A stretch of 64,000 nucleotides of DNA. It comes from Paracoccaceae bacterium. GTDB lineage: Bacteria; Pseudomonadota; Alphaproteobacteria; Rhodobacterales; Rhodobacteraceae. The notes beneath the pieces are model-generated. The model searched no databases. It saw nothing but the letters and a program-made list of their open reading frames with translations, and had not been told where the DNA came from. Below, in pieces: positions 1 through 64,000 of this stretch (within the stretch, counting starts at the first letter, position 1; every line of letters starts with the position of its first letter). The stretch spans positions 248,001-312,000 of the forward strand of contig JACVZW010000030.1 of assembly GCA_014654775.1 (NCBI GenBank). Reading direction: 5' to 3'. The translations under genes were made by a program, and so were the position numbers.

Positions 1-686
1 TCCAGCTTCTGAAGGAAGTAGTCGTCCGGCGTGCTGCTCGGGGCGTAGCCGCCGATCAGGCCGAGCTGGGGCAGGAAGTTGCCGGTCAGCTGCAGCGAGA
101 TGAAGAGCGCCGGGATCGTATAGGCGATGATCAGAACGACATACTGTGCCACCTGCGTATAGGTGATGCCCTTCATGCCGCCGAACACCGCATAGGCGAA
201 CACGACCGCCGAGCCGATCAGAAGGCCCGTCGTCGTCGACACTTCGAGGAAGCGCGCGAAGGTCACGCCCACGCCCACCATCTGCCCGATCACGTAGGTG
301 ATCGAGATGACGAGAAGGCAGATCACGGCCACCATGCGGGCGGAGGTCGAGTAGAAGCGGTCGCCCACGAATTCCGGCACAGTGAACTTGCCGAACTTGC
401 GCAGATAGGGCGCAAGCAGCAGCGCCAGCAGCACGTAGCCGCCGGTCCAGCCCATCAGGAAGACCGAGTTGTTGTAGCCCCCGAAGGCGATCAGACCCGC
501 CATCGAGATGAAAGAGGCCGCCGACATCCAGTCTGCCGCCGTGGCCATGCCGTTCATGACCGGGGGAACACCCTGGCTGGCGGCATAGAATTCAGCCGTC
601 GATCCGGCACGTGCCCAGAAGGCGATCCCGAAATAGAGCGCGAAGGACGCACCGACGACGATGAGGTTAAGGGTAAACTGATCCAT
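1..686 (-). CDS. Sodium:solute symporter (acetate/monocarboxylate type), 3' part outside window
   Basis: This is the N-terminal 228 residues of an inner-membrane sodium:solute symporter (SSS family), probably importing acetate or another short monocarboxylate. Several hydrophobic helices are visible, beginning near residues 5-25. Family-like segments follow, such as [15 protein letters not shown] and [17 protein letters not shown], as in the ActP/VC_2705-type permeases. The ATG at 684-686 sits 7 nt after the stop of the DUF4212 gene, the usual small-subunit partner. The same strand carries adk and acs upstream, so uptake, activation and AMP recycling are probably co-expressed. The C-terminus lies beyond base 1. 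Substrate is inferred from context only. Confidence 0.88.
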
Positions 687-693
687 TTTCCGC

Positions 694-951
694 TTACTCC
701 TCGACGCCGTGTTCTTTGTCGAGCTTGTTCATCTTTGCCGCGTAGGCGAAGATCAGCACGAGAAAGACGTAGATCGAACCGTTTTGCGCAAACCAGAATC
801 CAAGATCGGCGCCGCCGACCGAGATTCCCGAAAGCGCCGGACGCAGGAGAATGCCCAAGCCGAAAGAGCAGACGAACCAGATCACCATCGAGATGGTGAT
901 GACCCGGATATTCGCTGCCCAATAGGCGTTGGACGATGTCTTGTCCGCCAT
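694..951 (-). CDS. DUF4212 small subunit of sodium:solute symporter
   Basis: An 85-residue membrane protein with two predicted helices (about residues 16-36 and 52-71) and a short charged C-terminus. It matches the DUF4212 family, recurrently encoded directly upstream of VC_2705-type sodium:solute symporters and thought to be their small subunit, comparable to YjcH beside ActP. I chose the ATG at 951 because GGGAG lies about 9 nt upstream. An in-frame GTG eleven codons earlier has no better ribosome site. It ends 7 nt before the symporter start, so the two are almost certainly co-translated. Confidence 0.85.
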
Positions 952-1026
952 GAGTGCTACTCCCTGAGGTTTCTTTGTCTCCACTTCCGCGCCCCCCTTA
1001 TTGGCGGGGGATGCGGCCTCCCTTCA

Positions 1027-1713
1027 TCAGGCTGAAACGCGGCTTACGATGGCGGAAAGCGCGCTGCGGATGTCGGCGATGGCACCCATCGCGTCGATCC
1101 GTTCCAGCACGCCCTTGCCTTCGTAATAGGCGATCAGCGGAGCCGTCTGGGCGTGATAGGCCTTGAGCCGCTCACGCACCGTTTCGGCGTTGTCGTCGGC
1201 CCGGCGCTTGAACGCCGTGCCGCCGCATTTGTCGCAAGTGCCCGCCACGGCGGGCTGCTTGAATTCGTCATGATAGCCTTCGCCGCAGGCGGCGCAGGTG
1301 TAGCGGCCTGCCACGCGAGCCACCATCGCCTCGTCATCCACTTCGAGGCTGATTGCGGCGGTGACCTTCTGGCCTGCCGCGGCAAGGAGGGTGTCGAGTG
1401 CGGCTGCCTGCCCGTCGGTGCGGGGAAAGCCGTCGAGGATGACGCCCTTGGCCACATCGGGGGCTGCCATGCGGTCCTTCAGAATGGCCAGAACGATGGC
1501 ATCGGAGACGAGCTGCCCCGCCTCCATCACCGCCTTGGCCTGACGTCCCGCCTCGGTGCCCGCGGCGACGGCCGCGCGCAAGAGATCGCCCGTGGACAGC
1601 TGGATCAGACCGAAATCCTCTTCCAGCATGCGGGCCTGCGTGCCCTTCCCGGCCCCGGGAGGGCCGAGCAGGATCAGGACGGCGGGTTGGGTGAGGACGT
1701 CAGACACGACCAT
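1027..1713 (-). CDS. adk: Adenylate kinase, zinc-LID type
   Basis: Adenylate kinase (228 aa), interconverting AMP plus ATP and two ADP in the cytosol. The P-loop GPPGAGKGT is at residues 17-25, the AMP-binding segment STGDLLRA near 40, and DGFPRT near 94-99. The LID carries a four-Cys zinc site: C140-x2-C143 and C160-x2-C163. The start ATG shares its first base with the last base of the acs stop (TGATG arrangement). Acs releases AMP and pyrophosphate, so coupled Adk would return AMP to the adenylate pool. This may be a second adk copy besides the usual one in the ribosomal protein region, which the window cannot show. Confidence 0.95.
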   Translation of the reverse strand: MVVSDVLTQPAVLILLGPPGAGKGTQARMLEEDFGLIQLSTGDLLRAAVAAGTEAGRQAKAVMEAGQLVSDAIVLAILKDRMAAPDVAKGVILDGFPRTDGQAAALDTLLAAAGQKVTAAISLEVDDEAMVARVAGRYTCAACGEGYHDEFKQPAVAGTCDKCGGTAFKRRADDNAETVRERLKAYHAQTAPLIAYYEGKGVLERIDAMGAIADIRSALSAIVSRVSA

Positions 1714-3677
1714 CAGCTCCGGTTCATCCGGTTCTCGATCAACTCGTCGACCACGGAAGGATCGGCCAGCGTCGAGGTATCGCCCAGCGCGGCGAAGTCG
1801 TTCTCGGCGATCTTGCGCAGGATGCGGCGCATGATCTTGCCCGAGCGGGTCTTGGGCAGGCCGGGGGCCCATTGGATGAGGTCGGGCTTGGCGATGGGGC
1901 CGATTTCGGTGCGGACCCAAGCCTCCAGTTCCTTGCGGAGTGCGTCAGTCGGTTCCTCGCCCTTCATCAGGGTGACATAGGCATAAATGCCCTGCCCTTT
2001 GATATCATGCGGATAGCCCACGACGGCGGCCTCGGCGACCTTAGGATGGGCGACGAGGGCGCTTTCCACCTCGGCCGTGCCCATGCGGTGACCCGAAACG
2101 TTGATGACGTCATCGACGCGGCCGGTGATCCAGTAATAGCCATCCGCATCGCGGCGGCAGCCGTCACCGGTGAAGTAATAGCCGCGATACTGAGAGAAAT
2201 AGGCCTCTTCAAACCGGGCATGATCACCCCAGAGGGTGCGCATCTGGCCCGGCCAGCTGTCGGCGATGCAGAGGACGCCATCGGCGGCGGTTTCGGTCTG
2301 TTCCTGCGCGGTCGCGGGATCGAGGATGACCGGCTTCACGCCGAAGAAGGGCTTGGTGGCCGAACCCGGCTTTTGCGGGATCGCCCCCGGCAGCGGAGTG
2401 ATGAGGTGGCCACCGGTTTCCGTCTGCCAGAAGGTATCGACGATGGGGCAGCGGCCCTTGCCGACATGGGTGTTGTACCAGTTCCACGCCTCGGGGTTGA
2501 TCGGTTCGCCCACCGAACCCAGCAGCCGCAGCGAGGACAGATCGTGCTTTTCCACCCATTCTGCGCCGAGCCCCATGAGCGAGCGGATCGCGGTGGGGGC
2601 GGTGTAGAATTGCGTCACCTTGTGCTTGGCGCAGACTTCCCAGAAGCGGCCCGCATCGGGGAAGGTCGGCACGCCTTCGAACATGATCGTGGTCGCGCCA
2701 TTCGCGAGCGGGCCGTAGACGATGTAGCTGTGGCCCGTGACCCAGCCCACATCAGCGGTGCACCAGAAGACATCGCCATCGTGGTAGTCGAAGGTCATCT
2801 GATGCGTCATCGACGCATAGACCAGATAGCCGCCGGAGGTGTGTACCACGCCCTTCGGCTTGCCGGTCGAGCCGGAGGTGTAGAGGATGAAGAGCGGGTC
2901 TTCGGCGCCCACTTCGGTATAGGCGCAATAGGCCGAGGTTTCGGCCATTTCGGCCTTCAGGTCGAAGTCGCGGCCTTCGGTCCAATGCGTCTGGTCGCCC
3001 GTATGCTTCACGACAAGGCACTTCACCCGGTCCGAGCAATGCAGAAGGGCCTGATCGGTATTGGCCTTGAGCGGGGTCTTCTTGCCGCCGCGCGGGGCGA
3101 AATCGGCGGTGATGACGACCTTCGCCTCGGAGTCGTTGATGCGGTTCGCAAGCGCGTCAGGCGAGAAGCCGCCGAACACGACCGAATGGATCGCGCCGAT
3201 CCGGGCGCAGGCCAGCATGGCATAGGCCGCCTCGGGGATCATCGGAAGGTAGAGGACGACGCGGTCGCCCTTCTTGACCCCGTGGTTCTTCAGCACGTTC
3301 GCCATGCGGCAGGTCTGCTCCAAGAGCTGGGCATAGGTGATGTGCTGGGCGGGGGTCTTGGGATCATCGGGTTCCCAGATGATCGCGGTCTGGTTGGCGC
3401 GGTGCATCATGTGGCGGTCGATGCAGTTGGCGCTGACGTTCAGCGTGCCGTCTTCGTACCACTTGATCGAGACCTTGCCGAAGTCGAAGGTGGTGTCCTT
3501 GACCTTGGTGTAGTTCTGGATCCAGTCGATCCGCTTGCCCTGTTCGCCCCAGAAGGCGGCGGGGTCGGCGACGGAGGCCGCATACATCCGCTCATATCCC
3601 GCGGCATCGACATGGGCCTTGGCAATGAATTCGGCGGGGGCCGAATAGACCCCCGTCTGCTGCACGGTATCCGCCAT
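1713..3677 (-). CDS. acs: Acetate--CoA ligase (AMP-forming)
   Basis: Acetyl-CoA synthetase (654 aa, normal family length), converting acetate, ATP and CoA to acetyl-CoA, AMP and PPi. Visible motifs are the ATP-binding loop [13 protein letters not shown], the adenylation segment WQTETGG, the hinge region GYYFTGD, and the C-terminal [14 protein letters not shown]. The lysine of the last motif is the one acetylated in the family. The start at 3677 is supported by GGAGG seven nt upstream; an upstream in-frame start lacks a site. It is the first gene of a minus-strand series with adk, DUF4212 and the symporter. The 5' region carries an FNR-type box and paired inverted repeats. Confidence 0.96.
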
Positions 3678-3793
3678 CTGTGTTCCTCCACCAGCCTTAC
3701 GGGGCTTGTCGCGGGCCGCTTTCGCCGCCCCCACCGATCGCATCCATCACGCCCCCGCGATCAGATTTGATTGCAGTTAATCCACAACAAGCC

Positions 3794-3809
3794 ATTGATG
3801 TCCATCAAT
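3794..3809. promoter_or_regulatory. FNR/FnrL-type operator upstream of acs
   Basis: The sequence ATTGATGTCCATCAAT contains TTGAT-N4-ATCAA, an exact match to the FNR-family consensus, centred about 124 nt upstream of the acs start codon. The window also encodes an FNR-type regulator with an ETLSR recognition helix at 19168-19986. That this site controls acs is inference. Confidence 0.7.
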
Positions 3810-3814
3810 AATTC

Positions 3815-3861
3815 TGTAAATGGCTTTACGGAAAGTGGCGAGTGATGTAAATTTATTTACA
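3815..3861. promoter_or_regulatory. Paired TGTAAA-N4-TTTAC(A) inverted repeats upstream of acs
   Basis: Two copies of one motif are visible: TGTAAATGGCTTTAC at 3815-3829 and TGTAAATTTATTTACA at 3846-3861. Their centres are 31 bp apart, about three helical turns, so a dimeric regulator could occupy the same DNA face. A further half-site TGTAAA lies near 3889. The cognate factor is unknown; spacing of four excludes the TyrR pattern, which has six. Confidence 0.5.
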
Positions 3862-4041
3862 AAACGCCTGTAAGCCGCGCCGGAACCTGTAAAAATTCCG
3901 TGAAGGCGCGGCGGGCGGCGGCGGGGCGCGGCACGATTTGTCGCAGCCCTGATGTGCCGCAAATGGCCCGTCGCCGTGCCTTGGCTATGCGCAGCCAAGG
4001 TGCGGAGCCCGGCGCACGGAGACTGAGTCGCAGCGGCGGCG

Positions 4042-5676
4042 TCAGGCCCGGTCAACGCGCAGGCGGAAGCGCTGGATCTTGCCGGTCTGCGTCTTGGGCA
4101 GGGCGGGGGTGAAGACCACGCGGCGGGGGTATTTGTAGGGGGCGATGACCGCCTTCACATGGTCCTGCAGCAGCTTGACCATCAGCGCATCACCCGCCTG
4201 CCCTTCGGCCAGCACGACATGCGCCTCGACGATCTGGCCACGCTCTTCGTCCGGCGCGCCGATGACGGCACATTCAAGGACGGCGGGGTGGGACAGCAGC
4301 GCCGCCTCCACCTCTGGCCCGGCGATGTTATAGCCTGCGGAGATGATCATGTCGTCGGAGCGGGCGGCAAAGTGGAAACGCCCCTCGTCATCCTGCCAGA
4401 AACTGTCGCCCGTCAGGTTCCAGCCGTCTCGCACGTAGTTGGTTTGGCGGACATCGGCCATATAGCGGCACCCTGTGGGGCCGCGCACAGCCAAGCGCCC
4501 CACCTGCCCGCGCGGGAGTTCGGCCATGTCGGGGCCGACGATGCGCGCCTCGTAGCCGGTGACAGGGCGGCCGGTGCAGCCGGGGCGGTGGTCGTCAAAA
4601 CGGTTGGTGAGGAAGATGTGCAGCATCTCGGTCGCGCCGATACCGTCGAGCATGGGTTTGCCGGTGCGGGCGATCCATTCGTCATAGACGGGGGCGGGCA
4701 AGGTTTCGCCCGCGCTGACGGCGGCGCGGAGGGAGGAGAGATCGGCCCCGTCGGCCATCGCCTTGAGCATGACGCGATAGGCGGTGGGGGCGGTGAAGCA
4801 GATGGTGGCGCGGTGTTCTTCGATGATCTGGATGAGGTTCGGGGGGCTGGCCTGTTCCAGCAGGGCCGCCGCCGCGCCGAAGCGCAGGGGGAAGATGGCA
4901 AGGCCACCCAGCCCGAAGGTGAAGGCAAGGGGCGGTGAGCCCACGAAGATGTCGTCGGGGGTGACGCCCAGCACCTCGCGCGCATAGCCGTCGGCGATGA
5001 TCAGGAGGTCGCGGTGGAAATGCATCGTGGCCTTGGGTTCGCCCGTCGTGCCGGAGGTGAAGCCCAGAAGCGCCACATCGTCGCGACCCGTGGGGGGCGG
5101 GGTGAAGCGAACAGGCTTTTTCAGCGCGATGCGGTCCAATTCGGCATCGTGGTTGGCGGTGCCGTCGAAGCCCACGACCGTGCGGAGAAAGCGGCTGCCC
5201 TTCTGGCAGGCCACCAGTTCCTCCATCAGCCGCGTATCGCAGAGGGCATGGGTGATGCGGGCCTTGTCGACGATGGCCGACAATTCGCCCGCGCGCAGCA
5301 TGGGCATTGTGTTGACGACCACAGCGCCCGCCTTGGTGGCGGCGAGCCAGCAGGCGACCATGGCGGGGTTGTTGGCGGACCGGATGAGGACGCGGTTGCC
5401 GGGTTTTACTCCGTATTCTTCGACCAGCGCATGCGCGATGCGGTTGGACCAGTCGGTGAGTTCCTTATAGGTGCGCGACCGGCCATTGCCGATCAGCGCG
5501 ATGCGGTCACCGAAGCCGCGCTCGACCATGCGGTCGGTGAGTTCCACCGCGGCGTTGAGCCATTCGGGATAGGCAAAGCCGTCACGCGGCAGGTCGGGCC
5601 ATTGGTCCGGTGGGGGAAGCGTGTCGCGGGTGAAGCTGTCTTCGTGGCCTGAGGGGCCGAGGGCGAGGTCGGTCAT
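4042..5676 (-). CDS. Aryl-CoA ligase (benzoate / 2-aminobenzoate-CoA ligase-like)
   Basis: A 544-residue AMP-forming acyl/aryl-CoA ligase. The adenylation loop FTSGTTGEPKATMHFH is near residue 190, the family segment GIGATEML in the middle, and the C-terminal catalytic lysine motif PKTQTGKIQRFRLR near the end. Overall pattern and length resemble benzoate- and 2-aminobenzoate-CoA ligases rather than fatty-acid ligases. It is the last gene of the minus-strand catabolic operon, separated from the permease by 76 nt that contain a 12-bp hairpin. Start at 5676 with AAGGTG upstream. The actual aromatic acid cannot be read from sequence; an aminated aromatic or heteroaromatic acid fits the neighbours. 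Confidence 0.85.
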   Translation of the reverse strand: MTDLALGPSGHEDSFTRDTLPPPDQWPDLPRDGFAYPEWLNAAVELTDRMVERGFGDRIALIGNGRSRTYKELTDWSNRIAHALVEEYGVKPGNRVLIRSANNPAMVACWLAATKAGAVVVNTMPMLRAGELSAIVDKARITHALCDTRLMEELVACQKGSRFLRTVVGFDGTANHDAELDRIALKKPVRFTPPPTGRDDVALLGFTSGTTGEPKATMHFHRDLLIIADGYAREVLGVTPDDIFVGSPPLAFTFGLGGLAIFPLRFGAAAALLEQASPPNLIQIIEEHRATICFTAPTAYRVMLKAMADGADLSSLRAAVSAGETLPAPVYDEWIARTGKPMLDGIGATEMLHIFLTNRFDDHRPGCTGRPVTGYEARIVGPDMAELPRGQVGRLAVRGPTGCRYMADVRQTNYVRDGWNLTGDSFWQDDEGRFHFAARSDDMIISAGYNIAGPEVEAALLSHPAVLECAVIGAPDEERGQIVEAHVVLAEGQAGDALMVKLLQDHVKAVIAPYKYPRRVVFTPALPKTQTGKIQRFRLRVDRA

Positions 5677-5712
5677 GGCACACCTTGGCGGAACGGTTGG
5701 GATAGGGGGGGT

Positions 5713-5740
5713 GCGGGGGGGCGGATGGCCGCCCCCCCGC
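5713..5740. other. Intercistronic GC hairpin between permease and CoA ligase genes
   Basis: A perfect inverted repeat with 12-bp arms (GCGGGGGGGCGG and its complement) around the loop ATGG. It lies between the permease stop (5753) and the ligase start (5676). No T-run follows on the minus strand, so it is more likely an mRNA processing, stability or attenuation element than a simple terminator. Confidence 0.7.
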
Positions 5741-5752
5741 CTTGGCGAAAGG

Positions 5753-7216
5753 TTAGGCGCGGTTTTGGCCCATGCGGGCAAAGCTCGCGGGATCGGCCTT
5801 TTCCAGCCGGAGCGCAGCCAGCCAGCCCACCAGCGCGGCCAGTGGGATGAGCGCGGGCAGGATCCAGCTGAGCCCGCCGCCTGCCGTTCCCGTCAGATCG
5901 CCGAAATTGGCGAAGATATAGAGGAACAGCGCGGCCATGATCACGCCCGAGACCGCGGGCAGGACCAGCGTGGACATCACCGGCGCCTCGCCCGCAGGCT
6001 GACGGCGGAAGAAGACGATGACGGCAAGCGAGGTCACCACCATCATCCCCAAGACGCCCAGCGTGCCGACTTGGCTGATCCATGTGAACATGTTCAGCAC
6101 CGGATCGAGACCCAGCCCTGCGAAGATGGCCAGGACAACCAGCGCGCCGATCGACTGGACGACCGAGCCGATATGCGGGCTGGAATGGGTGTCATGGGTG
6201 CGGCCGAAGGCGGCGGGCAAAAGCCCCTCGCGCCCCGCAACATAGCTGTAGCGGGCGATGTAGTTGTGGAAGGCCGAGAGCGCGGCAAAGAGGCTGGAGA
6301 CCAAGAGGATGCCCGCGATGGGGGGCACGGGGCCGCCGACATACATGTCGGCCAGCATGAAGAAATACTCGGTCGGATCGGCCAGACCGCCAATGGTGGG
6401 AATGAGGTTTTCCGCCCCCACACCCGCGATCATCAGCCATGTGGTGAAGACGAAGAAGAGACCGATCATGAGCACGGACAGGTAGGTCGCGCGGGGGATG
6501 GTCTTTTCGGGATCGCGCGCCTCTTCGGCGTAGATCGTCGTTGCCTCGAAGCCAATGAAGGAGCCGAGGCAGAAGAGGATCGCCGCGGTGAGGGACCCCG
6601 AGAAGATGGCATTGGCGTCGAAGATGTTGACGGAAAGCCCGCCTGCATCCGCTGCCCCGCCGGCGGCGAGGATGGCGAAATCGACGATCAGAACGATGAG
6701 GTATTCGAGCGCCACCAGCACGATCAGCACCTTGGCCGACAGATCGACCTGACGGTAGCCGAGGATGCCGACAAGGGCGATGGCGATCAGGCTCCAGCCC
6801 CACCAGGGCAGGTTGATGCCGAAGCTGCCGAAGACGCCCGCCGAGATGCCGCCGAGAAGGCCGATCAGGCCGAATTGCATGGCGTTATAGGCCGCCAGCG
6901 CGGTGAAGGCCGTGGCCCCGGCCCAGCGCCCGCCAAGCCCGCGCGCGGCATAGGCGTAGAAGGCGCCCGCGTTCTTGACATGCCGCGACATGGCCACGTA
7001 GCCCACCGCAAAGGCGAGCATGACCAGCGTCATGAAGAGGAAGGTCGCGGGCACGCCCGTGCCATTGCCGATGAGGAAGGCGATGGGCACCGCCCCCGCC
7101 ACCCCGGTAAGGGGTGCCGCCGCCGAAATCACCATGAAGGTGACGGCGAGCAACCCCAGCGAGTTTCGGCGAAGCTGGTTCGCCCCGCCCCCCGCAGTCC
7201 CTGTTCCTTGTCCCAT
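5753..7216 (-). CDS. APC-family amino acid/amine permease
   Basis: A 487-residue inner-membrane transporter with about twelve hydrophobic segments. The N-terminus (NSLGLLAVTFMVISAAAPLT) is characteristic of the amino acid-polyamine-organocation (APC) superfamily, as is the mid-protein FIGFEATTIYAEEARDP. It would import the substrate of the surrounding catabolic operon. Pairing an APC permease with a glutamine-synthetase-like ligase recalls PuuP-PuuA of the putrescine pathway. Start at 7216 is backed by AAGGAG six nt upstream. It follows the flavin reductase after a 90-nt gap and precedes the CoA ligase. Substrate unknown. Confidence 0.88.
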   Translation of the reverse strand: MGQGTGTAGGGANQLRRNSLGLLAVTFMVISAAAPLTGVAGAVPIAFLIGNGTGVPATFLFMTLVMLAFAVGYVAMSRHVKNAGAFYAYAARGLGGRWAGATAFTALAAYNAMQFGLIGLLGGISAGVFGSFGINLPWWGWSLIAIALVGILGYRQVDLSAKVLIVLVALEYLIVLIVDFAILAAGGAADAGGLSVNIFDANAIFSGSLTAAILFCLGSFIGFEATTIYAEEARDPEKTIPRATYLSVLMIGLFFVFTTWLMIAGVGAENLIPTIGGLADPTEYFFMLADMYVGGPVPPIAGILLVSSLFAALSAFHNYIARYSYVAGREGLLPAAFGRTHDTHSSPHIGSVVQSIGALVVLAIFAGLGLDPVLNMFTWISQVGTLGVLGMMVVTSLAVIVFFRRQPAGEAPVMSTLVLPAVSGVIMAALFLYIFANFGDLTGTAGGGLSWILPALIPLAALVGWLAALRLEKADPASFARMGQNRA

Positions 7217-7306
7217 TCGTAGCTCCTTGTTGGTTATGGGCCACGGTCTTTGCGCCGCGTGCCCCAGGGTGACCCCGGCCTCTGACGGGCCGGTGGATGG
7301 TATGTG

Positions 7307-7825
7307 TCAGACCTCGTGCCCGGGCAGATGCACCGCCCTCCGATAGGCGCGCTGGCCATAGAGCAGCGCGGCCGGTTGGTCCGACAGCCGGACGGCATGG
7401 ACACGTCCGACGATGATGTGATGCGTCTCCCACAGAAGGGCGGTGGCGAGGCGGCATTCGAAAACCGCCGTCGCGCCCGCAAGGATCGGCTGGCCCAAGG
7501 CGCCGGCGCTCCAATCCGCGCGGGCGAAGCGGGCGGCGTGGTAATTCCCGCCCCGTCCGGCGAAAAGGTCGGACAGCGCCTGCTGATCTTCGGCCAGAAG
7601 ATTGGCGCAGAAGGCGCGGTTCTTCAGGATCGCGGCGGCGGCGGGGCTTTGATTATGGATGCAGGCCAGAAGCGAGGGCTGGTCCCCATCCGCCGAGACG
7701 GAGGTGAGCGAGGAGAGCGTGACCCCTGCCCTGCCCCCGTCACCATCGGTGGTGGCAACGGCGACAAAGGTCGCCGCGCGGCTCATGCCTTCTAGAAAGC
7801 GGGCGCGGAGATCCTCCATCCCCAT
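7307..7825 (-). CDS. Flavin reductase-like FMN-binding protein
   Basis: A 172-residue protein of the HpaC/flavin reductase-like family, which supplies reduced flavin to two-component monooxygenases. Visible family features are the N-terminal SRAATFVAVATTD, TLSSLTSVSADG, the segment LLACIHNQSPAAAAI and a central FCANLLAEDQQALSDLFAG. Its start codon overlaps the stop of the glutamine-synthetase-like gene by one base, so expression is coupled. The only gene in the operon that could plausibly use reduced flavin is the acyl-CoA-dehydrogenase-fold protein at 11133-12476. The partnership is inference. Confidence 0.85.
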   Translation of the reverse strand: MGMEDLRARFLEGMSRAATFVAVATTDGDGGRAGVTLSSLTSVSADGDQPSLLACIHNQSPAAAAILKNRAFCANLLAEDQQALSDLFAGRGGNYHAARFARADWSAGALGQPILAGATAVFECRLATALLWETHHIIVGRVHAVRLSDQPAALLYGQRAYRRAVHLPGHEV

Positions 7826-9165
7826 CAGCCCAGATCGAAGAAGCGTTCGAGTTCCACATCGGGAACCTTGCGGCGGAATTCATCGTACTGCCCTTCGCGG
7901 GTGGCGGTGAAGGCCTCGACAAAGCGCGGTCCGAGCCAATCCATCGCGAAGGCGGACCCGCGCAGGCGATCGATCGCGTCGGGCATGGAACGGGCGAAAT
8001 CGCGCGCGGGGGTCTGAGCATAGCCCGAGCCCAGCGTTTCGGGATCGGGTTCGGCCTGTTCCAGAATGCCCGCCACGCCTGCCGCAAGGGTGGCGGCGGT
8101 GGTGAGGTAGGGATTGGTATCGGCGCCGGGAAGGCGGTTTTCCACCCGCAGGCTGCCCGCATCATGGCCCACGACCCGAAAGCAGGTGGTGCGGTTCTCA
8201 TATCCCCAGGTCAGGCCGGGAGGGGCGAAGGTGCCGGGGGCGAAACGGCGATAGCTGTTGACCGTGGGCTGAAAGATCAGGGTCATGTCGCCGATGTATT
8301 TCTGCAGGCCCCCGAGGAAGTGCAGGAAGGTCCGGCTGATGCCATTCCTCGCACCCGGATCGTGAAAGAGCGGCTGGCCCGCGCGGTTCTTGAGGCTGAT
8401 ATGAAGGTGGATCGACTGGCTGTCGGCCTGTTCGTTCCAGCGCGGCATGAAGGTCACCGACCGCCCCTGACGCAGGGCCAGCGCGCGGATGAAGTTCTTC
8501 AGAAGGACAAGCTGGTCGGCGGGTTCAAGCCCTTCGCCCGCGCCGATACAGGCCTCCATGAAGCCTGCGCCGATCTCTTCATGCATCTTGGCAAGGTCGA
8601 TTTTCAGCGCCTCGCACATCGCGGCGATGGCTTCGTACCATTCGGTCTGGACGGCCTGATAGATCGTCAAGTCGTGGCTGGCATGCTGGGTCGCGGGTTT
8701 GAGGTTGCGATACCCCTTGGCGCGGGCGCTTTCGGGGCTTTCGTCGAAGAGGGTGTATTCCAGTTCCATCCCGTATTTCGGGATGAACCCGGCCTCGGCG
8801 GCGCGGGTGAGGACGGATTTCAGGATGGCGCGGGGGCAGAGCTTTGCGCTTTCACCCGTGAAGTTCGACAGGACCAGAAGGTCATGCCCCGGCTTCGACC
8901 AGGGCAGGCGGCGGGTCGTGGCGGGGTCAAGCTGTAGGGGGTCGTCGTGGAAATCGCCCGTTTCGTCGTTCACGCCGGGGATCGTGAGCAGCACGTCGGT
9001 CGGGTCGAGCGACAGTTGTGCAGGCGCCATGCCCATGCCGTTCTTGGCAATGCCCTTCAGGTTGCTGACCGACACCATCTGCCCGCGCAGCAGGCCGTTG
9101 GTATCCGCCATAGCCACGGTGGCGAAGCGGCTGGAAGGATCGGCGAGGTAGTCGTCGAGTGTCAT
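7825..9165 (-). CDS. Glutamine synthetase-like gamma-glutamyl ligase
   Basis: A 446-residue member of the glutamine synthetase superfamily. Metal and ATP-site motifs are present: GMELEYTLFDES, the HLHISL strand, ENRTTCFRV and ENRLPGADTNPYL. It resembles the PuuA, IpuC and gamma-glutamylanilide synthase branch, which joins glutamate to an organic amine instead of ammonia. In this operon it probably gamma-glutamylates an amine brought in by the APC permease. Its ATG overlaps the TetR stop by four bases (ATGA), and its own stop overlaps the flavin reductase start. It is unlikely to be the housekeeping GlnA, given its sequence and setting. Confidence 0.85.
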   Translation of the reverse strand: MTLDDYLADPSSRFATVAMADTNGLLRGQMVSVSNLKGIAKNGMGMAPAQLSLDPTDVLLTIPGVNDETGDFHDDPLQLDPATTRRLPWSKPGHDLLVLSNFTGESAKLCPRAILKSVLTRAAEAGFIPKYGMELEYTLFDESPESARAKGYRNLKPATQHASHDLTIYQAVQTEWYEAIAAMCEALKIDLAKMHEEIGAGFMEACIGAGEGLEPADQLVLLKNFIRALALRQGRSVTFMPRWNEQADSQSIHLHISLKNRAGQPLFHDPGARNGISRTFLHFLGGLQKYIGDMTLIFQPTVNSYRRFAPGTFAPPGLTWGYENRTTCFRVVGHDAGSLRVENRLPGADTNPYLTTAATLAAGVAGILEQAEPDPETLGSGYAQTPARDFARSMPDAIDRLRGSAFAMDWLGPRFVEAFTATREGQYDEFRRKVPDVELERFFDLG

Positions 9166-9842
9166 GTCCCTGTCCCTGTCCTATGGGCGCTTACAAGCGC
9201 CTCTAGCTGTTCAAGATCGCGTGCCGGATCGGTGGAATAGGCGCGCAGGAAGACGCGCAGGCCATTGGTGATGTACCGCGCGAGGTCACCCCGCCCCGGC
9301 ACGGCATCCGGGCGATAGAGTGCCTGATTTCGCGGGGCCGACAGGATCAGACCCCAAAGATCCTGCGCGGCCAGTTCGGGATCGTCGAAGGCAAGGCGCC
9401 CGGCGGTGCGCTGGCCATCGAGATAGGCCATGATGCCTGCGAGCAGGCGGTCCGGGCCACTGGCCTGATAGGCGCGGCCGATTTCGGGGAAACGCTGCAC
9501 CTCGCCGATGATGAGGCGGGCGAGGGAGAGCATCTCGGGGCGCATGACGACATCGGCATAGTCCCAAGCGAAGGCGTGCAGGTCTTGGACCATGCCGCCC
9601 TCCGAGGGGTGGTCGAAGACGGACATCATGCGGTCGCGCTGACCCAGCATCATGGCCTGGAACAGGGTCTCTTTGCTGTCGAAATACTGGTAGAGCGTGG
9701 GTTTCGACAGGCCGACGGCGGCGGCCACGGCATCCATGGTGGTGCCGGAATAGCCTGCCTGCGCGAAAACGCGCAGCGCCCCGTCGAGGATGCGCCGCGT
9801 CCGTTCTGCCCGGTTCTGTTCGCGGCGCGAGAGCATGGTCAT
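9162..9842 (-). CDS. TetR-family regulator of the catabolic operon
   Basis: A 226-residue TetR-type repressor. The N-terminal helix-turn-helix is clear: RRILDGALRVFAQAGYSG followed by MDAVAAAVGLSKPTLYQYF (about residues 14-52). The C-terminal ligand domain is divergent and resembles the AcrR C-terminal type. It lies in the middle of the operon with four-base overlaps on both sides, so it is probably autoregulated with the pathway. A perfect 7-bp-arm inverted repeat just upstream of the first operon gene (13566-13583) is the natural candidate operator. Confidence 0.9.
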   Translation of the reverse strand: MTMLSRREQNRAERTRRILDGALRVFAQAGYSGTTMDAVAAAVGLSKPTLYQYFDSKETLFQAMMLGQRDRMMSVFDHPSEGGMVQDLHAFAWDYADVVMRPEMLSLARLIIGEVQRFPEIGRAYQASGPDRLLAGIMAYLDGQRTAGRLAFDDPELAAQDLWGLILSAPRNQALYRPDAVPGRGDLARYITNGLRVFLRAYSTDPARDLEQLEALVSAHRTGTGT

Positions 9843-11128
9843 GCGGGCAGACCTGCGAGGAAATCGGTCAGATGGCGGGAATAGGCGGCAGGCTGTTCAA
9901 GGTTGCAGACATGGCCCGCGTCTTCGATCACCTCAAAGCGGACGTCGGGGCGGCGAGCGCTGTCCCAGATGCGGCCCGCGACGGCGCGGATTTCGGCGGG
10001 CGGGGCGAGGCGGTCATGTTCGCCCGTCATCATCAGAACGGGCATAGAGAGGTGCGCGAAATCGAAGCGTTCGCGCGGATTTGTAAAGCAGAGGAGCGCG
10101 TCGCGATAGGTGGGCGCGGGGATCGCCGACATGGAGGCCAGCAGTTCGGCGCGGACGGCATCGGATGCGCCGGGGCTGGCCAGAACCTTCACCACGGCAG
10201 GCGCGAAATCGGCGGGCACCTGACCTGCGTTCAGGGGCACTTCGCGCGACAGGCGGAAGGCCTCGCGTTCCTCTGGCCCCGCCTCGGACATGCCGGTGCA
10301 GCCGCCCGATAGGACGAGACCGTCAAGCAGTTCGGGGTGGCGCATGGCGAAGGAGGTGGCGATCCACGACCCGTAGGACAGGCCCACGAGGACGAGGCGG
10401 CGCGCGCCCAGCACCTCCATCACGCGCAGGATGTCGGCGCAGTAGTCGTCGACGCTGGATTGGGTGGGGCCGAGCGTGCTGTCGCCATAGCCGCGCAGGT
10501 CCAGCGCGGCGGCACGGATGTGCGGGGCGGCGGCGCAGAGTTGGGCGCGCCAGTTGCGGCGACCCCCGCCGATGCCGTGCAGGAAGAGGCAGAGCCTGCC
10601 GCCGCCCCGATCAGGCGTGACGGAGAGGGCAAGGCGGGGGAGATCGTCGATGACCCGCTCTTCGATCGGGATCAGGGGGTGGGGGGGGTCCGGGGGGGTG
10701 CTGGGCACCCTCCCGGCCTTGGCCAAGGCCGCAATGCCTGCCTCGAACACCGCGCGGGTGCCGTCGCAGATGGCCTGCAGGCGGGGCTGGGGCGCGGCGA
10801 TCTGCGCGGTCCAAGTGACGGTGCTGCCACCCGTTTCGGAGGGCGTGACGGTCACGCGGGCATCATAGGCCTCGCAGCCCGCAATACCTGCCAAGTGGGT
10901 ATAGGCCAGCGTGCGGTCGCTGTCGGACAGGTAGGTCCGCTGTTCGCGGTAGAGCGTCGCCTCGCCCTTGACGGTGAAACTGCGGATCAGGTGGCCCTGC
11001 GCGTCACGGTCGGCGCGGATGGTGTCGATCCACGGATGCCAGCCGCCCGCGAAATCGCGCAGCAGGGCCCAGACCGCCCCTGCCTCGGCGGGGAGTGCCC
11101 CATGGACATGGACGCCCTCGCGCGGCAT
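9839..11128 (-). CDS. SRPBCC domain - alpha/beta hydrolase fusion
   Basis: A 429-residue two-domain protein. Residues about 1-140 look like an SRPBCC/polyketide-cyclase (START-like) ligand-binding fold (VHVHGALPAEAGAVWALLRDF, then EQRTYLSDSDRTLAYTHL). Residues about 170-429 are an alpha/beta hydrolase with oxyanion segment HGIGGG, nucleophile GLSYG, acid GEHDRLAP and base DAGHVCN, so the triad looks intact. In the nicotinate pathway the step after NicX is done by the alpha/beta hydrolase NicD (N-formylmaleamate deformylase); this could be the counterpart here. The start at 11128 is 4 nt after the upstream stop. The fusion is unusual and the substrate is unknown. Confidence 0.8.
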   Translation of the reverse strand: MPREGVHVHGALPAEAGAVWALLRDFAGGWHPWIDTIRADRDAQGHLIRSFTVKGEATLYREQRTYLSDSDRTLAYTHLAGIAGCEAYDARVTVTPSETGGSTVTWTAQIAAPQPRLQAICDGTRAVFEAGIAALAKAGRVPSTPPDPPHPLIPIEERVIDDLPRLALSVTPDRGGGRLCLFLHGIGGGRRNWRAQLCAAAPHIRAAALDLRGYGDSTLGPTQSSVDDYCADILRVMEVLGARRLVLVGLSYGSWIATSFAMRHPELLDGLVLSGGCTGMSEAGPEEREAFRLSREVPLNAGQVPADFAPAVVKVLASPGASDAVRAELLASMSAIPAPTYRDALLCFTNPRERFDFAHLSMPVLMMTGEHDRLAPPAEIRAVAGRIWDSARRPDVRFEVIEDAGHVCNLEQPAAYSRHLTDFLAGLPA

Positions 11129-11132
11129 GGAC

Positions 11133-12476
11133 CTAGCGCAGCCCCTTGAGCGCGCCCGCATCCCCGCGCCAGAGCGAGTTGCGCGCACCGCCCTCGTCGC
11201 CGGGGGCATCGTCGATCTCGTCCATGTCGTAAAGCGTCAGGATGGACAGGTAATCCTCCATGATTTCAGAGGTGTAGGGCAGCATCAGCGCGCCGCAGCG
11301 GCTGTCGCGATACATCCTCTCCAAGGGCAAGGAGCGCAGCATGGACTGCCCGCCGCAGGTGCGGATGGCCATGCTTGTCATCTCGGCCGCGCCTTCCATG
11401 ACGTTATACTGGGCGGCATACATGCGCATCACCTCGGCCTTGGTGGGGAAACCCTTGGCTTCGGAAAAGGCCTGCCACCAGAGCGCGCGCATATTGGCGA
11501 GGCGGGCATACATCTTGCCCACGGCGATGCGCTTGGTGGCATACATGCGGCGGTCGATCGGGGGTTGGCCGGGCACCTGCCCCTTGAGATAGGCCACGGT
11601 GAAATCGAAGGCCCCCTGGGCGACGCCCATATAGGTGGGCGACAGGGTGGCCATCATATGCGGCCAGTTGGGTAGGGTCTTTCCGAAGATGCCGCGGGGC
11701 ATCAGCAGGTCTTCCGCCGTGACGACGACATCCTTTAGGATCAGGTCGCGGCTGTTCGTGCCACGCATGCCGAGCGGGTCCCAGTCGCCCTTCACGCTGA
11801 GCCCCGGCGCATCCTTGTGGACGACGAAAAGCATCGTGTCCTCGTGCCGGGGGTCAATGCCGTCGAACACTTCGGTGCAGACGATGGTATAATAGTCGCA
11901 ATAGCCCGCGAGGGAGGCGAATTTCTTGAAGCCGTTGATCTTCCAGCCGCCCTCGACGGCGCGGCACTGGGTCTGGTTGGGCTTCGACGTCCAGTTCTGC
12001 CCGCCTTCCGAAATGGGCTGCGAATAGATCGCCCGTTCGGCCACGGCGCGGCGGAACTGGCGTTCGCGGAGGGGGGCGAAGGCGGCCTTTTCCTCGGGCG
12101 TCAGATTGGGCATTTCGAACATGAAGCGCGACCATGCCATCGACGAGTTGTGCATGTTGAAAGTGAGCGCGGTCGCCCCGCAATACTTGGCGATCTCGGC
12201 CCCGACCATGGCGTATTCCCCCATGGAAAAGCCCATGCCGCCATATTCTTGCGGGATGCAGAGGGTCAGGAACCCCGCCTCGGCCAGATCGCGGTAATTG
12301 TCGACCGGGAAGGAGGCCTCGTCATCCACGGCCTTGGCGCGGGCGGCGAAGGTCGCGCCCATCGCATTGACCTTTTCGAGCATCGCCAGCACTTCGCGCC
12401 GGATGCGCGAGAGGTCGTAATAGTCTCCCGGATGGCTCATGGGCATGGCGGCGGCGATGGGGCGCTGTTCGGTCAT
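11133..12476 (-). CDS. Acyl-CoA dehydrogenase-fold flavoprotein, possibly a two-component monooxygenase
   Basis: A 447-residue protein with the acyl-CoA dehydrogenase fold: AEAGFLTLCIPQEYGGMGFSMGE at the N-terminus, a central flavin region near QPISEGGQNW, and a C-terminal segment with RTCGGQSMLRSLPLERMYRD. The usual catalytic Glu after the final Tyr is not obvious: LPYTSEIME stands where dehydrogenases have YEGT, and the alternative Glu of the isovaleryl type is also not evident. Flavin monooxygenases of this fold (DszC, HsaA types) lack that base and need a flavin reductase, which this operon encodes. Its ATG overlaps the NicX-like stop by four bases. A true dehydrogenase role is not excluded. 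Confidence 0.75.
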   Translation of the reverse strand: MTEQRPIAAAMPMSHPGDYYDLSRIRREVLAMLEKVNAMGATFAARAKAVDDEASFPVDNYRDLAEAGFLTLCIPQEYGGMGFSMGEYAMVGAEIAKYCGATALTFNMHNSSMAWSRFMFEMPNLTPEEKAAFAPLRERQFRRAVAERAIYSQPISEGGQNWTSKPNQTQCRAVEGGWKINGFKKFASLAGYCDYYTIVCTEVFDGIDPRHEDTMLFVVHKDAPGLSVKGDWDPLGMRGTNSRDLILKDVVVTAEDLLMPRGIFGKTLPNWPHMMATLSPTYMGVAQGAFDFTVAYLKGQVPGQPPIDRRMYATKRIAVGKMYARLANMRALWWQAFSEAKGFPTKAEVMRMYAAQYNVMEGAAEMTSMAIRTCGGQSMLRSLPLERMYRDSRCGALMLPYTSEIMEDYLSILTLYDMDEIDDAPGDEGGARNSLWRGDAGALKGLR

Positions 12477-13555
12477 GGGGCAAGCTCTCCTTGCAGAACG
12501 CCGTCACGCACGACGACGCGCCCGTCGAGGGCGATGGTGCAGTTGCGCATCGGCAGGTCGAAATGGCCTAGCGTGTAGCGCCCGGCATATTGGTTGGCGC
12601 CGGTGGACCAGAGGAAGGACCCGGCGATGGCGCGGAATTCGACGGCCTGCATGTCGCGCTTGTCATACATTGCGGCCGAGACCCATTTCGCGCCGGGATT
12701 CATGCCCCAGCCGACATGGGACATGCCGTAAGCGTTCCGGTCACCCCAGGCTTCCATGTATTCGCGGAAGTGGAGGGCATCGATGCCGTCGCCCTTGATC
12801 GCGGTGACGAAGTCTTTCTCGACGGTGATGTCGATCCGGCTGGTGAGGACGGTCTTGAACGTGAGGTTCATGTCGCCGACATCCATCACGATGCGGCCAT
12901 TGACCGCCTCTTTCCCCGGAAAGGCGAGGCAGAGGCCACCTGGCCAATGCGCCACCGCGCCGGGCGTGGTGCCGAAGCCAGCCGTCCCGCCGCAGGGCGC
13001 GCCGCGCAGATCGACCGTGAGGTCGGTTCCGGCGGCAGAGGTGACGCGCATCTCGGACGCCTCGCGCAGCATCTGGATGCCGAGCTGGAGCTTGATGTTG
13101 TCTTCCGCCTTGGGTTCGGTGCGTTCGAGGATTTCGGGATGTTCATTGGTGATGACGAGAAGACGGGTGCGGCCCGCCCCTTCGATCTCGGGCCATTCGG
13201 GGGCGTGGATCAGGCCTTCGACGGTGCAGTCGACGATGATGTCGACGCGCTTCAATGCCTCGATCACCGCGCGGTTCCCTTGGATCGCCCAAGAGGTGCC
13301 GGTGGATTTGACCGGAACAGGGGCGGTCTGCGGCGGGGTGGGCATGGAGATCATGCAGAAGGAGGCGCCAAGGTCATAGGCGGCCAGTTCTGACAGATGC
13401 ACCAGAACGGGGCGCGACTGCGTTTCCGACAGGATTGCGACCTCTGTCCCCGGCCCGATCCCGTTCAGCGCGAAGACACGCCGAAAGGCGGCAAGCCATT
13501 TGCCTTCGATGCGTTCTTGAAGCATCGCCACCATCCCTGTTGCATCGATTCGCAT
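12473..13555 (-). CDS. 2,5-dihydroxypyridine 5,6-dioxygenase-like (NicX / M29-like) protein
   Basis: A 360-residue protein of the NicX family, iron enzymes related to M29 aminopeptidases that open the 2,5-dihydroxypyridine ring. As I remember NicX, matching stretches include the metal-site-like YGMSHVGWGMNP, a later HFDLPMRNCTI, plus VMDVGDMNL and SFLWSTGANQ. Glu/His/Asp ligand candidates therefore appear conserved. It is the first gene of an eight-gene operon, just downstream of a palindromic operator. The start at 13555 gives family length; a second Met at residue 8 is possible. An aminopeptidase annotation is likely from automatic pipelines but fits the context less well. Confidence 0.72.
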   Translation of the reverse strand: MRIDATGMVAMLQERIEGKWLAAFRRVFALNGIGPGTEVAILSETQSRPVLVHLSELAAYDLGASFCMISMPTPPQTAPVPVKSTGTSWAIQGNRAVIEALKRVDIIVDCTVEGLIHAPEWPEIEGAGRTRLLVITNEHPEILERTEPKAEDNIKLQLGIQMLREASEMRVTSAAGTDLTVDLRGAPCGGTAGFGTTPGAVAHWPGGLCLAFPGKEAVNGRIVMDVGDMNLTFKTVLTSRIDITVEKDFVTAIKGDGIDALHFREYMEAWGDRNAYGMSHVGWGMNPGAKWVSAAMYDKRDMQAVEFRAIAGSFLWSTGANQYAGRYTLGHFDLPMRNCTIALDGRVVVRDGVLQGELAP

Positions 13556-13565
13556 GTGCGAATTT

Positions 13566-13629
13566 CTTAACTTTTGAGTTAAGTTTTCACGGGGGCGGTT
13601 AGTCTGTCAACAGAAACTTCAAGCTTGAA
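13566..13629 (-). promoter_or_regulatory. Operon promoter with TetR-type operator and second palindrome
   Basis: At 13566-13583 lies CTTAACTTTTGAGTTAAG, perfect 7-bp arms with a 4-nt spacer, ending 11 nt before the NicX-like start codon. On the minus strand a TTGACA -35 element sits at 13610-13605, and a weak -10 (AAACTT) about 18 nt later overlaps the repeat. A second perfect palindrome, TTCAAGCTTGAA, is at 13618-13629. Binding by the operon's TetR protein is inference. Confidence 0.55.
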
Positions 13630-13697
13630 ATGTCTGCGCGCTGCGGCCCCTGACCCGCCCGGTTGAGGCGATGCGCGGGGCTGGCGGGATGGCGAAA

Positions 13698-13719
13698 GGG
13701 CCGGGCTGATGCCCGGCCC
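13698..13719 (-). terminator. Hairpin after chemoreceptor gene
   Basis: A perfect 9-bp stem (GGGCCGGGC) with loop TGAT lies 25 nt past the stop of the minus-strand chemoreceptor gene. Only a short TTT follows, so it is a weak intrinsic terminator. Confidence 0.55.
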
Positions 13720-13743
13720 AGCGCAGCGGCGCCGATGCGCGGA

Positions 13744-15399
13744 CTACGAGGCGAGGCGTGTCTCTTCGACGGCCTCGACCGGTTCGGCGGGTAGGCGGCG
13801 GCGGACGCCGCGGGCCGAAGTCTGGAAGATTTCCGGCCCACCGATAAGTTGGCCCGTTTCCTGTTCGGCGAGGGCTTCGGCAAGGGACTTTTCGCCAAGG
13901 GTGAAGAAGGCGACCGACTCGCTGAGCGCGCGGGCCTGTTCGGCGAGTTCATGGGCGCTTGCCGAAAGTTCTTCTGCCGCCGAGGTGGCGCTTTGAGTGA
14001 CGCGGTCAAGCTGTTGGGTTGCCGAGTGGATCTGCGCCGCACCCACATTCAACTCACGCGAGGCGGAGGAGATTTCCGACACCAGCCCGGCGGTGGATTC
14101 GATCTTGGGGAGAAGTTCCCCCAGTTCTTCGCCCGCCGAACGCGCGGTTACCGCCGTGCTGGCAGCGAGCGTTGCGATTTCCACGGCAGCGGACTGGCTG
14201 CGTTCGGCCAGTTTGCGCACCTCGGCCGCGACGACGGCGAATCCGCGCCCGCTTTCGCCCGCACGCGCCGCCTCGACCGCGGCATTCAGCGCCAGAAGGT
14301 CGGTCTGGCGCGCGATCTCTTTCATCACGCCGATCTTGTCAGAGATGATGCCGATGGCCGCCACCGCCTCTTTGACCGATTTCACGGTCTGCGAGGCGCT
14401 GGCCGCCGAACGGCGCGCGATCTCTTCGGTGCTGGAGGCATTGCCCGACGCCTGACCGATATTCGCCGTCATCTGCTCGACCGAGGCAGAGACCTCTTCG
14501 GTTGCCGCCGCCTGCGTGGAGGCCCCGTCGCTCAGGAGTTGCGAGGTGGTGGAGACCTGCGTCGCCCCTGCCGAAACCGACGCGGCGATGGTGGAGACCT
14601 GCCCCACGACATCGCGCAGTTTGGTGACCATCTCATTCTGGCCGCGCAGAAGATCGGCGATCTCGTCGCGACCACGGACGGTGGCGGTCTGGGACAGGTC
14701 GCCCGACGCGATGGAGCCCGCGACGCGCAACGCCTCGCGCAGGCCGCGCAGGATATTGAGAGCAAGCAGTGTCGCCGCGAGGACGATCACCACGACCATT
14801 CCGACGAAAAGCATCAGCAACAGGTTGCGGGCCTCTATGAAATCCTCATCCGCCTCGACCGAGCCTGCCATGGTTTCTTGGGTCAGGGCGTCGGCCATGG
14901 CCGCGCCGGACTTCATCAGGTCGTGCAGCGAGTCATGCAGCGCGCCGTTGTAGAGCGTCTCTGCCTCGGCCAGCCGTCCGGCCTTTACGGAGGCGATCAT
15001 CCGGGCGATTTCGTCGTTGTTGCGGGCGTCGATTTCCGCATAGCGGTCGAGTTCTGCCCGAAACTCGGGGGTGTTGGGCCGCCCTTGCAGATCGGTGATG
15101 TGCTTGTTCTGATTGCCGTTGAACTCGGCCACCTCGGCCTCAAGCTCGGCGAAGCGGGCCGGATTTCGGGCAGGCGCGTTGGAGGCGAGAAGCATTTCAC
15201 CCAATGAGATGCGGGTGAGCAGTTGATCCTCGCTCAGCCGTTCGAGATCGTTGATCTTGGGCATGGTGACGCGGGCCACCTGATGGAAGTTTTCATTCGC
15301 TTCCTTGATCTGCGAATGGAACACGGCGGAGGATACGCCCCAAGCGCCGAACACAAGCACGAAGGTCGCAAAGATCTTGGCCTTGATCGAAAAACGCAT
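13744..15399 (-). CDS. Methyl-accepting chemotaxis protein (4HB sensor)
   Basis: A 551-residue transmembrane chemoreceptor. Helix one (about residues 7-26) is followed by a periplasmic, mostly helical domain of about 155 residues of the four-helix-bundle type. Helix two is near 185-210 ([20 protein letters not shown]), then a HAMP domain and a long signalling coiled coil. The conserved hairpin tip [20 protein letters not shown] and the following [18 protein letters not shown] identify the CheA/CheW-contacting region. No C-terminal CheR-tethering pentapeptide is seen. The start at 15399 has GAGGA upstream. No other chemotaxis gene is in the window, so its ligand and array are unknown. Confidence 0.93.
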
Positions 15400-15857
15400 G
15401 ATGTCCTCAGATGTCTCGCAGGCGGCCGGGAGCCGTCTTGGTTTAGAAGTCAAGGTTGAGATCAACCTGAAGATGATATCTGCGCAACTTCGCATTCGCT
15501 AAAAAAGAGTGCCGAAGGTATGGGCCTGTGCCTGCTGCCCCGTCGCATGGGCGGCAGCAGGGCCAGAGCGGCGGGCGGCGGGGTTCCGGTGGCGCCTCCT
15601 CGCCGCTGTTGCACGGGCGGATTGGGCGGAACCTTGCCGAAGCGGCGGCCCCGACACCCGGAACGGAAGCACGACCAACCTGCATCAGTCTGGCGCGCCG
15701 ACGAAAGGCGCAGGGTCACGACAGGCCAGCGAATACCCACCGGCCCAAACTGCGCCAGATCCCGAGTGTTGCCCTTCCTTTCCCGACGAACCAGCCTTCA
15801 GGGCCGGCCCGTCCCGAGCAGGCATGCCGGGCGCTGGCGCCTTGCAAGGATACCGAC
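15400..15857. other. Gene-free interval upstream of chemoreceptor and small ORF
   Basis: This 458-base interval shows no convincing coding region. Bases 15440-15510 are relatively AT-rich and probably hold the chemoreceptor promoter. They include AGGTTGAGATCAACCT at 15453-15468, an inverted repeat with 7-bp arms and a 2-nt spacer, about 54 nt before the chemoreceptor start. The rest is GC-rich with no structure I can assign. Confidence 0.5.
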
Positions 15858-16049
15858 ATGTCCACGAACAACTTCACATCGACCCAAGACCAGATGAAAA
15901 CCGTCAAGGCAGCTTGGGACAAGGCACCCGCCGGACCGAAGAAGGAAGCGGCGCTGAAGCATTATCAGGCGGCCGAGAAGGCCCATACGGCGAACAACGA
16001 GGCTGACTGCGTGAAATCGCTGGATGCCGCGAAGGCCGCTCTGGCGTAA
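15858..16049 (+). CDS. Small Ala/Lys-rich helical protein of unknown function
   Basis: A 63-residue soluble protein, MSTNNFTSTQDQ at the N-terminus, then alternating Ala, Lys and Glu typical of two amphipathic helices (AAWDKAPAGPKKEAALKHYQ and EADCVKSLDAAKAALA). One Cys, no signal peptide, no membrane segment. A ribosome site AAGGA precedes the ATG by 7 nt. I recognise no family and infer no function. It is convergent with the Crp-type regulator, whose stop is 47 nt away. The good initiation site and clean composition argue that it is real. Confidence 0.65.
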   Translation: MSTNNFTSTQDQMKTVKAAWDKAPAGPKKEAALKHYQAAEKAHTANNEADCVKSLDAAKAALA

Positions 16050-16095
16050 CGATCACGGCCCTTCCGCAGCGGAGACCCGCTTTGGGAGGGCCACT

Positions 16096-16878
16096 TCACT
16101 GCAGGAGCGGACCGTCCTGATCAAGATAGTCGCGGTCGAAGCCCGCGAACTCGACGAGGGCCTCGTAATCGTCGAAAACAACCCGCCCCTTCTGGAAGGT
16201 CACCAGACCAGCCTCGCGCAATTCGCGCAGGACGCGGTTCACATGCACCGCACTGAGGCCGAGCGCATCAGCCAGCAGGTATTGCGACAGCGGGCAGTCA
16301 TAGCCGTGGTGGTTCGCCATGCCCACCAGCCGCAGCCGCGCGCCCAGTTCTAGCAGGAAATGCGCCATCCGGACCGTGGCAGAACGTCGGCCAAGATCGA
16401 CGAGATGTTCGACGACCATCGCCTCGTCCCGCGAGGCGGCCCAGAGCACAGCCGTGGCGAGCCGCGGCGTGCGGGTGAAGGCGTCCAGCAGGTCGCGCTG
16501 GGTCACCTCGGACGCCTGCACCGGGGTGATCGGTTCGACATTGTGATCCGAGGTGCGGAACAGAACGGAGCGCAGCCCGATGAAATCGCCGGGAATCTGA
16601 AAATCAACGATCTGGCGCGTGCCATCGACGAGGATCTTGTAGGACGATGCCCAGCCAGAGGCGAGGACATAGGCGCATTGATCGGTCTGCCCCTGATGGA
16701 TGATGTCGCCACCGACCGGGAAGCTGCGCCGACGACGGTAGAGGTCCGACATCACGACGAGATCGTCATGCGACAGTTGGACAAAGGCCGAGAGCTTGCG
16801 CGCGAAGGGACTGTCCTGCACGGACAGGACGGCAATCTGCTCTTTCATGGCCACGCTTTCCGCAATCGGGCGCGTCAT
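16096..16878 (-). CDS. Crp/Fnr-family transcriptional regulator
   Basis: A 260-residue Crp/Fnr-type regulator. A cyclic-nucleotide-binding-like beta barrel (about 20-145) includes GDIIHQGQTDQCAYVLASGWA and IPGDFIGLRSVLF. The C-terminal winged helix has the recognition region LADALGLSAVHVNRVLREL. That helix carries HVNR, not the ExxSR of FNR, so its DNA target should differ. There is no N-terminal Cys cluster. The start at 16878 has GGAGG somewhat far upstream (13 nt); an ATG at 16848 is an alternative that shortens it by ten residues. A CTGAT-N4-ATCAG box lies in its upstream region. Confidence 0.87.
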   Translation of the reverse strand: MTRPIAESVAMKEQIAVLSVQDSPFARKLSAFVQLSHDDLVVMSDLYRRRRSFPVGGDIIHQGQTDQCAYVLASGWASSYKILVDGTRQIVDFQIPGDFIGLRSVLFRTSDHNVEPITPVQASEVTQRDLLDAFTRTPRLATAVLWAASRDEAMVVEHLVDLGRRSATVRMAHFLLELGARLRLVGMANHHGYDCPLSQYLLADALGLSAVHVNRVLRELREAGLVTFQKGRVVFDDYEALVEFAGFDRDYLDQDGPLLQ

Positions 16879-16923
16879 GCGCCGGGCTGTCCCTCCAAGA
16901 TCGGCAAAAGACCGGATGGCAGG

Positions 16924-16937
16924 CTGATCTGAATCAG
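16924..16937. promoter_or_regulatory. FNR-like box in divergent region
   Basis: CTGATCTGAATCAG is a perfect inverted repeat CTGAT-N4-ATCAG, differing from the FNR consensus TTGAT-N4-ATCAA only at the outermost bases. It lies between the divergent regulator gene (start 16878) and the 78-residue gene starting at 17004. Control of either or both is inference. Confidence 0.5.
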
Positions 16938-17003
16938 TCCCGGGGCTAATAATCCTGCGACGATGACCCTGTATAACAGAGACCCCCCAGAAAGTCGAAA
17001 GCC

Positions 17004-17240
17004 ATGACCGACATACCGGATGCTGCAGGACATGCTGCCCTTGCGATCTGCGAGTCGCTGCTGCTTGCCCTGAACGATCGGAACGTTCTCCCCGAGCGTG
17101 AGATCGTGGGCATCCTGCGCGACGCAGCCGCCGCGCATGAGCAGGCGCCGCCCGGCGACGGGTTGGAGGAGATGCACAGCGCGGTGGCGGATCTGATCAA
17201 TCGGATCGTCGCCGGGGGCAATTCCGTCCGCCGTCGGTGA
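17004..17240 (+). CDS. Conserved-looking small protein, function unknown
   Basis: A 78-residue protein (start MTDIPDAAGHAALAICESLL) with no signal peptide or membrane helix. It is predicted mostly helical, with acidic and Ala-rich stretches and a basic C-terminal tail. It is transcribed away from the Crp-type regulator, with the FNR-like box in the 125-nt gap, so it may belong to an oxygen- or redox-responsive set. The ribosome site (AGAAAG) is weak. I do not recognise the family. Confidence 0.6.
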   Translation: MTDIPDAAGHAALAICESLLLALNDRNVLPEREIVGILRDAAAAHEQAPPGDGLEEMHSAVADLINRIVAGGNSVRRR

Positions 17241-17657
17241 GGCGGTTGTCGAAACGGCGGTGACGGTCCTGCGGGACGCCTGCCCGACTTTCTGAGCAAT
17301 GCGCGATGGCCACAGGCATCCGCGCCGGGTGATGTTTCCCCGGTGACCGGATGAGATCGCGCGCCGTCACCGGACGGAGTGGCCCCTGCCCTGGCACGCC
17401 TCGGGCGGCCCCGGCGCATCGCGGGTGAGCGGTGGCGCAGTCCCCGCGCCTTTAGCCGAGGCAGGGACCATCGGCCCGCCAAGACTGGGTCGGATCCTCA
17501 ATCATGACCGGGCCGGAAAACCGCCCTCGACTGGCGCACATGTATGGATTGTGTCCCATGCAGCGGCATTGACGCCCGACAATGGCAACTCAGCCGAAAA
17601 GACAGAACCTGCCCGCAAGGTCGGCGATTGGCGCCGACTGTGAGGAAGGAACATCCC
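17241..17657. other. Gene-free interval before exported protein
   Basis: About 417 bases without a supported gene. I see a CATTG/CAATG inverted repeat around 17576-17593 and no convincing hairpin terminator, RNA gene or promoter consensus. Confidence 0.4.
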
Positions 17658-18431
17658 ATGAAAGAGGAAACTGCAAACAGGCTGATGCGCGGCCTGCGTC
17701 AGGGTGTGGGTTCGCTTTTGCTGGCAACCTCGGCGCTGGCATTTCTGGCGGTCGGCACGGGGATTCAGTCTCCGGCAGCCGCCGAAGAAGATGGCGAGGG
17801 CGGACAGGGCCAGCAGGGCCAGGCCGAAAGCGGCCAGGGCAACGGCGGTCAGGGCAGCCAGCAAGGCCAGGGCAATCAGGGCGGCGGTTCGGGGCAAGGT
17901 GGCCCGGATGCCGGATCTGACGGCAAGGGTCCGCAGGCGGGCGCTCCGTCCTCTTCGGGTGGCGGCAAGCCGGTCTGGGCCCAGGAGGGCATTCCCGCCG
18001 TGGAACTTGGCCGTCTGAGCGTCGCCCGGTCGCCCGACAAGGTGCTGGACCGCGCCCTTGCCGAAGCGTTGTCCAACATCAACCCCGACATCGTGAGTTT
18101 CTACAACCTCGACCTTGAGACCGCGATTGCGACCCTGTCGATCGAGTTCGATACGGTCACGATGTACGACTCCCCGCTGCAAAGCCTCGCGCTTTTGCGC
18201 GATGCGCTGGATGGAACCTCTGTTCTGGCCGAAAGCGGTGTCACGAATGACATCGACACGCTGATGGCGCTGTTCATCGGGGTGGCGTCGGACAAGACGA
18301 TCCCGATTTCGACCGAGACCGTGATCGCGGTGACCACGATCCTTGGCGCGCCCTTGTCCGATGCCCAGGCGGAAGCCCTTGCCATCGATGCAGAGGCCGT
18401 GCGCGTCGCGGTTCTGGCCGGTCACGGCTGA
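17658..18431 (+). CDS. Exported protein with Gly/Gln-rich linker
   Basis: A 257-residue protein with a secretion signal (hydrophobic stretch about residues 17-35, likely cleavage after SPAAA near 42). A roughly 65-residue low-complexity region rich in Gly, Gln, Ser and Asp follows, then a folded C-terminal domain from about residue 105 (EGIPAVELGRLSVARSPDKVLDRAL onward in part), which is helical with Ile/Val/Leu periodicity. AAGGA lies 7 nt before the ATG. The family is not recognised. It lies between two Crp/Fnr regulator genes and next to a second Gly-rich exported protein. Confidence 0.7.
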   Translation: MKEETANRLMRGLRQGVGSLLLATSALAFLAVGTGIQSPAAAEEDGEGGQGQQGQAESGQGNGGQGSQQGQGNQGGGSGQGGPDAGSDGKGPQAGAPSSSGGGKPVWAQEGIPAVELGRLSVARSPDKVLDRALAEALSNINPDIVSFYNLDLETAIATLSIEFDTVTMYDSPLQSLALLRDALDGTSVLAESGVTNDIDTLMALFIGVASDKTIPISTETVIAVTTILGAPLSDAQAEALAIDAEAVRVAVLAGHG

Positions 18432-18538
18432 TCCGGCGCCATCTGCGGCACCACACCCCCAATCCTTCGGCCTTCATCGGCGGGATCGCACCGCAGGGAT
18501 GAAGGCCGGAAAGGCCAACCCGAACCAAGGAGTTCATC

Positions 18539-19000
18539 ATGAAACGCTTGCTGCTCTTGTCTGCTTTTGCCTGTCTGGCCACACCTGCGCTGTCACAGTC
18601 CATCTTGCTCGAGGAATGTCGCAGCGACCTGTATTGCCCCGTGATCGGGGATCGGACCGGAGAGGTCCTGTATCTGACACGCCCTGTCGGGCTGATGGTG
18701 ACGAAGGACGGGATCCGCCATACGGACGGAAGGGCTTTGGCACCGATGGTGACCGGAGCCCTGCCCGTGACCGATGTCGATGAGGATGACGGCGGCGAGG
18801 ACCACGCCGGTGGGCATGGCTGCGGCGGTGGCAAGGGGAAGGGAAAAGGGGGCGGTAAGGGCGGCTCTGGACATACGTCCGGGACCGAGACGGGGCATGA
18901 GACCGAAGAAGGTGCAGGCGGCAAGGCCGGCCAGAGCTGCGGGCCGAAAGACAAGGAGGCCGAAGCACCGGCGCTGGAGGCCCCTGCCCTTGGCGGATAG
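18539..19000 (+). CDS. Exported Gly/Lys/His-rich small protein
   Basis: A 153-residue protein with a signal peptide (MKRLLLLSAFACLATPALS, cleavage expected after ALS). A short folded part with two Cys (EECRSDLYCPV) is followed by an acidic patch and a Gly/Lys/His-rich C-terminal half with another Cys pair. The tail could bind metal or polyanions, but that is speculation. AAGGAG six nt before the ATG is a strong initiation site. It follows the other exported protein by 107 nt in the same direction, and a GC hairpin (19011-19038) follows its stop. Confidence 0.7.
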   Translation: MKRLLLLSAFACLATPALSQSILLEECRSDLYCPVIGDRTGEVLYLTRPVGLMVTKDGIRHTDGRALAPMVTGALPVTDVDEDDGGEDHAGGHGCGGGKGKGKGGGKGGSGHTSGTETGHETEEGAGGKAGQSCGPKDKEAEAPALEAPALGG

Positions 19001-19010
19001 GCCAGCGAAC

Positions 19011-19038
19011 GGCATGACGGGCGCGGTCCCGTCATGCC
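19011..19038 (+). terminator. Hairpin after Gly-rich exported protein gene
   Basis: Perfect 11-bp arms (GGCATGACGGG and complement) around loop CGCGGT, starting 10 nt after the stop codon. No T-run follows, so it may stabilise the 3' end or act as a weak terminator. Confidence 0.5.
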
Positions 19039-19167
19039 ACCCGGGGGAAAGCGGCGGGCCGCACCATCGCACTGTCGCAGGTTAATCCATCGCCTCAGGG
19101 AATCGGGCAAAGCTGGCGGCATGTGTCGGCCCTTCGACCGACCCCCCCTTTGTTCGAGGAGATGCGC

Positions 19168-19986
19168 ATGGACCTCGCCCCGGTCAGGTCGCTTAGACCA
19201 GTGTCGGATTGCGTCAACTGCCATGTTGGCAAGGCTGGCCCCTGCGGCACCTTTCCCGTGGAAACCAGATCGCGGATCGCCGCCGCCAGCTTGCACCGGC
19301 AGTTCGCGCAAGGCACCACAATCCTGCCGGGCGGACGGCCCGCCACCCGCGTGGGGATCATCCTGTCCGGACTGGTGAAGGTCACCTCGATGGACGAGCA
19401 CGGCAACGAGCATCTGCTGCAGCTTCTGCATCCGGGGGAGTTCGTCGGCGATCCCTTCGGCGGCCATCTTCCCTTTTCCTGCGAGGCGGCGACGGATGTC
19501 GCGCTCTGCATGACGCCGAGCGCGGTGTTCAGCGAGGCGCTGGACAGCGACCCCGCTGCCTGCGCGACCCATCTGCGCCGGATGCTGCACCAGCAGAGCG
19601 AGCAGCACTGTTTCCATCTGGCCATGCGCGGGCGGTCGTCGTTGGAACGGCTTGCTTATTGGATCGCGGCACAGGCCCCGTTCGGCACGGCGGACCGGGT
19701 GATTTCCATCCGGATCCTGCTGTCCCGCAGGGATCTGGCATCGCTCCTCGACTGCACGACCGAGACGCTGTCGCGCAGTCTACATCGGTTGCAGGACTTG
19801 GGCCTGATCAAGCTGGTCACGCCCGAGCGGATCGAGATCCGCGATCCAGAAGGGCTTAGCCGGATGGCCGGACCGCAAGAGGGCCTCTGCGCCGCGCTTT
19901 TGCAGTTGCGCGCACGGGAATGGGGTGCACGGGCCATCAACCTGCCGCGCTTTCACCTTACCCGCCGTAGTGTGGCAGCCGGATAG
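19168..19986 (+). CDS. FNR-type oxygen-sensing transcriptional regulator
   Basis: A 272-residue Crp/Fnr protein. It has Cys at residues 15, 18 and 26 near the N-terminus plus Cys105 and Cys114, the latter in a position like E. coli FNR Cys122. An oxygen-labile [4Fe-4S] cluster is therefore plausible. The recognition helix contains ETLSR, the FNR ExxSR signature that reads TTGAT-N4-ATCAA. I chose the ATG at 19168 because GAGGAG lies 6-7 nt upstream; earlier in-frame starts have none. An exact target box stands upstream of acs in this window. Cys spacing differs slightly from FnrL, so this may be an FNR-like paralogue. Confidence 0.85.
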   Translation: MDLAPVRSLRPVSDCVNCHVGKAGPCGTFPVETRSRIAAASLHRQFAQGTTILPGGRPATRVGIILSGLVKVTSMDEHGNEHLLQLLHPGEFVGDPFGGHLPFSCEAATDVALCMTPSAVFSEALDSDPAACATHLRRMLHQQSEQHCFHLAMRGRSSLERLAYWIAAQAPFGTADRVISIRILLSRRDLASLLDCTTETLSRSLHRLQDLGLIKLVTPERIEIRDPEGLSRMAGPQEGLCAALLQLRAREWGARAINLPRFHLTRRSVAAG

Positions 19987-20310
19987 AGGCCTGTGCCGCG
20001 CGGCGGGCGCGGGTCTCGTGCCCTATGCGCTTGCGCTAGCCGAGACGGGGCGACTCCACCCTCAGCGGTCTGTGCTTTGGGTCGGGCGGCCCTTACCCAT
20101 TTGGGCGCGGCCCGCGCGCGCCGTCATCGACGGCGAGGCGACCGGCCCTGTGCACGGCGCGGTGGCCCATTGGGAGTCGTTCGCCCTGCCCGTCTGGGAA
20201 CAGAGCCGCACGGCAGAGCCTGTGACGGATCAGGCCGCATCCGCGTCACGCCGAATTCCATTCGGTCGACCGGAATTCACCCGCTTTTCGAGGCATTTTG
20301 ACAAGGAATT
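19987..20310. other. Gene-free interval beside tRNA-Thr
   Basis: About 324 bases with no supported gene. On the minus strand just past the tRNA, bases 20252-20277 contain GAATTCC and GGAATTC arms around the palindrome CGGTCGACCG. This may be a processing or termination structure for the tRNA transcript. No integrase or duplicated tRNA end is visible. Confidence 0.4.
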
Positions 20311-20386
20311 TGGTGCCGCTGAAGGGACTCGAACCCCCGACCCCATCATTACGAATGACGTGCTCTACCAGCTGAGCTACAGCGGC
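20311..20386 (-). tRNA. tRNA-Thr (anticodon CGT)
   Basis: The minus strand gives a complete 76-nt cloverleaf: acceptor GCCGCTG pairing with CAGCGGC, D-arm GCTC-AGCTGGTA-GAGC, anticodon stem CGTCA/TGATG with loop TTCGTAA, and the T-arm GGGGGTTCGAGTCCC, ending in encoded CCA. Anticodon CGT reads the Thr codon ACG. Confidence 0.97.
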
Positions 20387-20468
20387 CTGGTGGCGGGCTA
20401 TTAGCACCGCTCCCGGGCGGTGTGTAGTCCCCTTGGGAAGAAAAATGCAGCTGTCCCGCGAAAGACGG

Positions 20469-21506
20469 TCAGCGGGTGAAATCGTCGATCACCGCCACAC
20501 CGGGGGGCATCGGGGCGTCGAAGGCGCGCAACTCGGCGCTGGCCCCGGACAGGGGAACGGTGCGGGCGATGAGCGGGGACATATCCACCACCCCGCGCAT
20601 GATCAGGTCAAGCAGCGAGGGGTAGCGCCAGGCGGGCATGCCGCGCGTACCATAGACCGCCAATTGCTTCATGTAGACCGCGTTCATATGGATCTCCATC
20701 CGCGCGGTGTGGCCCGTCGGCAGACCCACCTGCACATGCCGCCCAAGCGGGCGCAGACAGTCGAGCGAGGCATTGGCGGTGGCCGCGATCCCCAGCGCCT
20801 CGATCGACACATGGGCACCGCCCCCTGTCGCCTCGACGATGCGGGCGGCGACATCACCGTCGCGGGCGTCGAAGGCGGCCTCGGCGCCAAGCGTCAGGGC
20901 ATGGGACAGCTTTTCCGGCACGACATCCACCACCACGACCCGCGCGCCGAGAGCGCGGCCAAGGATCAGCGCCGAGAGCCCGATCCCGCCCGTGCCATGC
21001 ACCGCCAGCCATTCGCCCGCCCGCAGATCGGCACGACCGGTCAGCGCGTGCCACGCCGTCGTCACCCGGCAGCCCAGCCCCGCCGCCAGCACGGGAGAGA
21101 TCGCCTCGGGCAGGCGGGCAAGATTATGGGCGCGGGGAACGGAGATATACTGTGCATATGCCCCGGGCTCGCCAAAGCCCGGCACGCGCTGGGATCTGCA
21201 GATCGTGGTCTGGCCCGACTGGCAGTCGGGGCATTGGCCGCAGGCAAGGATGAAGGGCGCGATGACCCGGTCACCCACCTGCCAGCGCGCCAGCGGACCG
21301 GCTTCCACCACCTCGCCGCAATACTCATGGCCCGGGATTGCCCCCGGCTTCACGCGGGGATGTTCGCCCACCCAGCCGTGCCAATCGCTGCGGCAGATGC
21401 CGCAGGCCAGCACCTTGAGCACCACGCCATCCGCTTCGCAGACGGGATCAGGGACGGTGTCGATATGCAGGTCTTCGCGATAGGCTTTCAGAATGGCGGC
21501 GCGCAT
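20469..21506 (-). CDS. Zinc-dependent alcohol dehydrogenase family protein
   Basis: A 345-residue medium-chain dehydrogenase/reductase. Catalytic-zinc residues appear in CGICRSDWHGW and PGHEYCGEVVEAG. The structural-zinc Cys cluster CGQCPDCQSGQTTIC is near residue 90-104. The NAD(P) motif GTGGIGLSALILGRALGA is in the second half, followed by an acidic residue in VVVVDVVPEKL, favouring NAD. It oxidises or reduces an unidentified alcohol/aldehyde. AAGGAAAG precedes the ATG. It lies downstream of purS on the same strand, with no evident functional link. Confidence 0.88.
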   Translation of the reverse strand: MRAAILKAYREDLHIDTVPDPVCEADGVVLKVLACGICRSDWHGWVGEHPRVKPGAIPGHEYCGEVVEAGPLARWQVGDRVIAPFILACGQCPDCQSGQTTICRSQRVPGFGEPGAYAQYISVPRAHNLARLPEAISPVLAAGLGCRVTTAWHALTGRADLRAGEWLAVHGTGGIGLSALILGRALGARVVVVDVVPEKLSHALTLGAEAAFDARDGDVAARIVEATGGGAHVSIEALGIAATANASLDCLRPLGRHVQVGLPTGHTARMEIHMNAVYMKQLAVYGTRGMPAWRYPSLLDLIMRGVVDMSPLIARTVPLSGASAELRAFDAPMPPGVAVIDDFTR

Positions 21507-21599
21507 GGGTCTTTCCTTTTCAGGAGACCAGCCAAGCACCCTGCGTGGCAGAGGGCAAGGCCTGCGCCGACGCCCTGTTGTCGCAAGCGGGCAGCGGGA

Positions 21600-21839
21600 T
21601 CAGAGAATCTCGACCCGGTAGCTTTCGATCACGGTGTTGGCGAGAAGCTTGTCGCACATCGCCTTCACATCCGCCTCGGCCTTGGCGCGATCCGTCTCGG
21701 CCAGATCAAGCTCGATCACCTTGCCCTGACGCACGCCCTCCACCCCGGCAAAGCCGAGCGTGCCGAGCGCGTGGCGAACCGCCTCGCCCTGCGGATCGAG
21801 GACGCCATTCTTCAGCATGACGGTGACGCGCGCTTTCAT
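21600..21839 (-). CDS. purS: Phosphoribosylformylglycinamidine synthase subunit PurS
   Basis: A 79-residue PurS, the small structural subunit of the PurLQS complex that makes formylglycinamidine ribonucleotide in purine synthesis. The N-terminus MKARVTVMLKNGVLDPQGEAV and the segment KVIELDL are family-typical, and the length is normal. I chose the ATG at 21839 because GGGGA lies at correct spacing; an ATG two codons earlier is too close to it. It directly follows purC on the same strand, the usual purC-purS arrangement in alphaproteobacteria. purQ and purL are not in the 3' neighbourhood. Confidence 0.95.
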   Translation of the reverse strand: MKARVTVMLKNGVLDPQGEAVRHALGTLGFAGVEGVRQGKVIELDLAETDRAKAEADVKAMCDKLLANTVIESYRVEIL

Positions 21840-21908
21840 CTTCATTCCCCGGCCAAGGTTCGATTTTCGCTGCCATAGCGCCCTGCCCCCGCCGGGGCAA
21901 GGCATCTG

Positions 21909-22676
21909 TCAGTTGATCAGCGTGGGCTTCGTCGGATGGGTCACGTTCGAGGGCAGCACGCCCAGCCTGCGGGCCAGCTCTGTGTAGACATCGGGGAGCG
22001 GACCGGGATCGCGGGTAACGCCTTCGCGTTCCATCGATTCCGCCGCGCCGCGCAGGTCCCACAGGCGGCAGCTGTCGGGGCTGATCTCGTCAGCCACGAT
22101 CAGACGCATGTAGTCGCCATCCCAGATGCGGCCCACCTCGATGCGGAAATCGGCCAGCCGGATGCCCACGCCCATCATCACGCCCGAGAGGAAGTCGTTC
22201 ACCCGCAGCGCCAACGCAACGATATCGTCAAGGTCCTGCTGGCTGGCCCAGTTAAAGGCGAAGACATGCTCTTCGCTGACCATCGGCGTGCCGAGCCGTT
22301 CATCCTTGTAATAGTACTCCACGATCGGGCGCGGCAGCGGGGTGCCTTCGGGAATGCCCAGACGCGCGGTGAGTTCGCCTGCGGCAAAGTTCCGCACCAC
22401 CACTTCGAGCGGGATGATCTCGGCCATCCGCACCAGTTGTTCGCGCATGTTCAGGCGGCGGATGAAATGGGTGGGAACGCCGATGGCGTTCAGGCCGGTC
22501 ATGAAGAATTCCGACAGCCGGTTGTTCAGCACACCCTTGCCTTCCACCGCCGCAGGTGCGGGAATGGCGGGCGTGGGGGCGCTGTCATCCTTGAAATACT
22601 GGATCAGAGTGCCCGGCTCTGGCCCTTCGTAAAGGATCTTCGCCTTGCCCTCGTAAACCTTCTTGCGACGTGCCAT
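21909..22676 (-). CDS. purC: SAICAR synthase
   Basis: Phosphoribosylaminoimidazole-succinocarboxamide synthase (255 aa), which condenses CAIR with aspartate using ATP in purine synthesis. Family motifs include [14 protein letters not shown] at the N-terminus, [15 protein letters not shown] in the middle, [11 protein letters not shown] and [20 protein letters not shown] lies five nt before the ATG. It is transcribed divergently from the ATP-synthase zeta inhibitor gene, with 208 nt between, and it leads the purC-purS pair. Confidence 0.96.
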
Positions 22677-22884
22677 GAATGCTCCGGTCAATGCACAAAG
22701 CGGGGCAACCCCGAGGGTTCCCCGCCTGCTTGCTGCGGCTATAGTCCAAGCCGGACCATCCCGCAAGGCGGCAGGCCCCGGTTGCCCCCCGGACAGGCCA
22801 GCGTCCGGCAGCACCTCCCCTTGCAGCGGGCGCGCCCTGCGGGCATATGAAAGGATGAGCCAACACCGGATCAAGGGGCCCCCT

Positions 22885-23199
22885 ATGACAACCTTCGACG
22901 ATCGCGAAAACGCCTTCGAGGCCAAGTTCGCCCATGACGCCGACATGCAGTTCCGCGCCGAAGCCCGCCGCAACAAGCTGGTGGGTCTTTGGGCGGCGGG
23001 CCTTCTGGGCAAGTCCGGGGAGGACGCCGCCACCTACGCCATGAGCGTGGTAAGCGCCGATTTCGAGGAAGCCGGGATCGAGGATGTGGTGCGCAAGGTC
23101 GCGGGCGATCTGGCAGGCAAGGCCAGTGCCGACGAGGTCCGCGCCAAGATGGCCGAACTGCTGCCCGTGGCCAAGCAGCAGCTGATGGACGAGCTTTGA
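22885..23199 (+). CDS. F1-ATPase inhibitor subunit zeta (DUF1476)
   Basis: A 104-residue protein of the DUF1476 family, shown in Paracoccus to be the zeta subunit that blocks ATP hydrolysis by the F1Fo-ATPase in alphaproteobacteria. The N-terminal inhibitory segment [18 protein letters not shown] is conserved, followed by a four-helix body ([17 protein letters not shown] and [12 protein letters not shown] regions). The ATG at 22885 has AAGGGG upstream; an extended start eleven codons earlier is unlikely. It is monocistronic: a repeat and an intrinsic terminator follow immediately. Confidence 0.94.
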
Positions 23200-23200
23200 T

Positions 23201-23230
23201 GTAGGATGTGCAATCCTTGCCCATGCTGCG
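23201..23230. repeat. GTAGGATGGGC palindromic repeat, degenerate copy 1
   Basis: GTAGGATGTGCAATCC followed by TTGCCCATGCTGCG. It is a mutated copy of the palindromic element found intact at 56925-56952 and 62721-62750. It starts one base after the stop codon of the zeta inhibitor gene. Confidence 0.65.
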
Positions 23231-23235
23231 CCCTG

Positions 23236-23260
23236 AAAGGCACCCTGCGGGGTGCCTTTT
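23236..23260 (+). terminator. Intrinsic terminator after zeta inhibitor gene
   Basis: AAAGGCACCC, loop TGCGG, GGTGCCTTTT: a 9-10-bp stem ending in a T-run, 37 nt after the stop codon. The complementary A-rich side could also terminate minus-strand transcription. Confidence 0.85.
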
Positions 23261-23377
23261 GCATCCCGAGACCGCGATCTTGGCGCCGTCCTCAAGATCA
23301 TCATGCGGAATATCGAATTGCCTGATGCGCCCCCGCATGGCAGACGGAGGGTGTGACCCCTTGCAGATAGGTGCCCC

Positions 23378-24391
23378 ATGGCCGATGCGCTGACCGAGCT
23401 TCTCTCCACCCGCGATTGGCTGATGGCCGATGGCGCGACGGGGACGAACCTGTTCAACATGGGGCTGTCCTCGGGCGAGCCGCCGGAACTGTGGAACGTC
23501 GATCAGCCCGACAATATCCGCAAGCTCTATCGCGGGGCGGTGGAGGCGGGTTCGGACATTTTCCTGACCAACACCTTCGGCGGCAATGCGGCACGGCTGA
23601 AGCTGCACAACGCACAGGGCCGGGTGCGCGAGTTGAACCGCGTGGGCGTGGAACTGGGCCGCGAGATCGCCGATGCGGCGGGGCGCAAGGTGGTGGTGGC
23701 CGGATCGGTGGGCCCGACCGGCGAGATCTTCGAGCCGATGGGAACGCTTACCCACAATGACGCGGTGGAGATCTTCCACGAGCAGATGGAAGGGATGAAG
23801 GAGGGCGGCGTCGATGTCCTCTGGATCGAGACGATCTCGGCCCCCGAGGAATATCGGGCGGCGGCCGAGGCGGCGAAGCTTGCCGGTCTGCCGTGGTGCG
23901 GAACGATGAGCTTTGACACGGCGGGGCGGACGATGATGGGCGTGACCTCTTCGGCGATGGCCGATCTGGTGGAGAAGCTGCCCAACCCGCCCATCGCCTT
24001 TGGCGCGAATTGCGGGGTGGGGGCGTCCGACCTGATGCGCACGGTGCTGGGCTTTGCCTCGACCGGCACGGAGCGGCCGATCATCGCCAAGGGCAATGCA
24101 GGCATCCCGAAATACCATGACGGCCATATCCATTACGATGGCACGCCGGAACTGATGGCGGAATATGCCGTGCTGGCGCGGGATGCAGGCGTACGGATCA
24201 TCGGCGGCTGCTGCGGCACGATGCCCGAGCATCTTCGGGCGATGCGCGCGGCGCTGGAAAGCCGCCCCAAGGGGCCGCGTCCCACGCTGGACACGATCAG
24301 CGACGTGCTGGGCGGGTTCTCTTCGGCCTCCGACGGAACTGGCGACGATGCAGGCGCGCCGCGCCGGGAAAGACGCGGGCGCCGGGGCTGA
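23378..24391 (+). CDS. bmt: Betaine--homocysteine S-methyltransferase family protein
   Basis: A 337-residue homocysteine S-methyltransferase-domain enzyme that transfers a methyl group, probably from glycine betaine, to homocysteine to make methionine. The substrate/zinc features are DGATGTNLFNMGL at the N-terminus, the zinc Cys in GANCGVG and the C-terminal GGCCGT pair. It is close in length and sequence to alphaproteobacterial betaine-homocysteine methyltransferases. The betaine biosynthesis and choline uptake genes at 40.9-48.6 kb would provide the donor. Methyl donor identity is inferred. It stands alone, preceded by a terminator and followed by lysC. No SAM-type riboswitch is recognisable upstream. 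Confidence 0.83.
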   Translation: MADALTELLSTRDWLMADGATGTNLFNMGLSSGEPPELWNVDQPDNIRKLYRGAVEAGSDIFLTNTFGGNAARLKLHNAQGRVRELNRVGVELGREIADAAGRKVVVAGSVGPTGEIFEPMGTLTHNDAVEIFHEQMEGMKEGGVDVLWIETISAPEEYRAAAEAAKLAGLPWCGTMSFDTAGRTMMGVTSSAMADLVEKLPNPPIAFGANCGVGASDLMRTVLGFASTGTERPIIAKGNAGIPKYHDGHIHYDGTPELMAEYAVLARDAGVRIIGGCCGTMPEHLRAMRAALESRPKGPRPTLDTISDVLGGFSSASDGTGDDAGAPRRERRGRRG

Positions 24392-24474
24392 AGCCACCGC
24401 CCACGACCGCCCTTGCGCCCCGCCCCGCCCTGCCCTAAGACGCCCGCGGAATTCGGGCCTTGCGGGGGGGATGC

Positions 24475-25734
24475 ATGCCGCTTCTCGTGATGAAATTCGG
24501 GGGCACCTCGGTGGCCGATCTCGCGCGTATCGAGAATGCCGCGAAGAAGGTGCAGAAAGAGGTCGAGCGCGGCTATGACGTGATCGTCATCGTCAGCGCC
24601 ATGTCGGGCGAGACAAACAAGCTTGTGGGTTTCGTCGAAGGCACTTCGAAACTCTACGATGCCCGGGAATATGATGCGGTCGTCGCCAGCGGCGAGAATG
24701 TGACCGCGGGTCTCATGGCGCTGCGGTTGCAGGAGATGGGCATCCCCGCGCGGTCGTGGCAGGGCTGGCAGGTGCCGATCCAGACGACGGCGCAGCACGG
24801 ATCAGCCCGTTTCGTGGATATTCCCAGTGCCAATATCGACGCAAAGTTCAAGGAAGGCTTCAAGGTCGCCGTCGTGGCGGGCTTTCAGGGTGTGAGCCCG
24901 GAGGGCCGTATCACGACGCTGGGCCGGGGGGGCAGCGACACCACCGCCGTCGCCTTCGCCGCCGCCTTCGCGGCTGAACGCTGCGACATCTACACCGATG
25001 TGGACGGCGTCTACACCACCGACCCGCGCGTGAGCAGCAAGGCCCGCAAGCTGGACAAGATCGCCTTCGAAGAGATGCTGGAACTGGCCTCGCTGGGTGC
25101 AAAGGTTCTGCAGACCCGATCGGTCGAACTTGCCATGCGCTACAAGGTGCGGCTGCGCGTGCTGTCCTCGTTCGAGGATACCGATGAAACGTCCGGCACC
25201 CTTGTGTGCGACGAGGAGGAAATCATGGAATCGAAAGTCGTCTCTGGTGTCGCCTTCTCGCGCGAGGAGGCCAAGATCACCCTCTTCACCATCGAGGATC
25301 GCCCCGGCGTCGCCTCGGCCATCTTCGGCCCGCTGGCGGATGCGGGGGTGAACGTGGACATGATCGTTCAGAACATCAGCGAGAAGGACTATGACGACGC
25401 CCATCCGGGCGCCGTGACGGATATGACCTTTTCCTGCCCGATCAATCAGGTGGAACGCGCCAAGAAGGCAATGGAAGACGCCAAGGCCGAAGGCAAGATC
25501 GGCTATGACGAGCTGATCGTGGATACCGACGTGGCCAAGGTGTCGGTCGTGGGGATCGGCATGCGGTCCCATGCCGGAGTCGCGTCGAAAATGTTCAATG
25601 CGCTGGCGGCCGAAGGCATCAACATCAAGGTCATCTCCACGTCCGAGATCAAGATCTCCGTCCTGATCGACCGGAAATACATGGAACTGGCCGTGCAGGC
25701 GCTGCACGATGCGTTCGAGTTGGAAAAGGTCTGA
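24475..25734 (+). CDS. lysC: Aspartate kinase
   Basis: Aspartokinase (419 aa), first step of lysine, threonine and methionine synthesis from aspartate. The kinase domain begins LLVMKFGGTSV, with VSAMSGETN and TTLGRGGSDTTAVA. Two C-terminal ACT domains (from about residue 265) start near ITLFTIEDRPGVASAIFG and VSVVGIGMRSHAGVASKMF and should mediate feedback by lysine and threonine. The start at 24475 is the second ATG in GATGCATG, with a G-rich stretch upstream. ptsP follows after a 169-nt gap holding three perfect palindromes. Confidence 0.96.
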   Translation: MPLLVMKFGGTSVADLARIENAAKKVQKEVERGYDVIVIVSAMSGETNKLVGFVEGTSKLYDAREYDAVVASGENVTAGLMALRLQEMGIPARSWQGWQVPIQTTAQHGSARFVDIPSANIDAKFKEGFKVAVVAGFQGVSPEGRITTLGRGGSDTTAVAFAAAFAAERCDIYTDVDGVYTTDPRVSSKARKLDKIAFEEMLELASLGAKVLQTRSVELAMRYKVRLRVLSSFEDTDETSGTLVCDEEEIMESKVVSGVAFSREEAKITLFTIEDRPGVASAIFGPLADAGVNVDMIVQNISEKDYDDAHPGAVTDMTFSCPINQVERAKKAMEDAKAEGKIGYDELIVDTDVAKVSVVGIGMRSHAGVASKMFNALAAEGINIKVISTSEIKISVLIDRKYMELAVQALHDAFELEKV

Positions 25735-25747
25735 GCCTTTTCCAGCC

Positions 25748-25812
25748 AAATTTCTTCGAAGAAATTTGCAAAAGTTTTCGAAAACTTTTGTCCCGTCCCG
25801 GCGGGACGGGAC
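25748..25812. repeat. Three back-to-back perfect palindromes after lysC
   Basis: Three different perfect palindromes abut almost without spacing: 25748-25767 (arms AAATTTCTTC), 25769-25790 (arms CAAAAGTTTTC) and 25790-25812 (arms GTCCCGTCCCG with a 1-nt centre). The first two are AT-rich, the third GC-rich. Together they could fold as cruciforms or RNA hairpins and may terminate lysC transcription; the second has a TTTTG end on either strand. I read it as a mosaic intergenic element. A chance TTTGCAAA spans the first junction. Confidence 0.8.
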
Positions 25813-25903
25813 ATGGTGCAGTAGCGCCCCATCTGCCTGATGACAGGGGTTCCGCAAGCCCCGGACCTGTGGTCTAAAGATCGGGACAGGGGCAAGAAAA
25901 ACC

Positions 25904-28147
25904 ATGCCGGAACGGACCGAAAGCGAAAGCCGCAAGCTGTTGCGCAGGTTGCGCGATACGCTCGCCACCACCGGCGGCGGGCAGGATCGGCTGGACCGCA
26001 TCACCCATCTGATCGCGGATTCGATGGGGACCGAGGTTTGTTCCATCTACCTGTTCCGTGATGCCGATACGCTGGAGCTTTGCGCCACGGAAGGGCTAAA
26101 GGCCGAGGCCGTGCACAAGACGCGGATGAAGCTGGGCGAAGGCCTTGTGGGCCGCGTGGCGCGCAGCGGCCTGCCGGTGAACACCGCCAATGCGCCGCAG
26201 GAAAAAGGCTTCCGCTACATGCCCGAGACGGGGGAAGAGATCTATTCCTCCTTCCTTGGCGTGCCGATCCAGCGGGTGGGTGAAAAGCTGGGCGTGCTGG
26301 TCGTGCAGTCACGCACAGCGCGCGAATTCTCGGAAGACGAGATCTATGCGCTGGAAGTCGTGGCCATGGTTCTGGCCGAAATGACAGAGCTTGGCGTCTT
26401 TGCCAGCGACAGCGACGGGATGCGGGCGCTGCACAAGCAATCTGTGATGATCCGGGGCGGCACTGGGCAGGAGGGCGCGGCCGAGGGCCGGGTCTGGCTC
26501 CACGAGCCGCGCGTCGTCGTCACCAACCCGGTGGCAGACGATCCACTCACCGAGATTGAGCGGATCCGTGAGGCGGTTGGCAAGCTGCGTGTATCTGTGG
26601 ATGACCTTCTGTCGGCAGAAAGCCTCGACAAGGATCAGAAGGCGGTGCTTGAGGCCTATCGGATGTTCGCCAATTCGCGCGGCTGGCTGAAGCGGATGGA
26701 GGATGACATCGCGCGCGGCCTGTCGGCCGAGGCGGCGGTGGAGAAGGAACAATCCGCCACCCGCGCCCGTCTGGAACAGGTGCCCGACGCCTATCTGCGC
26801 GAGCGTCTGCATGATCTCGATGACCTGTCAAACCGCCTCTTGCGCATCCTGACCGGGCAAGGGGCGGATACCGGGGCCATGATGCCGGAGAACCCGATCC
26901 TTGTTGCCCGCAACATCGGGCCTGCGGAACTGCTTGAATATGGGCGCAAGCTGAAGGGTGTGGTGCTGGAAGAAGGGTCGGTCGGCAGCCATGCCGCCAT
27001 CGTGGCCCGCGCTTTGGCAATCCCGCTTGTGATCCATGCGGACCGCATCGTGACCGAGGCGTTGAACGGCGACCCCATCCTTGTTGATGGCGATCAGGGG
27101 ATCGTGCATCTGCGCCCCGAGGAAACCGTCGCCCGCGCCTTCCGCGACAAGATTGCCATGCAGGCCGCCGCGCAGCAGCGCTATGCGTCCTTGCGCGGCC
27201 AGCCTGCGCAGTCGAAGTGCGGCACGGTCACCACGCTGATGATGAATGCGGGGTTGATGGCCGATCTGCCCAGCCTTGACGGGTCGGGGGCCGAAGGCGT
27301 TGGACTGTTCCGCACCGAACTGCAATTCCTCGTCCGCAACAAGATGCCCCAACGGGCCGAGTTGGCCGCGCTCTATGCCCGGGTGATGGATGCCGCGCAT
27401 GGCAAGCGGGTGGCCTTCCGCACGCTGGATATCGGGTCGGACAAGGTTCTGCCCTACATGAAACCGCAGGACGAACCCAACCCGGCCATGGGCTGGCGGG
27501 CGATCCGCGTGGGGCTGGACAAGCCCGGAGTGCTGCGGATGCAGTTGCAGGCGCTGATCCGGGCGTCGAAGGGGCGGCCCCTGACGGTGATGTTCCCCTT
27601 CATCACCGAACTTTCCGAATTTCAGGCCGCCCGCGCGCAGGTGCTGCGCGAACTCCACCGGGAAAAGAGCCTTGGCCATCCCATCCCCGCGCGGGTGGAG
27701 ATCGGCGCAATGCTGGAAACGCCCAGCCTAGCCTATGCGCCGCGCGCCTTTTTTGAGTTGACGGATTTCGTGTCGATCGGGGGGAACGACCTCAAGCAGT
27801 TCTTCTTCGCCGCAGACCGCGAGAATGAACGGGTGCGCCGCCGCTATGACACGTTGAACGTGTCCTTCTTGAACTTTCTGTCGCAGATCATCGCCCGCTG
27901 CGCCGAGACAGGCACGCCCCTGTCCTTCTGCGGCGAGGATGCGGGCCGCCCCATCGAAGCGCTGGCCTTTGCCGCGCTGGGGCTCAGGGCGCTGTCGATG
28001 CGGCCCGCCTCCATAGGCCCGGTGAAGGCGCTGCTGCGGCGGGTGGACCTTGGCGAGGCGCGCGTGGTGATCGACCGCGCCATCGCGCAGGGCGCAGAAA
28101 GCGTGCGCCCCGCACTGATGGACTGGCTGGCGGACCAGCCGGAATAG
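25904..28147 (+). CDS. ptsP: Nitrogen-PTS phosphoenolpyruvate--protein phosphotransferase (EI-Ntr)
   Basis: Enzyme I-Ntr (747 aa), which autophosphorylates from PEP and passes phosphate to NPr in the regulatory PTS. An N-terminal GAF domain (about 15-165, with ICSIYLFR-like TEVCSIYLF and LGEGLVGRVARSGLPV) precedes the PTS EI N-terminal domain. The phospho-His segment is EEGSVGSHAAIVARAL (about residue 355-370), followed by the PEP-utilising TIM barrel with GVGLFRTE and FCGEDAG. GAF sensing of glutamine or 2-oxoglutarate is known for some family members. lysC precedes it; the convergent mutase gene stops 3 nt away. Confidence 0.95.
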   Translation: MPERTESESRKLLRRLRDTLATTGGGQDRLDRITHLIADSMGTEVCSIYLFRDADTLELCATEGLKAEAVHKTRMKLGEGLVGRVARSGLPVNTANAPQEKGFRYMPETGEEIYSSFLGVPIQRVGEKLGVLVVQSRTAREFSEDEIYALEVVAMVLAEMTELGVFASDSDGMRALHKQSVMIRGGTGQEGAAEGRVWLHEPRVVVTNPVADDPLTEIERIREAVGKLRVSVDDLLSAESLDKDQKAVLEAYRMFANSRGWLKRMEDDIARGLSAEAAVEKEQSATRARLEQVPDAYLRERLHDLDDLSNRLLRILTGQGADTGAMMPENPILVARNIGPAELLEYGRKLKGVVLEEGSVGSHAAIVARALAIPLVIHADRIVTEALNGDPILVDGDQGIVHLRPEETVARAFRDKIAMQAAAQQRYASLRGQPAQSKCGTVTTLMMNAGLMADLPSLDGSGAEGVGLFRTELQFLVRNKMPQRAELAALYARVMDAAHGKRVAFRTLDIGSDKVLPYMKPQDEPNPAMGWRAIRVGLDKPGVLRMQLQALIRASKGRPLTVMFPFITELSEFQAARAQVLRELHREKSLGHPIPARVEIGAMLETPSLAYAPRAFFELTDFVSIGGNDLKQFFFAADRENERVRRRYDTLNVSFLNFLSQIIARCAETGTPLSFCGEDAGRPIEALAFAALGLRALSMRPASIGPVKALLRRVDLGEARVVIDRAIAQGAESVRPALMDWLADQPE

Positions 28148-28150
28148 ATC

Positions 28151-30280
28151 CTAGCTGCGCGCCGACCGGATCAGATCGAGGATGCGGCGCGCCGCCTCGG
28201 GGATGTTGGTGCCCGGGCCGAAGATCGCCTTGACCCCGCTGTCATAAAGGAACTGGTAATCCTGCTGCGGGATGACGCCGCCGCAGATCACGAGGATGTC
28301 CTCCGCCCCCGCGTCCTTAAGCGCCTGCACCAGCTTGGGCGCAAGCGTCTTGTGACCCGCCGCCTGACTGGAAATCCCCACAACATGCACGTCATTGTCG
28401 ATGGCATCCTGTGCCGCCTCTTCCGGCGTCTGGAACAAGGGGCCCACATCGACGTCGAAACCGATATCGGCGAATGCCGTGGCGATCACCTTCGCGCCGC
28501 GGTCATGGCCATCTTGACCCATCTTCACGACCAGCATCCGGGGGCGCCGTCCCTCTGCCTCGGCAAAGGCCTCCACGTCCTTCTGGATGCGGGCAAAGCC
28601 CTCGTCGCCCTCGTAGGCTGATCCATAGACCCCGGCCAGCGTCTTCACCTCGGCCCGATGCCGCCCGAACACCTTTTCCATCGCGTCCGAAATCTCCCCG
28701 ACCGTGGCCCGTGCGCGGGCCGCCTCCACCGCTGCTTCCAGAAGATTGCCGCTGCTGCCCGCGCGACGTGTCAGTTCGGCCAGCGCCGCCTGCGCGCGGC
28801 CTTCATCGCGCGCCGCACGCGTGGCCTTCAGCCGCGCGACCTGCGCCTCGCGCACCGCCATGTTGTCGATGTCGAGGAAGTCGATCGGTTCTTCCTTGTC
28901 CTTGCGGTACTTGTTCACCCCGACGATGACCTCTTCGCCCCGGTCGATCATCGCTTGCCGACGGGCAGCGGATTCCTCGATCCTCAGCTTGGGCATCCCG
29001 GTGGCGACGGCCTTGGTCATGCCGCCCATTGCCTCCACCTCTTCCATGAGCGTCCAGGCCTCTTCCGCGAGTTGCGCGGTCAGGGCCTCGACATAGTAGG
29101 ACCCCGCCAGCGGATCGATGACCTTGGTCACCCCCGTCTCTTCCTGCAGGATCAGCTGTGTATTGCGCGCGATACGGGCAGAGAATTCCGTGGGAAGAGC
29201 AATCGCCTCGTCCAGCGCGTTGGTGTGCAGCGACTGGGTACCGCCCAGAACTGCCGCCATCGCCTCATAGGCCGTGCGGATGACGTTGTTGTAGGGGTCC
29301 TGCTCTTGCAACGACACACCGCTTGTTTGGCAGTGGGTGCGCAGCATCAGCGAAGAGGCCTTTTTCGCCCCGAAGCCTTCCATGATGCGGTGCCAGAGCA
29401 TGCGGGCCGCGCGCAGCTTCGCGGCCTCCATGAAGAAGTTCATCCCGATGGCGAAGAAGAAGGAGAGGCGCCCCGCGAAATCGTCCACATCCATGCCCCG
29501 CGCCAGCGCGGCGCGGACATATTCGCGCCCATCGGCCAGCGTGAAGGCCAGTTCCTGCACGAGGTTCGCCCCTGCCTCCTGCATGTGGTAGCCGGAGATG
29601 GAGATGGAGTTGAACTTGGGCATCTCTTTCGAGGTGAATTCGATGATATCCGCGATGATCCGCATCGAAGGTTCGGGCGGATAGATATAGGTGTTGCGGA
29701 CCATGAACTCTTTCAGGATGTCGTTCTGGATGGTCCCTGACAGATCGGCGCGGGAGACGCCCTGCTCTTCCCCGGTAACAATGAAATTGGCGAGGATCGG
29801 GATCACCGCGCCGTTCATCGTCATGGAAACGCTAACCTTTTCCAGCGGAATGCCGTCGAAGAGGATCTTCATATCCTCGACGCTGTCGATGGCCACGCCC
29901 GCCTTGCCGACATCGCCCACCACGCGGGGGTGATCGCTGTCATAGCCGCGATGGGTGGCAAGGTCGAAAGCCACCGACACGCCCTGCTGCCCGGCCGCCA
30001 ACGCCTTGCGGTAGAAGTTGTTGCTCTCTTCGGCTGTGGAAAAGCCGGCATATTGACGGATCGTCCAAGGGCGGCCCGCATACATCGTGGCCCGCACCCC
30101 GCGTGTATAGGGGGCAAGGCCCGGCAATTCGCCCATCTGCGGCAGGCCCGCCACATCGGCAGCAGTGTAGAGCGGCTTGACCGCGATCCCTTCCAGCGTG
30201 TTCCAGGTCAGGCTTTCCGGGTCTGCGCCCTTCAACTCTTTCGCGGCCAGCGCGCGCCATTTGGACAGGTCTTCCGACAT
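28151..30280 (-). CDS. Methylmalonyl-CoA mutase (single-chain, B12-dependent)
   Basis: A 709-residue mutase converting methylmalonyl-CoA to succinyl-CoA, last step of propionyl-CoA assimilation and part of the ethylmalonyl-CoA route. The catalytic barrel (about 20-540) includes [13 protein letters not shown] and the substrate segment [14 protein letters not shown]. The C-terminal cobalamin domain carries [11 protein letters not shown] (the DxHxxG base-off motif) and [18 protein letters not shown]. The start at 30280 is supported by AGGAAG; an in-frame upstream extension lacks a site. It forms the propionate module here with pccA and pccB on the same strand. The symbol could be mcm, mcmA or scpA, so I leave it blank. 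Confidence 0.95.
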
Positions 30281-30371
30281 CTTTCTTCCTTCCCTCCGGC
30301 CATCACGGGCCTGTGGCACATCTCTTGGGTTTTCAGGCCCCTGCCCTATATTCAGCACAAAGGGGAACCGC

Positions 30372-30821
30372 ATGAGAACGCTCCGAACCATCATTGTCGC
30401 GGCACTGCTGCCGCTTGCTTCCCTCGCCGCCGCGCAGGAGACCGGGGCCTTCGCTCCCGATCAGGCGGCGGATGTGGTCTTTGCCGACCTGCTCTATATC
30501 AAACGCCCCATCGCCATCTTCGCCGACAGCCCCAACGACCCGAATTTCATCCGGCAACTGGAGCTTTTGGCCCGCGATCCCGCCGCGCTGGCGGCGCGGG
30601 ACGTGATCGTGGTGGTGGACACCGATCCCGAGGCGCGCACGGAATGGCGTAAGAAGCTGCGCCCGCGCGGTTTCTCGATGGTGCTTCTGGACAAGGACCT
30701 GAAGCCCGTGATCCGCAAACCCCTGCCTTGGGAGGTGCGAGAGATCACAAACGCCATCGACAAATTCCCCCTGCGGCGGCAAGAAATCCAGCAGGGCGCG
30801 GGGCTCGGCACCGGGGGATGA
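30372..30821 (+). CDS. DUF4174 exported protein
   Basis: A 149-residue secreted protein with signal peptide [21 protein letters not shown]. The mature domain ([22 protein letters not shown], then [22 protein letters not shown]) resembles a thioredoxin-like fold without a CxxC pair, matching DUF4174, a family of unknown function common in this order. AGGGGA lies five nt before the ATG. It is convergent with pccA and divergent from the mutase gene, inside the propionate cluster, but no functional link is evident. Confidence 0.75.
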
Positions 30822-30853
30822 CCCGCGCGCCGCCCTATCGGCCGGGTGCCCTT

Positions 30854-30893
30854 CCCTCTCCCCCGGGGGGGAGAGGGTCAGGGAGAGGGGGCG
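30854..30893. repeat. REP-like CCCTCTCCCC hairpin repeat
   Basis: Ten-base arms CCCTCTCCCC and GGGGAGAGGG around CGGG, followed by TCAGGGAGAGGGGGCGCCC. This layout is a widespread extragenic repeat of proteobacteria. It sits between the 3' ends of two convergent genes. Only one copy was noticed here. Confidence 0.65.
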
Positions 30894-30939
30894 CCCACCG
30901 GAGGCACCGCCGCCCGAGGGAAGGGCCCTCGCCATCGGC

Positions 30940-32943
<2,004 letters not shown>

Positions 32944-32986
32944 CTCTCTCCCCTTCCACCGCATCCGGGCCGGGATGCGGACATGA

Positions 32987-33022
32987 CAAAGGCCACCGGG
33001 GCGGCATGCCCCGATGGCCTTG
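32987..33022 (-). terminator. Terminator-like hairpin after small lipoprotein gene
   Basis: On the minus strand ACAAGGCCA pairs with TGGCCTTTGT around an inner GGGGC/GCCCC stem with a small internal loop, followed by TTTGTCATG. It lies 51 nt beyond the lipoprotein stop and ahead of pccA. Confidence 0.55.
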
Positions 33023-33072
33023 TGATCGTTTCTATCGTTGGTGCGACGCGCTGCCCGAAGGCAGCGGTCAGA

Positions 33073-33285
33073 TCAGTAGCGGCGGCAGGGCGGCAAGCCC
33101 GGCAGGCCGCAAGAGGCCGCGCCGGCGAGTGCGCCAAGGGCCGCGCCCGCAACCATGTTTTCATCCAGTGCGTCGGCAATGGCAGCACCCGCAACGGCGC
33201 CGCCAAGGCCGCGCTCGGTCGGGGTGGCCATGCAGCCCGAAAGGGTCGTGGTCGCAAGTGCAAGAAGGACAAGATATTTACGCAT
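33073..33285 (-). CDS. Small glycine-zipper lipoprotein
   Basis: A 70-residue lipoprotein. The signal peptide ends in the lipobox LSGC (lipidated Cys near residue 18). The mature part has a Gly/Ala zipper-like stretch (GLGGAVAGAAIADAL and VAGAALGALAGAA) and a C-terminal Cys pair. Such glycine-zipper proteins often insert in or lie on the outer membrane; the role here is unknown. GAGAGG lies upstream of the ATG. It is on the pccA strand but separated from it by a terminator-like hairpin. Confidence 0.75.
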   Translation of the reverse strand: MRKYLVLLALATTTLSGCMATPTERGLGGAVAGAAIADALDENMVAGAALGALAGAASCGLPGLPPCRRY

Positions 33286-33619
33286 GGCTCGATGCCTCTC
33301 CGGGTTGTTGTTCCGGCCAATTCTACCGCAAGCAACATAGGTTTAAAGCGGAAAGCGCATCCCGCCAGCGCCCCGCCGATCCCATCGGCAAATCTGCGCG
33401 CATCGCCAGACCGCCGGAAAAGGCCCGACCTGCCCCTTTCGGGGACAGGCCGGGTTGAAGGGGAAGGGGTACAGTCACGGCGGCGGGAGCCAAGGGACAG
33501 GCGCCCCGCAAAGGGGAAAGATTGGCCACCCGATGCCGCCGTGGCAATGACCTTCGCAGCCCTTCGTGACGGCTCTGCGAAACCCTGCCGGATATGCGGG
33601 ACGATCGGCGGATGCATGC
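33286..33619. other. Gene-free interval
   Basis: About 334 bases between two minus-strand genes. I find no convincing coding region, RNA gene or strong hairpin. It presumably contains the promoter of the small lipoprotein gene; CCGGAACAACAACCCGG is visible on the minus strand near 33300-33316. Confidence 0.4.
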
Positions 33620-34036
33620 CTATCTCTCATCCTCGTCGTCGTAATCGTCGCTGAGATCATCGTCATCGAAGCCGAAGTCCGGCGCATCGGCGGCGAATAT
33701 CTCGGGGAAGGCCGCCTCGGCCCGCTTGCGATCGATCTTGAGCAGGGCGTCATAGGAGGCAGGATCGAAGGGATCCTCCGCCGGGACGACCTCGCGCCCG
33801 AAAAGCCAGCTCAGGCGGCCTGCATCCAGATTTCCCCTTTCGAAGGGTTCCTCGCCAAACTGCGCCCAGAGCGCGGCCATGAAGCCCTGATCGGCCATGC
33901 GGTCGGCATGTTTGCGATCCTTGAAGCGTTCGCGCCGAACGATCTTGGTCGCGCCGTCCTTCTTGTTGGCGCGGCGGATGGTGAACTGGAAATCGGTGCC
34001 GGGAAGGCGGCCCGGAAAGCCGCGATGTTTCAGCAT
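33620..34036 (-). CDS. Hypothetical protein with acidic tail
   Basis: A 138-residue cytosolic protein. The basic N-terminal half (GTDFQFTIRRANKKDGATKIVRRERFKDRKHADRMADQ region) contrasts with a strongly acidic C-terminus of Asp/Glu repeats (DDDDLSDDYDDEDE). No signal peptide or membrane helix. The composition and location between the pcc genes suggest a conserved lineage-specific protein, but I do not recognise a family and infer no function. Confidence 0.65.
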   Translation of the reverse strand: MLKHRGFPGRLPGTDFQFTIRRANKKDGATKIVRRERFKDRKHADRMADQGFMAALWAQFGEEPFERGNLDAGRLSWLFGREVVPAEDPFDPASYDALLKIDRKRAEAAFPEIFAADAPDFGFDDDDLSDDYDDEDER

Positions 34037-34159
34037 GGTCTGCCCCTGTCGATGCCAAGGGGCGCGTCATCGCCGATCATGAGGCCCGCGTCAAACCGCA
34101 GGCCAGACAGAATAAGGGCGGGCCGGGGCGCATCCGCCCCGCAGGCCCGCCCATATCCC

Positions 34160-34297
34160 TTACTTGTATTTGCCGGTGTAGGTGGGTTCAACCGAAACCG
34201 GTTCTTCCACGTAAACCACTTCTTCCTGTTTTGCGGCGCAAGCCGCAACAAATGCGACCATGCAAAGGGCCAGCAGGGTCTTCGTGCTCTTCGACAT
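34160..34297 (-). CDS. Very small lipoprotein (45 aa)
   Basis: A 45-residue reading frame, MSKSTKTLLALCMVAFVAAC onward, with a lipobox-like VAAC (Cys20) after a hydrophobic helix. A short acidic mature tail of about 25 residues ends TYTGKYK. An AGGAG site precedes the ATG at suitable spacing and a TAA closes it. It is too short for usual length cut-offs but has a coherent signal, mature part and ribosome site. Entericidin-like small lipoproteins are comparable in size; function unknown. It lies alone between two minus-strand genes of the pcc cluster. Confidence 0.65.
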   Translation of the reverse strand: MSKSTKTLLALCMVAFVAACAAKQEEVVYVEEPVSVEPTYTGKYK

Positions 34298-34511
34298 CCT
34301 CTACTCCTATTTTCTTGGAGGGTAGGGTCCGGCAACACATCGCCGTCCCGCCCTCGATGCGAGGCATAGGCCGCTTGGGTTCGGCCTGCAGGCACCTTAG
34401 CCGAAAAAACCGGGAAAGGACACGCAAGCGGAGCCAAGTTGTCGGCCTGTGGCACTGCTACATCACGCGAAGGCGCTGCGGCAAGGGGCTTGGTCGGGCC
34501 ATCGGCGGACA

Positions 34512-34940
34512 TTAGAACATCTCCCAGAGGCAGGCGCCCTCTTCGATCCGGTAGGATTCGAAGAACTGGACGGCCTCAGGCGCGGCTTCACCGAATGGCA
34601 GCGGCACGTCGGAGAGCGAGATCACGATCTGCGCGGGGGCAGGGCCGAATTCCCCGATACGGGGAAGGGCATAGCTGTCGCAGAGGTGCTGCAGCGCCTC
34701 GTTTGCCGCCTCGAAGGCCAGCGCGCCCCCCGGCGCGACGGCGGGGGAGACGAAGCGGAAGCGCAGGGTCATCCCCTCTGGCCCCGGGACATTGGAGATC
34801 ACGTCCTGCAGCACCACCTCCTGCCCCGAGGGAAGCACGACAACCTCGCCCGCGCCATCCGTCACCTGCAGCCCCTCTTGTGCGAGGACCGGCAGCGCAA
34901 GCAGCGCAGCAAGGGACAGGATCAGGGCGGGCGGGCGCAT
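34512..34940 (-). CDS. Exported protein of unknown function (DUF6497-like)
   Basis: A 142-residue secreted protein: signal peptide MRPPALILSLAALLALPVLA, then a compact domain with two Cys (HLCDSYALP and EGACLWEMF) that could form a disulfide. It looks like a small family common in this order that is sometimes mis-annotated as acetolactate synthase; no catalytic motif of that enzyme is present. It starts 10 nt after the pccB stop, so it is probably co-transcribed with pccB. Confidence 0.7.
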   Translation of the reverse strand: MRPPALILSLAALLALPVLAQEGLQVTDGAGEVVVLPSGQEVVLQDVISNVPGPEGMTLRFRFVSPAVAPGGALAFEAANEALQHLCDSYALPRIGEFGPAPAQIVISLSDVPLPFGEAAPEAVQFFESYRIEEGACLWEMF

Positions 34941-34950
34941 CTTCAGGCCT

Positions 34951-36483
34951 TCAGAGCGGGATGTTGTCGTGCTTTTTCCACGGGCTTTCCTGCCGCTTGT
35001 TGCGCAGGCTGGCGAAGGCGCGCGCCACGCGGCGGCGGGTGGAGTGGGGCATGATCACCTCGTCGATGAAGCCCTTCTCGGCCGCGACGAAAGGATTGGC
35101 GAAGCGGTCCTCGTAATCCTTGACCCGCGCGGCGATCTTTTCCTTGTCGGACAATTCGCTGCGATAAAGGATCTCCACCGCGCCCTTGGCGCCCATCACG
35201 GCCACTTCGGCCGTGGGCCAAGCATAGTTGAAATCGCCCCGCAGATGCTTGGACGACATCACCACATAGGCGCCGCCATAGGTCTTGCGCGTGAGGACAG
35301 TGACCTTCGGGACCGTCGCCTCGCCATAGGCGAAGAGCAGCTTCGCGCCATGCTTGATGACCCCGCCATACTCCTGCCCCGTCCCGGGCAGGAAGCCCGG
35401 CACGTCAACCAGCGTCAGGATCGGAATCTCGAAGGCATCGCAGAAACGGACGAAGCGCGCGGCCTTGCGGGAGGCATCGATGTCGAGGCAGCCTGCCAGA
35501 ACCATCGGCTGGTTTGCCACCACGCCCACCGTCTGGCCTTCCAGCCGGACGAAACCGGTGATGATGTTGCCCGCGAATTCCTTCTGGATTTCGAAGAAAT
35601 CGCCCTCGTCGGCGATCTTCAGGATCAGTTCCTTCATGTCGTAGGGCTGGTTCGGGTTGTCCGGGACCAGAGTGTCGAGCGATGTTTCCACCCGGTCGGG
35701 CGCGTCGAAGAAGGGGCGCACCGGCGCCTTCTCGCGGTTGTTCAGGGGCAGGAAATCGAACAGCCGCCGCGTTTCGGCGATCAGTTCGACGTCATTCTCA
35801 TAGGCCCCATCGGCGACCGAGGATTTCTTGGTATGGGTGCTCGCCCCGCCCAGTTCCTCGGCAGTGACCTGTTCGTTGGTGACCGTCTTCACCACGTCCG
35901 GGCCGGTGACGAACATGTAGGAGCTGTCCTTCACCATGAAGATGAAGTCGGTCATCGCGGGCGAATAGACCGCGCCCCCGGCGCAAGGGCCCATGATGAG
36001 GCTGATCTGCGGCACCACGCCGGAGGCCATGATGTTGCGCTGGAACACCTCGCCATAGGCGGCAAGGGACGACACGCCTTCCTGAATCCGCGCGCCGCCC
36101 GAGTCGTTCATCCCGATCACTGGCGCACCGTTCTGGATCGCCATGTCCATGATCTTGCAGATCTTGGCGGCATGGGTTTCCGAAACCGACCCGCCCAGAA
36201 CGGTGAAGTCCTGCGAAAAGACATAGACCATGCGGCCGTTGATCGTGCCCCAGCCGGTGACAACGCCATCGCCGGGATGCTTGGTCTCTTCCATCCCGAA
36301 ATCGGTGCAGCGGTGCTGCACGAACATGTCGAATTCCTCGAAGCTGCCCTCGTCCAGCAGCAGTTCAATCCGCTCACGCGCTGTCAGCTTGCCCTTGGCA
36401 TGCTGCGCTTCGACCCGGCGCGCGCCGCCGCCAGCACGGGCCACGGCACGGCGGTCTTCCAGTTCCTGCAGGATATCTTTCAT
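34951..36483 (-). CDS. pccB: Propionyl-CoA carboxylase beta subunit
   Basis: A 510-residue carboxyltransferase subunit that moves carboxyl from biotin on PccA to propionyl-CoA. Two crotonase-like domains are visible, with oxyanion/acyl-CoA motifs [14 protein letters not shown] and [13 protein letters not shown] in the first. [15 protein letters not shown] and [15 protein letters not shown] are in the second. GGAG seven nt before the ATG at 36483 supports the start. Its upstream region carries a TTTGCAAA palindrome, the PccR recognition unit. It is separated from pccA by small genes on the same strand. Confidence 0.96.
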
Positions 36484-36553
36484 CGGCGCTCTCCCCCCGA
36501 ATTTCGCGGGAACATAGCGGGGCAGGCGGGGGTGTCCAAAGGGAGTCTGGCAT

Positions 36554-36603
36554 ATTTGCAAATTATTGGCAGATCGCGATAAGCAAAACGCAAATCAGCA
36601 AAT
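36554..36603. promoter_or_regulatory. PccR-type motif upstream of pccB
   Basis: ATTTGCAAAT (36554-36563) contains the TTTGCAAA unit reported for PccR/ScfR regulators of Rhodobacter, about 75 nt before the pccB start. The second unit expected four bases later is degenerate. Further GCAAA/CGCAAA words follow to 36603. The interval to 36771 also serves the divergent DUF486 gene. Confidence 0.55.
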
Positions 36604-36771
36604 TTCTCGCCTTCCGCCAGCCTGCGCGGTACAAGCTCCACCGTCATCGCGTATCGCAACCCAACCCCTTCATGTTCTTTGGAAAAACGGTCGCAGATGG
36701 GTCCGAGGATCCGTCCGGGTCGTCCGCCCTCTCAGCGTTCAAAGCCAAGCAGCACCGGAAACCAAGCCACC

Positions 36772-37125
36772 ATGTCGCAGCTTCCCGTCCCCGTCATCAC
36801 CATCGGCCTTCTGCTGGCCTCCAACATTTTCATGACCTTCGCCTGGTATGGGCATCTGAAGTACAAATCCGCCTCTCTTGTGGTGGTGATCCTTGCCAGC
36901 TGGCTTATCGCCCTGCCGGAATACGCGCTGCAGGTGCCCGCCAACCGCATTGGACATGGGCATTTCTCGGCGGCCGAACTGAAGACGATCCAAGAGGTCA
37001 TCACCCTGACCGTCTTCGCCGTGTTCTCCGTTCTCTACCTAAAGGAACCGTTGGGCTGGAACCACGCGCTGGGCTTTGCCTTCATCGCGCTGGGGGCGTT
37101 CTTCATCTTTCACAAATGGGCGTGA
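36772..37125 (+). CDS. DMT-like DUF486 membrane protein
   Basis: A 117-residue membrane protein with four hydrophobic helices (starting VITIGLLLASNIFMTFAWYG; others near 38-55, 72-90 and 95-113). It matches DUF486, a small member of the drug/metabolite transporter clan with no known substrate. It is divergent from pccB, which shares the promoter interval, and upstream of the MFS exporter gene by 77 nt. Function unknown. Confidence 0.82.
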   Translation: MSQLPVPVITIGLLLASNIFMTFAWYGHLKYKSASLVVVILASWLIALPEYALQVPANRIGHGHFSAAELKTIQEVITLTVFAVFSVLYLKEPLGWNHALGFAFIALGAFFIFHKWA

Positions 37126-37202
37126 CCTGCCCGCAAAAGCACAGAGACCTGTGCGCCAGCGGCATGGACTTCCCCACCGCAGGGGCGTAGCGCTGACACA
37201 TC

Positions 37203-38414
37203 ATGACCGGCTCCCGCTTCCTTGACCGCCGCACGCCGCCGCATATCACGACCCTGATCCTGATCGCGGGGCTTTCGGCCCTGACAATGAACATCTTCCT
37301 GCCCTCGCTACCCGGCATGGCGGAGTGGTTTGACGCGCCCTATGCGCTGATGCAGCTGTCGGTGGCGCTTTATCTGGCCCTCTCGGCTGTGCTGCAGATC
37401 GTTATCGGGCCGATTTCGGACCGTTACGGCAGACGCAAGGTGCTGCTGGTATCCATGGCGCTGTTCTTGATCGCGACGGTGGGAACGCTTCTGGCCCCTG
37501 ATGCAAGCACCTTCCTGATCTTTCGGATGGCGCAGGCCGTGGTTGCGGCGGGGATGGTGCTGTCGCGCGCCGTGGTGCGCGACATGGTGCCCGATGCGCA
37601 GGCGGCCAGCATGATCGGCTACGTGACCATGGGCATGTCGATCGTGCCCATGATCGGACCGGTGATCGGCGGCGTGCTGGATGAAACCTTCGGCTGGCAG
37701 GCGAATTTTGCGCTGCTGCTGGTCCTTGGTGTCGTCACGTTTGCCCTGATCTGGGCCGATCTGGGCGAGACGGCCACGCCGCGCCGCATTTCTCTCATCG
37801 ATCAGATCCGCACCTATCCCGGCCTTCTGACCTCGCGCCGCTTTTGGGGCTATGTGGGCTGCGCGAGCTTCACCTCCGGCTCCTTCTTCGCCTATCTGGG
37901 CGGCGCGCCTTATGTGGGGGATGTGGTCTTCGGCCTGTCCTCGTCGGAAGTGGGGCTTCTGTTTGCCATCACTGCCGTGGGCTATGCGGCAGGAAACTTC
38001 GTCGCGGGGCGCTTTTCCGTGCGGGTAGGGATGAATCGCATGGTGCTTTGGGGCACGCTGGTCTGCATCGCGGGCCTTGGGTCGCTGACGCTCGTCACGC
38101 TGGCGGGGGTTCATTCGCCTTATGTCTTCTTCGGCTTCACTCTTGCCCTCGGCCTTGGCAACGGCATGACTCTGCCCAATGCCAATGCGGGGATGCTGTC
38201 GATCAAGCCAGAACTCGCCGGCACCGCCTCGGGCCTTGGCGGGGCGATCCAGATCGGCGGCGGCGCGGCGCTGGCGGCGCTGGCGGGCGCGCTTTTGACC
38301 GAAGGCGCGACGGAGATGCCGCTGGTCCTGCTGATGCTCGCCTCTTCGGTTTGTGCGCTGGTCTCCATCTTGGCCGTGATGCGGCGCGCAAGGGCGCTGG
38401 GCCTCGCCCCTTGA
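37203..38414 (+). CDS. Bcr/CflA-type MFS drug exporter
   Basis: A 403-residue, twelve-helix major facilitator of the Bcr/CflA (DHA1) group, an inner-membrane proton antiporter exporting drugs or metabolites. Typical features are MNIFLPSLPGMAEWF at the end of helix one, IGPISDRYGRRKVLL between helices two and three, and SRAVVRDMVPDAQAA after helix four. It ends 48 nt before the PccR-like gene start, the gap containing that gene's candidate operator. Substrate not inferable. Confidence 0.9.
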   Translation: MTGSRFLDRRTPPHITTLILIAGLSALTMNIFLPSLPGMAEWFDAPYALMQLSVALYLALSAVLQIVIGPISDRYGRRKVLLVSMALFLIATVGTLLAPDASTFLIFRMAQAVVAAGMVLSRAVVRDMVPDAQAASMIGYVTMGMSIVPMIGPVIGGVLDETFGWQANFALLLVLGVVTFALIWADLGETATPRRISLIDQIRTYPGLLTSRRFWGYVGCASFTSGSFFAYLGGAPYVGDVVFGLSSSEVGLLFAITAVGYAAGNFVAGRFSVRVGMNRMVLWGTLVCIAGLGSLTLVTLAGVHSPYVFFGFTLALGLGNGMTLPNANAGMLSIKPELAGTASGLGGAIQIGGGAALAALAGALLTEGATEMPLVLLMLASSVCALVSILAVMRRARALGLAP

Positions 38415-38422
38415 CGGGAGGC

Positions 38423-38453
38423 GTTTGCAAAGCTGATAACGCGCTTTGCAAAC
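38423..38453. promoter_or_regulatory. Paired TTTGCAAA operator upstream of the PccR-like gene
   Basis: GTTTGCAAAGC (38423-38433) and GCTTTGCAAAC (38443-38453) are exact inverted copies. The two TTTGCAAA units are separated by 13 nt, and the second ends 11 nt before the start codon and abuts the GGAGG ribosome site. Autorepression by the encoded ScfR protein is the likely role. The spacing is wider than the four bases I recall for the PccR consensus. Confidence 0.7.
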
Positions 38454-38462
38454 GGAGGTCCC

Positions 38463-39860
38463 ATGCCCACCCAGAAACTCTATGCCGGGGCCAAGCTGCG
38501 CGAGATCCGCGCGCGCCTCTCGCTGACCCAGAAGTCCTTTGCAGACAAGCTGGGCGTATCCCTGCCCTATCTGAACCAGATGGAGAACAACCATCGCCCC
38601 GTTTCGGCCGCTGTGGTGCTGGCCTTGGCGCAGGAATTCGGGCTGGATGTGACTGAACTGACGGTGGGGGAATCTGAACGCCTTGTGTCGGACATGCGCG
38701 AGGCGCTGGCCGATCCCGTTTTCGCCCAGGCCACGCCGCCGCTGGCAGACCTTCGGCTGGCCGCCTCCAATGCGCCCGCGCTGGCAAGGGCCTTTCTCGA
38801 CCTGCATCGCGCCTATCGGCAAAGCCATGAACGCCTCGCATCGCTGGACGAGGCGTTGGGGCGCGAGGATGCCTCGCTGCGGCCCAGCCCATGGGAAGAG
38901 GTGCGCGACTTCTTCCACTACTGCGACAATTACATTGATGCCGTGGACCGCGCGGCCGAGCATTTCGCAGCCCCGGGCGGGGCGCGGACCGACATCCTCC
39001 GCGCCGCCAGCGCTGCGTTGGAAAAGCGGGGCATCGCACTGGCCTTCACCGACCAGACCGAAACCCGCCGCTATGATCCAGCGACCAAGCGGCTTACCCT
39101 GTCCAATCGCACCGCCGCCCCGACCCAGCGCTTTCAGCTTCTGCTGCAAGTGGCGCTGCTGACGCAGAATGACCTGATCGAGGCGACATTGGACCTAGCC
39201 CGCTTCGCCACACCTGAGGCACGGGATATCGCCAAGATCGGGCTGGCCAACTATTTCGCGGGCGCGGCGCTTCTGCCCTACCGGGCCTTTCAGGCGGCGG
39301 CGCTGGAGACGCGGCACGATCTGGAACGGCTGGCCGATCTCTTCGGGGCATCTATCGAACAGGTGGCGCACAGGCTGTCCACGCTGCAGCGACCCGGCGC
39401 GAAGGGCATCCCCTTCTTCTTCGTGCGCGTCGATCAGGCGGGCACGATCACCAAGCGCCACTCTGCCACCCGGCTGCAATTCGCGCGGTTCGGCGGGGCC
39501 TGCCCGCTGTGGAACGTGCACCGCGCCTTCGAAACACCGGGGCAGTTTCTGCGGCAACTGGCCGAGACGCCGGATGGCGTTCGCTACCTCTGCCTTGCGC
39601 GAGACGTGTCGAAACCCGGCGGGGCCTTCCTTGCGCCGGTGAAGCGCTACGCCATCGGTCTGGGCTGCGAAGTGCAGCATGCAGCGCAACTTGTTTATGC
39701 AGACGGGCTGGACCTGAAGGGTCATTTCGAACCGATCGGCATCTCCTGCCGCATCTGCGAAAGGCCCGCCTGCCATCAACGGTCGGTCCCGCCGCTGGAG
39801 CGCCGCCTGAAGGTGGACCCCGATCGCCGCGGTCTGCTACCCTACGAGATCGCAGAATGA
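38463..39860 (+). CDS. pccR: Short-chain fatty acyl-CoA regulator (ScfR family, PccR-like)
   Basis: A 465-residue regulator: an XRE-type helix-turn-helix (about residues 8-62, LREIRARLSLTQKSFADKL and SLPYLNQMENNHRPV), a middle ImmA/IrrE-like domain (near 200-290) and a C-terminal acyl-CoA-sensing part with the conserved Cys cluster SCRICERPACHQR. ScfR proteins include PccR (propionyl-CoA) and RamB (acetate). Location beside pccB, pccA and the mutase favours PccR. GGAGG five nt before the ATG. A perfect paired TTTGCAAA site precedes the gene. Assignment to PccR over RamB rests on context. Confidence 0.88.
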   Translation: MPTQKLYAGAKLREIRARLSLTQKSFADKLGVSLPYLNQMENNHRPVSAAVVLALAQEFGLDVTELTVGESERLVSDMREALADPVFAQATPPLADLRLAASNAPALARAFLDLHRAYRQSHERLASLDEALGREDASLRPSPWEEVRDFFHYCDNYIDAVDRAAEHFAAPGGARTDILRAASAALEKRGIALAFTDQTETRRYDPATKRLTLSNRTAAPTQRFQLLLQVALLTQNDLIEATLDLARFATPEARDIAKIGLANYFAGAALLPYRAFQAAALETRHDLERLADLFGASIEQVAHRLSTLQRPGAKGIPFFFVRVDQAGTITKRHSATRLQFARFGGACPLWNVHRAFETPGQFLRQLAETPDGVRYLCLARDVSKPGGAFLAPVKRYAIGLGCEVQHAAQLVYADGLDLKGHFEPIGISCRICERPACHQRSVPPLERRLKVDPDRRGLLPYEIAE

Positions 39861-39907
39861 GGAACAGCCCCGGATGACCGGGGCCATCCCTGCCCTGTCA
39901 TGCAGCT

Positions 39908-40144
39908 TCAGGCGGCCAGCATACGCCAGATGTCGTCCTTGAGCCGCATCCGCGTCTGGCGCAGTTCCGTCTCATGTTCAGACGACAGAACATCCACCCG
40001 CGTCTCGGCCCGGTGCACGGCGCGGTTGACCGCGTGATATTCGTCGACCAGCCGCGCGAAATGGGCATTGGACGCCTTCAGTGCGTGGATGGCATCGGTC
40101 TTTTCGGGGAAGTCCTCGTAAAGATCATGGGGCGTGTTCGACAT
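39908..40144 (-). CDS. YdcH family (DUF465) small protein
   Basis: A 78-residue helical protein with the DUF465/YdcH pattern: HDLYEDFPEKTDAIHALKASNAHF in part, FARLVDEYHAVN, and a C-terminal LRQTRMRLKDDI coiled-coil-like helix. Biochemical function is unknown in the family. AGGAG seven nt before the ATG. Its upstream interval, shared end-on with the nuclease gene, contains CTTGACCTTGGTCAAG (40202-40217). Confidence 0.85.
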   Translation of the reverse strand: MSNTPHDLYEDFPEKTDAIHALKASNAHFARLVDEYHAVNRAVHRAETRVDVLSSEHETELRQTRMRLKDDIWRMLAA

Positions 40145-40201
40145 GGCTCTTCTCCTGCGCGTCGTTTCACCCTGACGCTAGCCGAGCGGGCCGCCCCCGA
40201 C

Positions 40202-40217
40202 CTTGACCTTGGTCAAG
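40202..40217. promoter_or_regulatory. Inverted repeat CTTGACC-TT-GGTCAAG
   Basis: Perfect 7-bp arms with a 2-nt spacer, 58 nt upstream of the DUF465 gene and directly past the nuclease stop. It could be an operator for the DUF465 gene or a short hairpin for the nuclease transcript. No factor can be named. Confidence 0.4.
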
Positions 40218-40218
40218 T

Positions 40219-40881
40219 TCAGCGCGCCGCGCGCCGGAAGCCTGCCGCGCGGGCCTCGGCCTCGGTGCAAAACCACCGCTCGCCCTTGCCTTCGTTGATC
40301 CGCGTCGCCGCGTAATCCGCCTGCCCGGGCAGGTGGTAGATGCGCTTGCCGCTCTGCCCGATATTGCCCTTGATGAGACAGTCTCCCGAAGGCACCGGGT
40401 CCTGCCCTCGCCCTTCGGCGCGATGTTGCTCGGGCTGGATGTAGGTTGAGGTCCAAAGGCCGATCCCGTCGGCCCGTGCCGCCGCTTCGGCATTCACGTA
40501 GCGGCCGGAATAGCGGCGATAGGCGATGGCCATGCCCTGACGCACCATGATGGCCGCCACATCCTCACCCCCCGCCAAGCAAGTCGCGACGTTGCGGCCG
40601 TAGCGATCGATATCCCGCACCTCGCAGGACAGACGCTGCCTACCCACAATCTCGGCCAGCGCCTTGCGCGCGGCCTCGCCACAGGCCCAGCGCCGCCCGC
40701 CCCTGTCACAACTCTGATCCAGCTCAGGCGCATCGATCCCGAACAGCCGCACCTTCTGCCCTGCAACCTCGAGCGTGTCACCATCCACCGCGCGGGCGCG
40801 ACCGGTTACCTCTGCCGCCTGCGACGGCAAGGGGAGCGCGAGCAGCGCAAGAACGATAAGGGAACGAAGTGTTAACAGCAT
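40219..40881 (-). CDS. Secreted thermonuclease-family (SNase) protein with C-terminal extra domain
   Basis: A 220-residue exported protein. After the signal peptide (MLLTLRSLIVLALLALPLPS) comes a staphylococcal-nuclease-like fold: ARAVDGDTLEVAGQKVRLFGIDAPEL (first catalytic Arg/Asp region) and DIDRYGRNVATCLAGGEDVAAIMVRQGMA in part. The C-terminal 60 residues (GDCLIKGNIGQSGKRIYHLPG and WFCTEAEARAAGFRRA) look like a sunset-type domain often attached to such nucleases. It probably cleaves nucleic acid in the periplasm or outside. All expected active-site residues appear present; metal dependence is not testable here. Confidence 0.85.
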   Translation of the reverse strand: MLLTLRSLIVLALLALPLPSQAAEVTGRARAVDGDTLEVAGQKVRLFGIDAPELDQSCDRGGRRWACGEAARKALAEIVGRQRLSCEVRDIDRYGRNVATCLAGGEDVAAIMVRQGMAIAYRRYSGRYVNAEAAARADGIGLWTSTYIQPEQHRAEGRGQDPVPSGDCLIKGNIGQSGKRIYHLPGQADYAATRINEGKGERWFCTEAEARAAGFRRAAR

Positions 40882-40962
40882 GCCCCGGTTTCCGTCGCAA
40901 GCTGTCGGAAATCAAGGTTAATGTTAACGATTGCTTAATCGGTTAAGAACACAAGGCGAACA

Positions 40963-42621
40963 TCACCGCTGCGCCGTGCGCCAATTCGGGTTGATCCATG
41001 GTTCGGCATTGGATCGTGGCAGGGGCGTGCGGCCCAGCAGGTGATCGGCGGCCTTCTCACCCACCATGATCGATGGCGCGTTCAGGTTCCCGTTCGTCAC
41101 CTGCGGGAAGATGGAACTGTCCGCCACGCGCAACCCTTCCACCCCGATCACCCGGCATTCGGGATCGACCACCGCCATCGGATCGTCGCGCCGCCCCATC
41201 CGGGCCGTGCCACAGGGGTGGTACGCGCTTTCTACGTGGTCGCGGATGAAGCCGTCCAGTTGATCATCCGTCTGCACCGCCGCACCGGGCTGGATCTCGT
41301 GCTTCACATAGCCCGCCATGGCCGCTTGCCCGAAAATCTCGCGCGTGAGACGGATGCAAGTCCGGAAATCCTGCCAGTCCTCGGGATGTGACATGTAGTT
41401 GAACAGGATCTTTGGCGCATCCTTGGGATCGCCCGACCGCAGTGTGACCGCCCCGCGCGACTTTGACCGCATTGGCCCGACATGGGCCTGAAAGCCATGC
41501 CCTTCGGCACTGGCCTTGCCGTCATAACGCACGGCGATGGGCAGGAAGTGATACTGGATATCCGGGTATTCCACCCCCGGCTTGGACCGAATGAAGGCGC
41601 AGGCCTCGAACTGGTTCGAGGCACCAAGGCCCTTCTTGGTGAACAGCCACTGCGCGCCGATCACCGCTTTGCCCCAGAGGTTCCAGTATTTGTAAAGCGT
41701 GATGGGCTTCTTGGACGCGAACTGCAGGTAAAGCTCCAGATGGTCCTGCAGGTTCGCCCCAACACCGGGGCGATCCGCCACCACGTCCACCCCATGGGCG
41801 CGCAGGTGATCGGCCGCCCCGATCCCCGACAGCATCAGGATCTTCGGCGTGTTGATGGACGAGGCCGCCACCACCACCTCGCGCGCCGCGGGGATCACCT
41901 CGATGCGTCCGCCCCGTTCCACCTCTACGCCCGTCGCTCTGCCGTTCTCGATCACCACGCGGCGGGCGAAGGCGCGGATGACCTCGACATTTCCCCTCTT
42001 CATCGCGGGTTTCAGATAGGCATTGGCGGCACTCCAGCGCTGGCCATTGAAGATGGTGGCCTCCATCGGGCCGAAGCCTTCCTGTTGCTGGCCATTATAG
42101 TCCCGTGTCACGGGATAGCCTGCCTCTTCCCCTGCGCGGATGAAGGCCTCGAACAAGGGATTCTCGCGCGGGCCGCGCGAGACGTGCAAGGGCCCGTTCG
42201 CGCCACGCCAAGACGGATCGCCCCCGTCATGCTGGCCGTGCCAGTTCTCCATCCGCTGAAAATAGGGCAGGACGTCGGCATAGGCCCAGCCCTGCGCGCC
42301 CATCTCGGCCCATGTGTCGAAGTCGCGCGCATGGCCGCGCACGTAGACCATTCCATTGATGCTCGATGACCCGCCGATCACCTTGCCGCGCGGCGTGGCG
42401 AGAACGCGCCCACCCAGATGCGGTTCGGGTTCGGTGTGGAAGCCCCAGTCATAGCGCGCCATGTTCATCGGATAGGACAGGGCAGCGGGCATCTGGATGA
42501 AGGGACCGGCATCCGTTCCGCCATGTTCGATGACGATCACCCGCGCCCCGCCTTCGCCCAGACGATAGGCCATCGCCGACCCGGCCGACCCTGCCCCGAT
42601 GATCACGAAATCCGCCGTCAT
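40963..42621 (-). CDS. betA: Choline dehydrogenase
   Basis: A 552-residue GMC-type flavoprotein oxidising choline to betaine aldehyde (and possibly onward). The N-terminal FAD loop is [17 protein letters not shown], the GMC signature [18 protein letters not shown] is near residue 80-97, and the catalytic-His region is [13 protein letters not shown] near the C-terminus. It is last in the minus-strand order betI, betB, dehydratase-like gene, betA, and starts 16 nt after the dehydratase-like stop. BetI should control it through the operator near 45726. Confidence 0.95.
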
Positions 42622-42637
42622 GTCCCCAGCCCTTCCC

Positions 42638-43651
42638 TTATCCCTGCGTCCGCGCCGCCCGGGCGAGGCATTCGGCGAAGCGGTCAAAGGCGATGTTCCC
42701 GCCCGAGGCGATGACCAGCACCACCTTCCCCGCCACCGGCACAGCACCCGACAGCACGCCCGCCAGTGCCACGGCACCTGACGGCTCCAGCACCAGCTTC
42801 AATTCCTCAAAGGCGCGCGCCATGGCGCGCGTCACCGGCGCGTCGGGCACGGCCACGCCCTGCACGCCGCCCGCCTGACAGGCGGCCAGCGTCACCGCCC
42901 CCGGCATCGGGGCCTGCAGCGCGTCACAGATCGTTGGGCCACCCGGAGCAGCCGTCCGCGCACCGGCGCGCAACGACCGGCCCATGCCATCATGCCCTTC
43001 CGGCTCCACCGCCCAGATTGCCGCGCCGGGATGCGCCGCCCGCATGGCTAGCGACACGCCCCCCAGAAGACCACCGCCGCCCACCGGGCTGACCACCACG
43101 TCGGGCACCGCCCCGGCTTCGGCCAGTTGCGCGAGGCATTCCAGCGCCGTCGTCCCCTGCCCTGCGACCACCTCGGCATCGTCGAAAGGATGCAGGAGTG
43201 TCAGTGCACGTTCGGCGGCAAGATCGCGCGCCAAGGCCGCTGCCACGACTTCGCGAGGGGCATCGCCATGATCTGACAGCACCACCTTGGCCCCAAGCGC
43301 CGCCGTCGCGAGGCGTTTCGTTTCGGGCGCATCGACGGGCATGACGATGGTCACTGGCACCGAAAGCACCCGCCCCGCCGCCGCCAGCCCTTGCGCGAAA
43401 TTGCCCGAGGAGAAGGCCACCACGCCGCGCACCCGCGCTGCAGTGTCCAGCTGCATAAGCCGCCAAAGTGCACCGCGCAGCTTGAACGATCCCGTCCGCT
43501 GCAAGCCTTCCGCCTTCACGAAAAGCCGCAGGGCACCCGCCTCGGACGCGAGAATTGTGGATTCCAGCAAGGGCGTCTCGCGCACATGATCGCGCAGGGC
43601 CGCATGGGCCGCCGCGATCCGTGCGGGCGAGGGAAGGTCAGTATGGGGCAT
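42638..43651 (-). CDS. PLP-dependent threonine/serine dehydratase-like enzyme
   Basis: A 337-residue fold-type II PLP enzyme of the threonine dehydratase / hydroxyaspartate dehydratase group. The PLP Lys is in TGSFKLRGA (about residue 55), the phosphate-binding loop in [11 protein letters not shown], and the C-terminal cofactor contact in [10 protein letters not shown]. No ACT regulatory domain, so it is the short, catabolic-type form. Its start lies 14 nt inside betB in another frame, and betA follows 16 nt after its stop. It is therefore embedded in the choline operon, which is unusual. One possibility is removal of serine or threonine made downstream of betaine demethylation; that is inference. 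Confidence 0.82.
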
Positions 43652-45092
43652 CCACCGGCCCCATGCCCACATAGACCGATTTCACCTGCGTATAATGCTC
43701 CACCGCCGCGCGCCCGTTCTCGCGCCCGACGCCCGACATCTTGGACCCGCCGAAAGGCCCTTCCACCGGGGTCAAGTTATAGGCGTTGATCCAGCAGGTC
43801 CCGGCCTCCAGCGCCGCGATCACGCGATGGGCGCGGGTGAGGTCGGCCGTGAACACACCCGCCGCCAGACCGAATTCCGTGTCATTGGCGCGCGCGACGA
43901 CCTCATCCTCCGTCTCGAAGTCCAGCACGGCCATGACCGGCCCGAACACCTCTTCCCGCGCCAGCGTCATGGCATCGGTCACATCGGCAAAAACCGTGGG
44001 TTGCACGAAGAACCCCGTATTCAGCGCAGCCCGTCCGCCGCCGCAGACCAGCCGCGCGCCTTCGGCCTTGGCCGTGGCGATGTAGCCCAGCACCTTCTCC
44101 ATTTGCGCTGCACTGACCAGCGGCCCCATCTGCGTGGCCGAATCCAGCGGATCGCCGAGCGCGATCTTCGCCGTCCGCTCCGCCAGCCGTTCGAGGAAGC
44201 GTTCCTTGATGGCTTTCTGGACGAAGACCCGCGTGCCGTTGGAACAGACCTGACCGGCGGAATAGAAATTCCCCAACATGGCGGCACCGACCGCATCCTC
44301 AACCGATGCATCGTCAAAGACGATGAGGGGCGACTTGCCGCCCAGTTCCATCGTCACGTGCCGCACGCCATCAGCTGCTGCCGCATAGACCTTTCGCCCG
44401 GTGGGCACCGACCCGGTCAGCGACACCTTGGCCACGCGCGGATCGGTCACGAGTGCCGCCCCCACCGCGCCGCGCCCCTGGACGACATTGAACAATCCCG
44501 GCGGAAGCCCCGCCTCCACGAAGATCTCGGCCAGTTTCAGGGCGCCCAATGGCGTTACCTCGGACGGCTTGAACACCATGGCATTCCCAAGGGACAGCGC
44601 CGGAGCAGCCTTCCAGCAGGCGATCTGGCTGGGATAGTTCCATGCCCCAATGCCGACGCAGACGCCCAATGGCTCGCGGATCGTGTAGACGAAATCCCGG
44701 CCCAAGGGGATCGTCTCGCCCGTAACTGTGGGGGCAAGCCCGGCGAACCATTCCAAAGAATCCGCGCCGCTCGGCCAATCCGCCACCAGCGTTTCCTGAA
44801 TGGGTTTGCCGGTATCCAGCGTCTCAAGCCGCGCGAGGTCGTCCCCGCGGTCGCGGATCATCTCGGCTGCGCGGCGCAGGATGCGCGACCGCTCCACCGG
44901 TTTCATCGCAGCCCATGCCACCTGCGCCCGCTTGGCAGAGGCCAAGGCCCGCTCCACCACCGCCGCCGTCGCTTCATGAACGACCGCGATCACCGCGCCT
45001 GTGGCGGGATAGACCACCTCAATCGGCGCGCCCGCCTTGTCCTCCACATAGGCCCCATCGACGAAATGGCTGGCCACCGGTTGCGCGATCAT
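43638..45092 (-). CDS. betB: Betaine aldehyde dehydrogenase
   Basis: A 484-residue NAD-dependent aldehyde dehydrogenase converting betaine aldehyde to glycine betaine, a compatible solute. Motifs: [18 protein letters not shown], catalytic Glu in [12 protein letters not shown], catalytic Cys in [15 protein letters not shown], and the C-terminal [19 protein letters not shown] signature of BetB. Its ATG overlaps the betI stop by four bases; its stop is 14 nt beyond the start of the dehydratase-like gene. Assignment is firm from sequence and operon. Confidence 0.96.
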
Positions 45093-45673
45093 GCGGTCTT
45101 TCCCTTCAGTTGAGCGTTCAGATAGTCCAGCGCCGTCTGCACCGCCGCCGCCCCATCGGGCGGCCCGGATTTCAGCACCTCGCGGATGTAAAGCCCGTCG
45201 ATCAGCGCCCCCAGCCCTTCGGCCACCTCCACCGCCCGCGCCCCCGCAAGGGGCCGCAGACAGGCCAGCAGGTTCGACCGCAGCCGCCTCTGATACACGG
45301 CAAGCAGACGCTTCGCCTCGGGCACTGTCTGGGCCAGGACGTAGAAATTCAACCACGCCCCCACCACCTCGCGCCGGAAATTGCCCGCGCTGAAGTTGGC
45401 CGCCAGAATGGCCCGCAGCCGGGCCTCGGGTCCTTGGGCGACAGCCAGTGCGCCGCGCACCTCGGCACCATAAAGCGTTAGGACATGGCGCATGGCGGCA
45501 AGGAAAATCTCTTCCTTCGATCCGAAATAATGATGCGCCAACGCGCTCGACATGCCCGCGCGCTTGGCGATCTGGCTGACCGTGACATCCAGAGAGCCCA
45601 CGCGCCCGATCTCACTGATCGTTGCTTTGACCAGCGCTGCCTTTCGGATAGGCTCCATTCCAAGCTTCGGCAT
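45089..45673 (-). CDS. betI: Transcriptional repressor BetI
   Basis: A 194-residue TetR-type repressor of choline/betaine genes. The helix-turn-helix [25 protein letters not shown] is near residues 28-52, and the start [19 protein letters not shown] is BetI-like. It is first in the bet operon and divergent from choX. The intervening 92 nt contain ATTGAC-TC-GTCAAT, a likely binding site that could control both directions, released by choline. Confidence 0.93.
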
Positions 45674-45725
45674 GTCAGGTTAAGCCCCAAGAAAATGCTT
45701 GCCAAACCGAGTAAGCGTGAAGTCT

Positions 45726-45739
45726 ATTGACTCGTCAAT
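45726..45739. promoter_or_regulatory. BetI-like operator
   Basis: ATTGACTCGTCAAT, perfect ATTGAC arms with a 2-nt centre, lies 27 nt before choX and 53 nt before betI. It resembles the ATTGA...TCAAT core of characterised BetI boxes. Confidence 0.72.
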
Positions 45740-45765
45740 CAACAAAAACCGACAGGGAGACTGCC

Positions 45766-46692
45766 ATGTTGAAATCCACCCTCCTCGCCAGCGTCGCCAC
45801 GCTTGCGTTGGCTGGTGCCGTCGCCGCCGAAGGTTGCGACACTGTTATCTTCTCGGATGTGGGCTGGACGGACATCACCGCCACCACCGCCGCCACGACC
45901 CTCATCCTCGAGGCGCTGGGATACGAGACGGAGACGAAGGTCCTGTCGGTGCCCGTCACCTATACCGGTCTTGCCGAAGGCGATATCGACGTCTTCTTGG
46001 GCAACTGGATGCCGTCGATGGAGGCCGACATCGCCCCCTATCGCGAGGCGGGCACGGTGGACACCGTCCGCGCCAACCTTGAAGGCGCGAAATACACGCT
46101 CGCCACCAACGAACATGGCGCGGCGCTGGGCATTTCCGATTTCGCCAACATCAAAGACCACAAGGACGCCTTGGGCGCTGAGATTTACGGGATCGAACCG
46201 GGCAATGACGGCAACCGTCTGGTGCTCGAGGCGATCAACACCCCGGACTTCGGGATGGACGGCTTCGAACTGGTCGAGTCCTCGGAACAGGGGATGCTTG
46301 CCGAAGTGGCCAGCAAGACCGAGTCCGGCGAGCCGATCGTCTTCCTCGCTTGGGAACCCCATCCGATGAACGCGAACTTCAAGCTGACCTATCTGACCGG
46401 GGGCGATGCCCTTTTCGGGCCGGATTTCGGTGGCGCGACCATCTACACCAACACCCGCAAGGGCTATGTCGCGGAATGCCCGAACACCGGCAAGCTGCTG
46501 GAGAACCTCGTCTTCACCCTGCCGATGGAGAACGAGATCATGGGCGCGATTCTGAATGACGGGGCCGACCCGCGCGATGCCGCCAAGGCATGGCTCGCGG
46601 CCAATGCGGCGACGTGGGAGCCGTGGCTTGATGGCGTGACCACCAAGGATGGCGGCGACGCCAAGGCCGCCGTCGCGGCCGCCCTTCAGTAA
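45766..46692 (+). CDS. choX: Choline ABC transporter substrate-binding protein
   Basis: A 308-residue periplasmic binding protein with signal peptide (MLKSTLLASVATLALAGAVAA, cleavage near 22). It is of the OpuAC/ChoX fold: CDTVIFSDVGWTDITATTA near the mature start and FLGNWMPSMEADIAPY with Trp contributing to the quaternary-amine box. It delivers choline (perhaps also betaine) to ChoW. GGGAG lies before the ATG at 45766; a longer in-frame start 13 codons upstream would overlap the operator and is rejected. First gene of choXWV. Confidence 0.94.
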   Translation: MLKSTLLASVATLALAGAVAAEGCDTVIFSDVGWTDITATTAATTLILEALGYETETKVLSVPVTYTGLAEGDIDVFLGNWMPSMEADIAPYREAGTVDTVRANLEGAKYTLATNEHGAALGISDFANIKDHKDALGAEIYGIEPGNDGNRLVLEAINTPDFGMDGFELVESSEQGMLAEVASKTESGEPIVFLAWEPHPMNANFKLTYLTGGDALFGPDFGGATIYTNTRKGYVAECPNTGKLLENLVFTLPMENEIMGAILNDGADPRDAAKAWLAANAATWEPWLDGVTTKDGGDAKAAVAAALQ

Positions 46693-46714
46693 ACCGCTGC
46701 GCCCCGCGGCGACC

Positions 46715-46770
46715 TCCGGGGGCTTCGCGCCCCCGGACCCCCGCGGAGTATTTCTTGCCAAGATGAAAAA
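46715..46770. repeat. Hairpin-AGATGAA intergenic element, copy A
   Basis: A 9-bp GC hairpin (TCCGGGGGC, loop TTCGC, 46715-46737) is followed by GGAGTATTTCT and AGATGAAAAA. The core CTTCGCGCCC, a GAGtATtTCT word and AGATGAA recur in copy B at 54930-54987. It lies between choX and choW and could reduce downstream transcription, giving more binding protein than permease. Confidence 0.65.
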
Positions 46771-46782
46771 GGCAGGTGTCGG

Positions 46783-47616
46783 ATGGAGTGGCTGACCGAT
46801 TACAAGATCCCGGTGGGCAAGACGGCAAAAGCCATCTTCGACTGGATGAACACCCATCTCGGCCCGCTCTTCGACATCATCTCGAACGTGATGGAGGCGA
46901 TGATCGACGGCATCCTGTGGGTGCTGCAGACGCCGCATCCCCTGATCATCATCGCGGCCTTCCTTGCCCTGACTTGGTATCTGCAGCGGTCATGGAAGGT
47001 GTGTCTTGGCGTGTTCCTCGGCTTTCTCTTCATCCTCAATCAGGGCTATTGGGAAGAGACGACCGAAAGCCTGACCCTGATCCTTGCCGCCTGCGTCGTC
47101 TGCATGGGCCTTGGCGTGCCGATTGGGATCGCCGCTGCGCATCGTCCGCGCCTTTATCGGGCGATGGTGCCGGTGCTGGACCTGATGCAGACCCTACCCA
47201 CCTTCGTCTATCTGATCCCCGCCATTGTCTTCTTCGGTCTGGGCATGGTGCCGGGCCTGATCGCCACGGTGATCTTCGTTCTGCCAGCACCGATCCGCCT
47301 GACGCATCTGGGCATTTCCACTACGCCGCAAGCCCTGCTTGAGGCGGCCACCGCCTTCGGCGCAACCCCGCGCCAACGGCTTTGGAAGGTAGAGCTTCCC
47401 TGGGCCCTGCCACAGATCATGGCTGGGCTGAACCAGACGATCATGCTGTCGCTGTCCATGGTCGTGATCGCGGCCCTGGTCGGTGCGAACGGCCTTGGCG
47501 TGCCGGTGATCCGGGCGCTGAATTCGGTCAACACATCGCTTGGCTTTGAATCCGGCTTCATCATTGTGGTGGTGGCCATTCTTCTGGACCGCATGCTCCG
47601 GGTGACCCGCCAATGA
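46783..47616 (+). CDS. choW: Choline ABC transporter permease
   Basis: A 277-residue inner-membrane permease of the glycine betaine/choline ABC family with about six helices. The ATPase-contact loop contains EAATAFGATPRQRLWKVELP. The N-terminal sequence before the first helix (MEWLTDYKIPVGKTAKAIFD) is ProW/ChoW-like. AGGTG precedes the ATG. It ends in a four-base ATGA overlap with choV. It works with ChoX and ChoV to import choline for the BetB/BetA route. Confidence 0.95.
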   Translation: MEWLTDYKIPVGKTAKAIFDWMNTHLGPLFDIISNVMEAMIDGILWVLQTPHPLIIIAAFLALTWYLQRSWKVCLGVFLGFLFILNQGYWEETTESLTLILAACVVCMGLGVPIGIAAAHRPRLYRAMVPVLDLMQTLPTFVYLIPAIVFFGLGMVPGLIATVIFVLPAPIRLTHLGISTTPQALLEAATAFGATPRQRLWKVELPWALPQIMAGLNQTIMLSLSMVVIAALVGANGLGVPVIRALNSVNTSLGFESGFIIVVVAILLDRMLRVTRQ

Positions 47617-48647
47617 CCGCGCGAAATGCCGTAGAATTCGACCGTGTCTCCATCGTCTTCGGCGACAGCCCCGACCGCGCGCTGCCCCTGATGGATCAAG
47701 GCATGACACGGGCCGAGGTGCAGACCGCTTGCGGTCAGGTGCTTGGCGTCCATGACTGCACCCTGAGCGTCGCAGAAGGCGAGATTCTCGTCCTCATGGG
47801 CCTTTCAGGGTCCGGGAAATCCACGCTCTTGCGCGGGGTGAACGCGCTGAATCCCGTCGTGCGGGGCGAGGTCCGCGTCTGGGACGGGGACCGCATGGTC
47901 AGCGTCACAAAAGCCGATCCCGAAACCCTGCGCAACCTGCGCCTTTCGCGCATCGCTATGGTGTTCCAGCAATTCGGCCTCCTGCCGTGGCGGACGGTGC
48001 GGGAAAATGTGGGGCTCGGCCTCGAACTGGCGGGCATCCCTCCCGAAGGTCGCCGCGCCAAGGTGGACGAACAACTTGCACTGGTGAACCTGACGCAATG
48101 GGCAGACCGCAAGGTCGGAGAACTGTCTGGCGGCATGCAGCAACGCGTCGGCCTTGCCCGCGCTTTTGTCACGCAGGCCCCGATTCTGTTGATGGACGAA
48201 CCCTTCTCGGCGCTTGACCCATTGATCCGGGCACGGTTGCAGGACGAACTTCTCGACCTGCAAGCCAAGCTGAAACGCACCATCGTCTTCGTTTCCCACG
48301 ACCTTGACGAGGCGTTTAAGATCGGCAACCGCATCGCTTTGATGGAAGGCGGCCGCATCGTCCAATGCGGCACCGCGCGCGATATCATCGCAAACCCCGT
48401 TTCCGACTACGTCGCCGATTTCGTGGCCCACATGAATCCGCTGGGCGTGCTGACGGCCCGCGACGTGATGGCCAAGGGTGCCACCGCCACCGGACCCGTC
48501 GTGGCTGCCGAAACCCCCGTGCGCAGAGTGATGGAAATGCTGCGCGACGGCGCCACGGACCTGACCGTCACCGAAGACGGTCGGCCCGTGGGCGCCATCC
48601 GTGCCGCCGATGTGATGGCCCGTCTGATCGATCCGCGCGGGGCCTGA
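47613..48647 (+). CDS. choV: Choline ABC transporter ATP-binding protein
   Basis: A 344-residue ATPase of the ProV/ChoV group. Walker A is MGLSGSGKSTLLRGVNAL, the Q-loop FQQFGLLPWRTV, the signature ELSGGMQQRVGLARA and Walker B ILLMDEPFSALDP. A CBS-like C-terminal region (from about residue 275, ending GAIRAADVMARLI) may sense ionic strength or nucleotides. It is last in choXWV and followed by a convergent gene 19 nt away. Confidence 0.95.
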   Translation: MTARNAVEFDRVSIVFGDSPDRALPLMDQGMTRAEVQTACGQVLGVHDCTLSVAEGEILVLMGLSGSGKSTLLRGVNALNPVVRGEVRVWDGDRMVSVTKADPETLRNLRLSRIAMVFQQFGLLPWRTVRENVGLGLELAGIPPEGRRAKVDEQLALVNLTQWADRKVGELSGGMQQRVGLARAFVTQAPILLMDEPFSALDPLIRARLQDELLDLQAKLKRTIVFVSHDLDEAFKIGNRIALMEGGRIVQCGTARDIIANPVSDYVADFVAHMNPLGVLTARDVMAKGATATGPVVAAETPVRRVMEMLRDGATDLTVTEDGRPVGAIRAADVMARLIDPRGA

Positions 48648-48666
48648 CCCCCGCGCCGCGCGCGGC

Positions 48667-49287
48667 TCAGGGCAGCCGAGTAAAGGTCACCGCGCCTTGC
48701 TCGCCCTTGAAATCGCGCAATTCCATCGTCGTGTCGTCGATGTATTCCAGCCGCCAGCAGGCATCGTCCTCCGGGTCGTCGCCATAGCGGTAAAGAGAAA
48801 TCGCCATCCCATTGCCGGGTGTGATCCCGTTACCGCAGCCCTCGGCAAGCACCATCAGGAAGGCGTCGCCATATTCGTCCTGCACCATTTCGGTCCAGTC
48901 CATCCCGAAGATTTCGATGTAGAAGGGCGTTTCCTCGCCATCGGGCTGCCAGCGCCCCTGCATCGCCCGCAGGTTCCCCTCGTAGAGATCATCCGGTTCT
49001 GCCTTGACCGAAGAGAGCACGATCTCGGCCGAGCTGTCCCCGATGTTGGCCAGCGTGCCCTCGAAAGACAGGGCCGAAAGCGCGGGCAGTGCCCAGAGCG
49101 TCTGAAAGACCCCGGGCGGCGTGCCGCCCTCGCCCGTGACGAGAAGGTTCACGCCCCGTGACACGATGAGGCAGGCGGGCGGGCCTTCGTCCTCGGCGCA
49201 GTTGATCAGGTACCCGCGATCCGACATCGGATCGGCCAGCGCCGCACCGGCCGACAGGGCAAACACACACAAGACACTCGTACGCAT
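48667..49287 (-). CDS. Exported protein of unknown function
   Basis: A 206-residue secreted protein with signal peptide MRTSVLCVFALSAGAALA. The mature part is acidic, beta-rich and has several Cys (INCAEDEGPPACLIV, AEGCGNGI, DDACWRLEY) that may form disulfides. GGAG eight nt before the ATG at 49287. I recognise no domain. It lies between choV and topA, convergent with the former, with no functional clue. Confidence 0.7.
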   Translation of the reverse strand: MRTSVLCVFALSAGAALADPMSDRGYLINCAEDEGPPACLIVSRGVNLLVTGEGGTPPGVFQTLWALPALSALSFEGTLANIGDSSAEIVLSSVKAEPDDLYEGNLRAMQGRWQPDGEETPFYIEIFGMDWTEMVQDEYGDAFLMVLAEGCGNGITPGNGMAISLYRYGDDPEDDACWRLEYIDDTTMELRDFKGEQGAVTFTRLP

Positions 49288-49359
49288 CGTCAAAACTCCC
49301 ACAGGACATGGGCCTAGACGCTAGCCAGCCGCCCGCGTGCTGTCACTTGGGAAAATCAG

Positions 49360-51951
49360 TCACGCCTTCGCCTTGGCCGCCTTCGGCTTGGCCGCAGCCT
49401 TCGGTTTGGCGGCGGCCTTGGGCTTGGCTGGGGCCTTGGGTTTGGCGGCGGCCTTCGGTTTGGATGCCTTCTTTCCTCCGGCCTTGCCAGCTTTCTCCGC
49501 GACCAGCGCCAGCGCCTCGTCCAGCGTCACCGCTTCAGGCTCCACGCCCTTGGGCAGGGTGGCGTTGACCTTGCCCCATTTCACGTAAGGCCCGTACTTG
49601 CCGGGCATCACATGAACCTCACCGCCATCTGGATGCGCGCCCAGCACCCGAAGTGGGCCGACAGGGGCCGACGCGCCGCGCCCGCGCGTCGCCTTCTGGG
49701 CCAGAACCTCTACCGCGCGGTTCATGCCGATGGTGAAGACCTCTTCCACATCCGGGATATTGGCATAGACCGGGCCGTGTTTCACATAGGGCCCAAATCG
49801 CCCGATCCCCGCCTCGACCAGTTGCCCATCCGCCGGATGCGGGCCGATCGGACGCGGCAGCGACAAAAGCTGCACCGCCCGGTCCAGCGTCATGCTTTCT
49901 GGCGACCAGCCCTTTGGCAGGCTGGCCCGGGGTGGCTTGGGATTGGCCTCGCTCGCCTCGCCCTTTTGCACATAGGGGCCGAAGCGACCTGCCCGCAGGG
50001 TAATCGGCTGGCCATCGGCATCCTGCCCCAGCACCGTGCCATCGGCCGAGATGGCACCCCCCTCTTCGCCGCCACCGATCGGGCGGGTATAGCGGCATTC
50101 GGGGTAATTCCCGCAGCCGATGAAGGCCCCGCCAGAGCGGGCCGTCTTCAGATGCAGCCGCCCATCGCCGCAAACCGGGCAAGACCGGGGATCGGACCCA
50201 TCGGCGCGCGCCGGATAAAGGTGGGGGGAAAGGAATTCGTCGATCTTTTCCAGCACCTCGCCGATCCGCAGATCGGCGGTCTCGGCGATGGCCGCACTGA
50301 AATCCCGCCAGAAGCGCGACAGCACCTCTTTGTAATCCCGCTCGCCTGCCGAAACGTCGTCAAGCTGCGTCTCCAGATCGGCGGTAAAGTCGAAATCCAC
50401 ATAGCGGCGGAAATAGTTGGTCAGGAAGGCCGTCACCAGCCGACCTTTGTCCTCGGGGATCAGGCGGTTCTTGTCCTTGCGGACATATTCGCGGTCCTGA
50501 ATCGTGCCGATGATGCTGGCATAGGTCGAGGGACGACCAATCCCCAACTCTTCCATCCGCTTGACCAGCGTCGCCTCGGTATAGCGCGGCGGGGGCTGGG
50601 TGAAATGCTGTTCGGGGCTGATAGCGCGCTTCTCGACGCCCTCGCCCTGCATCACCTGCGGCAGGCGGCCTTCATCCTCATCCTCGTCATCGCGTCCCTC
50701 GTCATAGACGGCAAGGAACCCGTCAAAAAGCACCACCTGCCCGGTCGCCCGCAGCATGACCTCGCCATCGGCGCTGCCCACGTCGACCGAGGTCCGCTCC
50801 AGTCGCGCGGCTGCCATCTGGGATGCGATGGTCCGCTTCCAGATCAATTCGTACAGTTTCTTCTGATCCGCCTCCGCCAGACGCAGCTTTTCCGGCCCCG
50901 CCGACATGTCGGTCGGACGGATACATTCATGCGCTTCCTGCGCATTCTTGGCCTTGTTCTTGTACATGCGCGGGGACTCGGGCACGTAATTTGCCCCGAA
51001 ACGGCGCTTGATCTCGTCGCGCGCGGCCATCACCGCCTCGGGCGCCATATCGATGCCGTCGGTCCGCATATAGGTGATGTGGCCCGCCTCATAGAGTCGC
51101 TGCGCGGCACTCATCGTGGCCTTGGCCCCCATGCCGTACTTCCGGCTCGCCTCCTGTTGGAGGGTCGATGTCATGAAGGGGGCAAAGGGGTTGCGGGTGG
51201 CGGGTTTCGCCTCGACCGATTTCACAGTCAAGGTTCGAGAAATGACAGCCTTCACCGCCAATTCGGCCGCTTCGGCCGTTGGAATGTCGAATTTTGATAG
51301 TTTCTTGCCACCTAGAACGGTCAGCGTCGCCTCGAATTCTTGCCCGCGCGGCGTGGCGAGAACGGCTTTCACCGTCCAGTACTCCTGTGCGCGGAAGGCT
51401 TCGATCTCCATCTCGCGCTCGACGATCAGGCGCAGGCAGACGGATTGCACACGACCCGCCGATTTCGCCCCCGGCAGCTTGCGCCACAGCACGGGCGATA
51501 GGGTGAACCCCACCAGATAGTCCAGCGCGCGGCGGGCGAGATAGGCCTCGACCAGCGCCTCGTCCACCTCGCGCGGTTCCTTCATTGCCTTTGTGACGGC
51601 ATCCTTCGTGATGGCATTGAAGGTCACCCGCGCGACCTTCTTTCCCTTCTTGATCGATGAGGCCAAGGCCTCCTTAAGATGCCAGGAAATCGCCTCGCCT
51701 TCCCGGTCGGGGTCGGTGGCAAGGATCAACGTGTCGTCCGTTTTCAGCGCCTCGGCAATCGCGCGGACATGCTTCTTCGATTCCGGTGCGACTTCCCATT
51801 CCATCCGGAAATCCTGCTCAGGATCGACCGAACCGTCCTTTGGCGGCAGATCCCGCACATGGCCGTAAGAGGCCAGAACCGTGAAATCAGACCCGAGATA
51901 CTTGTTGATCGTCTTCGCCTTGGCCGGGCTTTCCACAACGACGACAGCCAT
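49360..51951 (-). CDS. topA: DNA topoisomerase I
   Basis: Type IA topoisomerase (863 aa), which relaxes negative supercoils. The TOPRIM domain begins VVVESPAKAKTINKYLG with the acidic cluster ATDPDREGEAISWHL. The active-site Tyr is in HITYMRTDGID. One C-terminal zinc finger (CPVCGDGRL with CGNYPEC) is followed by three to four Topo_C repeats of the GRFGPYVK type. The protein ends with a Lys/Ala/Pro tail of tandem KPKAAA-like units (about the last 35 residues), encoded by a short tandem DNA repeat at 49375-49470. AAGGAA precedes the start. It is transcribed on the same strand as dprA, 313 nt further upstream. Confidence 0.96.
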   Translation of the reverse strand: MAVVVVESPAKAKTINKYLGSDFTVLASYGHVRDLPPKDGSVDPEQDFRMEWEVAPESKKHVRAIAEALKTDDTLILATDPDREGEAISWHLKEALASSIKKGKKVARVTFNAITKDAVTKAMKEPREVDEALVEAYLARRALDYLVGFTLSPVLWRKLPGAKSAGRVQSVCLRLIVEREMEIEAFRAQEYWTVKAVLATPRGQEFEATLTVLGGKKLSKFDIPTAEAAELAVKAVISRTLTVKSVEAKPATRNPFAPFMTSTLQQEASRKYGMGAKATMSAAQRLYEAGHITYMRTDGIDMAPEAVMAARDEIKRRFGANYVPESPRMYKNKAKNAQEAHECIRPTDMSAGPEKLRLAEADQKKLYELIWKRTIASQMAAARLERTSVDVGSADGEVMLRATGQVVLFDGFLAVYDEGRDDEDEDEGRLPQVMQGEGVEKRAISPEQHFTQPPPRYTEATLVKRMEELGIGRPSTYASIIGTIQDREYVRKDKNRLIPEDKGRLVTAFLTNYFRRYVDFDFTADLETQLDDVSAGERDYKEVLSRFWRDFSAAIAETADLRIGEVLEKIDEFLSPHLYPARADGSDPRSCPVCGDGRLHLKTARSGGAFIGCGNYPECRYTRPIGGGEEGGAISADGTVLGQDADGQPITLRAGRFGPYVQKGEASEANPKPPRASLPKGWSPESMTLDRAVQLLSLPRPIGPHPADGQLVEAGIGRFGPYVKHGPVYANIPDVEEVFTIGMNRAVEVLAQKATRGRGASAPVGPLRVLGAHPDGGEVHVMPGKYGPYVKWGKVNATLPKGVEPEAVTLDEALALVAEKAGKAGGKKASKPKAAAKPKAPAKPKAAAKPKAAAKPKAAKAKA

Positions 51952-52264
51952 CAAATTTCCTTCCCAAGGGCCCCAGACAACAGCGCGGCAACATGTGGGC
52001 GAAGCGCCATGCTTGTCAATGCAGCCAGATGCCCGGCCCGCCTCTGCCAGCCCGCGCGTCGTTTTTGTCAAAGGAGGGCCGTATCTTCTGCCGTCAAACA
52101 TCCACAAGGGGTGAATTGGCCGCAGGCTATATGGGGACGCGTGCGTGCGTTAACGGCGAAGCTGCGGCGCCGAAGGCGTGGGGGCGCCCAAAAGCCTTGC
52201 GCGGCCCGTTTCGGGGCCGCGCTCTGTCTGATCACCGCCGCAACCCGGGCCGGTCTGCCAAGCC
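51952..52264. other. Interval between dprA and topA with hairpin
   Basis: About 313 bases without a gene. A 9-bp GC hairpin (GCGCGGCCC and complement, 52199-52222) lies 43 nt past the dprA stop; a TTTT occurs a few bases beyond it on the minus strand, so it may be a weak dprA terminator. The rest should contain the topA promoter. Confidence 0.5.
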
Positions 52265-53434
52265 TCAGGCCCGCGACAGCATGCCCCCCGGTTGGCGCAG
52301 CACCTGCCCGTCCATCTCCAGCGCGACAAGACCGCGCGCCACCGCCTCGGCGGGCAGCGCAAGGTCCCGAATCAGCTGATCCTCCGCAACCGGACAGGGC
52401 CCCAGACGGGCGAGGATCTGGCCATGCAGCGCCGCCGTGTCGGCCAAAGGGCGCCGGAGCGGCACAGGGCCGGGAAGGCCGCCGCCCGAGGGGGCCGGGC
52501 CGGGCAGCACCTCGATCACCTCCGCCTCCTCGGCCTCAGGTAAGGCGGTCGCCACGGCCGCCAGCCCCTCCAGCACGTCCGACACCTGCCGCACCAGCAT
52601 CGCCCCGTCCCGGATCAGCAGGTTGCATCCCGCCGCGCGTGCATCAAAGGGATGCCCCGGCACGGCCATCACCTCGCGCCCCATATCCAGCGCATCCCGT
52701 GCCGTGATCAGCGATCCGGACCGCGCCGCCGCCTCCACCACGACCACGGCCTGCGCCATCCCGGCGATGATCCGGTTGCGCAGCGGAAAGTGCCGCGCCT
52801 GCGGCACAAGGCCCATCGGCTGTTCGGACACCAGACATCCCCCCTCGGCCAGACGCGCGGCCAGCGCGGCATTTTCTTCGGGGTAGACGACATCGACGCC
52901 CCCCGCCATCACCGCCACCGTGCCGGTCGGCAGTGCGGCCTCATGCGCCTCGGCATCGATGCCGCGGGCCAGACCCGACACCACCACCTGCCCCGCCGCG
53001 CCCAGCCCTTGCGCCAGCCGCCGCGCCATCCGCAGGCCAAGCGAGGACGCATTCCGCGCGCCCACCAGCGCGACCATCGGCCGTGTCAGCCATGCCGGAT
53101 CGCCGCGCAGCCACAAGAAGGGCGGCGCATCCGGCAGCCCCGCCAGCAGGTCGGGATAAAGCCCATCCCCCGGCACCACCATCCGCGCGCCCGCCAGCCG
53201 CGCCTGCGCCATCTCATGGCGCGCCACCTCAACCGGACATGGGCTGTAGTCTTCCACCCCTGCCGCACGCGCCACTTCGGGCAGCGCCGCCAGCGCCGCG
53301 ACGACCGATCCATGTTCCGCCACCAGCCGATGATAGGTCACCGCCCCCACCCGCCGCGAACGGATCAGCCGCAACCGATCCAAAGGATCATCGGCAAGGG
53401 GGTCACGCAGGGCAGAGATCGTAAAATCGCGCAT
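52265..53434 (-). CDS. dprA: DNA-processing protein DprA
   Basis: A 389-residue DprA/Smf protein, which binds incoming single-stranded DNA and loads RecA in natural transformation. An N-terminal SAM-like region (LRLIRSRRVGAVTYHRLV) leads to the Rossmann DprA core (PMVALVGARNASSLG, SGLARGIDAEAHEAAL, GGVDVVYPEEN and RNRIIAGMAQAVVVVEA) and a C-terminal winged-helix (DML1-like) domain ending LRQPGGMLSRA. No other competence gene is in the window, but the family is widely present without proven competence. Its upstream interval is shared with the divergent gabT. Confidence 0.94.
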   Translation of the reverse strand: MRDFTISALRDPLADDPLDRLRLIRSRRVGAVTYHRLVAEHGSVVAALAALPEVARAAGVEDYSPCPVEVARHEMAQARLAGARMVVPGDGLYPDLLAGLPDAPPFLWLRGDPAWLTRPMVALVGARNASSLGLRMARRLAQGLGAAGQVVVSGLARGIDAEAHEAALPTGTVAVMAGGVDVVYPEENAALAARLAEGGCLVSEQPMGLVPQARHFPLRNRIIAGMAQAVVVVEAAARSGSLITARDALDMGREVMAVPGHPFDARAAGCNLLIRDGAMLVRQVSDVLEGLAAVATALPEAEEAEVIEVLPGPAPSGGGLPGPVPLRRPLADTAALHGQILARLGPCPVAEDQLIRDLALPAEAVARGLVALEMDGQVLRQPGGMLSRA

Positions 53435-53574
53435 TGGAACACACCTTCTGTCGTCCTTCGTGCAATGCTGCGGCGCAAAGCTTAATCTTGGGTGAATCCC
53501 TATCCCCGCTGCCTGCTATCCTGACGGAATTTCCCCCTGCCCCGTCGCCTTCCGCATTGAAGCCCGGCGCAAAG

Positions 53575-53584
53575 TTTGATCAAA
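53575..53584. promoter_or_regulatory. Palindrome TTTGATCAAA upstream of gabT
   Basis: A perfect 10-base palindrome 50 nt before the gabT start codon in the interval between divergent dprA and gabT. TTGATCAA lacks the N4 spacer of an FNR box. The role is unknown. Confidence 0.35.
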
Positions 53585-53633
53585 TACGCGCAAATCTCGG
53601 GTCCGTTCTGGACCCTGTGGAATGGAGCTTGCC

Positions 53634-54911
53634 ATGCAGAATGCCGAAGTCGCCCGCCGCCGGGATGAAGCCATTTCCCGCGGCGTGGGCATGATGACCC
53701 AAATCTATGCCGACCGCGCCCTGAACGCCGAGGTTTGGGATATCGAAGGCAACCGCTATATCGACTTCGCCGCCGGCATCGCCGTGGTGAACACCGGCCA
53801 TTGCCACCCCAAAGTCATGGCTGCCGTGACCGAACAGATGTCGCGCTTCACCCATACCTGCCATCAGGTCCTGCCGTATGAGAACTACATCCGGCTTGCC
53901 GAACGGCTGAACGCCGCCGTTCCGGGCGATTTCCAGAAAAAGACCATCTTCGTCACGACGGGGGCCGAGGCCTGCGAGAATGCGGTCAAGATCGCCCGCA
54001 TCGCCACGGGCCGCAACGCCGTCATCGCCTTTGGCGGCGGCTTCCACGGCCGGACCTTCATGGGCATGTCGCTGACCGGCAAGGTCGAACCCTACAAGAA
54101 GGGTTTCGGCGCGATGATGCCCGATGTCTTCCACGTGCCCTTCCCGATGGGGCCGCATGGCATCTCGACCGAGGATTCGATGAAGGGCATCGAAAAGCTC
54201 TTCAAGGCAGATCTCGACCCGGCCCGCGTGGCTGCCATCATCTTCGAACCCGTTCAGGGCGAAGGCGGCTTCTACGAAGCGCCCACCGATCTGATCCGCG
54301 CGATCCGCGCGCTTTGTGACAAGCACGGCATCGTCATGATCGCCGATGAGGTGCAGACCGGCTTCGCGCGCACCGGCAACCTTTTCGCGATGCAGATGCA
54401 TGGTGTGGCCGCGGACCTGACGACCATGGCCAAGGGCCTTGCGGGTGGCCTGCCGCTCGCCGCCGTCACCGGCAAGGCCGAGCTGATGGATGCGGCCAAT
54501 CCCGGCGGCCTTGGCGGAACCTATGCAGGCAACCCGCTGGGCATAGCGGCCTCTCATGCCGTCCTCGACGTGATCGAAGAGGAACAGCTTTGCTCCCGTG
54601 CCAACGAACTTGGGTCGCGGCTGAAGCAGCGGCTGGAATCCATCCGCTCCACCACGCCCGAGATCAGCGATATCCGCGGCCCGGGCTTCATGGTGGCGGT
54701 CGAGTTTGCAAATCCGTCGAACAAAGAACCCGACGCGGGCTTTACCGGGCGCGTGCGGATGGAGGCGTTGAAGCGCGGTCTGATCCTGCTCACCTGCGGG
54801 GTCTATGGGAATGTGGTCCGCTTCCTTGCGCCCATCACCATCCCGGACGCGCATTTCGCCGAAGCTATGGACATCCTTGAAGAGGCGGTGGCGGCAGCCC
54901 GTCAGGGCTGA
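53634..54911 (+). CDS. gabT: 4-aminobutyrate--2-oxoglutarate transaminase
   Basis: A 425-residue class III aminotransferase converting GABA to succinate semialdehyde. It follows E. coli GabT closely from memory: ISRGVGMMTQIYADRALNAE in part, TTGAEACENAVKIARIAT, the Asp motif MIADEVQTGFARTG, the PLP Lys in TTMAKGLAGGLPLAAVTG, and GGLGGTYAGNP. I chose the ATG at 53634 for its GGAG site; another ATG four codons earlier is possible. No gabD is adjacent; an intrinsic terminator follows. A related omega-amino acid substrate cannot be excluded. Confidence 0.92.
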   Translation: MQNAEVARRRDEAISRGVGMMTQIYADRALNAEVWDIEGNRYIDFAAGIAVVNTGHCHPKVMAAVTEQMSRFTHTCHQVLPYENYIRLAERLNAAVPGDFQKKTIFVTTGAEACENAVKIARIATGRNAVIAFGGGFHGRTFMGMSLTGKVEPYKKGFGAMMPDVFHVPFPMGPHGISTEDSMKGIEKLFKADLDPARVAAIIFEPVQGEGGFYEAPTDLIRAIRALCDKHGIVMIADEVQTGFARTGNLFAMQMHGVAADLTTMAKGLAGGLPLAAVTGKAELMDAANPGGLGGTYAGNPLGIAASHAVLDVIEEEQLCSRANELGSRLKQRLESIRSTTPEISDIRGPGFMVAVEFANPSNKEPDAGFTGRVRMEALKRGLILLTCGVYGNVVRFLAPITIPDAHFAEAMDILEEAVAAARQG

Positions 54912-54929
54912 TGTCGCAGGGGGGCGTTT

Positions 54930-54987
54930 GCTCCTCACGGCCTGTGGCCTTCGCGCCCAGAGGATATCTGACGACAGAAGATGAAGA
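54930..54987. repeat. Hairpin-AGATGAA intergenic element, copy B
   Basis: CTTCGCGCCC (54949-54958), GAGGATATCT and AGATGAA occur in the same order as in copy A at 46715-46770. The stem here is shorter. It lies directly upstream of the intrinsic terminator after gabT. Confidence 0.6.
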
Positions 54988-55016
54988 GGGTCGTTTCTTC
55001 TGGAACGACCCTTTTT
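54988..55016 (+). terminator. Intrinsic terminator after gabT
   Basis: GGGTCGTTTC, loop TTCT, GGAACGACCC then TTTTT: a stem of about ten pairs (one G-T) with a T-run, 76 nt after the gabT stop. bioM begins 20 nt later. Confidence 0.88.
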
Positions 55017-55035
55017 CTTGCGGTAGTCGCGGGGC

Positions 55036-55773
55036 ATGGCAGCGTCGGGCGAACAGGGGGAAAGCGGTATCGTCCTTCGGGGCGCCTCCTTCGTCATCCG
55101 TGGCAAGGCGATCCTGTCAGACCTGACCCTCACCCTTACCGAGTCGCGCATCGGCATCATCGGGCAGAACGGATCGGGCAAGACCACCCTCTTGCGCCTG
55201 ATCGCGGGGCTGGTCGCGCCCACCTCCGGCAGTGTCACTGTCGACGGCATCGACCCCTCTCGCGACCGCAAGGCGATGCTGTCGCGCCTTGGCATCCTGT
55301 TCCAGAACCCCGACCGTCAGATCCTGTTCCCCACTATCGCCGAGGAACTGGCCTTCGGCCTCTCGCAGCAAGGCCATCGCGACGCCGAAGCGAAGGCCCG
55401 CGCCGCGCTTGCCGCCGAGGGACGGGCCGACTGGGCCGAATTGCCTGTCTCCACCCTGTCTCAGGGTCAACGCCAATGGCTCTGCCTGCAGGCCGTCCTC
55501 CTGATGGGTCCGCGCACGATCCTTCTGGACGAGCCCTTCGCCGCGCTCGACCTGCCCACGGCTGCGCGCCTGACCCGCCGCCTTGCCGCCCTGCCCCAGC
55601 GCCTGATCACCATCAGCCACAGCCCTTCCGCCGTTGCCACCTGCGACCGCCTCCTCTGGCTTGATGCGGGCCGCCTGCGCGCCGATGGTCCGCCCGACGA
55701 CATCCTGCCTGACTTCACCGCCGAGATGACCAGACTGGGAGAGGCCGATGCTGACCCTCACCTCCCCCGTTGA
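55036..55773 (+). CDS. bioM: Biotin ECF transporter ATPase
   Basis: A 245-residue ABC ATPase of the CbiO/BioM type, energising biotin uptake with BioN and BioY. Walker A GQNGSGKTTLLRLIAGL, Q-loop LFQNPDRQILF (the NPDRQ form is typical of ECF ATPases), signature TLSQGQRQWL and Walker B ILLDEPFAALD are present. The initiation site is weak (GCGGGG), and the gene starts just after the gabT terminator, so a promoter must lie in or near that structure. Its 3' end overlaps bioN by 26 nt. Confidence 0.92.
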   Translation: MAASGEQGESGIVLRGASFVIRGKAILSDLTLTLTESRIGIIGQNGSGKTTLLRLIAGLVAPTSGSVTVDGIDPSRDRKAMLSRLGILFQNPDRQILFPTIAEELAFGLSQQGHRDAEAKARAALAAEGRADWAELPVSTLSQGQRQWLCLQAVLLMGPRTILLDEPFAALDLPTAARLTRRLAALPQRLITISHSPSAVATCDRLLWLDAGRLRADGPPDDILPDFTAEMTRLGEADADPHLPR

Positions 55774-56347
55774 AACACCCCTCCACCGCCTGCCAGCAGG
55801 CCTGAAACTCGCCCTGCTCTGCGCCGCAACCGTCGCCCTCTTTCGGATCGACAGCGCCGCAATCCTGGCAGCCACCGCCGTCGCCCTTGGCACCCTTCAC
55901 CTCGCCCTCGGCCGCCCAATCGCCGCTGCAGCCCTGCGCCAGCTGCGCCCCCTCTGGCCCTTCATGGCGCTCCTCGCCCTCTGGCACGGCTGGACCGGAG
56001 AGCTCACGCAGGGCGTCGCGATTGCCCTGCGCCTCGTCACAGCCGTCGCCTGCGCCAACCTCGTGACCATGACGACGCGGCTCACTGACATGCTCGCCGT
56101 CCTTGATCGCCTCGTCGCGCCCCTCACCCGTCTGGGCCTGCCCACCCGCCGGATGACGCTGGCCGTCGCGCTGGCCATCCGCTTCATCCCTGTCCTGTCG
56201 GACCGCATCGACGCCATCCGCACCGCCTGGTCTGCCCGCTCTCCCCGTCCCCCCGGCTGGCGCATCCTCATTCCTGCGGCACTTGCCGCCCTAGACGAGG
56301 CAGAGCACGTTGCCGAAGCCTTGCGCGCCCGGGGCGGAGCAGGCTAA
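55748..56347 (+). CDS. bioN: Biotin ECF transporter transmembrane T component
   Basis: A 199-residue membrane protein of the CbiQ/BioN family, coupling the ATPase to BioY. Four to five helices are visible, and the ECF T-component coupling region appears as LDRLVAPLTRLGLPTRRMT and EHVAEALRARGGAG near the C-terminus (Ala-Arg-Gly type). It overlaps bioM by 26 nt and is followed by bioY after 28 nt, giving the bioMNY order known from Rhodobacter. Confidence 0.9.
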   Translation: MLTLTSPVETPLHRLPAGLKLALLCAATVALFRIDSAAILAATAVALGTLHLALGRPIAAAALRQLRPLWPFMALLALWHGWTGELTQGVAIALRLVTAVACANLVTMTTRLTDMLAVLDRLVAPLTRLGLPTRRMTLAVALAIRFIPVLSDRIDAIRTAWSARSPRPPGWRILIPAALAALDEAEHVAEALRARGGAG

Positions 56348-56375
56348 AGCCCATCGGCCCAGATAGGAGACCCCG

Positions 56376-56918
56376 ATGGAACGCAGCCTGTCCCACATCG
56401 CCCTCTTCGCCGCGCTGATCGCGGTGCTGGGCTTCGTACCCCAGATCATGCTGCCCTTCGGCGTGCCGATCACCGCTCAGTCGCTTGGCGTCATGCTCTG
56501 CGGGACCGTGCTTGGAGCCAGACGTGGGGCCTTGGCAGTGCTGCTCTTCCTTTCCCTCGTGGCGCTCGGCCTACCACTTCTGTCGGGCGGGCGCGGGGGA
56601 CTCGGCGTCTTCGCCTCGCCGACCGTGGGGTTCCTGATCGGCTTCCCCATCGCAGCCTTTGTGGCGGGTCTGGTGACCGAGAAGCTGCGGCTCGCCATCC
56701 TGCCCGCCGCCGGGATCGGGGCCTTCCTCGGCGGGGTCGTCGCGCTCTATGCCTTTGGTATTCCGGGTCTGGCGCTCATGCTCGACAAAACGTTGACCGA
56801 AGCTGCGCTGATGGTGGTGGCCTTCCTGCCAGGTGACCTGATCAAGGTCGTCCTCGCCGCGCTGATCACCCAAGGCATCGCCCGCATGCGCCCGGACGCG
56901 CTGCTTTCGCGCGGCTGA
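56376..56918 (+). CDS. bioY: Biotin ECF transporter substrate-binding S component
   Basis: A 180-residue BioY, the biotin-binding membrane component. The N-terminal PFGVPITAQSLGVMLCGTVLGARRGA and the central GGRGGLGVFASPTVGFLIGFP segment (shown partly) are family hallmarks. About six helices. With bioMN it forms a complete high-affinity biotin importer. Biotin is needed by PccA in this window. A palindromic repeat (56925-56952) lies 6 nt after the stop, between convergent genes. Confidence 0.95.
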   Translation: MERSLSHIALFAALIAVLGFVPQIMLPFGVPITAQSLGVMLCGTVLGARRGALAVLLFLSLVALGLPLLSGGRGGLGVFASPTVGFLIGFPIAAFVAGLVTEKLRLAILPAAGIGAFLGGVVALYAFGIPGLALMLDKTLTEAALMVVAFLPGDLIKVVLAALITQGIARMRPDALLSRG

Positions 56919-56924
56919 TCCCCG

Positions 56925-56952
56925 GTAGGATGGGCAATCCTGCCCATCCTAC
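56925..56952. repeat. GTAGGATGGGC palindromic repeat, copy 2
   Basis: GTAGGATGGGCA, centre ATCC, TGCCCATCCTAC: 12-bp arms. It lies between convergent bioY and the thiolase gene, and the thiolase stop codon (56949-56951) is inside it. It probably serves as a bidirectional 3' hairpin. Confidence 0.85.
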
Positions 56953-58025
56953 GCATCAAGAACCAGTGCCGCCCCAATCCCGCCTGCCGAGGCGATGGCC
57001 GCCACGCCCGCCCCTTGGCGCAGATCATGGAACAATCGCACCGCCAACACCGCGCCCGAGGCCCCGATCGGATGTCCCCGCGCCAGTGCCCCGCCTTTCA
57101 TGTTCACCCTGGCCGGATCTAGCCCAGCCCCATCGACACAGGCGATGGCCTGCACCGCATAGGCCTCCATCACCTCCGCCACAGCAAGATCACCGGGCCG
57201 CAGGCCACAGGCTGCCAGTGCCTCGCCAATCGCTGCCACAGGGGCCAAACCCGGCTCCCACGGCACGCCGCCACGCGTGACACCGCCCACGATCCGGCAG
57301 ACCCGTGGCGCCCGCGCCGCCACTCTTTCCGACACGACCAGAACAAAAGCCGCCCCATCCGCAGCCACCGCCGTGTTGGCTGCCGTTACTGCCCCCGCCA
57401 GAACAGGGGCCCGCGCTGCCACTGCCATCGTCAGGTCGCGTGCGAAGACGTCCTTCGCCAGCCCCCCCAGCGGCACGATCTCGCCCGCCAGATCAGAGGC
57501 AAGCGCCTTATGGTGGCTTTCAACCGCCCAGCGATCAGCTCGGTCCCGCGATATCCCCAACCTCTTGCCCAGCGCATCCGCTGCCACACCCATGTCCGGG
57601 TCACGTTCCGGCCAAGGGGTGAAGGGCGCCTGCACATAAGGCGCCTCCGCCCCCGGCATCAGCCGCTCTGGCGCCTGCGAATAGCTTTCCACACCCCCCG
57701 CGACGACCACATCCGCCAAACCCGCCACGACCATGGCCCGCGCCAGCAGCAGCGCATCAAGGCCCCCTGCGCATTGCCGGTCCAGCGTCAGACCCGCCAC
57801 ACGCTCCGGCAGCCCGGCCACCAGCGCCACCCTTCGCGCTGGATTGCCCCCGGGTCCGATGGCGTTCGACAGGATAACCTCATCCACATCCTCCGGCGTA
57901 AGGCCAGCATCCGCGAGCAGCGCCGCCACCACAGGTGCCCCGAGCCCTTCAACCGACAGCGCGCGAAAGGCCCCGCCGCGCGGGACGACCGCTGTTCGCC
58001 GCCCACCGATGATAAAGGCGTTCAT
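56949..58025 (-). CDS. Thiolase-like protein with altered active site
   Basis: A 358-residue thiolase-fold protein, shorter than the usual ~390. The nucleophilic Cys is present (LDRQCAGGLDALLLAR) and the His motif is good (GGALARGHPIGASGA). However, the second catalytic Cys region reads IASAGGIGAAL where thiolases have CIGGGMG-like sequence, and NEAF is EAYA with Met in place of Asn. It may therefore condense or bind acyl-CoA in a non-standard way. It follows a compact acyl-CoA ligase on the same strand (85-nt gap) and faces bioMNY. Role unknown; a link to biotin or pimelate metabolism is speculative. Confidence 0.78.
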   Translation of the reverse strand: MNAFIIGGRRTAVVPRGGAFRALSVEGLGAPVVAALLADAGLTPEDVDEVILSNAIGPGGNPARRVALVAGLPERVAGLTLDRQCAGGLDALLLARAMVVAGLADVVVAGGVESYSQAPERLMPGAEAPYVQAPFTPWPERDPDMGVAADALGKRLGISRDRADRWAVESHHKALASDLAGEIVPLGGLAKDVFARDLTMAVAARAPVLAGAVTAANTAVAADGAAFVLVVSERVAARAPRVCRIVGGVTRGGVPWEPGLAPVAAIGEALAACGLRPGDLAVAEVMEAYAVQAIACVDGAGLDPARVNMKGGALARGHPIGASGAVLAVRLFHDLRQGAGVAAIASAGGIGAALVLDA

Positions 58026-58110
58026 GCTGCTGCCCCCGAAAGACGCCTTGCCCCCTCATCTTGGCCCCAAAAGCCAAGGACCTGCGCCACCCGCGCCAAG
58101 GTCCGGCCCC

Positions 58111-59352
58111 TCACAGTCCCGCCTCCGCCGCGATCCGCGTCAGATCAGCCTTGCCCGAGGGAAGTTCCGGCCAGTCCTTGCGCCAGATCACCGCCCGCGG
58201 TGCCTTCAGCGCGCCGAAGCGTGCCCGCGCTGCGCGCAGGATCTGTGCCTCCTGTGCAGGATCGCCCTGCATGACCGCCACCAGCACATGCCCCCGCATC
58301 AGATCGGCGCGCGGCAGCACTGCCACCCGCCGGACGCCCGGCAGACCGGCGAGGAAAAGCTCGATCTCTTCGGGGAAGACATTCTGGTCGGCCACCGTCA
58401 CCATCCGCCCCGCCCGCCCGGCGAGATAGAGTTCTCCCCGCTCCAACCATCCCATCTCGCCGACCGAGAGCCAGCCCCCCCGCCGCAGGCTACCCAGTCC
58501 CTGCCCGCCGGCATAGCGATCGCAGAGATACGGTGACCGTACCCAGACTTCGCCCAAGGCCGCTGGTGGCAGCACCGTGCCATCCGCCGCGCGGATCTCA
58601 AGCCGCACACCCGGATAGGGCCGCCCCACGCTGCCCGGCGCCGAAGAGGCATCGGCAAGCGTGATGAAACTTGCCTCTGCCGCGCCGTAGAATTCCCGCA
58701 GTTCCGCCCCCGGCGCGACAGAGGCCAGCGCCGCGCGCAAGAGATCATCCAGCTTCGATCCCCCCACCAGCACCAGCCGCAGATCGGGCAACCCGGCACC
58801 GCCCGCCTCCAGCATCAGCCGCAACTGGGCCGGTGTGGCATAAAGCACCTCCACCCCCAGTGCCCGCAACGCAGCCCCCTGCGCATCGGGGCGCATCCCG
58901 GCCAGCAGATGCACCTCCGCCCCTAGACAGGCCCCTTCCAACGCGCCGTAGAGCGACAGCGAATGTACCATCCGACCCGGCACCGCGATCCGCACCCCCG
59001 GCCCGATCCCGAACAGTCGCTGGTTGACCAAGAAACTTGCCCACCAGCTGCGTTGGCTGCGACGGATGCGGCGGGGCTGCCCGGTGGAACCGGAGGTGAG
59101 GGTTTCGAAAACCGGCCGCGATCCGGGGCGGTTGCCTGCGTCGGGCGCGGGCAGATCGGGCGCGCCGATCCGGAAGGGCAGGCCTGCCGCGCCTCGGGAA
59201 AGGGCAAGGGTCAGCGCCGCCGCGCAGGGTTGATCCGGGATCACGGCCGGCGCTGGCCCCGCCAGAGGCCACGCCTCTACGCCATCCGGCCCGAACACCC
59301 GCACCGAGGGGTGCGGACGAAACCGATCCGGGATCGCCGCCGCCCGTGTCAT
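58111..59352 (-). CDS. Compact AMP-binding acyl-CoA ligase
   Basis: A 413-residue AMP-forming ligase, clearly shorter than the usual 500-560. The adenylation loop LTSGSTGQPRRI appears already near residue 88, so much of the N-terminal domain is missing or reduced. FYGAAEASF stands for the usual YGxTE, and the C-terminal Lys motif is ELPSGKADLTRIA. It should activate a carboxylate, but the acceptor (CoA or carrier protein) is uncertain. It is between the aldolase (7 nt) and the thiolase-like gene on the minus strand. Proximity to bioMNY suggests, but does not prove, a biotin-related acyl chain. Confidence 0.78.
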   Translation of the reverse strand: MTRAAAIPDRFRPHPSVRVFGPDGVEAWPLAGPAPAVIPDQPCAAALTLALSRGAAGLPFRIGAPDLPAPDAGNRPGSRPVFETLTSGSTGQPRRIRRSQRSWWASFLVNQRLFGIGPGVRIAVPGRMVHSLSLYGALEGACLGAEVHLLAGMRPDAQGAALRALGVEVLYATPAQLRLMLEAGGAGLPDLRLVLVGGSKLDDLLRAALASVAPGAELREFYGAAEASFITLADASSAPGSVGRPYPGVRLEIRAADGTVLPPAALGEVWVRSPYLCDRYAGGQGLGSLRRGGWLSVGEMGWLERGELYLAGRAGRMVTVADQNVFPEEIELFLAGLPGVRRVAVLPRADLMRGHVLVAVMQGDPAQEAQILRAARARFGALKAPRAVIWRKDWPELPSGKADLTRIAAEAGL

Positions 59353-59358
59353 GCACCC

Positions 59359-60126
59359 CTACTCCGGGCGGAACCGCGCAGAAAGCCCGCGCGCAGCCCC
59401 CACCAGAAGGGCGATGTCCATCCCCACAGCGGTGAAGGTCGTGCCCCAATCCATGCAGCGCCGCGCGAAATCCGGATCCAGCGTCAGGATGCCCGCGGGC
59501 TTTCCTGCTGCTCGGATCGCCCGGATGCCCCGCTCGATCGCGGCCACCACATCGGGATGCGCGCTGTTGCCCGGATGACCCATGCTCGCCGCAAGATCGG
59601 CTGGCCCAATGAACAGGCCATCTACCCCATCCACGGCCGCTATCTCCGGGATGCGGTCCAGCGCCTCGGCGGTCTCCACTTGCAGGATAAGGCACAGCTC
59701 CTCTTCTGCCCGCGTCGCGTAGCCCGCCACCTGCCCGAAAAGCGTGGCCCGCGTCATCCCAGCCACGCCACGGATGCCGCGCGGCGCATAGCGGATCGAC
59801 GCCACTGCAGCCCGTGCCTCTTCCGCGTTCTGGATATAGGGCAGGATCAGCGTCTGCGCCCCGAGGTCAAGCACCCGCTTAATCAGCACCGGGTCATTCG
59901 CCGCAGGACGCACCACCGCATGGCTGCGATAGGGCGCCATCGCCTGCATCATGGCCAAAGTGTCCGGAATGTCGGTCACCGCATGTTCGGTGTCGATCAC
60001 CACCCAGTCGAAACCGCAGGTCGCCAGAATTTCCGCAGCCAGCGGCCCGGGGATGGAATTCCACAACCCGATCTGCTGCCGCCCCTCGCGCAGCGCTTTC
60101 TTGAACCGGTTCTGCGGCAGCATCAT
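59359..60126 (-). CDS. HpcH/HpaI-family aldolase
   Basis: A 255-residue class II pyruvate-type aldolase (HpcH/HpaI, TIM barrel). The active-site features are [14 protein letters not shown], a central [17 protein letters not shown] with metal-binding Glu, and [12 protein letters not shown]. It cleaves or forms 2-keto-4-hydroxy acids with pyruvate or a close analogue; the real substrate is unknown. Its ATG overlaps the aroQ stop by four bases, so it is translationally coupled to aroQ. Confidence 0.9.
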
Positions 60127-60563
60127 CGCGCCACCAGCGTCTTCATCCGTCGCAGCGCCAGAAGATAGCCCTCCGTCCCGCAGCCCGCGATCACGCCCTC
60201 GGCGCGCAGGCTGACATAGGAATGGTGGCGGAAGGCCTCACGCTTGTGGATGTTCGAAATGTGCACCTCGATCACCGGCCCCTCGAAGGCATTCAGCGCA
60301 TCAAGGATGGCGATGGAGGTGTGGGTATAGGCGCCCGGATTGATCACGATCCCCGCCCCGGCCCCGCGCGCCTCGTGGATCCAGTCCACCAACTGACCCT
60401 CATGGTTGGACTGCTGAAAGCGGATCGCAAGGCCCAGATCCTCCGCCAGCGCGCCACAGGCTTCGGCCACGTCCTCAAGCGTCTCGCGCCCGTAGATTTC
60501 GGGTTGGCGCAGACCCAGAAGGTTCAGATTCGGGCCATTCAGGATGAAGATGGGCTTTGCCAC
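60123..60563 (-). CDS. aroQ: 3-dehydroquinate dehydratase, type II
   Basis: A 146-residue type II dehydroquinase of the shikimate pathway. Motifs are [20 protein letters not shown] (Tyr of the lid), [26 protein letters not shown] and [14 protein letters not shown]. The start is GTG at 60563, preceded by GAGGA nine nt upstream; longer ATG starts would extend into a region with no family similarity. It leads the aroQ-aldolase-ligase-thiolase series. aroQ is often next to accB/accC in proteobacteria, which is not the case here. Confidence 0.94.
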
Positions 60564-60688
60564 GGCTTGCGGTCCTCGGATCACTGTCGCGGGCGAGGTT
60601 AGTCCTCCCTCGCCGCTGCCGCAACCGCACCTATGGCCGGGCGGCACCCGAAAACCCCCAACTCCAGACGATTTCCCCTCTCCCGGCC

Positions 60689-60776
60689 AAAAACGGGCAC
60701 CCGGTCCTTCAGGCGATCCGCCCAACATCCCACGGGAGCCGTGCAGGATGGCAGTCCAGATCAGGACCGGGTGCCC
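60689..60776 (-). terminator. Structured metF 3' terminator / candidate small RNA
   Basis: Perfect 14-bp arms (60695-60708 and 60763-60776, GGGCACCCGGTCCT and complement) enclose two further hairpins: GGCG-ATC-CGCC at 60712-60722 and CATCC/GGATG with an inner CACGG-GAG-CCGTG at 60726-60750. The result is a three-way junction of 82 nt. On the minus strand the outer stem is followed by G then TTTTT (60693-60689), as in an intrinsic terminator. It starts 41 nt after the metF stop. The size and nested structure exceed a simple terminator, so a 3'-UTR-derived small RNA is possible. Confidence 0.65.
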
Positions 60777-60816
60777 AGTCAGCCACTCCTCTGGGGACAG
60801 AGAAGTCCCGTAAAAC

Positions 60817-61683
60817 TCAGGCCACTTTCTCCAGCGCGACCTCGGGCGTGATACCCAGCGCGCGCACGACGGCCTGCGTCAGATGCGGGCGATTCAGCGT
60901 GTAGAAATGCAGATCTTCCGCACCGCCCTCGATCAACCTCGCGCACATTGTGGTGCAATGGGTCAGCGCCAGCAGATCTTCACGCCCGTCGCGCGCCGCG
61001 ACGCGGAAAGCTTCGTCCAGCGCGCCGGGCACCTGCGCCCCACAGCGGGCGGCGAATTTCTTCGCCCCGTCCCAGCTGATGATCGGCAACACACCGGGAA
61101 TGATCGGCACATTGATCCCGGCCTTCACGCAGGCATCGCGAAAGCGGAAGAAGGTGTCGACGTTGAAGAAGAACTGCGTGATGGCACTGGATGCGCCCGC
61201 ATCCACCTTGCGCTTCAGATGCTCCACATCCGCACCGCTATGCCCCGCATCCGGATGCGGCTCCGGATAGGCGCCGACACGGATCTTGAACTTGCCAGTT
61301 TTGGCCAACGCCGCGACCAGCTCCACCGACGAGGCGAACCCTGCCGGATGCGCAGTGAACCGCTCCGCCCCTTTCGGCGCATCGCCCCGCAATGCCACGA
61401 TCTCGGTCACGCCCGCCGCCGCATAGGCTTCGGCAATCTCCAGCGTCTCGGCCTTGGTCGCATCCACGCAGGTCAGATGGGCCGCGACGTTCAATCCGTA
61501 ATTCCGCCCGATCGCCCCCACCGCCTCATGTGTCAGCTTCCGGGTCGTGCCGCCCGCCCCATAGGTGACTGACACGAAAGAGGGTTTCAGCGGCGCCAGC
61601 ATCTGCACCGTTTCCCACAGCCGAAAGGACGCATCGAGCGTCTGCGGGGGGAAGAATTCGAAACTGATGCGCGGCGTGGACAT
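60817..61683 (-). CDS. metF: Methylenetetrahydrofolate reductase
   Basis: A 288-residue MetF, reducing 5,10-methylene-THF to 5-methyl-THF for methionine synthesis. N-terminal [10 protein letters not shown], then [32 protein letters not shown], and the flavin-site segment [14 protein letters not shown] identify it. GGAGAG is before the ATG at 61683. It is divergent from a MetR-like LysR gene, the usual regulatory arrangement, with a 96-nt shared region containing an ATTCAT/ATGAAT inverted repeat. Confidence 0.95.
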
Positions 61684-61737
61684 GGGCAACTCTCCATTCT
61701 GATGCCCTCTTGTCCCATATCGACTCATGTGAGACAA

Positions 61738-61765
61738 ATTCATAATACTCATCATCAACATGAAT
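61738..61765. promoter_or_regulatory. Candidate MetR site between metF and LysR gene
   Basis: ATTCAT (61738-61743) and ATGAAT (61760-61765) are inverted with 16 nt between, in the AT-rich divergent promoter. LysR proteins bind such interrupted dyads. The arms resemble the TGAA/TTCA words of MetR boxes, but the spacing is longer. Confidence 0.45.
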
Positions 61766-61779
61766 ATGGCGCATCATAA

Positions 61780-62685
61780 ATGCATCTCGAATTCCGCCAT
61801 CTCCGCACCATCCGCGCCATCCATCAGGCCGGCGGCCTTGCCCGCGCGGCCGATATTCTCAACATGACGCAATCCGCCCTGTCCCATCAGGTGAAGGGGC
61901 TTGAGGATCAGGCGGGGATCGAACTTTTCGTCCGTCGTTCCAAACCCATGCGCCTTTCGGCAGCGGGGCTTCGCATGCTGAAACTCGCAGAACGCATCCT
62001 GCCCGAGATTGACGCGCTGGAAGAAGAATTTCGCGCCCTGAAGTCCGGCAAGACGGGGCGGCTGCACATCGCCATCGAATGTCATGCCTGTTTCGACTGG
62101 CTTTTTCCCGTGCTGGAACAGTTCCGCCACGCCTGGCCCGAGGTGGACGTGGACATCCGCGCGGGCCTCGCCTTCGACGCCATCCCCGCCCTGTTGCGCG
62201 AGGAAGTGGACCTCGTCATCTCCTCCGATCCCGTCCGCCTCGATGGCGTGGTCTATAACCCGCTCTTCGACTACCACCCCACCTTCGTGGCCTCCAAGGA
62301 CCACCCGCTCGCCCAAAAAGACTGGATCGGGGCCGAAGATTTCCGTGATGAAATCCTCATCACCTACCCCGTCGCCCGCGACAAGCTCGACATCTTCACC
62401 GAACTCCTGACCCCGGCCCGGATCGAACCGCGCGGGCAACGCCCGGTCGAACTGACCGCCGTCATCCTGATGCTGGTCGGGTCCAATCGCGGTGTGGCGG
62501 TCCTGCCCGACTGGGTGCTCCGCGACGTGCGCAGCCATGCCGATTACATCACCCGACCGCTGGGACCTAAGACGATCACCCGCCGCCTCTATGCCGCCAC
62601 GCGGGAAGAAGACGCCGCCAAACCCTTCATGGCGCATTTCCTGCGCTTGGGCCGGACCGAACCGGTCAAGCTGCAGCGCCAGTAG
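61780..62685 (+). CDS. metR: LysR-family regulator, MetR-like
   Basis: A 301-residue LysR regulator. The N-terminal winged helix is RAADILNMTQSALSHQVKGLED (residues about 22-43). The effector domain contains ECHACFDWLFPVLEQFRHAWPEVD in part, as in MetR, whose co-inducer is homocysteine. Divergent placement from metF supports the assignment. The ribosome site is weak at the ATG at 61780. A GGCCGGG hairpin follows the stop directly. Confidence 0.85.
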   Translation: MHLEFRHLRTIRAIHQAGGLARAADILNMTQSALSHQVKGLEDQAGIELFVRRSKPMRLSAAGLRMLKLAERILPEIDALEEEFRALKSGKTGRLHIAIECHACFDWLFPVLEQFRHAWPEVDVDIRAGLAFDAIPALLREEVDLVISSDPVRLDGVVYNPLFDYHPTFVASKDHPLAQKDWIGAEDFRDEILITYPVARDKLDIFTELLTPARIEPRGQRPVELTAVILMLVGSNRGVAVLPDWVLRDVRSHADYITRPLGPKTITRRLYAATREEDAAKPFMAHFLRLGRTEPVKLQRQ

Positions 62686-62703
62686 GGCCGGGTTTACCCG
62701 GCC
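62686..62703 (+). terminator. Hairpin after metR
   Basis: GGCCGGG, loop TTTA, CCCGGCC, beginning at the base after the stop codon, followed by TTCG. Probably a weak terminator reinforced by the palindromic repeat 17 nt further on. Confidence 0.55.
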
Positions 62704-62720
62704 TTCGTGACGCGCTTTCC

Positions 62721-62750
62721 CGTAGGATGGGCAATACTGCCCATCCTACG
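62721..62750. repeat. GTAGGATGGGC palindromic repeat, copy 3
   Basis: CGTAGGATGGGCA, centre ATAC, TGCCCATCCTACG: 13-bp perfect arms. It lies between the convergent metR and DUF6525 genes. Compared with copy 2 it differs only at the centre and the outermost base. Confidence 0.87.
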
Positions 62751-62761
62751 CGACAAGCCGC

Positions 62762-63010
62762 TTATCCAGACCACGCCGCCACCCGTTCCCGCGCCAGCGT
62801 CGCTGCCTCCACTTCTGCCAACCTCCGCAGCGCGCCCGCCACGCCTGACCGCTTCACCTCCCGCTCCCAAACCCGCAGCGCGCTTTCCGCCGACCACGGC
62901 AGCGCGGCCTCCTTCAGCCACAGCCGCAGCGGCGCGGGCAGTGCGTCATGCGCCCGCATCGGGCAGCCCTGCCGCCAGCGCGCCCGAGGCGACCGCAGGT
63001 TCCCGTTCAT
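62762..63010 (-). CDS. DUF6525-like small protein
   Basis: An 82-residue basic, Trp- and Arg-rich protein. The core MRAHDALPAPLRLWLKEAALPWS with RVWEREVKRSG after it matches a small family I associate with DUF6525 of Rhodobacterales; function unknown. Its ATG at 63010 overlaps the CobW-family stop by four bases (ATGA), so it is translationally coupled to that gene. Longer in-frame starts upstream would lie inside the CobW gene and are rejected. Confidence 0.72.
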   Translation of the reverse strand: MNGNLRSPRARWRQGCPMRAHDALPAPLRLWLKEAALPWSAESALRVWEREVKRSGVAGALRRLAEVEAATLARERVAAWSG

Positions 63011-64000
63011 GCCGCGCGCCACAGCGGAAATGGGTCCGCCATCCCTTCCCACGCCTCGGGTACAAAGTCGGACGCCTTCACCAAGGCCCCCTCCAGAGCG
63101 GCAAGGATCGCCGCGCGGTCCATCCCATGCCCGATGAAGACGATCTCCTGCCGTCGGTCCCCCCAAGGCTCCGACCATTGCGCCCTGACCGCGGCCAGCC
63201 CATCGCCCCCCTGCGGCCAACGCGACGGTGGCACCGCCGCCCACCAGCGGCCCAGCGGCGACACTGACGACACCGCCCCCGCCAGCGAAAACTCCGCCGC
63301 CCAATCGGGCCGCGTGGCCAGCCAGAAATGCCCCTTCGCCCTTATCACCCCCGGCAGTTCACCATTCAGCACCGCATGGATGCGCGCCGGGTCAAAGGGC
63401 CGCCGTGCCCGGAAGACAAAGCTTTCGATCCCATATTCCTCGCTTTCCGGCACATGGCTGGCGAAGCCGTACAATTCCTTCGCCCAAAGCGGATGCTCGG
63501 CCGCCCTGTCGAAATCGAACAGCCCCGTGCCCATCACGCTGCCCAGATCGACAAGCCCATGGTCCACCTCGATCACCCGCGCATCGGGGTTCAACGCCGC
63601 GATGATCTTGCGCGCCGCATCCACCCTATCGGGCCCCGCATCCGACACCTTGTTCAGCACCACGACATTCGAGAATTCGATCTGCTCGGTCAGCAGATTG
63701 ACCAGTGCGCGCCCGTCGCCCTCAGGCGTTTCCACCCGCGCAGCCAGAAAGTCGTGGCTGGAGAAATCCTTCAGCAGATTGATCGCGTCGACCACCGTCA
63801 CCATCGTATCCAGCCGCGCCACATCCGACAGGCTGTCCCCCTCCGAGTCGCGGAAGTCGAAGGTCGCAGCCACGGGCAGCGGTTCGGAGATACCGCTTGA
63901 TTCGATCAGCAGATGGTCGAAACGCCCCGCCTCGGCGAGCTTTCGCACCTCGCTCAGCAGGTCATCCCGCAGGGTGCAGCAGATGCAGCCATTGGTCATT
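63007..64000 (-). CDS. CobW/COG0523-family GTPase, N-terminus outside window
   Basis: The C-terminal 331 residues of a G3E GTPase of the COG0523 family. Visible are the metal-binding GCICC motif immediately at the window edge, the Walker B-like LLIESSGISEPLPVA, the guanine-specificity-like VVLNKVSDA, and the C-terminal CobW_C domain (from about EEYGIESFVFRARRPFDPAR onward in part). Such proteins are metallochaperones for zinc or cobalt, or insertases for metalloenzymes; no zinc-uptake (Zur-type) context is visible. The P-loop part lies beyond base 64000. DUF6525 follows in a coupled frame. Confidence 0.9.
   Translation of the reverse strand, partial: MTNGCICCTLRDDLLSEVRKLAEAGRFDHLLIESSGISEPLPVAATFDFRDSEGDSLSDVARLDTMVTVVDAINLLKDFSSHDFLAARVETPEGDGRALVNLLTEQIEFSNVVVLNKVSDAGPDRVDAARKIIAALNPDARVIEVDHGLVDLGSVMGTGLFDFDRAAEHPLWAKELYGFASHVPESEEYGIESFVFRARRPFDPARIHAVLNGELPGVIRAKGHFWLATRPDWAAEFSLAGAVSSVSPLGRWWAAVPPSRWPQGGDGLAAVRAQWSEPWGDRRQEIVFIGHGMDRAAILAALEGALVKASDFVPEAWEGMADPFPLWRAA

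Follow-up and report, generated by a model that had tools for sequence, protein, structure and literature searches.

We report an eight-gene operon in a 64,000-nt stretch of bacterial DNA (the window), whose first six genes are also conserved as a unit outside the genus and encode a NicX-like dioxygenase, an acyl-CoA-dehydrogenase (ACAD)-fold protein, an SRPBCC-hydrolase fusion, a TetR regulator, a glutamine-synthetase (GS)-like ligase and a flavin reductase. From these genes we infer the catalytic steps, their order and the substrate, and tentatively propose, with a little less than an even chance of being right, that the operon hydroxylates an N-substituted heteroaromatic acid, homarine foremost, opens its ring in the manner of NicX, hydrolyses the product and captures an amine on glutamate.

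Among the ORF calls of the window, all eight genes lie on the minus strand, co-directional and in the order given by the preliminary description, which had claimed one coupled catabolic operon with five of seven junctions overlapping or 4 nt apart. Both claims agree with the exact stop and start coordinates, with 4-nt overlaps at the nicX-like/ACAD (12473-12476), hydrolase/TetR (9839-9842) and TetR/GS-like (9162-9165) junctions, a 1-nt overlap of the GS-like and flavin reductase genes at 7825, and a 4-nt gap between the ACAD stop (11133) and the hydrolase ATG (11128). A gap of about 90 nt separates the flavin reductase from an APC permease, and one of 76 nt separates the permease from a CoA ligase (ATG 5676). 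The gene content proposed earlier for all eight genes was likewise borne out by profile and phmmer searches. The longer starts offered by the ORF tool at 11209 and 5781 are not the likely ones, and ATG 11128 and ATG 5676 were used instead. For the nicX-like gene, ATG 13525 is more likely than the open-frame start at 13555, because the latter falls within a leader hairpin and, in congener G002, codon 5 of the extension is a stop. Full gene order is retained in all five congeners carrying the gene, although the hydrolase gene of G002 is split over two frames. Across 40 of 40 gene-by-genome comparisons within the genus, covering all eight genes, dN was far below dS, the ratio never exceeding about 0.25.

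Upstream of the operon, a palindromic operator, CTTAACT-N4-AGTTAAG (13566..13583, minus strand), is the sole such site in the window and in genome G000, and is probably a TetR site. Since G000 contains one copy of the reversed control pattern as well, support for the operator comes from its position, not its mere presence; a degenerate form of the pattern stands ahead of nicX in 40 of 73 leaders, a set that includes the contig-end artefacts L065 and L078. A -35-like TTGACA of the operon promoter (13605..13610, minus strand) lies about 17-23 nt ahead of the operator in many relatives. The leader hairpin, ATTCGC-ACAT-GCGAAT (13548..13563, minus strand), has counterparts with a stem of at least 5 pairs in 35 of 43 operator-carrying leaders, against 12.9 expected by shuffling, while the sequences of the arms vary. 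The TetR-family regulator (9162..9842, minus strand), with PF00440 and a PF14246 AefR-like C-terminal domain, is probably an autorepressor of the operon, and its pairing with the site at 13566-13583 is putative.

The order of the genes is kept not only in the genus but, for the first six, also beyond it, contrary to the non-conservation which the preliminary description named as grounds against its reading. A total of 106 loci was compared, 11 of the 37 stretches of an added set having been excluded as lower-scoring or nic-cluster copies; the neighbour counts are tblastn hits rather than curated genes, loci with an early contig end were dropped, and upstream counts accept either strand. Among clade I loci with enough contig, nicX is followed by the ACAD gene in 66 of 68, the hydrolase in 63 of 64, TetR in 59 of 61, the GS-like ligase in 47 of 58 and the reductase in 42 of 57. 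All six core genes, five enzymes and one regulator, are present in 42/57 loci and at least one is missing in the other 15/57; locus L083 carries nicX without ACAD or hydrolase. The permease (31/57) and CoA ligase (6/53) are the variable parts. Carriers include many Rhodobacterales and Rhizobiales species and one SAR116 genome (L056), and within the genus the nicX-like and GS-like genes co-occur in the same 6 of 19 genomes.

The first gene encodes a NicX-like Fe(II) ring-cleavage dioxygenase (12473..13525, minus strand; ORF open from 13555), as indicated by phmmer and by its iron ligands. The protein matches the NicX structure 7cn3 at 198 bits and no Peptidase_M29 profile, and no Pfam family is listed for it (P0001) at E up to 10, where HMMER filters drop most weak matches. 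An M29 aminopeptidase identity, raised earlier as the finding that would overturn the assignment, was thus rejected and the NicX-like assignment stands, notwithstanding the 'peptidase M29' annotation of plasmid relatives. In the 91-sequence family alignment, which counts two loci twice (L015/L054 and L016/L024), the equivalents of the NicX iron ligands His265, Ser302, His318 and Asp320 are retained, H280 in 91/91 and S317, H331 and D333 in 90/91 with one gap; the His105 equivalent is found in 91/91 and that of His189 in 89/91 (2 Tyr). The position of Glu177, by contrast, holds T, G, V or S in 91/91 family sequences, whereas 12 of 14 outgroup rows have E or Q there and the remaining two are intermediate. 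NicX Glu177 binds N1 and O1 of 2,5-dihydroxypyridine (PMC7910607), and its replacement by a small residue would leave room at the ring nitrogen. The family forms a clade apart from NicX with 100/99 support. An AlphaFold model of the protein reached pLDDT 74 and pTM 0.75, and no reading here rests on it.

The ACAD-fold protein (11133..12476, minus strand; Pfam ACAD N, M and C domains) is probably the oxygenase component of a flavin hydroxylase of the two-component kind. Pro occupies, in 13 of 13 aligned sequences, the Glu position which we take to be the catalytic base of acyl-CoA dehydrogenases. Since NCBIfam dehydrogenase models (FadE16, 113.7 bits; acryloyl-CoA reductase, 108) score above oxygenase models (HsaA, 66; DszC, 50.7), all far below their cut-offs, the oxygenase reading draws on the lost Glu and the accompanying reductase; a true acyl-CoA dehydrogenase is unlikely given the missing Glu, though dehydrogenase models score best. 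The reductase is RutF/HpaC-like (7307..7825, minus strand; PF01613, 117.5 bits) and falls below the cut-offs of both the RutF and HpaC models. The fusion protein (9839..11128, minus strand) joins an SRPBCC domain (PF10604, residues 12-138) to an alpha/beta hydrolase (PF00561/PF12697, residues 181-416).

The GS-like protein (7825..9165, minus strand; PF00120, 274 bits) is predicted to ligate glutamate to an amine rather than to ammonia: positions 50, 53 and 327, presumably the ammonia site, are replaced in 8/8 family members, with the metal, ATP and Glu residues intact. This loss does not point to a particular amine, because seven non-GlnA references have lost the site too. The earlier assignment to a PuuA/aniline type was not sustained, as the seven operon rows form a single clade (100/99 in a 14-row tree) grouping with neither PuuA nor TdnQ, at similar distance to both (TdnQ 29.6%, PuuA 24.5% identity). 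Judged by its sequence, the ligase is not a GlnT orthologue either (27.7%).

Taken in order, the proposed route would begin with import of a small N-substituted (hetero)aromatic acid, whose ring the ACAD-fold oxygenase would hydroxylate with reduced flavin supplied by the reductase. The NicX-like enzyme would then open the ring at the C-C bond beside the nitrogen (C5-C6 in NicX numbering) to give an N-formyl product, the SRPBCC-hydrolase would take off the formyl group or otherwise hydrolyse the cleavage product, and the GS-like enzyme would join glutamate to the released amine or to an amine of the substrate, TetR repressing its own operon through the operator. The leading candidate for the substrate is homarine (N-methylpicolinate), in which case the chemistry would lead to N-methyl-2-iminoglutarate and thence N-methylglutamate, or to 2-oxoglutarate and methylamine, and the ligase would trap methylamine as gamma-glutamylmethylamide.

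A homarine study published in Nature Microbiology in 2026 is said to describe an operon, homABCDER, of five enzyme genes and one regulator, with N-methylglutamate as product and with carriers in Rhodobacterales and SAR116 and also SAR11. The operon described here may be that one. Homarine is supported by the six-gene unit of five enzymes and one regulator, by a 2026 paper tying Mgd to homarine catabolism (as cited in PMC13390433), and by N-methylglutamate-synthase-like (MgsABC-like) genes near some loci. The latter adjoin the operon in L068, L080 (which additionally carries a DAO-GCV_T gene) and L084, and lie about 4 kb off, beyond a repC-like gene, in L063. Against homarine, such genes were found within the retrieved stretch at only these 4 of 69 clade I loci (0/37 in clade II), and the neighbouring bicupin gene and the anthranilate/benzoate-CoA-like ligase of the genus are left unexplained. 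That the route is unrecognised, as first described, stays uncertain: our literature search, with most subscription papers outside its reach, returned no paper we recognised as describing the operon, but it may be the 2026 homarine operon.

An unlikely though real possibility is that the operon is distinct from the homarine operon and represents a second NicX-fold class without Glu177, cleaving N-substituted or benzo-fused rings beside the nitrogen and coupled to a dedicated amine-recycling glutamate ligase, with the bicupin module supplying amine-to-gentisate genes. Rather unlikely, in our view, is an aromatic-amine acid route. It would start with gamma-glutamylation of an aminobenzoate-like compound, analogous to that of aniline by TdnQ, followed by hydroxylation through the ACAD-fold protein and its reductase and by ring opening; in loci with the bicupin module, gentisate would arise as a side intermediate or further downstream. 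This could be the anthranilate to 5-hydroxyanthranilate to gentisate branch. The bicupin gene stands upstream of the operon in 21/58 clade I loci, and the Aminobacter copy resembles gentisate 1,2-dioxygenase (3bu7, 562 bits). In L122 and L073 a TdnT/PuuD-type GATase-I gene adjoins the GS-like or reductase gene, and the CoA ligase (4042..5676, minus strand) has anthranilate-CoA ligase 4wv3 as its best PDB match (276.9 bits; benzoate-CoA ligases 234.7-252.9), with 358.3 bits to TIGR02262, under the cut-off of 375.25. The anthranilate-gentisate route is described in PMC4539516 after Cain 1968, and its enzyme and gene were unreported as of 2018 according to PMC6221969, which would suit this reading. 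However, the four-gene module is complete in just 11/58 clade I loci, and gentisate cannot normally come next here, because the bicupin was found in just one of the 6 genus genomes that carry the operon and not in G000. The low frequency of the CoA ligase and a GS-like enzyme no closer to TdnQ than to GlnT also argue against it.

The preliminary description had combined amine uptake, glutamylation and CoA ligation into one eight-step route, which we now consider improbable. While the low dN of all eight genes and the presence of the benzoate/anthranilate-CoA-ligase-like AMP ligase in 6/6 genus operons favour it, that ligase and the APC-family permease (5753..7216, minus strand; PF00324/PF13520) vary among clade I loci and stand behind the longer gaps; the ligase was accordingly rejected as a core gene and is regarded as accessory rather than integral to the route. 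A benzo-fused N-heterocycle route is very improbable: the ACAD-fold protein and reductase would yield a 3-hydroxyindole, the NicX-like enzyme would cut C2-C3 to an N-formylanthranilate, and the hydrolase, as a NicD-like deformylase, would release anthranilate. A small residue for Glu177 would fit a benzo ring, NicX regiochemistry may map to indoxyl C2-C3 and the CoA ligase is anthranilate-CoA-like, but the GS-like ligase and N-methyl genes would have no role, and no indole-oxygenase-named model or structure is among the ACAD matches listed, lists that omit some such enzymes. Kynureninase co-occurrence was discarded as proof of this route and is uninformative, since the enzyme scores above cut-off in 18 of 19 congeners whether or not they carry the operon. 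Scarcely credible is ordinary nicotinate/2,5-dihydroxypyridine ring opening with unusual accessory genes, and with it the nicotinate-like ring first suggested, since despite 36-39% identity to NicX of the nic clusters L112 and L114 and retention of all iron ligands, Glu177 is replaced throughout, the clade is separate, nicC/D/E/F are absent from the operon (C, E and F as noted earlier, none being among its profile-annotated genes) and nicE (maleate isomerase) was not found in 6/6 operon-bearing genus genomes, so the protein probably does not act on 2,5-dihydroxypyridine.

The breadth of carriers, from many Rhodobacterales and Rhizobiales species to a SAR116 genome, makes it probable that the operon handles a common natural nitrogen compound, and the 'peptidase M29' labels conceal this ring-cleavage family from pathway surveys. 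Should the substrate be homarine or another N-methylated molecule like it, the operon would be useful but not wholly new; if the amine-to-gentisate reading is true, the bicupin-bearing operon would supply that route's missing genes. The Glu177 position alone offers a direct, cheap test of NicX substrate choice.

Compared with known systems, the operon shares with the nic pathway of Pseudomonas putida KT2440 the dioxygenase family, iron ligands, His105 equivalent and a nearby hydrolase gene (NicD there), but has no Mo hydroxylase, its hydroxylase candidate being of the ACAD-type two-component kind. With homABCDER it would share the reported gene number and carriers in Rhodobacterales and SAR116, the APC permease and CoA ligase being extra. 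In the PuuA/PuuP putrescine route a GS-like ligase is likewise accompanied by an APC permease, but PuuB, PuuC and PuuD are lacking here, and the aniline system TdnQ-TdnT-TdnA1A2B also places such a ligase in an aromatic operon, with a GATase-I near it as in two of our loci, whereas the operon has no Rieske oxygenase. The GmaS-MgsABC-Mgd N-methylglutamate pathway shares a GS-family amine ligase and, near four relatives, MgsABC-like genes, while Mgs and Mgd are absent from the window operon and its ligase differs from the GlnT type. The steroid ring-opening set HsaABCD comprises an ACAD-fold oxygenase, a flavin reductase, a ring-cleavage dioxygenase and an alpha/beta hydrolase; the operon follows the same logic, with a NicX relative in place of the HsaC-kind extradiol enzyme and a GS-like ligase added.

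The operon consists of eight co-directional ORFs, all called on the minus strand of the window, which encode a NicX-like dioxygenase (12473-13525), a protein of the acyl-CoA-dehydrogenase (ACAD) fold (11133-12476), an SRPBCC-alpha/beta hydrolase (9839-11128), a TetR protein (9162-9842), a GS-like ligase (7825-9165), a flavin reductase (7307-7825), an APC permease (5753-7216) and an AMP ligase (4042-5676). Domains were assigned with Pfam and NCBIfam, and for the NicX-like protein Pfam gave no match up to an E-value of 10. Five of the seven junctions are tight, as the preliminary description had stated, with overlaps of 4, 4, 4 and 1 nt and one 4-nt spacing, while gaps of ~90 and 76 nt precede the permease and AMP ligase genes, respectively. 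A chemoreceptor-like gene lies upstream and an acetyl-CoA-synthetase-like (acs) gene downstream. Six of 19 genomes of the genus carry the NicX-like gene, and these six are also the ones that have the GS-like gene. The complete gene order is kept in all five other operon-bearing congeners (protein identity 77-97%), and the acs flank is common to just one of the five, thus the cassette sits at differing genomic places. All 40 comparisons of operon genes within the genus gave dN/dS at or below ~0.25. In one congener, G002, the hydrolase gene is split over two reading frames (L013:8266-9689), and this copy may be broken or misassembled. The operon is real and conserved, and it is probably a functional catabolic unit.

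A contig scan for NicX-like relatives returned at least 519 among 593 candidates, and the best 80 of these at least 519 were retained, giving 106 loci together with 26 of 37 further fetched stretches. Loci with nicX identity of at least 62% were placed in clade I (n=69) and those below 62% in clade II (n=37). Counting clade I loci with enough contig, nicX is followed by genes for the ACAD protein in 66/68, the hydrolase in 63/64, TetR in 59/61, the GS-like ligase in 47/58, the reductase in 42/57, the permease in 31/57 and the AMP ligase in 6/53, and the first six of the eight operon genes occur together in 42/57; at L083 neither ACAD nor hydrolase gene adjoins nicX, and at L084 no ACAD gene adjoins it. 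Clade I record titles include Rhodobacterales, Rhizobiales, a SAR116 cell, Leucothrix, Oceanospirillaceae and Thiotrichaceae, and when genomes were sampled evenly, the family (both clades, >430 bits) occurred in 26/385 from the class and 19/398 from the phylum. Clade II loci such as L116, L123, L125, L127 and L130 show a second type of operon, which lacks GS and combines NicX-like, alpha/beta hydrolase, ACAD and AMP ligase genes, some also with MarR and reductase genes; in L018 the AMP ligase is nearest to feruloyl-CoA synthetase. Hydrolase, ACAD and CoA ligase genes all lie downstream of nicX in 13/32 clade II loci; by our queries a MarR-type gene lies upstream in 8/34 and a reductase was detected in 7/34, and neither GlnT-type nor operon-type GS matched in the 37 loci. 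The three clade II loci with annotated neighbours have NMT1-ABC-, TRAP- and Tct-type transporters.

Upstream of nicX, a TTGACA box is followed by the palindrome CTTAACT-N4-AGTTAAG (13566-13583), near the expected -10/start region, and then by a short leader hairpin (13548-13563) between this operator and the start codon. A degenerate operator pattern gave a single site in eight of nine searched genomes, in the window's genome solely upstream of the window's nicX, and two sites in G593, the second with no operon gene nearby; the reversed control pattern matched twice across the nine, one match being in the window's genome. The pattern occurs in 40/73 leaders, and hairpins of at least 5 pairs in 35/43 operator-bearing leaders (12.9 expected from shuffling), the arms varying in sequence across species with pairing kept. 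The simple reading is a local TetR autorepressor acting on this putative operator. Hydrolase and TetR form a single ORF of ~650-665 aa in six loci (L073, L075, L077, L080, L081, L085), joining an enzyme to its own regulator; Pfam, run for L073 alone, gave SRPBCC, alpha/beta hydrolase and TetR (L073:12354-14312).

The NicX-like protein matches NicX (7cn3) at 198 bits. The NicX paper (PMC7910607) names the Fe ligands and, as residues contacting the substrate, Glu177, His189, Leu104 and His105. The Fe ligands are conserved in the operon family, as is the His105 equivalent (91/91 sequences). At the Glu177 position 75 of the 91 sequences have T, 11 have G, 3 have V and 2 have S, versus E in 10 and Q in 2 of 14 outgroup rows, all of which stand apart from clades I and II in a tree with support 100/99. 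We read this as a family taking another substrate, putatively bulkier than 2,5-dihydroxypyridine at the N-H and O position. A search of the six operon-bearing genus genomes found no maleate isomerase NicE. The two remaining outgroup rows, L142 and L143, are intermediate between canonical NicX and the operon family, with S and A at the Glu177 position and Thr at that of His189; both have an FAH-like match nearby, and L142 also a bicupin-like one. A Rhizobium daejeonense plasmid cluster (L113:2691-10595), with a NicX-like gene having Gln at position 177, an HpaB-like hydroxylase, two amidases and a GMC oxidoreductase, is possibly another pyridine route.

The ACAD protein has Pro in place of the catalytic Glu in 13/13 aligned sequences. 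Because dehydrogenase models score above oxygenase models and the top PDB matches are ACAD-type proteins (nitrososynthases ~87 bits), we can only infer that it acts as an oxygenase. A relative (43-44% identity) on a Dolichospermum plasmid (L115:9968-11215) stands alone, neither a NicX nor a hydrolase gene being annotated within ~10 kb. The flavin reductase is RutF/HpaC-like, and nine Rhizobiales loci (L043, L044-L048, L050, L069, L103) have a LysR effector-domain match at its end, the fusion being confirmed by Pfam in L043 and by annotation in L103, which suggests effector-gated reduction; the L043 protein (15715-16881) ends in a LysR substrate-binding domain and lacks the DNA-binding domain. 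The GS-like ligase, its own clade in a 14-row tree, retains the residues for metal, ATP and glutamate, whereas positions 50, 53 and 327, which we take to belong to the ammonia site, are occupied by A/S, Q/T and F, the alignment being gappy near position 50. The AMP ligase is nearest to anthranilate-CoA ligase.

Neighbouring genes offer clues to the substrate. A bicupin gene lies upstream, on either strand, in 21/58 clade I loci, and by our queries a bicupin-FAH-nitrilase-reductase module is complete in 11/58; the Aminobacter bicupin matches gentisate 1,2-dioxygenase 3bu7 at 562 bits and the nitrilase matches NIT4 at 354 bits. This gentisate-dioxygenase-like bicupin accompanies FAH, NIT4-like nitrilase, second flavin reductase and GntR genes at L103:10281-13901, L026, L032, L043, L164 and others. 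In the congener G014 the module and GntR gene lie on a contig other than the operon's, and no bicupin was found in the window's genome. Genes resembling N-methylglutamate synthase, 31-55% identical to the glxBCD genes from a glnT cluster, occur in the stretches of L063, L068, L080 and L084 (4/69 clade I, 0/37 clade II), at L063 ~4 kb off, beyond a repC-like gene. At L080, genes of the DAO-GCV_T, aldehyde dehydrogenase, OYE and amidase kinds also lie upstream. On the Aminobacter aminovorans plasmid pAA02 (L103), OYE-type and GCV_T genes lie downstream, and upstream there is one annotated as tyramine oxidase subunit B.

The common logic would be a hydroxylase with its reductase, then a ring-cleaving dioxygenase, then a hydrolase. 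Given the glutamate-amine ligase, the N-methyl genes that occur in a few relatives and the room left around N in the pocket, an N-substituted ring as substrate is close to an even call. Mgd takes part in homarine catabolism according to PMC13390433, which cites Ferrer-Gonzalez et al. 2026. By our own derivation, C5-C6 cleavage of homarine with loss of C6 as formate would leave an N-methylglutamate skeleton, thus homarine is the best-fitting candidate, which we propose tentatively. The preliminary description of the genes was accurate, and its mixture of NicX, PuuA/aniline-type and CoA-ligase pathways was partly wrong. Rhodobacterales, SAR116 and SAR11 reportedly carry an operon, homABCDER, that yields N-methylglutamate, and the operon described here is either this genus's member of that operon, described only very recently, or a new and closely related one.
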